Shown piece by piece: positions 1 through 24,503 of a stretch of DNA of 24,503 nucleotides (position 1 is the stretch's first letter; each line of letters begins with the position of its first letter). This DNA comes from a virus: IMG/VR virus record IMGVR_UViG_3300037070_001930, positions 1-24,503 of that record; one strand, given 5' to 3'. The notes below the pieces were generated by a model. That model made no database searches, was not told where the DNA came from, and saw only the letters and a program-made list of their open reading frames with translations. The position numbers were made by a program, and so were the translations under genes.

Positions 1-658
1 GGCCGAGCAGCGCATCGCGGATCGCGTTGAACTGCCCTTCCATCCCCACAGTCGCCTCGTTCACGTCGCCCAGGTGTCCGGTCGCCAACTCTCCCAGCGC
101 CTTCCCACGGTGGCCGCCGAAGAACAGGTTGCTCTTGTTCAGGACGCCCTCCGTCTGGCTGACGGTCTGATCGTACGCCCGCTTCATGTTCGCCAGCAAC
201 GAGAACGACGAGTTCGGGTCGTCGCTGATCGTGTTCACGAACGGGTCGTCAGCGCCAAGCAGCTTCGCCGCCAGCTCCTTCGATCCGAACCCGAGCAGCA
301 GGCGCTTCTGCTCCGCGAGGGCGGACGCCTTGTCCTTGTCCTCGTCGGAGTTGTAACCGAGCATGAACCGCTGGAGCCACGGGTCGGCCGAGTAGTCGAT
401 GGGCTTCGGCCCAGGCGGGGGAGGTGCCTGCACCGGAGCGGTCTGAGGAGTCGTGAAGCCGGGTTCGTTCCCGACCGACACCGGCGCACCCGCTACAGGA
501 TTTGTAGCTGGTCTGCTTTCCGGGAACTCGGTGGCAGGCTGAAAGCCCTCATACGGCGGTGCTGCCGGTGGGAGCGCAGCGGGCTTAGGAGCCGCAGGCT
601 TCGGCTTCGGAGCTACCGGGCTGTAGAACGAGTACTTGCTGTAGGTCGGGGCTGCCAC
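1..658 (-). CDS. Proline-rich virion-associated protein, partial (runs off left edge)
   Basis: A leftward open frame begins at a GTG at 658 and stays open to the window edge, giving about 219 codons of an incomplete protein. The first ~90 residues are very rich in proline and alanine (PKPKPAAPKPAA-type runs), as in a flexible linker. They are followed by a more ordinary helical-looking segment containing KRLLLGFGSKELAAKLLG and LFFGGHRGKALGELATGH. It starts 29 bases after the collar protein and is the last visible gene of the virion block, so a tail-tip or internal virion role is inferred. I do not recognise the family. The start is uncertain: GGGAGGG lies about 15 bases upstream and a weaker ATAGGG is closer. 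Codons end mostly in G or C, which supports real coding. Confidence 0.75.
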   Translation of the reverse strand, partial: MAAPTYSKYSFYSPVAPKPKPAAPKPAALPPAAPPYEGFQPATEFPESRPATNPVAGAPVSVGNEPGFTTPQTAPVQAPPPPGPKPIDYSADPWLQRFMLGYNSDEDKDKASALAEQKRLLLGFGSKELAAKLLGADDPFVNTISDDPNSSFSLLANMKRAYDQTVSQTEGVLNKSNLFFGGHRGKALGELATGHLGDVNEATVGMEGQFNAIRDALLG

Positions 659-687
659 GGCCCTATCATGCCCTCCCGACCGGACGT

Positions 688-1434
688 TTACGAGTGGACG
701 AACAGGTTTCCGGGGACCACGTATGAGGGTTGATCTGTCGCGGCGGTGCCACCCGGACCATACGCACCACCGCTGGCACCGAACTGAGGCTGGCCGAGAG
801 TGATGCCGGTGATCTGTCCGTTGGTCGCACCCAGGTATCCGGGGTAGTTGCCGTAAGGCGTTGTCGTGCCAGAGTACGCACCCTGGTTGCCTGCGTACAC
901 CACATCTGGCAATCCGTGTGAGTGGCCCGGATCGCTCATAGTCGTGTCAACCGTACGGCTGATCGTCGGGTTCGTGAGAACGCTGGTGTTGTGCTTCGGG
1001 CGGCGGGACGCGAGCGTTACTCCGTCGTTGTCACCGATAGCGTCAACGTCAGCGTGGGTGCCCTTCATCGTCAGGGCACGGCCACGCGCGTCCGGCAGGG
1101 TCGCACCGACGAGGGCGATCAGAGGCGCACCGACCGTCGCTGATCCGTCGCAGATGTACCAGGTGCCTCCTGCCGGGTCAGCATGATTGGCCGTCTGCGC
1201 GCTGATCTTGTAGTCGCCCGTCGTGAACTGAGCGGAGCCACCAACGGGCGTCCAGGTGGACCCGTCCGAGAACGACATGGCCCCGGTGTCGAGGGCGAAG
1301 TAGAAGCTGTTGGGGGTGATCATGTTCGCGGCAGGCCGAGCCGCTGCTGTCCCGAACGCGATGGGACGATCCATGCCCTCCTTGCCCATCGCACCCTGGA
1401 TGCCGCGGAGATCGTCTGCTGGATTGGCTGTCAC
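688..1434 (-). CDS. Tail collar-type fibre protein
   Basis: This 248-residue protein carries hallmarks of phage tail-collar domains. A segment around residues 88-110 reads GGTWYICDGS followed by a hydrophobic stretch and LPDARGRALTMKG, the pattern seen in short tail fibres and Tail_Collar-family receptor proteins. A later glycine/threonine-rich region contains DPGHSHGLPD, a histidine pair like the metal-binding H-x-H of some collar fibres, and the C-terminal part is Gly/Thr/Tyr-rich. It starts with GTG in a GTGA overlap with the stop of the upstream nozzle-like gene, so the two are probably translated together. The likely role is a receptor-contacting or collar fibre at the tail tip. The assignment rests on motif recognition only; receptor specificity cannot be read from the sequence. 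Confidence 0.75.
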   Translation of the reverse strand: MTANPADDLRGIQGAMGKEGMDRPIAFGTAAARPAANMITPNSFYFALDTGAMSFSDGSTWTPVGGSAQFTTGDYKISAQTANHADPAGGTWYICDGSATVGAPLIALVGATLPDARGRALTMKGTHADVDAIGDNDGVTLASRRPKHNTSVLTNPTISRTVDTTMSDPGHSHGLPDVVYAGNQGAYSGTTTPYGNYPGYLGATNGQITGITLGQPQFGASGGAYGPGGTAATDQPSYVVPGNLFVHS

Positions 1435-2930
1435 GCGCGGCCCAAGTTGATGTAGTCGAAGCGGATCGCGTTGATGTGAGTCTCAGACGTGAACCGGGTT
1501 ACCCCGGTCGGTGCCATCACGATCTGGTTCGACCCGGAGCCAGCCGACCTGATGTCCAAGGAGATTGCGCGCATCACACCAAGCGAGTGCAGCTCGGTGA
1601 AGCCAGGGTCCCCTGTCACAGTCAGGGCTGCGCGAGCCTCAGTGGTGGTGCTGAAGTCCTTGGCGACGGCGAACGTGGCCGCAGCCGACCAGCCGTCGAT
1701 GATGCAGCGCCGCACCCGCACCTTGTCGAGAGCGAACGGCAGCCACGGCGTCAGGTAGCGGGCGGAGACGTTCGTGCCGCCAGTGCCGTTGAACGCCGAC
1801 ACGTAGTCCTTGGTGGCGATGGAGAACGTCGTGACCTCCTGCTGCGTCTTCCACATGCGGAGCATCTTCGTGCCGCCGCTGTCGAGAATGTAGGCACCCG
1901 CGGTCTGAGCGCCACCCGTTGCCGGGGTCACCGTCACGTAGATGACACCGCGAGCGGTCCCACCGTCGTTCAGCGAGTGGACCCACCACCCCTCGGTTTC
2001 AGGCACGTACTCGTAGATGAACGGAGACACGCCGCCGCCGATGGACGAGCGGGTGAAGTAAACGCGGCCCCAGGCGAACCATGCGTGCCAGTTGCCAGAC
2101 GAAGCGAAGCCCGCGTTGTCAGCCCACAACGGGTCGATGGAGACGCTGATCAACCTCAAGCCGTCTTCGGTGACGACGTAGACACCCGAGCGATTGCAGA
2201 CGTAGATCACCCCGGCGTACGAGGTCATCGCGTCCCTGCCGCCTGCGCCGTGATAGCCATCGACGGTGGTGTACGCGCCGGTCTCGGAGTCGTTGATCCT
2301 GTAGACGGAGTTCGACTTCCAGACGAGCAGGCCGGTACGCCCCACCACGTCCATGCCGTTGCCTGAGCCGATCCCGATGTTCTCGGTGTCGTCCATCTCC
2401 CTGATGTCAACGAAATCGGTGGCGGTCGTCCAGGTGGCAGCGGTGCCTGCGTTCGACCAGTAGACGCGGACGCCTCCGTTGCCGGTCACCCACACCTTGT
2501 TCTGCCAAACCGCGAGCACGTTGCCGACGACGGCGGCGGTCTTCAGCGCGTAGGTGTCGCCTGTGACCGTGAACACCCCGTCGATTGTGTGTACACCAAC
2601 AACATCGTCCAGAAAATCTGCGAGGTACAGGTTGCCGCCGCCTGTGAAAGCGTGGACGAGAGTGCGGCTGACGAACGTATCGGAGGACACCAGGTACGAA
2701 TAGAGGCTGTCGCCCTCGAAGCTGTAGAGCCGGTTCTCCGATTCCGACCAGTAGATGTAGCTGCCGGTCGCGGTGAGAGGACCCATCGACTCAGCACCGA
2801 GGCGCTTCTGCACCCCGTTCCCGAATCCGGTCATGTTGATGGCGTCCTGTGTGAAGCCCTGCTGCAACTGGCCTGGGCCGCTGACCACATCGAGGCCGCG
2901 GTTGAAGACTTCCAGGAGAGCGGTCTCCAT
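1431..2930 (-). CDS. Tail nozzle / hub protein, beta-propeller-like
   Basis: This 499-residue protein is almost entirely short beta-strand-like segments, with repeated aromatic/glycine patterns such as NRLYSFEGDSLYSY, NKVWVTGNGGVRVYWSN and GVYVVTEDGLRLIS, as in a propeller. Its length and position, directly after the adaptor-like genes and before the collar fibre, match the short-tail nozzle or hub proteins of podoviruses (T7 gp12, P22 gp10 stabilisation protein). These extend the tail tube below the adaptor ring and hold packaged DNA. The ATG at 2930 overlaps the stop region of the preceding adaptor-like gene. The structural class is an inference from composition and gene order; another beta-propeller virion protein is the alternative. 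Confidence 0.7.
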   Translation of the reverse strand: METALLEVFNRGLDVVSGPGQLQQGFTQDAINMTGFGNGVQKRLGAESMGPLTATGSYIYWSESENRLYSFEGDSLYSYLVSSDTFVSRTLVHAFTGGGNLYLADFLDDVVGVHTIDGVFTVTGDTYALKTAAVVGNVLAVWQNKVWVTGNGGVRVYWSNAGTAATWTTATDFVDIREMDDTENIGIGSGNGMDVVGRTGLLVWKSNSVYRINDSETGAYTTVDGYHGAGGRDAMTSYAGVIYVCNRSGVYVVTEDGLRLISVSIDPLWADNAGFASSGNWHAWFAWGRVYFTRSSIGGGVSPFIYEYVPETEGWWVHSLNDGGTARGVIYVTVTPATGGAQTAGAYILDSGGTKMLRMWKTQQEVTTFSIATKDYVSAFNGTGGTNVSARYLTPWLPFALDKVRVRRCIIDGWSAAATFAVAKDFSTTTEARAALTVTGDPGFTELHSLGVMRAISLDIRSAGSGSNQIVMAPTGVTRFTSETHINAIRFDYINLGRA

Positions 2931-3583
2931 TACGCCCCCAGGTTGCTCATGCCCGCGTAGTTGAGCGGGAGCATCGGCTGCGCCACAGCTTCGATCATCG
3001 CCTTCAGGCCGATCTGGAACTCCTCCTCCAAGAGCTGCCCGGTCGCATCGTTCTCCAGCTTCAGCGAGGTGGCTGCGGCACCGACGACGAGCAGGTAGTG
3101 GAAGGCGTCGTTGAAGATCGGCACGTCAGCGTCCGCAGACATCAGCCCGGACGTGACGACGGAAGCGACGAGCCGCGCGATCTTCCGCTCGTACATGCAG
3201 GTGTAGGTGACGGTCGCGTTCGGCGTCGGCCCGAGGATGATCGAGAACTCGGACCCGCCTGCGACCGACCAGTGAGTGGGGGCAGCGTTCGCGGAGGCGC
3301 GAAACATGTTCTGGTGCATGATCGGGTCGATGTACTCCAGCGGATTCCCTGCGGTGTCCCACACCTGAAGGATCCGCTGCACGTCGGCGCTGACCGTTGC
3401 GACCGGAGCCGACTGCGACCCGGTGGTCACCGTCACGTTCGCGGTGAGCGGCAGCTTGAACGCCCACGGTGCCGCCCCCCAAATCATCTGGTAGCGGTGG
3501 TTGATCGACCTCTTGATGTACGTGCGCTGAGTCTCGTCGAAGCGGTAGGCGATCAGCTCGTCCTGGATTTCCTTGTAGGTCAA
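2930..3583 (-). CDS. Head-tail adaptor-like protein, paralogue 3
   Basis: This 217-residue protein starts at TTG (3583), chosen because TAGGAGGT lies just upstream with good spacing. An N-terminal helix is followed by RSINHRYQMIWGAAPWAF (residues 25-42). Then come beta-rich segments with LGPTP near residues 117-121 and a helical C-terminus. The same layout occurs in the two genes immediately upstream, so the three are paralogues. The architecture and the position between capsid and nozzle genes fit podovirus head-to-tail adaptor proteins (P22 gp4, T7 gp11 and SU10-type adaptors), which form a dodecameric ring under the portal. Family membership is inferred from architecture. Which of the three contacts the portal is unknown. 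Confidence 0.7.
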   Translation of the reverse strand: MTYKEIQDELIAYRFDETQRTYIKRSINHRYQMIWGAAPWAFKLPLTANVTVTTGSQSAPVATVSADVQRILQVWDTAGNPLEYIDPIMHQNMFRASANAAPTHWSVAGGSEFSIILGPTPNATVTYTCMYERKIARLVASVVTSGLMSADADVPIFNDAFHYLLVVGAAATSLKLENDATGQLLEEEFQIGLKAMIEAVAQPMLPLNYAGMSNLGA

Positions 3584-3591
3584 GAGACCTC

Positions 3592-4266
3592 CTAGGCCAT
3601 CGCGGGCGGACGATCAGCCCGACCGAACTCACCCCTGATCGGAGGGATGCCGAGGTCAGCGATCATGGCGGTGATCGTGTCGTCGCGCATCTGGCGCAGA
3701 GCGACACTGGACCCGGTGTCAGGAGCTTCACCACGGATCGCGCGACCGATCATGGCCGCTGCGTAAACGAGAACCATGTGGTGGCTTGCTTCCCACAGAG
3801 GCTGTGAGGTGTCCAGCACCATCGGCCCTGCCGTCACTGTTGAACCGTCAGCGAGGAAGTGGGCGAGGCGGCGCTTGTAGGCGATGCGGAAGTTGGAGTT
3901 ACCGGAAGGCGTTGGGCCGAGATAGACGATCCGGTTCTCCATCTTCCAGGCGATGGGCGTTCCGGTCGTGGCTGCGATCAGACCCGGCATGTAGATCATG
4001 TCGAAGATGTCCGGGTCGAGCGGCTCCAGGTAGTTGCCGGTGTTGTCGAAGATGCGGAGGCTGTCGCCGTAATCGGCTGGAAGCGCCGGGGTATCGTCGC
4101 CCGTGGTCACAGCCATCACGACCGGCCCGACCCGCTGGAACTCCCACTCGGCGGCGTTCCACACCCAGCCGTACGCGGAGTCCAACCACCGGCGCGCGTG
4201 AGCCACGTCCTGCCCAGGATCGAAGCCCTGGTTGAGAATCTCGGCTACAAGGGCGGCACGGTTCAT
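3592..4266 (-). CDS. Head-tail adaptor-like protein, paralogue 2
   Basis: This 224-residue protein shares the three-paralogue layout. An N-terminal helical segment is followed by RWLDSAYGWVWNAAEWEF (residues 26-43), a beta-rich middle with YLGPTP near residues 115-120, and a helical C-terminal region containing HHMVLVYAAAMIGRAI. The ATG at 4266 lacks a clear ribosome site, so translation may depend on the upstream gene, whose stop lies 32 bases away. The likely role is a head-tail connector or adaptor subunit, as for its neighbours. Relative to the other two copies it has a longer C-terminal tail (about 20 extra residues, rich in Arg/Pro/Gly), which may extend toward the next ring. Confidence 0.7.
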   Translation of the reverse strand: MNRAALVAEILNQGFDPGQDVAHARRWLDSAYGWVWNAAEWEFQRVGPVVMAVTTGDDTPALPADYGDSLRIFDNTGNYLEPLDPDIFDMIYMPGLIAATTGTPIAWKMENRIVYLGPTPSGNSNFRIAYKRRLAHFLADGSTVTAGPMVLDTSQPLWEASHHMVLVYAAAMIGRAIRGEAPDTGSSVALRQMRDDTITAMIADLGIPPIRGEFGRADRPPAMA

Positions 4267-4298
4267 CTGGTGGGAAGCATAGGGCTGCTACCGGACGA

Positions 4299-4904
4299 TC
4301 AGAGGTCGTCGCGGCCGTACTGACGAGGCGATCCGCGGTCGGGGGGCAGGAACTCCTGAACCATCGCGTCGTAGAGCATCTGGAACTCGGACTCGACCTG
4401 CATCCACTTCAGGTCCCCTTCCTCCCGCATCCCTGCGGAGAGGGCACCCGTGATCAGAATGTTGTGGTACTCGGACGGGATCAGAGGCGTGTCGGTGTTC
4501 GCCACCAGCGGCGTCATCCGAGACTCGTACGCGATCTTGAACGTGTACGCCCCGTCGGGTGTCGGGCCGAGATACACCTGGCTGTTGATCATCGTCCAGT
4601 TGGCGGGCACCCCGGTGTTCGGCTGGTTCGTGTAGAGATCGTCGAACTGGTCCGGCGTGAGGTAGAAGACCTCGGTGCCCGACTGGTTGTAGATCCGGTT
4701 CACGACCGTCACCCCGGTCGGCATCGTCGGAGTGCTGTCGCCCGCCGTCACCGTCAGGTTGGCGAGCGCGTTCTTCTTGAACGGCCACTCCTGCTGCGAC
4801 CACAACCAGGCGTACCGCTGGTTGATCCACCGCTTGATCGTCGGGAGCATGTCCGGCGACCAGCGCGCGAGGATGACCGCCTTCTGAATGTCGAGGAAGG
4901 TCAT
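4299..4904 (-). CDS. Head-tail adaptor-like protein, paralogue 1
   Basis: This 201-residue protein is the first of three tandem paralogues downstream of the capsid gene. It has an N-terminal helix, then RWINQRYAWLWSQQEWPF (residues 25-42), a beta-rich centre with YLGPTPDG near 111-118, and a helical C-terminus ending in charged residues. The ATG at 4904 overlaps the upstream stop (ATGA), indicating coupled translation. By position and architecture it resembles podovirus adaptor proteins that dock onto the portal. As the copy nearest the capsid gene it is a reasonable guess for the portal-contacting adaptor, but the sequence does not prove this. Confidence 0.72.
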   Translation of the reverse strand: MTFLDIQKAVILARWSPDMLPTIKRWINQRYAWLWSQQEWPFKKNALANLTVTAGDSTPTMPTGVTVVNRIYNQSGTEVFYLTPDQFDDLYTNQPNTGVPANWTMINSQVYLGPTPDGAYTFKIAYESRMTPLVANTDTPLIPSEYHNILITGALSAGMREEGDLKWMQVESEFQMLYDAMVQEFLPPDRGSPRQYGRDDL

Positions 4905-5365
4905 ACGTTGTGGCCCGCCCGCCGCTGCCTACGACGTGCCATCACCAGGCCAGGGCTGCGCGGGAGAACGATGTGAGACCGGAACGACCGGGCCTGCATC
5001 TCTGCGAAGCCACGGACGTGTTCCGAGAACTTCTCGCGCTGCTTCAGCTTGAAGGCTTCGTTCTGCGCGTGAACACGACGGCTGAGAGCAATCGGGTCGC
5101 GCTCCATCCGGGCCATCCGGTTCACGATCCCCGACGACAGCACCGGAATCGCCTCGTTCGTGTCCGGGTCGCGCCACTCGAAAACGCAGAGGGGAGGCTG
5201 GTCCCCGTCGAGCTGGCACATCACGCACCAGACCTCCTGGTTGTCGAGCGTCAACTGCTTCTCCAGGAACAACCTGGGGTCGATCTGCTGGAGGTCGCGC
5301 TGGACAGCGTTCTTGTCGCCAGCCTGCTCCACGATGGTGAGTGCGCCGTAGCGGTAGGACTGCAT
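4901..5365 (-). CDS. Conserved-looking protein of unknown function between capsid and adaptors
   Basis: A 154-residue frame starts at ATG 5365 (MQSYRYGALTIVEQAG). The open frame extends further upstream, but that part looks non-coding and would overlap the capsid gene. Visible features are a DLQQIDPRLFLEKQ segment, three cysteines near residues 47, 50 and 60 (the first two spaced CxxC, WCVMC), a central acidic WRDPDTNEAIPVLSSG stretch, a long charged helix, and a strongly basic C-terminus (MARRRQRRAGHNV). No convincing ribosome site precedes it, and a strong hairpin lies 32 bases upstream. It overlaps the next gene by four bases. Its place in the structural operon suggests a minor head or connector component; the basic tail could bind DNA. 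I do not recognise a named family. Confidence 0.75.
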   Translation of the reverse strand: MQSYRYGALTIVEQAGDKNAVQRDLQQIDPRLFLEKQLTLDNQEVWCVMCQLDGDQPPLCVFEWRDPDTNEAIPVLSSGIVNRMARMERDPIALSRRVHAQNEAFKLKQREKFSEHVRGFAEMQARSFRSHIVLPRSPGLVMARRRQRRAGHNV

Positions 5366-5396
5366 GTGTGGACTGTAACGGGGGCAGAAGACAGCA

Positions 5397-5430
5397 ACGC
5401 CCCCCCGGTGTGCGGCCAACGGGGGGGCGT
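5397..5430 (-). terminator. Strong GC hairpin downstream of the capsid gene
   Basis: A perfect 11-bp inverted repeat (ACGCCCCCCCG at 5397-5407 and its complement at 5420-5430) with a 12-base loop sits in the 86-base gap between the capsid stop and the next start. No T-run follows on the leftward strand, so it is either a U-tract-less, partial terminator or a stabilising/processing hairpin that raises capsid mRNA over downstream genes. Either role is an inference. Confidence 0.6.
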
Positions 5431-5451
5431 CGATGTTCTCGGCTAGGAGAC

Positions 5452-6720
5452 TTACGAGGCCTGGTTGAGCGCCCCGACCTCCACGGTGCCGTTGCAGATG
5501 TGGAACCCGAGCTGCAAGTACCACACCAGCCACGCCTCGACCGGAAGCGACCGGGAGAAGCGCCGGAACATGTTGCCGTCCAACTCGTCCCAATCCGGCC
5601 CGTCGTCCAGCGTGTAGAGGGTGTAGTCCTCCAACTGCACGCCCACGGAGGTCTTGATCTTCATGTCGTAGTCCGGGACGAGGAGCTTGTTGCGGTACTT
5701 CACGCCCGTCCAACCCGACTTGAGCTGACCATCCTCACCTGCCCAGCGAGCCTGAACCGTCAGCCCCTGGGTGTACTTGTCCACGACGGCCGGATCGGTC
5801 AGGTAGAAGTCCGGCGTCTTGCCCCGGATCTCGCTGACGAGCCGTTCCGCGGTGTCGAACACGGCGATGGACGGATCCACCGGAGTGGTCGAACCGTCAC
5901 GACCGTCGATGCCCTGCCAGATCTCCAGCGCGGCCTTGTCGAGGTTCTCGAAGGTGCCCGTACGAGCGGCAGCCTGACCGATTCCCTGAACGGCCTTGCC
6001 GTACGACCCCTGGATGTAGACACCATCCGTGGCGGAGGCGGTGGCGAACGACGTGTTCGTGTCGTCGATGTTCTTCACCGTGATCAGCCCGGTGGACTTC
6101 ACCCGGAGCGTGATCACGACCGGCTGCGTGTGGCCTGAGACACGAACGCCCGTGGTGCGGACGAGCGCGTCCACGACGCGGCCCACGTAGAACTGGTGCC
6201 AGTTTGCGTCGGTGCCGACGTTGATGGTCTGCGTTGCACCACCGGAGGCACCCACGTTGCCCTGGACTGCGCGAAGCAGGGCGGTCCCGCCCTGAGACGC
6301 GACATCGAAGCCGGTCATCATCTCGTTGATCACGCGACCGAACGCATCCTCGGCGCGCTCCAGCTTCGTCGGGAGAGCTTCGGCCCACACGTTCTCGTCA
6401 CCGACGGCCTGCTTCAGCACCTGGGACGACAACGTGATCGGCAGGCCAACGATCCCGGAGAGGATGCGGGCCTGCTCGACATCGACGTTGATCGTGTCGT
6501 TGAACGTCGAAGTCTCGGTCATTCCGCCTGCGCCCTGCTGCGGCGCTGCGAAGATCGGGACGGTGACGTGGCGACCACTCCACCGCTTCGGAGACTTGTC
6601 ACGCTTGATCTCCGAGAGCAGGACGGTCTTGAACTTCATGGCCTCTTGCAGAGGACCCTTGGCCTCCCGCATCAGCTCGGCCCACGAAGTCGTGGTATCT
6701 GGTCCTCTTACGTCTGCCAT
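5452..6720 (-). CDS. Major capsid protein (HK97-fold candidate)
   Basis: This 422-residue protein forms the head shell. The N-terminal helical region has a FKTVLLSEIKRDKSPKRW segment and then GRHVTVPIFAAPQQGAGGM, resembling the N-arm/E-loop of capsid proteins. An A-domain-like part follows, with a C-terminal region containing KYRNKLLVPDYDMK and a hydrophobic end (EAWLVWYLQLGF). The length is typical of HK97-fold coats without a fused protease. It lies directly after the scaffolding-like gene, the usual order. AAAGGAG is well placed before the ATG at 6720. An insertion-like, threonine-rich stretch around residues 160-240 may be a surface I-domain. Assignment is by context and general sequence character, and is fairly secure. 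Confidence 0.85.
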   Translation of the reverse strand: MADVRGPDTTTSWAELMREAKGPLQEAMKFKTVLLSEIKRDKSPKRWSGRHVTVPIFAAPQQGAGGMTETSTFNDTINVDVEQARILSGIVGLPITLSSQVLKQAVGDENVWAEALPTKLERAEDAFGRVINEMMTGFDVASQGGTALLRAVQGNVGASGGATQTINVGTDANWHQFYVGRVVDALVRTTGVRVSGHTQPVVITLRVKSTGLITVKNIDDTNTSFATASATDGVYIQGSYGKAVQGIGQAAARTGTFENLDKAALEIWQGIDGRDGSTTPVDPSIAVFDTAERLVSEIRGKTPDFYLTDPAVVDKYTQGLTVQARWAGEDGQLKSGWTGVKYRNKLLVPDYDMKIKTSVGVQLEDYTLYTLDDGPDWDELDGNMFRRFSRSLPVEAWLVWYLQLGFHICNGTVEVGALNQAS

Positions 6721-6755
6721 TCTGGTGCTCCTTTTACCTCACTCGTCGGACGACA

Positions 6756-7514
6756 TCAGCCGACCGGCATTGTCGAGCGGTTACGCCTCTCCAAGACGCG
6801 CTCGATTGCGGTGGCGTACTTCCCCGGCCCGGTGGGGATTTCCTCCCCTTCGTGTGCCGAGTTTCCAACGGGAGTCTCAAGAGGGGCACCTCCGAGTTCC
6901 CTGATCTCCTGCTCCACCTTCGCACGCTCTTCCGAGCGGATGCGCTGCTCGAAATCGCGGGTCATGGTGGCAGCCTGCTGAAGCGCCTGTGCAGGATCCA
7001 CACCTTCGTCGTTCAAGAACCCGGAACCGACCATGAAGGCCATGTCGTGGTCGAACGATCCGACCTCGCCTTCGATCCGGCCCAGCTCTGCCTTTGCCAG
7101 CTCCTCGCCCTTGTCGGACGAGATCATGCCCAGCAAACCCTGGTACGGCCCAAGCTGCTCGGCCAGGAGCGCCTGTGCTTCGGCCTGGATCATCCGCTTC
7201 ACGGACTCCGGGTCGAACGGGTCGTACTCCTCTGCGAAGTCAACCTGCGGCTCCTGCGGCTGGTTCGCCGCCTGCATCTGCTGAAGGTACGCGGCCAGAT
7301 TCGGGATCTGGCTGAGTGCCTCCTGCGCCTGATCCCACTGCTCCTGCGAAAGCGCGAACGCCTCCGGCTCGGGAGCGTCGGGTTCCGGTGCGTCCGGCTC
7401 TGACTCGGGCGGAGGCTCTTCCCCTTCGACCACTTCACCACCACGCATGATCGGAATGAGCCGACCTTCGTAGTAGGTGGCGAGGCCCGCAGCGATCAGA
7501 TCGTTTTCGTTCAT
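6756..7514 (-). CDS. Scaffolding protein candidate
   Basis: This 252-residue, acidic, Gln/Glu/Pro-rich protein lies immediately upstream of the capsid gene, the classic place for the capsid scaffold. It begins MNENDLIAAGLATYYEGRLI. A long acidic proline-rich linker follows (EPDAPEPDAPEPEAF), then helical Q/E-rich stretches likely to form coiled coils (ALSQIPNLAAYLQQMQAANQ; EQRIRSEERAKVEQEIREL), and a basic C-terminus (ERVLERRNRSTMP) that could bind the inner capsid wall electrostatically, as in P22 scaffold. Its ATG overlaps the upstream stop (TGATG) with an AGGAA ribosome site. Scaffolds diverge quickly in sequence, so this rests on composition and position. Confidence 0.75.
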   Translation of the reverse strand: MNENDLIAAGLATYYEGRLIPIMRGGEVVEGEEPPPESEPDAPEPDAPEPEAFALSQEQWDQAQEALSQIPNLAAYLQQMQAANQPQEPQVDFAEEYDPFDPESVKRMIQAEAQALLAEQLGPYQGLLGMISSDKGEELAKAELGRIEGEVGSFDHDMAFMVGSGFLNDEGVDPAQALQQAATMTRDFEQRIRSEERAKVEQEIRELGGAPLETPVGNSAHEGEEIPTGPGKYATAIERVLERRNRSTMPVG

Positions 7515-7849
7515 CAGATTCCTGCTCCGTATCTGGCGAGAACGCGAATGTTGACGGCCGACTGGTTGGTGCCGTTACCCGCCTCGGTGTTGATGGCGGT
7601 GAAGACCTGCAACTTCTTGTTCGTCTGGTCGTACACGACCTGCCGGTAGTCGGCAATGGTCGCGTCGTTGATCGCGCACAGCACGATGAAGAACACCGAC
7701 TGCGAAATCTTCGCGTACGCCGGGTCCACATCGGACGGCTCGAAAAGCTCTCCGCCAGTCGGGTACGACGAGTCGAACGTGATGTCCCCGATCCACTCGC
7801 GCTGGTTCCCGACCACGTTCTTCTTGACCGTGGTGACTGTCAGTGCCAT
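7514..7849 (-). CDS. Small beta-rich structural protein, possible capsid decoration
   Basis: A 111-residue protein starts MALTVTTVKKNVVGNQREW with GAGGAGCTGAG just upstream of the ATG at 7849. It is dominated by beta-strand-like segments (GDITFDSSYPTGGE; QVVYDQTNKKLQVFTAIN; SAVNIRVLARYGAGI). This type of small beta protein is common next to capsid genes, where it can act as a cement or decoration protein or as a minor head protein. It precedes the scaffold gene with a one-base overlap. The exact role is inferred from its neighbours; I see no catalytic motif. Confidence 0.75.
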   Translation of the reverse strand: MALTVTTVKKNVVGNQREWIGDITFDSSYPTGGELFEPSDVDPAYAKISQSVFFIVLCAINDATIADYRQVVYDQTNKKLQVFTAINTEAGNGTNQSAVNIRVLARYGAGI

Positions 7850-7858
7850 CTCAGCTCC

Positions 7859-8188
7859 TCAGGAGATTTCCTCGACCCAAAGGGCCGTGAGGGTTACACC
7901 GTTCGCCGCATGGCTCGACCGGAAGATCAGGTCCGAACCGATGCGGGGAACGAGCGGGAAGAATACGGGCATCGCGCCAACCGGGATCACCAACGAGTTG
8001 GTTGCGGAGGGTGTCGTGCCGTCGAAAACAACCCAGGCACCATCACCGGCAGTACCGGAAGCCTGGAGGTAGCAGCCCGTCGCAGACTTCGGCGGCGTGA
8101 GAGTTGCGCTCGTCGTGTTGTTGGCTGAAGTGGAACCAGCCTGCGAGTCCTCGCCGGATTTACGTTCTGCAAGCGCGTAACGAGCCAT
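7859..8188 (-). CDS. Small virion-type protein, possible head decoration
   Basis: This 109-residue protein has a polar Ser/Thr/Asn-rich N-terminal segment (SQAGSTSANNTTSATLTPP), then glycine and beta-strand-rich sequence ending in RSSHAANGVTLTALWVEEIS. Such small low-charge beta proteins commonly decorate capsids or form fibre bases. It sits between the 20-residue-repeat protein and another small structural gene, in the same leftward operon. The ribosome site before the ATG at 8188 is weak. No known family is recognised with confidence. Confidence 0.7.
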   Translation of the reverse strand: MARYALAERKSGEDSQAGSTSANNTTSATLTPPKSATGCYLQASGTAGDGAWVVFDGTTPSATNSLVIPVGAMPVFFPLVPRIGSDLIFRSSHAANGVTLTALWVEEIS

Positions 8189-8221
8189 ATGCCGACTAGT
8201 GTGGGGATGCGGTCGGACGGA

Positions 8222-9088
8222 CTACCAGATGTCAGAGCCGAACATGACAGTCTCGTCCCACAGAGGCTTCAAGTTGAAGGTCACCGAAGTCACAGGCGAG
8301 TCGAGCGTAACACTGATCGTGCCGATGCCCGCGACGGCGGCAGCGAGTGCCTTCTCGTTCGCCATCGAGACGGCCACCGTGGTCTGACCGACCACCGCTG
8401 CGTCCATCCCACGGATCGGATCCAGGGTGGTGGCGATGATGGTGAGACCGGCGACAGCCGCATCGAAAGTGACGGTGGAGCCGCCCGCGGTCACGTCGAT
8501 GTCCACGGTGACGAACGACCCGGCAGGCTGCACCGGAGCCACCAGCGAGATCTGCCGCACGATGTCTGCGACGACGGTGCCGATCCCCTGAACGGTGGCC
8601 GCCAAGTCAACGGTCCGTGACATGTCAGCGGTGACGATCCCCTGACCGTTCACGGACGCGGCCAACCCGATGGTGCGAACCAGATCGGCAGAGACGGTCG
8701 CCTGACCAACCACGGTGGCGTCCATGTTTTTCACCCGAATCAGATCCACGGTGACGACGCCGTTCCCGACCACGGTGGCTGCCAAGGCAATCGTGTTCGC
8801 CAGCGCAGCCGAGATAGATGCCTGCCCTGCGATCAGTGCTCCCAGCGAGAGCTGATTCACGGTCTGTGCGGCGACGACAGCCTGACCGACGACGAGCGCA
8901 TCCAGTGCGCGCGTCCGAGTCACATCGGCAGAGACCACTGACTGACCTGCTACGACTGCATCGAAGGTGACGACGCCGCCCGCACCTGACGGGGCGATCA
9001 GGTCACGGTCGAACTCTCCCTCTGCGGAAGCCGTCTCGTCAAACCACCCGATGCCTTCAAGAGTGGGATCGAAAATCCCGACGGCCAT
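8222..9088 (-). CDS. Protein of tandem 20-residue beta repeats, probable virion appendage
   Basis: This 288-residue protein has a short N-terminal segment (MAVGIFDPTLEGIGWFDETA) and an acidic linker. About eleven consecutive ~20-residue units follow, with a pattern like L-x-A-x-V-x-G-Q-x-x-V-x-A-x-L-x-R-x-x-x, for example MDATVVGQATVSADLVRTIG and LAASVNGQGIVTADMSRTVD. A short aromatic tail (PLWDETVMFGSDIW) closes it. Regular alternation of hydrophobic and small residues at constant spacing suggests a beta-solenoid or an array of small beta modules. It is encoded among head genes, so a capsid-surface or fibre role is inferred. There are no transmembrane segments or signal peptide. One unit near residues 185-210 is longer and irregular. 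Confidence 0.8.
   Translation of the reverse strand: MAVGIFDPTLEGIGWFDETASAEGEFDRDLIAPSGAGGVVTFDAVVAGQSVVSADVTRTRALDALVVGQAVVAAQTVNQLSLGALIAGQASISAALANTIALAATVVGNGVVTVDLIRVKNMDATVVGQATVSADLVRTIGLAASVNGQGIVTADMSRTVDLAATVQGIGTVVADIVRQISLVAPVQPAGSFVTVDIDVTAGGSTVTFDAAVAGLTIIATTLDPIRGMDAAVVGQTTVAVSMANEKALAAAVAGIGTISVTLDSPVTSVTFNLKPLWDETVMFGSDIW
8291..8968 (-). repeat. About eleven tandem 20-residue protein repeats
   Basis: This marks the repeat-coding part of the 288-residue protein. Units are 20 residues (60 bases) with one longer insertion-bearing unit. They are conserved mainly at the protein level (G-Q or G-x-G turn, alternating valines), while the DNA has diverged, so the array looks old rather than recently expanded. 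Boundaries are approximate. Confidence 0.75.
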
Positions 9089-9096
9089 GAGGCGGC

Positions 9097-9999
9097 CTAG
9101 AAGTTATCCGTGAACGCGGACAGGTACTCCATCGTGTGAGCGCCCGACGCGCCAGCGTTGTACGACAATCCGATCACCGAGTTGGCGACCGTGGCGTCGA
9201 ACGTACCCGAGTCGGCAGGCTGCAACGCCTTCACCGCGTTCGACAATCCCGTCGTGCTGAGGTTCGTCGTCCAGTTCGCCTTTCCGCGAAGAACAGCGGA
9301 GGCACCGATGGCCGTGAACATCACGTCAAGCTCGACCTCACCGCGGTCAACTGCGGCAGTACCGGCACCCCAGGTGAAGGTAACGCGGGCGGTGTCAGAG
9401 GTAGATCCAGCCGTGCCGACACGGACGATGATGATTGGGGTAGCGGTGCCTGCGGCGGTCTTGGAGATGATGAACCGCCAGTGGAAGCAGCGGCCGACCG
9501 TGAGTGCGCCGATTCCTGTCAGCGGCAGCGCCGAGTTGTTCAGGTAGGTGTCGGAGGTGCCGAGCGCCTGGTCGGAGCCGGTCAGCTTGTTCGTTCCCAC
9601 CTGAGCCGCAGGACTGGCGGCAAGCTTGAACCAGCCGACGCCCTCCACGTATTCCAGCGCCTCGCCAGGAGCAAGGCTGACCGAGTGCAGCTCGATGACG
9701 TTCGCGCCCGCAGAGTTCGCGTCGATCTGCACCGTGACCTGAGTGGTGTCAGCCGAGTCCCGGTTCCGAATGTTGACCGTCTTGACGTTCCGCACCTTCG
9801 ACGCGCTCGTCGGAGCCGTAGCGATCACGGTCGTCGTTGCCGTCGTGATCAGGGTGTTGGTCGCATCCGGGTTCTCCGGGACGGGCGGGCCAGCATCGGA
9901 GGAGTCCACATGGGAGACGTGAACGTCGATGTCGGCAGCGGTCCCAGTGACGATTTCCAACTCGTCCGGGGTGGTGGCGTGCCCAACGAGTAGCAGCAT
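9097..9999 (-). CDS. Beta-rich structural protein, possible head fibre
   Basis: This 300-residue protein is rich in Thr, Ala, Val and Gly with low charge. Its centre (VRNVKTVNIRNRDSADTTQVTVQID; LAPGEALEYVEGVGWFKL) resembles small jelly-roll-like structural domains that occur repeatedly in phage head or tail proteins. The C-terminal half (CFHWRFIISKTAAGTATPIIIVRVG, then a beta-rich stretch to TMEYLSAFTDNF) looks like a second beta-sandwich. It begins in a TGATG overlap with the upstream gene's stop. Position among head-surface genes suggests a decoration or fibre protein; this is inference. No enzyme motif is visible. Confidence 0.75.
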   Translation of the reverse strand: MLLLVGHATTPDELEIVTGTAADIDVHVSHVDSSDAGPPVPENPDATNTLITTATTTVIATAPTSASKVRNVKTVNIRNRDSADTTQVTVQIDANSAGANVIELHSVSLAPGEALEYVEGVGWFKLAASPAAQVGTNKLTGSDQALGTSDTYLNNSALPLTGIGALTVGRCFHWRFIISKTAAGTATPIIIVRVGTAGSTSDTARVTFTWGAGTAAVDRGEVELDVMFTAIGASAVLRGKANWTTNLSTTGLSNAVKALQPADSGTFDATVANSVIGLSYNAGASGAHTMEYLSAFTDNF

Positions 10000-10682
10000 C
10001 AGATCCTCAGCTTCTCTTTCGGGAACAGGGAATAGCCTACTGCTACGCCCGGAGAGTCATCCGGGATCACCGCTGTCGCCAGGTACGAGTACGGATTCGA
10101 TGCTCCAGTCCAAACGACGCTCATTTCTCCGCCTCTATTGGTCTGATGCGACCCGTACATGCAGAAGGAGGCGCTGGCTCCGTTCGTGTTGTCGTAGTCC
10201 TCCGTCTGATTCTCGCCTGCGGTGAAGGCATGTGGGGTGCTATCTGATGCACAGGCGTCGATCACGTAGTCACCCGACTCGACTCCCGCAACGATGACCT
10301 GGGCGGCGTTGCTGCCGTCGCTATGGGACTCTGAGGCGGTGCGGAGCGGCGACGTTTGCCGCGCTCCGTCGAAGACCCAAACCTCCAGGCGTCCCCTCTC
10401 GGCTCCAGCTCCAGTGACGGTGCAGCTAACGCTGCTGGTTCCGGTATTCGGTGCGACCAGATACCAGAACTCGACGCTCGACCATGTGGTCGCCTGCGTG
10501 TCAGCGAGCTTCGTGAAGCTCTGGCCGTCGCGCGTCATGGCCGAGATGACTGCATCCGCGTCTTCACAGTGAGTCGATACGACCATTAGCCGGTTCGTGC
10601 CTGAGTTGACCGTGACGCTGCACGTCAGCGTCGTAAACTCGTCTGCTGGCCCCTGCGTGATCGACTGGCGCGAAACCGCCAT
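9999..10682 (-). CDS. Beta-sandwich structural protein, carbohydrate-binding-like
   Basis: A 227-residue protein opens MAVSRQSITQGPADEFTTLTC and continues with strand-rich sequence: NRLMVVSTHCEDADAVISAM, GQSFTKLADTQATTWSSVEF, and WYLVAPNTGTSSVSCTVTGA. This kind of Ig-like or lectin-like beta-sandwich is frequent in phage surface proteins and in bacterial exported proteins, where it can bind glycans. The C-terminus (SLFPKEKLRI) overlaps the next start. A role in displaying a binding domain on the particle is an inference from fold class and genomic position. Confidence 0.72.
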   Translation of the reverse strand: MAVSRQSITQGPADEFTTLTCSVTVNSGTNRLMVVSTHCEDADAVISAMTRDGQSFTKLADTQATTWSSVEFWYLVAPNTGTSSVSCTVTGAGAERGRLEVWVFDGARQTSPLRTASESHSDGSNAAQVIVAGVESGDYVIDACASDSTPHAFTAGENQTEDYDNTNGASASFCMYGSHQTNRGGEMSVVWTGASNPYSYLATAVIPDDSPGVAVGYSLFPKEKLRI

Positions 10683-10691
10683 GAGAGCCTG

Positions 10692-11291
10692 TTACTCGTC
10701 GGTCCAGGAGAACGAGGAGGCGTTGATCTGAGCCGTGTCACCGAGAAGCACCGACTTGGCGGTGGTGAAGTCGGCCCACACCAGCCCGTTGTCTCCTGAG
10801 GTGCCCGCGTTCCCGTCGAGGACGAGAAGCTGCGGGATCACCGAGCCGCCGTTCCAGTTGGCCGAGGCGGTCGTCCAGGTGATCGCGGTCGTGTTGACTT
10901 TCGCGGCGTCACCCGTAATCCCGGCGAAGTTCGTGGTGTTGTTCGTCTTCGAGACACGCGCGTAGGAACCACCGGAGACCTCGCCTGCGGTGCCGCCGTG
11001 GTAGGCGTCCATGTCGGTGCCAGCGGTGGTCGTCCACAGCCCGAAGAATGCGTTGGCGGAGGCTGCGTGGGCCGTCCCGCCGAGAATCTCGTTCCTGAAC
11101 TGCTGCGACAGGTACGAGGACTTCCCGGAGGCCATCAGCAAGAGGTCGAAACCCTTGCGGAGAGACGCCAACGGCTTGCGGCACATCTCGGCATCCCGTA
11201 GCGGCTGGCGCAGAAGCTCTGCTGCCTCGCACAGGTGCCAGTTGCCAAGCTCGAAAACGACAGGCTTGAAGGTCACGGCCTCAATCGTCAT
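10692..11291 (-). CDS. Phage surface/fibre-like structural protein
   Basis: A 199-residue protein starts at ATG 11291, preceded by GAGGGAGAACCAGG; the open frame extends upstream, but that part overlaps the previous gene and looks non-coding. The first ~60 residues look helical (CEAAELLRQPLRDAEMCRKPLASLRKG in two parts, separated by charged residues). The rest is a beta domain containing GEVSGGSYARVSKTNNTT and a tryptophan-rich WTTASANWNGGS. The VSGGSYAR signature recurs in structural proteins of many tailed phages, usually fibre- or head-associated. It overlaps the upstream gene by 11 bases. I call it structural with fair confidence; its exact place in the virion is unknown. Confidence 0.72.
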   Translation of the reverse strand: MTIEAVTFKPVVFELGNWHLCEAAELLRQPLRDAEMCRKPLASLRKGFDLLLMASGKSSYLSQQFRNEILGGTAHAASANAFFGLWTTTAGTDMDAYHGGTAGEVSGGSYARVSKTNNTTNFAGITGDAAKVNTTAITWTTASANWNGGSVIPQLLVLDGNAGTSGDNGLVWADFTTAKSVLLGDTAQINASSFSWTDE

Positions 11292-11625
11292 CCTGGTTCT
11301 CCCTCTGAGCCGCGGCCGAAGTGATGGTGTGTACGTTGTCGGGTTCCAGGGAGACGATCTTCTCACCGGCTTCAAGAGGAGGCTGCCCTGCCTTCGACAC
11401 GACCATCTGGAAGGAGCCGTCCTCCGAGTCTCCTGGGGTGAGGTCCACACAGGTGAGCCGCAGCAGCGGCTTCAGGAGTTCCTTGCCGTCCGGCGTGAGG
11501 GCGTAGTAGCCCTGGCGGTGATCCACCTCGGCGTCACCGCAGATCGTGTACGGACCTGTCCATTCCTCGCCGGGGGAGGCGCTGTGGCGAATCTGCGCCG
11601 TCTTGTCACCGAGAAAACGCTTCAT
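11281..11625 (-). CDS. Small protein of unknown function downstream of portal gene
   Basis: A 114-residue protein starts at ATG 11625 (MKRFLGDKTAQIRHSASPGE). Visible features are GPYTICGDAEVDHRQGYYAL, TPDGKELLKPLLRLTCVDLTPGD, and a C-terminal segment with QPPLEAGEKIVSLEPDNV followed by a Gln/Asp-rich tail. The ribosome site is weak, but codon use and the 19-base gap to the portal stop support the gene. It belongs to the leftward virion operon. No family is recognised; a minor head or portal-associated role is possible but unproven. Confidence 0.7.
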   Translation of the reverse strand: MKRFLGDKTAQIRHSASPGEEWTGPYTICGDAEVDHRQGYYALTPDGKELLKPLLRLTCVDLTPGDSEDGSFQMVVSKAGQPPLEAGEKIVSLEPDNVHTITSAAAQRENQDDD

Positions 11626-11644
11626 GGCCGGGATCGTAGAGTTG

Positions 11645-13747
11645 CTACCGGACGCCACGCGGGGCGCGCGGGGTGTTCCCCTGCGAGGTTGCCTGAGCCG
11701 CGCCCTTCGCGTTCGTGTGTTCCCCGGACTGAGCTTCGACGCCGCGGCCACCCTGCGCGGACGGGACCGACGCCGAAGGAGCCTTCATCGCAGCCGACTC
11801 GACGTGCGCCTTCTCATGCGCGAGGACCGCTTCCAGCAGCGCAATCGTCTTCTCGTCAGCAGCACCCGACCGGACGCTGTACTCCAGGTCCCAGCGGAAC
11901 GCGCGATGGATCGACAGGTGCATCATGTCGTCGTCGAACGGATCCGGCAGCACCATCGCGCCCTGCGCCATGAAGTAGTGCTCCATCTCCGCCTTCCGCT
12001 GCTGCACCTGCTCCTCGCGCTTCGGGAACGCCAGCGGGCGGCCAGCGTCGATGCTGTCCTTCAGCCACTCAGGAGGCAGCGGCTGTCCAGCAGACGTGGC
12101 GGCGTGGAACAGGTCAAAAATCTTCTGCGCTTCGGCAGCGGGGGAGGTCGGCAGAGGCGACTGCTTGGACGGGTGAACGTAGAACTCGTCCGGCCACGCC
12201 GCCTTCTTGTAGATGTGGACCTCGACCTGGCTGTCCCGGCCGACGATGGCGATGCGCTTCTCGTCGCGCCAGTACCGCTTCGCCAGGTGCAGCGTCAGCA
12301 TCAGCGAGTCGCACAAGCCCATCCTGATGTTCTTCAGGGTCGGGCCTACGCGCCGGTCGTCTGCCTGCTGGAGGAGCGCCATTGCGCTGAACGCTTCAAC
12401 TCCCTCTGGTGCCTGCCCCATCGAGGAATCGTGCAGCCCCGCGACACGCTCCATGTCGTTGTGGTTGATCTCCGCTTCCTGCTGGACCCAAGGCCCGATT
12501 CCACCGCCAGCCACCTCCTGCGGATACTCCGCGTGCATTGGAACCTCGATCAGTTCCATGATCTTGCCGGTGGGCATCGTCGCCTCGGTCAGCGTTCCCT
12601 TCCGCGCGTAGACGCGCCCGAGGTTCCGGTCCTTCAGCTCGATGTTCTGCGACCGCGCCCGGTTCAGTTGGCGGTTCGGGCCGATCAGGTCTTCGATGAC
12701 TCCCTTGCCGAGGAAGCGCCCGTCCACCGTGTTGTAGTGGAAGAACGTGATCCCGGTGTGCGGCCTGCCCTTCAGCATGTACGGCAGGTGGTCCGTCTTC
12801 GACAGGATCGTGGACTCCGTGAACTCGATGGTGCGGCCCTTCGGGTTCTTCGGGGTCGGCATCTCGTAGTAGGTGGTGATCAGCGTGTGTTCCTTCAGCT
12901 TCCCAGCCGTCGTCGGGCTGCCACCCTGCGCCCCATCGGACAGGTCGCGCCCTGACGTGGTGGTGCGAAGATCCATCTCGTGGAGCTTCCCGGCCGACTT
13001 GGGCCAGCGCTCCTTCGCGTCCTGCAACCAGACGGCGCGCTCGATCATCAGCCAGGGGAAGTTGCGTTCCTTCTCCACACCGGGCGGGACGATGATGTTC
13101 AGCGGGCCGAGGGCTTCCCAGCAGATGCGGCCCTCGCGGACAGGCTTCATCTTCGGCTGGATCCCGGCCTGCATCGCCATCGCCATGTACTCGCGCGCCG
13201 CGGCCATGTCGTAGATCGGCTCGCCGTCGTCCCCGACAGGGAACTCGCCCAACTCCGGACCCTGCATCGGGTCGAAGTAGCAGCGCAGCGCAGATGTCCC
13301 GTACGTACAAAGCTTGTGGATCAGGTCGTAGCATTCGCTGTCAGCTTCGACCTCGGTGTCCCACAGGTAGCGCGAAGTCTTCTGGAGGTGGGTGGCGATC
13401 TCCTCGGCGTCCACGTCCTCGTTCTCCGCGAACAGCACGTCGGGACGCAGTTCCTCCACGTACAGCTTCCCCAGCACCGTCGAGTGGTAGGTGCCGATCA
13501 TGTTGACGGTGTGGCGCTCCCGCTTCTGCGGGTTCGGCTCCTCTACGACGCGCCGGTTGCGCTCAGACCATCCGACCCAATGACGGCCCGCGAGAAAGCT
13601 CTCGCAGAGCCGCCATGTGGGTTCGTACTTCTTCCGCTCGTCCAACCCCTGCTTGCGCCGGTCAAGGACCTTCGTAAGAAGCTCGTCGTCGGCAGGGCTG
13701 GTGCCCTCTTGGGCCAGTCGTGCTGGCTCGTCGTAGAGGGCACTCAC
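11645..13747 (-). CDS. Portal protein (P22-sized)
   Basis: This 700-residue protein is the dodecameric DNA gate at one capsid vertex. Features include the charged N-terminal helix (KVLDRRKQGLDERKKYEPTW), WRLCESFLAGRHWVGW, and the central VNMIGTYHSTVLGKLYVEEL. A later wing/stem region contains FHYNTVDGRFLGKGVIEDL and GPNRQLNRARSQNIELKDRN in sequence, typical of large podovirus-type portals. The C-terminal ~80 residues are low-complexity Ala/Ser/Gly/Gln and may lie in the head interior as a barrel or tail. Length is close to P22 gp1 (about 725). The GTG start overlaps the upstream stop (GTGA). Gene order terminase-portal-scaffold-capsid supports the call. Confidence 0.88.
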   Translation of the reverse strand: MSALYDEPARLAQEGTSPADDELLTKVLDRRKQGLDERKKYEPTWRLCESFLAGRHWVGWSERNRRVVEEPNPQKRERHTVNMIGTYHSTVLGKLYVEELRPDVLFAENEDVDAEEIATHLQKTSRYLWDTEVEADSECYDLIHKLCTYGTSALRCYFDPMQGPELGEFPVGDDGEPIYDMAAAREYMAMAMQAGIQPKMKPVREGRICWEALGPLNIIVPPGVEKERNFPWLMIERAVWLQDAKERWPKSAGKLHEMDLRTTTSGRDLSDGAQGGSPTTAGKLKEHTLITTYYEMPTPKNPKGRTIEFTESTILSKTDHLPYMLKGRPHTGITFFHYNTVDGRFLGKGVIEDLIGPNRQLNRARSQNIELKDRNLGRVYARKGTLTEATMPTGKIMELIEVPMHAEYPQEVAGGGIGPWVQQEAEINHNDMERVAGLHDSSMGQAPEGVEAFSAMALLQQADDRRVGPTLKNIRMGLCDSLMLTLHLAKRYWRDEKRIAIVGRDSQVEVHIYKKAAWPDEFYVHPSKQSPLPTSPAAEAQKIFDLFHAATSAGQPLPPEWLKDSIDAGRPLAFPKREEQVQQRKAEMEHYFMAQGAMVLPDPFDDDMMHLSIHRAFRWDLEYSVRSGAADEKTIALLEAVLAHEKAHVESAAMKAPSASVPSAQGGRGVEAQSGEHTNAKGAAQATSQGNTPRAPRGVR

Positions 13748-13956
13748 GTCAGCGCCAACTGCTCAGGGTAGGTGAAGTCGGATTCCAACTCGTCCTCTGT
13801 CGGCTCGTCCTTGACTGCGTAGTCCGGAAGCATCCACGGCCGGTCGGCCATGTACATGATCCGGTTCAGCATCTCACGCCGCTCGGCTGCCCAGGCAGCG
13901 CGCTCGCGAGCGTGATCCCGCTGGATCTGGTCGAGCGTCTTCCTACGAATCCACAT
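13744..13956 (-). CDS. Small charged protein upstream of portal gene
   Basis: A 70-residue protein starts at ATG 13956 with GGAGGGG well placed upstream. It begins with a basic helix (MWIRRKTLDQIQRDHARERA) that continues as an Arg/Glu-rich amphipathic helix, then has MYMADRPWMLPDY and an acidic C-terminus (EPTEDELESDFTYPEQLALT). It overlaps both its neighbours by one to four bases. Membership of the packaging/portal operon is clear; function is not recognised. Confidence 0.75.
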   Translation of the reverse strand: MWIRRKTLDQIQRDHARERAAWAAERREMLNRIMYMADRPWMLPDYAVKDEPTEDELESDFTYPEQLALT

Positions 13957-14201
13957 CAGCCCCTCCGGGGCTTTGCGTTCGCAGCCTTCTTCGCGCCCTC
14001 GACGACGCCTTTCGCCTCGTCTCTGGACATGCCGGTCTTCTGAAGACCGTGCATCGTTCTCAAGGTCCCCGTGTACGTGGACAGGCTGTCCTGCTTGGTC
14101 GCCACAGGACCCTGCTTGATCCGACCCTTGCTCAGATCCCGAAACCGCTTCCAGAAGCCGCGGTTGTCGGTGGACGCCATGTTCCGGTCGTACAGACCCA
14201 C
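13956..14201 (-). CDS. Small basic protein of unknown function
   Basis: An 81-residue protein. The GTG at 14201 (MGLYDRNMASTDN) is preferred to the later ATG at 14180 because AAGGAG sits five bases before the GTG and none precedes the ATG. It is lysine/arginine-rich, with FWKRFRDLSKGRIKQGPVAT, then MHGLQKTGMSRDEAKGVVEG and a basic end. It starts two bases after the stop of the small membrane protein and shares one base with the next gene. Basic charge suggests nucleic-acid or capsid-interior binding, but this is only a guess. Confidence 0.72.
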   Translation of the reverse strand: MGLYDRNMASTDNRGFWKRFRDLSKGRIKQGPVATKQDSLSTYTGTLRTMHGLQKTGMSRDEAKGVVEGAKKAANAKPRRG

Positions 14202-14203
14202 GG

Positions 14204-14380
14204 CTACTCCTTGTTGTAACGAGCGATGAACGGGCCTGCCGCGCCGACGATGATCGACAACATGTACGCGGCCAGACCCCAGGCAACGAGGTCGTGCGGC
14301 GGCTGGTCCAGCACCGTCTGCCCGACTGCGGCCAGCAGGAAGCAGAGGAACGCGATGCAGAGAAGCAGGACGCCGATCAT
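14204..14380 (-). CDS. 58-residue two-helix membrane protein, possible holin-like
   Basis: A short leftward frame from ATG 14380 to TAG 14204, with TGATG overlap to the upstream stop. It encodes a hydrophobic segment at residues 1-20 (MIGVLLLCIAFLCFLLAAVG), a polar hinge (QTVLDQPPHDL), a second hydrophobic segment (VAWGLAAYMLSIIVGAAGPF) and a basic tail (IARYNKE). Codons end mostly in G/C, and the frame fills exactly the gap between its neighbours. Two helices with a short hinge and charged C-terminus resemble small class II-type holins, but no endolysin is visible nearby and the gene lies in the packaging block, so a membrane protein of other function is equally possible. Confidence 0.75.
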   Translation of the reverse strand: MIGVLLLCIAFLCFLLAAVGQTVLDQPPHDLVAWGLAAYMLSIIVGAAGPFIARYNKE

Positions 14381-14634
14381 CAGACCTTCGCCCTCTCTGA
14401 ATCGGCAATCGGCTGGTACGCCTCGATCTCCTCGGCGGTCTTCACGAACAGCTCGCCGTTCGCACCGAAGCAGAGGAAGTCACCGGCGTCACCGGCTGCT
14501 TCCTGATCTCCGTCGGATGCCTCGAAGTTGTGGTCGATCTGCGTTGCCCGGAACTGCTCCTTGCTCCGGTAGAGCTGGTAGACGCTCTTGTCAGCGTCGG
14601 TGAAGTCGTTGTCCTTCGGCTTTGCCTTCGACAT
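14380..14634 (-). CDS. Small acidic protein of unknown function
   Basis: An 84-residue protein from ATG 14634, preceded by GGGAGGAACG; the open frame extends upstream, but that part is shadow sequence. It starts MSKAKPKDNDFTDADKSVYQ, and the second half reads GDAGDFLCFGANGELFVKTA followed by EEIEAYQPI. That GDFL...NGELFV...F/Y pattern resembles small beta domains found in several phage and prophage proteins of unknown function. It overlaps both neighbours (TGATG). Its role is not known; the setting between terminase and portal suggests packaging or head assembly. Confidence 0.75.
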   Translation of the reverse strand: MSKAKPKDNDFTDADKSVYQLYRSKEQFRATQIDHNFEASDGDQEAAGDAGDFLCFGANGELFVKTAEEIEAYQPIADSERAKV

Positions 14635-14834
14635 CAGTACGTTCCTCCCATCATCGGTCGCTTGATCGGCCGAAACTGCCGCGCCAGCTTCGTCCACGCT
14701 GCGTTCGGATCCACCGCTGGCACTCCCTGCGCTGTCAGCATCCCCTGCGGTCCCAACGGACGCCTCGGCGGTGCCGGACGGTGCCGGTTCACCTTCGCGT
14801 GAAGGACTGCGCTCTCGAATGGCAGAATCGGCAT
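14634..14834 (-). CDS. Small basic, proline-rich protein
   Basis: A 66-residue frame from ATG 14834 (MPILPFESAVLHAKVNRHRP) to TGA 14634, joined to both neighbours by TGATG overlaps. It is Pro/Arg-rich with PAPPRRPLGPQGML in the middle and a basic C-terminus (KLARQFRPIKRPMMGGTY). Tight overlaps on both sides argue for a real gene in a translationally coupled chain. No known family is recognised; a capsid- or DNA-binding peptide is conceivable. Confidence 0.65.
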   Translation of the reverse strand: MPILPFESAVLHAKVNRHRPAPPRRPLGPQGMLTAQGVPAVDPNAAWTKLARQFRPIKRPMMGGTY

Positions 14835-15199
14835 CAGGCTTCGTGGAAGTTGGTGAGGCTGACGGGTCTGGCAGGCTCGGCAGGGTTGAGGGTTTGAGAC
14901 TCGATGGTGAAGCTGAACTCTGTGCTCTTGAGCCTCTGGATCTCGGCTTCCAGCTCCATGATCGTTCTTTCACGGTTTTCGACCTCCTGTACAGAAACGA
15001 AACCGGCCTGGTTTGCGATCTGACCGGCGCATCCGCTGCGCTTGTCGTTCGGCGCGCAGATGTAGATGTTCATGTACACACTCTCGGGATTCTCCGAGTT
15101 TTCGATCTGCGTATCCACGAACGGGCCGGTGTGGTCGTGACACAGGAAGCACCGTGTCGGGGAGCGTTCTGCGTTGCGGACGATCTTGAACTCAGGCAT
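14834..15199 (-). CDS. Cysteine-cluster protein with C-terminal coiled coil
   Basis: A 121-residue protein from ATG 15199. The N-terminal half carries CFLCHDH (residues 17-23) and two later cysteines (ICAPNDKRSGCAG), which together could bind one zinc ion. A charged helix follows (EVENRERTIMELEAEIQRLK), predicted by eye to be a coiled coil, and then a Thr/Pro-rich tail. An AAGGAG lies somewhat far upstream (~18 bases), so the start may be imperfect. It lies directly downstream of the large terminase gene. Zinc-binding plus coiled coil suggests a small adaptor or DNA-binding protein; the family is not recognised. Confidence 0.75.
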   Translation of the reverse strand: MPEFKIVRNAERSPTRCFLCHDHTGPFVDTQIENSENPESVYMNIYICAPNDKRSGCAGQIANQAGFVSVQEVENRERTIMELEAEIQRLKSTEFSFTIESQTLNPAEPARPVSLTNFHEA

Positions 15200-15225
15200 G
15201 GCGCGGACTGTACTCCTTCGGTCGG

Positions 15226-16623
15226 CTAGAGCATCCGCAGATTGCGGTCTTCCGGGTGAACGGCCTTGTCGAGCCGATGCTCCAGAAGGCGCTCCAGATA
15301 GGGCTTTTCTTCTTCCTGTTCGATGGGCGACGGCATCCGCGACATGATCGCGTAGCGGAGCGCGTCCAAAGCGTCGTCGTTCTCCTTCTCGATGTCGTCG
15401 GTGCCCTCCTTGATCTTCGCGGACGGCAGCTCCCTGATCACGTTCGCGCAGGTGTCGAAGAAGCGCATCCGCGGGAAACCGTCGGCCATCCGCTCAGACA
15501 GCATCTCGTCGATCCGGTTCCAGCCGCCCAAGCGTTCGTTCTGAGCGCGCGCAGCGAAGATGCCGTAGTCCGCGAACTCCAAGGCGGTGGACTCGTACTC
15601 GGAACGCTTCGCCCAGGTGGACGGGTCCATCCAGCGCGACGACGGGGCGATGTTCAGCCGCTGCTCCAGCTTCAGCATCTCGGCGCAATGCCACGAAACC
15701 GGCTTCTCGCGCTCGTAGTGCTCCGCGACCACCCACCAGCGGCCCTCGAAGTCGATGGCGACCCACACGGCAGCGGTCGGGTGGTTCCAGCCGTAGTCGA
15801 TGGCCTGGATGACCTCCCAGGACTGCGGGATCTCGAAAGGGGTGCAGACGTGGATGGCTGGATCCCACACAGGGAACCGCTTGCCGCCGAACGCGCCCCA
15901 TTCGCCCAGGATGAAGCGCCGGAAGAACATCGGGTTCGTCTCCTTGCGCCGCATCATCCGCGCGTAGTACCTCGGGTCGAGGTTGTGCCTGTTCTCCATC
16001 AGGGAGACGGCAACGCGGCGGGTCTGCGGCTCCTTCGTCAGCGGATCGACGAAGCGGTTGTACACCCAATGATCCTCGGGACCTGGGTTAGCGACCAGCA
16101 GCGCCTTCCCAGGCCCGCGAGGGTCGCTCATTCTACTGGTCAGCGTCTCGTAGAGCTGGAAGTACGCGGCTCCGGTCAACTCCTCCACCTGGTCGATGAA
16201 GAACCCGGCGATGGTGACGTTGCGGATCTTGTCTTCCGCCTCAGATGCGTTCTCGGCTGAACGGAACAGGATCTGCGCCCCGTTCTTCAAGATCAGCGTC
16301 TCGTCCTTCGCCAAGTACCGCTCGATCAGCTCGGGCGGGCAGGCTGCGGGCATCCGACCGTCGCCCTTGTAGAAAGCAGCCTGAACGGAGTCCGCCAGCT
16401 CTCGGTAGGTCTTCCGCATGACCACGAACTTCCAGTTGGGGCCACCGTACTTCCAGGCCCAGGCGACGATCAGCTTGCAGGCACCCTGCGTCTTCCCGGA
16501 ACGGATCGCGCCGTCGAAAAGGACCTCCTCAGCGTCCGGGTGGTTCGCTTCGGCCCAAAAGTCGATCTGCTTCTGGTTCGGGACGAACGTGTCGCGGACG
16601 ACCTTGACGCCGAGGTCTGTCAC
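15226..16623 (-). CDS. terL: Terminase large subunit
   Basis: This 465-residue DNA-packaging motor has an N-terminal ATPase and a C-terminal nuclease. The Walker A motif is GAIRSGKT (residues 38-45). The Walker B region is AGFFIDQVEEL, with D144 and acidic E147/E148. RxGxP-like and ANPGPEDHWVYN segments fit motif III. The nuclease domain has RFILGEWGAFGGKRFPVWDP, the first acidic residue in AIDYGW (D276) and the late acidic cluster DDALDALRYAI. The motif order and length match standard tailed-phage TerL. The GTG start overlaps the small-subunit stop (GTGA). The motor docks on the portal and cuts concatemers. The Walker B reads D-Q-V-E rather than the commoner D-E, a variant I regard as tolerated. 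Confidence 0.93.
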   Translation of the reverse strand: MTDLGVKVVRDTFVPNQKQIDFWAEANHPDAEEVLFDGAIRSGKTQGACKLIVAWAWKYGGPNWKFVVMRKTYRELADSVQAAFYKGDGRMPAACPPELIERYLAKDETLILKNGAQILFRSAENASEAEDKIRNVTIAGFFIDQVEELTGAAYFQLYETLTSRMSDPRGPGKALLVANPGPEDHWVYNRFVDPLTKEPQTRRVAVSLMENRHNLDPRYYARMMRRKETNPMFFRRFILGEWGAFGGKRFPVWDPAIHVCTPFEIPQSWEVIQAIDYGWNHPTAAVWVAIDFEGRWWVVAEHYEREKPVSWHCAEMLKLEQRLNIAPSSRWMDPSTWAKRSEYESTALEFADYGIFAARAQNERLGGWNRIDEMLSERMADGFPRMRFFDTCANVIRELPSAKIKEGTDDIEKENDDALDALRYAIMSRMPSPIEQEEEKPYLERLLEHRLDKAVHPEDRNLRML

Positions 16624-17144
16624 TCGTCGATCACCTCGAAATCGGCGTCTTCGGCACCGGAGATCTCGTCAAATGCTTCGGCTGCGTCTGCAATCTCCTC
16701 AACATGCTCGGGAATCATCACCACAGTCTCGTATCGGAGGGTGTGAAGCTGCTCTCCCTCCAACTTCAGCGACTGCGCGGGCTTCCCCTTGCCCCATTCG
16801 AGGATTTTGACGGCTGCGCGGGCCTGAATCGTCTCGTCTTCGCTGTCGAGCTGCTCCTCCAGCACCCGGATCGCCTTCGGAACGAGCTTTGCGATGGCGT
16901 CGGCCTCGATTTCGGTGATTCGGGGCTTCCGGCGACGGCCACCCAGCTTCGTCGGGTCCGTTTTCGCCATTTCCATCCGCTTGCGCGTCATTTCGCGCAT
17001 TTCCTCGGCGGTGCGGCCCTTCCGCTTCGGCTTCAGGTCCTCCACCACGTCCGGCAGGATCTCCGCAATCGGCTGGGGCGACGTGACTTCGCCGTTGTGC
17101 TGCGCCCGCTCGCGCCGTTCCCGCTTTTTCGGACTCCCTGGCAT
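16620..17144 (-). CDS. terS: Terminase small subunit candidate
   Basis: A 174-residue protein directly upstream of terL with a GTGA overlap. The N-terminus is basic (PKKRERRERAQHN) and a middle segment (KGRTAEEMREMTRKRMEMAK) is helical. The diagnostic part is KLVPKAIRVLEEQLDSEDE followed by ARAAVKILEWGKGKPAQSL, a helical repeat ending in G-x-G-K-P-x-Q that is common in small terminases. The C-terminus is very acidic (EEIADAAEAFDEISGAEDAD), a likely contact for TerL or portal. Its expected role is DNA recognition and regulation of the packaging motor. The recognition site itself is not visible. The ribosome site is weak. Confidence 0.75.
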   Translation of the reverse strand: MPGSPKKRERRERAQHNGEVTSPQPIAEILPDVVEDLKPKRKGRTAEEMREMTRKRMEMAKTDPTKLGGRRRKPRITEIEADAIAKLVPKAIRVLEEQLDSEDETIQARAAVKILEWGKGKPAQSLKLEGEQLHTLRYETVVMIPEHVEEIADAAEAFDEISGAEDADFEVIDE

Positions 17145-17168
17145 GGCCGGGGATCCTACTGACTAGGG

Positions 17169-17197
17169 AAGACGACGCTTACTCAGGCAGTCGTCTT
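17169..17197 (-). terminator. Hairpin across the stop of the ribbon-helix-helix gene
   Basis: An 8-bp perfect inverted repeat (AAGACGAC at 17169-17176, complement at 17190-17197) with a 13-base loop spans the stop codon at 17183-17185 of the leftward 57-residue gene. There is no T-run after it, so termination would be weak; it may just partially separate this gene from the packaging operon. Confidence 0.35.
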
Positions 17198-17356
17198 GCG
17201 CCGCTTCCGCTTCGGCGGGTGAGCCTTCAAATAGAAGGGGACCGCCTTGCGGATCAGGGGCGAAAGCTCGTCGCCACGGCGTTCGGCCTCGATCATCCAG
17301 GCCTCTTTTTCGCCGGGGGGGACTCTCAAGTCGATTCTGTCGGTGTGCTTCGCCAT
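17183..17356 (-). CDS. Ribbon-helix-helix-like small regulator candidate
   Basis: A 57-residue protein starting at ATG 17356 (MAKHTDRIDLRVPPGEKEAW). It shows the beta-helix-helix layout of ribbon-helix-helix DNA-binding proteins: a short strand (RIDLRV, residues 7-12), helix A (PGEKEAWMIEAERRG), turn, helix B (LSPLIRKAVPFYLKA), and a very basic C-terminal tail (KRKRRKTTA). An upstream extension of the frame to 17434 overlaps the control region and looks non-coding. It is the first leftward gene beside the divergent control region, so autoregulation through the inverted repeat there is plausible. No ribosome site is visible; TATACT about ten bases upstream could give a nearly leaderless mRNA. 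Confidence 0.65.
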   Translation of the reverse strand: MAKHTDRIDLRVPPGEKEAWMIEAERRGDELSPLIRKAVPFYLKAHPPKRKRRKTTA

Positions 17357-17359
17357 CGG

Positions 17360-17419
17360 GTACACACAGTATAGCGACGACCGGACATCGGGGTGGCGCG
17401 GGGTCTGCGATGTGTGTAC
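17360..17419. promoter_or_regulatory. Divergent promoter/operator region with 9-bp inverted repeat
   Basis: Between the leftward virion block and the rightward early cluster, GTACACACA (17360-17368) and TGTGTGTAC (17411-17419) form a perfect 9-bp inverted repeat 42 bases apart. The rightward copy runs into a -10-like TACAAT (17417-17422). The leftward copy follows a -10-like TATACT (minus strand, 17373-17368). Neither has a convincing -35 match. The symmetric placement suggests that one protein controls both directions; the repressor is unproven, with the adjacent ribbon-helix-helix gene as first candidate. Confidence 0.5.
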
Positions 17420-17450
17420 AATGTGTCGTACCACCTATCCCAAAGGGTGA

Positions 17451-17484
17451 TGCCGGGACCCCCGCTGCGGTGGAGGTCCCGGCA
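17451..17484 (+). promoter_or_regulatory. Perfect 10-bp hairpin in the leader of the early operon
   Basis: TGCCGGGACC (17451-17460) pairs with GGTCCCGGCA (17475-17484) across a 14-base loop. It ends 10 bases before the AGGAGG ribosome site of the first rightward gene. It could be an attenuator, an mRNA-stabilising 5' hairpin or a protein-binding site; it lacks a T-run. Confidence 0.55.
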
Positions 17485-17505
17485 CTACAACTGTAGGAGG
17501 TCCGT

Positions 17506-18648
17506 GTGACGGACATTACGAGGGCAGACCGGGTGAAGCCACTTGCGATCAAGTGGCTTTGGCGAGGTCGGATCCCTTGCGGGATGATCAGCATTGTCGC
17601 TGGCCGTCCGGGTGAGGGTAAGTCGATGTTCGCGGCGCATCTGGCCGCTGACATCTCGAAGACGGGCCAGTTGGTCATTTCCAGCAACATGGAGGATCCG
17701 CTGGCGCAGGTTGTCCGGCCGCGGTTCGAGGCGGCTGGCGCGGACCTGACGAAGATCGAGTTCGTGCAGGGGATCTACGGCCTGCCGGACGGTTTCGAGC
17801 AAGTCGAGGAGCTGGTGCGGAAGATGAAGCCCGCCCTGTTCCTGATGGATCCGATTGCCGCCCATCTGCGGGTGTCGATCTTCAACGATCAGGAGGTCCG
17901 CACCGTCCTGTCGCCGCTGTCGAAGCTGGCAGCCGAGACCGGGACGGCGTTCGTGTTCATCCACCACGTCGTCAAGAACTTCACCGGGGGCTACGCGCTG
18001 AGAGCGGTCGGCGGGTCCGGTGGAGGTCTGCCGGGTGCTGCGCGCGCGGTCTACATCTTCGGGTCGAAGTCGAAGGGAACCGACGAGAGGTTCCTGGCGA
18101 CGGCCAAGTTCAACCTGAACGTGTGGCCCAAGGCGGTGGCTTTCGAGGTCGAGGACCACGAGTTCGTCATCGGCAAGGGAAAGAACGCGCAGATGCTTTC
18201 GGCTGGGTCGCTGATCGTGACGGACGACGAGGACAAGACGACGGCGGAGGCAATCCTGGAAGGGTCGATGCCGTCAATCGCAGAGGACAGCAGCCCGAAG
18301 AAGGCTCTGGCCGCGGCGTCCCTGACGACGTATCTTGCAGACGGCCCGCAGCCGTCGAACGAGCTGCGTGAGGACATGCTTCAGGAGGGCCACACATGGA
18401 AGACGGTGAGGAATGCGGCGGAAGCTATCGGCATTGAGAAGGTCCGCGTTGGCTTCGGTGGTTCGGGATATTGGGTGTGGGCACTTCCGCCTGGGCACCC
18501 GGCCCTCAGCCCCATCGCCGCGGGTCTACCTGTCGCTGGTGACGACGAACCCGTACAAGATGAACCCGAGGACGGGGTACAGGTTCCAGCCGAAGATGAC
18601 GTTCACGTCAGCGACGGATCTGTGGTCGAGGGCGGCGAAGATGCCTAA
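17506..18648 (+). CDS. RecA-fold AAA ATPase, RepA/DnaB-like helicase candidate
   Basis: A 380-residue protein beginning at GTG 17506 with AGGAGG five bases upstream. The core is a RecA-type ATPase: Walker A GRPGEGKS (residues 33-40), sensor/strand region (LVISSNMEDPLAQVVRPRF), Walker B ALFLMDP (residues 110-116), a GTAFVFIHHVVK strand, and GGSGGGLPGAARAVYIFG. The C-terminal part has a winged-helix-like segment (LREDMLQEGHTWKTVRNAAE ... GFGGSGYWVWALP), then an acidic tail. This is the layout of RepA/AAA_25-like ATPases linked to phage and plasmid replication. It leads the rightward cluster, as expected for a replication gene. No primase or polymerase domain is attached. The helicase role is inferred. 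Confidence 0.82.
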   Translation: MTDITRADRVKPLAIKWLWRGRIPCGMISIVAGRPGEGKSMFAAHLAADISKTGQLVISSNMEDPLAQVVRPRFEAAGADLTKIEFVQGIYGLPDGFEQVEELVRKMKPALFLMDPIAAHLRVSIFNDQEVRTVLSPLSKLAAETGTAFVFIHHVVKNFTGGYALRAVGGSGGGLPGAARAVYIFGSKSKGTDERFLATAKFNLNVWPKAVAFEVEDHEFVIGKGKNAQMLSAGSLIVTDDEDKTTAEAILEGSMPSIAEDSSPKKALAAASLTTYLADGPQPSNELREDMLQEGHTWKTVRNAAEAIGIEKVRVGFGGSGYWVWALPPGHPALSPIAAGLPVAGDDEPVQDEPEDGVQVPAEDDVHVSDGSVVEGGEDA

Positions 18649-19207
18649 CCTTCCCTGCCCCGAGTGCGGGGACCTGGTGGACGTGAGCGAGATCTCGACC
18701 CATTGGGCCACCGCACACGCGCCCGTCGCAGAGGGCGTTGTCATCCCCGACAAGATCGGTGAAGTGGTCGCGTGGAGGGCGTGGAAGTGCCAGCTCTCGA
18801 AGACGACCCCTGGCGGTGTCGAGTTGGTGTCGGCAACGCGCGATTCGGTCTGGCCGCACGACGACTGGATGATCGCTGAGTGCCCGAACCACCACGACCA
18901 CAAGGTCGAGGGTGGGGTCCCCGGCAAGAACTGCACCTGCGGGATCTACGCAGCGAAGACGCGGGAGCAGCTTGTCAACCTGAAGTACGGTGTGTACAGC
19001 GAATACCAGAATGTTGTGATTGGCGAGGTCGCAATGGTCGGCAAGGTCATCCCTGGGTCGCAGGGGTGGAGGGCAAGCAAGGCGCGGATCAAGTCCATCC
19101 TGGTCCCGTACGAGCATTGGCAGATGGTGGCCCCGCTGAAGAAGTCCTACGACGTGCCTGTCGATCTGGCGACCACGCTGGTGATCAACCCGAAGGAGGT
19201 CATGTAG
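18641..19207 (+). CDS. Zinc-finger protein with cysteine/histidine-rich C-terminal module
   Basis: A 188-residue protein from ATG 18641, overlapping the ATPase stop by 8 bases; a longer frame upstream is shadow sequence. The N-terminus is a C2H2-type finger: CPECGDLVDVSEISTHWATAH (C-x2-C, then H-x4-H). Later come VVAWRAWKC, VWPHDDWMIAECPNHHDH, and NCTCGIYAAKTREQLVN, followed by VVIGEVAMVGKVIPGSQGWR and a C-terminal beta-rich end. The C-T-C-G-I-Y-A element with preceding His/Cys residues looks like a second metal site, a combination I have the impression of seeing in uncharacterised actinobacterial phage proteins. A DNA- or protein-binding role near the replication ATPase is likely but unproven. 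Confidence 0.78.
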   Translation: MPNLPCPECGDLVDVSEISTHWATAHAPVAEGVVIPDKIGEVVAWRAWKCQLSKTTPGGVELVSATRDSVWPHDDWMIAECPNHHDHKVEGGVPGKNCTCGIYAAKTREQLVNLKYGVYSEYQNVVIGEVAMVGKVIPGSQGWRASKARIKSILVPYEHWQMVAPLKKSYDVPVDLATTLVINPKEVM

Positions 19208-19338
19208 TGGAAATCGGAAAAGAGGGTGAACCGTTCACGACCGAGCCGGTCGAGGATCCGTACCGGAAAGACGACCCGGTGGAAGCCCCGGAGTACACAC
19301 CGGAGCCTGTTCCCGACCGCGAGAAGGTTCCTGCCTAG
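19207..19338 (+). CDS. 43-residue acidic proline-rich peptide
   Basis: A short gene in a long-ORF shadow. GTG 19207 overlaps the preceding TAG by one base and AAGGAGG sits seven bases upstream, an excellent ribosome site. The peptide (starting MEIGKEGEPFTTEPVEDPYR) is rich in Glu, Pro and Asp with a TPEPVPDREKVPA end. Small Glu/Pro peptides of this style occur in actinobacteria and their phages, usually without known function. The ribosome site and coupled stop make it believable despite its length. It precedes the hairpin at 19347. Confidence 0.7.
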   Translation: MEIGKEGEPFTTEPVEDPYRKDDPVEAPEYTPEPVPDREKVPA

Positions 19339-19346
19339 CAGGGACA

Positions 19347-19391
19347 GCATAGGTGCCCCTCCTGACCCCCCCGGCAGGGGGGCATCTATGC
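19347..19391 (+). terminator. Intercistronic hairpin, C-run/G-run stem
   Basis: GCATAGGTGCCCC (19347-19359) pairs with GGGGCATCTATGC (19379-19391), 13 pairs with one G-U, extended by TCCTG/CAGG. It lies between the 43-residue gene and the next start (19405), which is only 13 bases beyond. No T-run, so it is a partial terminator or mRNA-stability element rather than a certain stop. Confidence 0.5.
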
Positions 19392-19404
19392 CGAAAGGAA
19401 AGCC

Positions 19405-19953
19405 ATGCAGGTGCCCTGGAAGCCGAAGCACGAACCGAAGCCGCTAATCAGCGCGTTCGCCGTGTCGCTTGAAACGTCCACCTTGGAGTACCTGATGCAG
19501 GACCTGGTGTCGGTCTGCAAGGACCAGGGGCACGACCTTGTGTGGTCGGTCGAGAAGAACGTCCTGACAGACTCTTTCACGGTCGATGTCGGCTGCGAGA
19601 ACTGCTTGAACCTCGGCACGAAGACGATCACGAACACGATGACGGCGCGCAAGGAGGACGGCTGGATCTATCAGGTGGTGGACATCTTCCGGGGCGCATT
19701 CTCGGAACGGTGCATCTTCGACCGCTTGGGGATCCTGGCGGCGGGTGTCACCTGCCACCTGGCGCAGATGGGAGACCTACCCGAGTCCTTGTTCATTCAG
19801 ACCTGGCTGGCTGGGGGTGGAAAGGACCCAGAGAACGCGGTGGCGATGGCGAAGAAGATCAACCTTGTCGTCCTACCGCCGTACGACTATCGACATAGCG
19901 ACGAGGACTGGTACGGGCTTCCGCCCGGACACCCGATGAAGGAGAAGACGTGA
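19405..19953 (+). CDS. Unknown protein with a CxxC motif
   Basis: A 182-residue protein from ATG 19405 with AAAGGA upstream. Visible features are a helical N-terminal part (STLEYLMQDLVSVCKDQGHD), GCENCLNLGTKTITNTMTAR around residues 63-82 with a C-x2-C pair, a mixed central part (DGWIYQVVDIFRGAFSERCI), a hydrophobic stretch (GILAAGVTCHLAQMGDLPES), and a Tyr/His/Asp-rich C-terminus. The end overlaps the next start by four bases (GTGA). It looks like a globular cytoplasmic protein of early-region type; I recognise no family. Confidence 0.75.
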   Translation: MQVPWKPKHEPKPLISAFAVSLETSTLEYLMQDLVSVCKDQGHDLVWSVEKNVLTDSFTVDVGCENCLNLGTKTITNTMTARKEDGWIYQVVDIFRGAFSERCIFDRLGILAAGVTCHLAQMGDLPESLFIQTWLAGGGKDPENAVAMAKKINLVVLPPYDYRHSDEDWYGLPPGHPMKEKT

Positions 19954-20141
19954 CGGACTTTCAAGCACTGGTAACTGGAGCACTGATCGGAGGGATGATC
20001 CAGGTCAGCGACGTGATGGGATGCACCGCTGAACCGATGATGGAGGACGGGCTGTACCTGTCGTACTTCATGGTCGAGAGCATCAAGACCGGGGAGCGGT
20101 TGAAGGTGACCGTCCAGGTTGCGGAAGACGAGGGGCTTTGA
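19950..20141 (+). CDS. Small protein of unknown function
   Basis: A 63-residue frame from GTG 19950, in GTGA overlap with the preceding stop and with AAGGAGA upstream. It begins MTDFQALVTGALIGGMIQVS, a moderately hydrophobic amphipathic stretch, followed by MMEDGLYLSYFMVESIKTGE and a charged C-terminus (RLKVTVQVAEDEGL). It is probably not a true membrane protein. It overlaps the next gene's start by four bases (TTGA). Function is unknown. Confidence 0.7.
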   Translation: MTDFQALVTGALIGGMIQVSDVMGCTAEPMMEDGLYLSYFMVESIKTGERLKVTVQVAEDEGL

Positions 20142-20500
20142 GCGTGTTCCTTATGCCGGTGATCAGCCTGGTCTTCGGCGTCCAGGTCTACTGCCACAGC
20201 AACCAGGCCGAGTGGCAGGCGCATCTGAAGCAAGAGAACGTTCCTGCAACGGCGACCGCGTACTACTACCCGGTCCGCAAAGACATCATCCTAGGACCGC
20301 TCGCCTGCAACAACATCGGTACGCAGTTCGGCGCATGGGTGATGGCCCATGAGCTGGCGCATGTGTGGCAGGAGGAGCAAGGGAGGACTTTCGACGAGCC
20401 GGAGGCGGACAGGATCGCCAACCGGACATGGAGCAAGGTTCGAGCGCGCATCTGCAAAGCCAGGGCGTGTGTAGGTCAAATGGTGCGGATTGCACCCTAA
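20138..20500 (+). CDS. Small zinc metallopeptidase-like protein (HExxH)
   Basis: A 120-residue protein starting at TTG 20138 (TTGA overlap with the previous stop) or possibly at ATG 20153. It carries a zincin motif VMAHELAHVWQ (HELAH, residues 71-75). A downstream EPEADRIANRTW supplies a likely third zinc ligand (E89 or D91), matching the H-E-x-x-H ... E/D layout of small peptidases. The N-terminal ~20 residues are hydrophobic (MPVISLVFGVQVYC), so export or membrane association is possible, and C19/C57 could form a disulfide. Substrate is unknown. Similar HExxH proteins occur in actinobacteria. It could alternatively be inactive or regulatory; the catalytic residues are intact. Confidence 0.78.
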   Translation: MSVFLMPVISLVFGVQVYCHSNQAEWQAHLKQENVPATATAYYYPVRKDIILGPLACNNIGTQFGAWVMAHELAHVWQEEQGRTFDEPEADRIANRTWSKVRARICKARACVGQMVRIAP

Positions 20501-20513
20501 CGAGAGGGTCGAA

Positions 20514-21116
20514 GTGAGAAGGATCCATCTGTTCGTGGCTGCGGTGGTGCTGGCGGTGGTGCTTGTGGGCACCGTCCAGGCCGCGCAGTCGGACGACGGC
20601 AAGCGTCTTGCCGGTCCGTTCTGTGTCGGCAAGGCAAACGTGCCCAACCTCCGCGGCATTCTGCGCGCAGGGGTGGTCAGGTCGGTGGCGTTCGGCAAGA
20701 AGTGCCGCCCGACCGAGGACCCGAAGACTGGCTTGGCTGTTTCCGGGCCGCGTGGCCCGCAGGGTCCGCAGGGACCGGCCGGACCTCAGGGTCCCGCTGG
20801 AGGTCCAGGCGGTCAGGGATCGGCTGGTCCGGCAGGTGCGAAGGGCGCTGACGGTCTGAAGGGACCCGCTGGCCCTGCTGGACCTGCTGGACCGGCTGGT
20901 CCTCCTGGCAAGGACGGCAAGGACGGGACGTGTCAGGCAGCACACAGCCTGAAGTCCGGTCCGCACACGTACCCGACGCCTAGCGGCTGCGGCATCGGCA
21001 ACGCGATTGGCTACCTGTGCGTGTCGAACGGCGGCAACGTGAAGTGGGGCGGCTACGACGGCAAGGGCTGCGACCCCGGCCACGATTACGTGGTCAAGGT
21101 CGCCGTCGTCAAGTAG
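20514..21116 (+). CDS. Exported collagen-like (G-x-y) repeat protein
   Basis: A 200-residue protein from GTG 20514, chosen over TTG 20490 because GAGAGGG precedes it and the N-terminus then reads as a signal peptide (MRRIHLFVAAVVLAVVLVGT, likely cut near QA|AQ). A folded N-terminal domain with two cysteines leads into about 20 consecutive Gly-x-y triplets (residues ~78-139, mainly GPA, GPQ and GKD types), a collagen-like triple-helix segment. A C-terminal domain with four cysteines follows (CQAAHS, SGCGIG, GYLCVS, GKGCDPG). Trimerisation and export to the host surface are inferred. It sits beside the metallopeptidase gene in the rightward cluster, not among fibre genes, so it is probably not a tail fibre. 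Resemblance to actinobacterial exported collagen-like proteins suggests host origin. Confidence 0.78.
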   Translation: MRRIHLFVAAVVLAVVLVGTVQAAQSDDGKRLAGPFCVGKANVPNLRGILRAGVVRSVAFGKKCRPTEDPKTGLAVSGPRGPQGPQGPAGPQGPAGGPGGQGSAGPAGAKGADGLKGPAGPAGPAGPAGPPGKDGKDGTCQAAHSLKSGPHTYPTPSGCGIGNAIGYLCVSNGGNVKWGGYDGKGCDPGHDYVVKVAVVK

Positions 21117-21338
21117 GTGGGGAAGCGCAAGGGGGCGTCGGTCAGCTACGACGCCCCCATGCCCCCAATGCAGGTGACCGTGCGCTGGTGCCCGGTCTGC
21201 GAGAAAAACGACATAGACGAGGAGCTGGGAGAATGGCAACACTTTCGGAAGGCGGGGAAGGACACCCCGAGGCGAGTGAAGTGTCCAGGGAGACCAGTGG
21301 AGCTGATCTACAGGTTGGGCGGGTGGTTCTCGACGTAG
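21117..21338 (+). CDS. Small CxxC protein
   Basis: A 73-residue frame from GTG 21117, directly after the collagen-like stop, with no good ribosome site; ATG 21159 and 21168 are alternative starts. It contains VRWCPVCEKNDIDEEL (C-x2-C) and a later single cysteine (VKCPGRPVEL), so a zinc-binding mini-domain is possible. Its 3' half overlaps the next gene's start by about 106 bases in another frame, unusual for this cluster. Coding is likely but not certain; function is unknown. Confidence 0.55.
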   Translation: MGKRKGASVSYDAPMPPMQVTVRWCPVCEKNDIDEELGEWQHFRKAGKDTPRRVKCPGRPVELIYRLGGWFST

Positions 21339-21748
21339 ACACGATGGAAGCCGTGTTCGGGGACCTCGACGAGATCGAAAAGAAGGTCGAGAAGTCGTTG
21401 GAGGACATGGCGTTCATCACCGACGCCGTGAGACAGCTTCAGCAGGAGCGCACCGAGCTGGCGGAGAAGTGCGTGAAGCTGAAGGACAACCTGGACAACG
21501 CGCTGATGCAGTTGAACACGGCCCGCGACCGCAACGCAGAGCTGGCCGAGTGCCTGAAGAAGGTCCGCACAGGCAGCCTGATGGCGATTCGCCGTGCCGC
21601 GTTCGCCCCCGAGATCGGGGTCCGCTACAGCGAGGCGATCCGCGCGGACATCAGCAACGAATGCTGGCTGCTGGAGAGGGACATCGACAAGGTGCTGGGA
21701 GACCCGCCGACCCCGTACCCGCAGTTGGGCCTGGGGTCCGGGTCGTGA
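21233..21748 (+). CDS. Coiled-coil protein of unknown function
   Basis: A 171-residue protein from ATG 21233 with GAGGAG upstream; ATG 21344 would avoid the overlap with the previous gene but lacks a ribosome site. From about residue 44 to 112 it is a continuous charged helix (DLDEIEKKVEKSLEDM, RQLQQERTELAEKCVKLKDN, RDRNAELAECLKK), predicted by eye as a coiled coil. A C-terminal globular part follows (SLMAIRRAAFAPEIGVRY ... NECWLLERDIDKVLGDPPTP). It ends in a GTGA overlap with the next gene. Dimerisation is likely; a partner is unknown. Confidence 0.75.
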   Translation: MATLSEGGEGHPEASEVSRETSGADLQVGRVVLDVDTMEAVFGDLDEIEKKVEKSLEDMAFITDAVRQLQQERTELAEKCVKLKDNLDNALMQLNTARDRNAELAECLKKVRTGSLMAIRRAAFAPEIGVRYSEAIRADISNECWLLERDIDKVLGDPPTPYPQLGLGSGS

Positions 21749-21963
21749 CCGTCTTCTTCCGCGGTGTCGTTGTCCGCCTGTACGAGTGGGACGACGAGTA
21801 TCTCGCCTACCACGGCATCCATTTGAGGCCCACCGGCTACCGGGGCGAATACGAGCTGGTGTTCAGCTTCGCGCCCGGTGTGGCCGAAGCGATCCGCGCT
21901 ACCCCCCGTGCGGTTTCACAGGTCGCAACGACCGTGAGAAATGATCAGAAACCCGCTTCCTAG
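21745..21963 (+). CDS. Small protein of unknown function
   Basis: A 72-residue protein beginning at GTG 21745 in GTGA overlap with the coiled-coil gene. It starts MTVFFRGVVVRLYEWDDEYL and is rich in aromatic and acidic residues (AYHGIHLRPTGYRGEYELVF), then a basic tail. Codons are strongly GC at the third position, which supports coding. Its last 65 bases overlap a possible leftward frame in the opposite direction. Function is not recognised. Confidence 0.7.
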   Translation: MTVFFRGVVVRLYEWDDEYLAYHGIHLRPTGYRGEYELVFSFAPGVAEAIRATPRAVSQVATTVRNDQKPAS

Positions 21964-22171
21964 CCCTGGCAGCCACATCAGGTGTTTTCCGTCCCCAGCC
22001 CCAGGTCGGGTCGATCTGCATGTTCGACTGCGGGTAGTGCCGGGGGGCCGGGTTGCTGTCCCGGATCACTTCCCCCATCGGTCCCGACCCGAACTCGAAA
22101 GAGGTCCGCGTCGTGTTCCCGTGGCGGCGGTCCTCGATCAGCCCTTTACCCTGACCTGGTGGCAACTTCAT
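21899..22171 (-). CDS. Possible leftward gene inside the rightward cluster
   Basis: A leftward open frame ends at 21899. A start at ATG 22171 (MKLPPGQGKGLIEDRRHGNT) gives 90 residues; ATG 22183 and 22222 are alternatives. The middle is protein-like (FEFGSGPMGEVIRDSN, PQSNMQIDPTWGWGRKT) and its codons end largely in G/C, while rightward frames in 21964-22185 read as Ser/Arg/Pro-rich noise. Against it: no ribosome site precedes any start, and the 3' end overlaps the neighbouring rightward gene by 65 bases. It may be a real gene, a relic from a rearrangement, or a chance frame. Function is unknown. Confidence 0.4.
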   Translation of the reverse strand: MKLPPGQGKGLIEDRRHGNTTRTSFEFGSGPMGEVIRDSNPAPRHYPQSNMQIDPTWGWGRKTPDVAARARKRVSDHFSRSLRPVKPHGG

Positions 22172-22185
22172 AGGAGGCACCATAG

Positions 22186-22485
22186 ATGGACGACCTGACG
22201 AACCCCTACCTGGATGAGGCATTCATCCGGTCGCTTGTGACAGCGAAGCCGCGGCAGAACTACCTGCTGTCCGCCTACGTGAGGGTGGCGCGTGCCCACG
22301 GCGCAGACGACCTCCCGTACGACGGGATCACCGCCGAGCTGATGAACGGGTCGTTGCTCACCTACAAGAGCGCGATCACCGCGCAGATGAACAAGCCGTC
22401 GATCCTGCTCGCGGAAATGAACAAGAGCAACGTCCTGAAGTCAGGCCAGACAGTGAAGCTGTACGTCAGCGGCATCCTCGACTAG
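22186..22485 (+). CDS. Small protein of unknown function at the end of the rightward cluster
   Basis: A 99-residue protein from ATG 22186 with AGGAGG eight bases upstream, a strong site. It begins MDDLTNPYLDEAFIRSLVTA and continues with a helical segment (NYLLSAYVRVARAHGADDL), then GITAELMNGSLLTYKSAITA, NKPSILLAEMNKSN and a beta-like end (SGQTVKLYVSGILD). It is preceded by ~220 bases without a rightward gene, so it may have its own promoter, though none is clear. It is the last rightward gene before the convergent terminator region. No family is recognised. Confidence 0.78.
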   Translation: MDDLTNPYLDEAFIRSLVTAKPRQNYLLSAYVRVARAHGADDLPYDGITAELMNGSLLTYKSAITAQMNKPSILLAEMNKSNVLKSGQTVKLYVSGILD

Positions 22486-22582
22486 CCGTCGCACCAGAGC
22501 ATTCGCAGAGAACATACGTCCGACCCGTCTGTCACGGTGGCAGTCGCGTGTTGAAGCCGACCAGCATTCAGCAGCCCTAGCG

Positions 22583-22603
22583 CCAGACCCGAGATAGGTC
22601 TGG
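22583..22603. other. Short perfect hairpin in the convergent intergenic region
   Basis: CCAGACC (22583-22589) pairs with GGTCTGG (22597-22603) across a seven-base loop. It is about 100 bases past the last rightward stop. No T-run follows, so a terminator role is weak; it may be part of a longer RNA fold. Confidence 0.45.
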
Positions 22604-22714
22604 TCCCGCGCCTGGGTCAACGGTCAGCTACCACGGGTACGGCAGCCCGAACTACGAGAAGCCCCATCGAACGGCCCACCAAAGCGCGTTCGGGCAACCC
22701 TCGCTTGAGAAAGC

Positions 22715-22736
22715 GGGAGGGGGGTAGGGGGGTGGG
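22715..22736 (+). other. Potential G-quadruplex tract
   Basis: The plus strand has four G-runs of 3, 6, 6 and 3 separated by one- or two-base loops (A, TA, T). This satisfies the usual G-quadruplex pattern with very short loops, a stable form. It lies in non-coding DNA just before the T-run and the leftward terminator, where it could pause transcription or replication. Confidence 0.6.
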
Positions 22737-22748
22737 CATCCTGGACTG

Positions 22749-22787
22749 CGCTTGAAGAACAGCCGTGTGTACCAGAGCGTTTTTTTT
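22749..22787 (+). terminator. Weak candidate terminator for the rightward cluster
   Basis: Eight Ts (22780-22787) follow a poor stem (CGCT at 22749-22752 with AGCG at 22776-22779, long loop). The T-run is the only one of this length on the plus strand near the end of the rightward cluster; the hairpin itself is unconvincing, and the upstream G-run tract may help. Confidence 0.3.
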
Positions 22788-22838
22788 GATTTTCTCCACG
22801 GCCCATGCCCCTTCACCCCACGGACCGTCACGAGACAC

Positions 22839-22874
22839 AAAAAAAGGACCGAACCCCTGGGGGGTCCGGTCCTT
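22839..22874 (-). terminator. Strong intrinsic terminator for the leftward right-end genes
   Basis: On the leftward strand a 14-pair stem (22861-22874 with 22844-22857; one mismatch, three-base loop) made of AAGGACCGGACCCC and its partner runs into seven Ts (22845-22839). This is a textbook Rho-independent terminator, 11 bases after the nearest leftward stop. Some terminator activity on the plus strand is also possible (weak CCTTGTCTTG tail). Confidence 0.85.
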
Positions 22875-22884
22875 GTCTTGTGGT

Positions 22885-22968
22885 CTAGCCGAACGCGCGG
22901 GCGAGGTTGCCGCGGACCGGCTGACGCACTACTGCGGGAGTGACGACAATGCGGCGGCCGCTACGCAT
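22885..22968 (-). CDS. Tiny 27-residue basic peptide, tentative
   Basis: From ATG 22968, inside the last codons of the upstream gene, to TAG 22885, just before the terminator. The peptide (starts MRSGRRIVVTPAVVRQPVRG) is basic with a hydrophobic middle. The ATG overlaps the upstream stop by a few bases (ATGCGTAG), so coupling is possible, but no clear ribosome site is present and the start lies within a palindrome. It is supported mainly by position between a real gene and a terminator. Confidence 0.35.
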   Translation of the reverse strand: MRSGRRIVVTPAVVRQPVRGNLARAFG

Positions 22969-23440
22969 CGGACGTATCCGATGCGAGGACCTGCAGCATC
23001 CACGTCAGGTGGTCCGACGGGGCCGTCAGGTACGGGGCAGGGATATGTGCAGCGTAGGCCTCCTGCACCTGCGCCTTGTGCGCCTTACGCGCGGCTGCGT
23101 CTGCATCCTCCGGCAGGTCCTCGATGCCCGATGCCGCAAGTGCAAGCGGCTTCAAAGCTTCGACGATTGGACCGACCGGGCGAACGACCGAACGAAGCGG
23201 GTAGGCCTCCTTCGGGACCGGGACCGCGCCGACCAACACCAGCCCGACGGCTTCCCGGTATGCGTACCCGTCGCTTCCCGCGGTTCCCTTCTTGGACGGG
23301 TCGTACGTCAGACCGGAAACGGCGACCGTTCCCGCAACCAGCCCCGTCAGGTCCTCCACCAGCCGGTCCACCAGGTCCTGCGCGATCCGCGTAGCCTTAC
23401 GCGCGGACCGTACTGCGCTGACGTTTAGTGTCAGCCCCAT
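22961..23440 (-). CDS. Unknown 159-residue protein
   Basis: A leftward gene from ATG 23440 with GAAGGAGGACGCT upstream, an excellent ribosome site; the longer open frame upstream is not protein-like. It has an Arg/Lys-rich helical N-terminus (NVSAVRSARKATRIAQDLVD), a segment with GLTYDPSKKGTAGSDGYAYR, a hydrophobic strand (EAVGLVLVGAVPVPKEAYPL), and an Ala-rich helical region (DADAAARKAHKAQVQEAYAA) before a short C-terminus. The last codons include a perfect palindrome. It is followed by the strong terminator. Charge and size suggest a soluble protein; family not recognised. Confidence 0.8.
   Translation of the reverse strand: MGLTLNVSAVRSARKATRIAQDLVDRLVEDLTGLVAGTVAVSGLTYDPSKKGTAGSDGYAYREAVGLVLVGAVPVPKEAYPLRSVVRPVGPIVEALKPLALAASGIEDLPEDADAAARKAHKAQVQEAYAAHIPAPYLTAPSDHLTWMLQVLASDTSDA
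22964..22985. repeat. Perfect 9-bp palindrome at the 3' end of a leftward gene
   Basis: CGCATCGGA (22964-22972), a four-base CGTA spacer, and TCCGATGCG (22977-22985) lie within the final codons of the 159-residue gene. As RNA it folds into a tight tetraloop hairpin covering the start codon of the tentative 27-residue peptide. As DNA it could be a protein-binding site. Confidence 0.6.
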
Positions 23441-23493
23441 AGCGTCCTCCTTCGGACATTGGCCGCGGCGGGTATCGCCAGCGGCAGACCCAT

Positions 23494-23547
23494 CATCGCA
23501 CGTCCTCGCAGACGATCCTGCGTACGCACTCCAACAGGCTTGTGGCT
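23494..23547 (-). promoter_or_regulatory. Copy A of a duplicated 54-bp intergenic element
   Basis: This stretch aligns without gaps to 24185-24238, identical at 42 of 54 positions by hand count. The longest identical block is AACAGGCTTGTG, plus CATCGCAC at the other end. It lies 53 bases upstream of the 159-residue gene's start, in the same orientation as copy B relative to its gene. Promoter, operator or RNA-element function is inferred from position and conservation. No good -35/-10 pair is visible. Confidence 0.6.
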
Positions 23548-23641
23548 TCGTGCTCTTTCTCCTGCTCTTGCCCTTGTCAACGTGCGCGCGTGTATGACAT
23601 GTCAACACTGGCTGACATTCAGACAAGCGCTCGTACGGTGT

Positions 23642-23926
23642 TCAGTCGTTCAGGTACTCCCCTCTGTCTGTGCGTGGGTTGGTGCAGTGGACGGTGACTT
23701 CGATCCTGTCGTTCTCGGCGGGGCCGGGGAAGCTGTAGTGCAAGCCGTTGGGTCCGGCCTCGATCTGCTGTGCGTTGCTGCCGATCAGCATGAATGCGGC
23801 TTCCATCGGGTTGAGTAGGCCTCCGCTGTGTACGGACCCGATGACGGTCTCGACTGTGACATCGAACAGGTGCTGGCCGCTTTCCATGTCGAGCAGCTTG
23901 TTTTTGCGGACCTCGCTTGCAGCCAT
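23642..23926 (-). CDS. Unknown 94-residue protein
   Basis: A leftward gene from ATG 23926 (MAASEVRKNKLLDMESGQHL) with GGAGGTCTAGCA upstream. It shows a helical start, FDVTVETVIGSVHSGG, LNPMEAAFMLIGSNAQQIEA, and a C-terminal beta-like part with IEVTVHCTNPRTDRGEYLND. It begins two bases after the stop of the 55-residue gene, so the two form a pair. A 200-base leader with copy A of the 54-bp element follows before the next gene. No family is recognised. Confidence 0.8.
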   Translation of the reverse strand: MAASEVRKNKLLDMESGQHLFDVTVETVIGSVHSGGLLNPMEAAFMLIGSNAQQIEAGPNGLHYSFPGPAENDRIEVTVHCTNPRTDRGEYLND

Positions 23927-23928
23927 TG

Positions 23929-24096
23929 CTAGACCTCCATCTCCTGTAGCACGTTTTCCCGCAGCGTGGTGGTGCGGCAGCGGATGACCTCGACGTACAG
24001 GTAGCCGTGGTCCGTGGCGGCTAGTGCCGATTCGACCTGCTGACGAACGGCATCCCGTTCGTGCGTGGTCTCGATGCGGACCGTGACTTCGTACAT
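23929..24096 (-). CDS. Unknown 55-residue protein
   Basis: A short leftward gene from ATG 24096 with GAGGAGGTAGGC upstream, a near-ideal ribosome site; the longer upstream frame runs through a hairpin and is discarded. The peptide (MYEVTVRIETTHERDAVRQQ) continues with VESALAATDHGYLYVEVIRC, a beta-alpha-beta-like pattern, and ends EMEV. The compact strand-helix-strand look resembles small ferredoxin-like folds, but this is by eye. It is co-transcribed with the 94-residue gene. Confidence 0.78.
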   Translation of the reverse strand: MYEVTVRIETTHERDAVRQQVESALAATDHGYLYVEVIRCRTTTLRENVLQEMEV

Positions 24097-24138
24097 GCCT
24101 ACCTCCTCAGGTAGCTGTCGTTTTGGACCGTGGGGGGA

Positions 24139-24173
24139 CCGCGGCAGGGGTTGCGTACGGACCCCCGCCGCGG
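24139..24173 (-). promoter_or_regulatory. GC-rich hairpin in the leader of the 55-residue gene
   Basis: CCGCGGC (24139-24145) pairs with GCCGCGG (24167-24173), and GGGG (24147-24150) with CCCC (24062-type run at 24162-24165), leaving an 11-base loop and one mismatch. It lies between copy B of the 54-bp element and the gene start. An attenuator or mRNA-stability role is possible; no T-run follows. Confidence 0.5.
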
Positions 24174-24184
24174 CCTGCACCCAC

Positions 24185-24238
24185 CATCGCACACCCTGGC
24201 TGATGATCGCGTGTGCGCGCTCTAACAGGCTTGTGACT
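24185..24238 (-). promoter_or_regulatory. Copy B of the duplicated 54-bp intergenic element
   Basis: Partner of 23494-23547 (42 of 54 identical, no gaps). It begins immediately at the stop codon of the upstream gene and lies 88 bases before the 55-residue gene, whose leader also carries a GC-rich hairpin. The shared orientation toward the next leftward gene supports a cis-regulatory function. Confidence 0.6.
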
Positions 24239-24494
24239 AGAGCTTCGTTCCGCAGGTGGGGCAGGTGAGATCAGGCATCGGCAGCATCTCGTTTGCGTAT
24301 GTGATCGAACCGAGGCTGTCGTTGATCTCGTTGACCCGCTGGATGATCTCCAGTGGCCCTTCGCCTTCGATAGTGATGATCAGGCGTGGATGGGCTAGCT
24401 CCCGGATCTTTTCGATTGCCTCGCCTGGGTCAAGCGTGGAGATCTCGATAGGCCCGATCTCCACTTTCATCGGTGTCTTCCTTGGCCTCGCCAT
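24237..24494 (-). CDS. Small protein with C-terminal CxxC, start near window edge
   Basis: An 85-residue frame from ATG 24494 (MARPRKTPMKVEIGPIEIST). An alternative start is ATG 24470, which has AAGGA eight bases upstream; the ribosome site of the first ATG would lie at or beyond the window edge. It has a strand-helix pattern (DPGEAIEKIRELAHPRLIIT), a charged helix (EIIQRVNEINDSLG), and ends PDLTCPTCGTKL, a C-x2-C that could bind zinc with a partner. It belongs to the leftward right-end group. Function is unknown. Confidence 0.75.
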   Translation of the reverse strand: MARPRKTPMKVEIGPIEISTLDPGEAIEKIRELAHPRLIITIEGEGPLEIIQRVNEINDSLGSITYANEMLPMPDLTCPTCGTKL

Positions 24495-24503
24495 GTCTAC
24501 AGC

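Follow-up and report, generated by a model that had tools for sequence, protein, structure and literature searches.

Gene organization of the locus

The window, meaning the whole stretch of DNA analysed here, is a 24,503-base IMG/VR entry from an uncultured short-tailed phage; it is classed as linear, that is, without end repeats, and such records are often fragments. The virion genes lie on the minus strand, running from the terminase through the portal, a set of small and fibre-like genes and a probable scaffold to the capsid, followed by a small conserved gene, three adaptor-like genes, a probable nozzle gene and a tail protein. The features on which the argument draws are as follows:

15226..16623, minus strand: terminase large subunit (phrog_2, 2.3e-40), used as a query for relatives
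11645..13747, minus strand: portal protein (P22_portal PF16510, 1.1e-16; phrog_156)
6756..7514, minus strand: probable scaffolding protein, adjoining the capsid gene and conserved in relatives
5452..6720, minus strand: major capsid protein (phrog_14242, E 2.9e-19)
4901..5365, minus strand: small conserved gene, about 154 residues counted from the ATG at 5365
4299..4904, minus strand: AdA, adaptor paralogue 1, 201 residues (PF24175, AlphaFold2 model, Foldseek)
3592..4266, minus strand: AdB, adaptor paralogue 2, 224 residues (PF24175, AlphaFold2 model, Foldseek)
2930..3583, minus strand: AdC, adaptor paralogue 3, 217 residues (PF24175, segment scores)
1431..2930, minus strand: probable nozzle gene, 499 residues (position and profile shared with relatives)

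The stop of the small conserved gene overlaps the start of AdA (ATGA), and the start of the nozzle gene overlaps the stop of AdC, which itself begins with a TTG codon preceded by a strong Shine-Dalgarno sequence (aggaggt). The small gene, for which no match was found in Pfam or PHROG, lies between the capsid gene and the adaptor(s) in near relatives, whose versions are 38-42% identical to that of the window; it possibly encodes a head completion protein. The probable scaffolding gene is likewise without a family match in Pfam or PHROG.

Elsewhere in the record, a gene at 8222-9088 on the minus strand encodes a protein of imperfect repeats (VVGQA.VSAD..RT..L.A type) that resembles a fibre or decoration protein; the repeat is common to the group, since the protein is matched twice, with overlap, in one relative (L016). 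On the strand opposite the virion genes, an ORF at 20490-21116 (plus) carries a long collagen-like G-X-Y run (GPRGPQGPQGPAGPQGPAG...) after a hydrophobic N-terminus, and a gene at 17506-18648 (plus) encodes an ATPase (Walker A motif, GRPGEGKS), 44-53% identical in relatives, which is probably a replication gene.

Three diverged adaptors of the SU10 family

The initial annotation had recognized three tandem adaptor-like paralogues here, sharing a W/Y-rich element and an LGPTP motif, and this description holds in each of its parts. All three ORFs are intact, and BLASTP recovers every pair across most of each protein (AdA-AdB, E = 4e-32, 32% identity; AdA-AdC, E = 2e-29, 29%; AdB-AdC, E = 3e-21, 30%), with pairwise identities of 26-32% in a MAFFT alignment. 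At the level of sequence they are therefore homologous far beyond chance, and paralogues. Their high third-position GC (0.92, 0.80 and 0.90 for AdA, AdB and AdC) supports their being coding. The W/Y element and LGPTP align across the three; the latter is not peculiar to them, with PTP found elsewhere in the family (as FSPTP in the related adaptor of L004) and IGPT in those of L034/L036.

The SU10_adaptor profile (PF24175) identifies exactly three places in the record, namely AdA, AdB and AdC. The curated cut-off of 27 bits is exceeded by each (71.0, 44.9 and 51.8 bits, respectively), and the matches span profile positions 1 to 181-182 of 194. Of the adaptor types that the initial annotation had put forward for a profile search, it is thus the SU10 type that is recovered in all three copies; the Pfam families of P22 gp4 and T7 gp11 were not matched at E values up to 1. 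Structure prediction agrees for the two copies modelled with AlphaFold2 (mean pLDDT 83.5 for AdA and 86.0 for AdB), in which very low confidence (below 50) is confined to the C-terminal tails. Foldseek searches of the PDB with both models retrieved podophage adaptors, including those of Pa223, VP1, SU10, GP4, N4 and T7 and the crAss001 rings, with E values to SU10 (7z47) of 2.0e-8 for AdA and 1.3e-5 for AdB. With identities of 8-18% to the matched adaptors, the modest TM-scores (about 0.4-0.66) are to be expected. The models hence support an adaptor fold, a helix bundle plus a beta domain, for AdA and AdB, while for AdC it is the sequence that makes it an adaptor homolog.

Several characterized systems offer points of comparison. 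The SU10 family, typified by gp11 of Escherichia phage SU10, resembles the window copies in sequence family, in predicted fold and in the placement of the gene near the nozzle gene, but SU10 and the other phages checked have one copy rather than three in tandem. The crAss001 tail barrel (R1-R4, Crassvirales) likewise brings together multiple paralogues with the adaptor fold in a single podovirus, with a Foldseek match to AdA and AdB and similarly low identity between paralogues; it comprises five stacked dodecameric rings made of four paralogous proteins in a barrel of 23 nm (PMC10172136). However, its rings belong to the Pfam families CrAss_Ring_1, _2 and _3_4, none of which is matched by the window copies, and its ring genes are not all adjacent, the gene for the portal-proximal R1 adjoining the muzzle gene. 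Membership of the window copies among the crassvirus rings was accordingly rejected: they match PF24175 only, and the crAss001 rings are above cut-off for the CrAss families only. In the tail of Ralstonia phage GP4 (PDB 8jov), two chains of the portal-tail complex are listed as matches to the AdA and AdB models, though at just 12-14% identity. T7 gp11, a Foldseek match of both models, and P22 gp4 share the helix bundle of adaptors and its C-terminal element for gripping the portal but occur as one copy and lack a sequence family match to the window copies.

One adaptor in the relatives, three in the window

Searches with the terminase and the capsid protein recovered uncultured relatives with terminases 63-71% and capsid proteins 58-70% identical to those of the window. 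In three of them (L032, L034 and L036) the small conserved gene and the nozzle gene flank a single adaptor and leave no space for more; the interval in L032 holds one additional ORF of 78 residues. With the more distant L054, L055 and L057, exactly one adaptor is present in all six relatives with readable context, a count that leaves out L014, L029 and L030, the contigs of which stop within or just past the first adaptor. In L014, the conserved small gene is separated from the adaptor by two inserted genes (11701-13361), one long and LamG-like in appearance, the other small. A further contig (L007) is identical to the window from the terminase to the portal and stops short of the adaptors.

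Among cultured phages, tblastn with four adaptor queries, covering 33, 42, 28 and 179 records in sets that may overlap, found one place per record every time, and thus no second adaptor at the sensitivity used. No close cultured relatives were found for the capsid or nozzle, and none in bacterial genomes by capsid alignment or terminase. The three-gene array, seen in one contig, is therefore special to the window among the relatives sampled. The initial annotation had taken one adaptor to be the rule for podoviruses; this stands for the relatives with readable context but is too narrow in general, since crAss001 stacks five rings and the tails of Gram-negative podophages, GP4 being cited alongside crAss001, were reported in 2024 to contain one to three dodecameric adaptors (PMC11784390). 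Stacked adaptor rings are hence already known, and what is new is a tandem array of three SU10-family genes in a group with one adaptor in each of its other sampled members.

In the trees the trio does not form one clade, and a one-clade constraint is not rejected (AU p 0.16-0.29). By identity, AdC is nearest to the adaptor of L032 (40%) and AdA to that of L036 (38%); AdB has the longest branch in the trio and is the most divergent copy.

The copies differ in what they keep of the single-copy adaptor. A profile built from six single-copy adaptors (213 positions) is covered by AdA from 1 to 210, by AdC from 1 to 196, without the C-terminal tail, and by AdB only in its middle, from 6 to 172; AdA scores 190 bits against 176 for AdC. 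The C-terminal motif LPPDxxxxxQYGRD, common to the near single-copy relatives and not conserved in the more distant single adaptors of L054 and L055, is kept in AdA, partial in AdB and lost in AdC. AdC scores level with the single-copy adaptors among themselves over helix 1 and the loop that joins it to helix 2; AdA and AdB have lower scores in that loop. Counting invariant residues retained in only one of the two outer copies, the C-terminal tail has six found in AdA alone and none in AdC alone, whereas the C-terminal helices have two and nine, respectively. This unevenness by segment gives a permutation p of 0.0005, for segments picked after the alignment was seen; a segment-free runs test on the same residues is not significant (p = 0.085). 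As judged from the alignment, AdA and AdC hold complementary parts of the single-copy adaptor and AdB holds neither well, although the segments retained by AdC may reflect mere kinship to L032-like adaptors. In solved structures, the C-terminal region binds the portal: SU10 uses embracing loops (PMC9509320), and T7 an embracing helix that grips the portal stem, with the loop between helices 1 and 2 docking on the nozzle (PMC6702177).

The identity of the nozzle gene, for which PDB and Pfam profiles matched nothing, rests on its position and its relatives. A profile of the window protein and its relatives matches, in CRP-9 (E 1.4e-13) and Y3 (5.9e-8), the gene that directly follows the single adaptor, as well as gene 0007 of C72C1 (2.2e-10), making 1431..2930 a probable nozzle gene. 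Most of an N-terminal signature (DFSGGxN...NE...N.T.DE.G) survives in the nozzles of single-copy relatives, even those with capsids only 28-40% identical. In the window, this platform (residues 1-45; 2796-2930, minus strand) retains 7 of 17 invariant residues, whereas every relative retains at least 85%; the rest of the window protein retains 40 of 63 (platform versus rest, Fisher p 0.16). The platform domain of the SU10 nozzle contacts the adaptor. The window nozzle may have adapted to a changed partner, conceivably AdB; alternatively, its divergence may have other causes.

A candidate stack of three adaptor rings

We consider it somewhat better than an even chance that the three proteins form three stacked homododecamers, with AdB lying between a portal-side AdA and a nozzle-side AdC. 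Each diverged SU10-type adaptor would make its own ring of twelve subunits between portal and nozzle: the AdA ring would sit on the portal, its presumed docking partner, and be held by the AdA C-terminal tail; the AdC ring would use its helix 1-2 loop to contact the nozzle; and AdB, altered on both faces, would serve as a spacer, such that the order of the rings repeats that of the genes. Since five rings make up 23 nm in crAss001, or about 4.6 nm per ring, the two extra rings would render the neck roughly 9 nm longer than in the single-adaptor relatives. We infer the formation of rings, their stacking and order, the gain in length and any benefit from it. The stacked reading is supported by the match of the AdA and AdB models to adaptors that include the stacked crAss001 rings and by the single adaptor before the nozzle gene in relatives, and the complementary retention of segments favours AdA at the portal and AdC at the nozzle. 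The proposals in the initial annotation are thus supported in part: the divergence of the docking segments agrees with layered rings that divide portal and nozzle docking between them, and ring formation and ring order are predicted. The relative order of AdB and AdC is the weak part of the arrangement, because the loss of the platform signature, the main difficulty here, is odd if the nozzle-facing side of AdC is ancestral. The non-significant runs test, the unconserved C-terminal tail in L054 and L055 and the possible kinship of AdC to L032-like adaptors also count against the arrangement.

The same evidence can be read in other ways. One copy, most likely AdA, might build a single adaptor ring, with the other two put to secondary use, for instance as a collar or as a docking ring for tail fibres. 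The length of the AdB branch and the absence of a portal-gripping tail in AdC are consistent with this, and the SU10 and T7 adaptors also bear the fibre dock (PMC9509320, PMC6702177); however, AdB and AdC still match the adaptor family in full, the single-copy profile fits AdC almost as well as AdA, and the crAss001 paralogues stack as rings (PMC10172136), leaving this reading rather unlikely in our estimate. We regard it as improbable that the array arose by recombination among related phages and provides redundant or alternative adaptors, one used per virion or host. The placement of the trio outside one clade in the tree (even if one clade is not rejected) and the differing nearest relatives of AdC and AdA would fit such an origin, but every copy is intact with strong third-position GC, dead duplicates would hardly remain open at 26-32% identity, and the retention in AdA and AdC is complementary. 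Finally, adjacent genes of similar length on one strand might supply a mixed ring of the three proteins (e.g. 4+4+4), with the usual neck length and three kinds of subunit, all the more as two conformations are already seen among neighbouring subunits in the adaptor ring of SU10 (PMC9509320). This appears less probable still, given that crAss001, the closest solved case, has one protein per ring (PMC10172136) and that the segment pattern separates top from bottom, as stacking predicts.

Returning to the stack of three homododecamers, it can be tentatively extended to the proposal that a group outside the crassviruses independently derived a neck of three layers from one ancestral adaptor by triplicating its gene in tandem, the genes being ordered like the rings and the portal and nozzle contacts of the ancestor being split between the outer copies; we hold this fuller version to be possible, and short of probable. 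Were the stack real, it would represent lengthening of the neck by the copying of one ring gene outside the crassviruses, beside single-ring relatives with capsids 58-70% identical. It would also make it possible to test directly how a two-partner ring splits into portal-facing, spacer and nozzle-facing versions.
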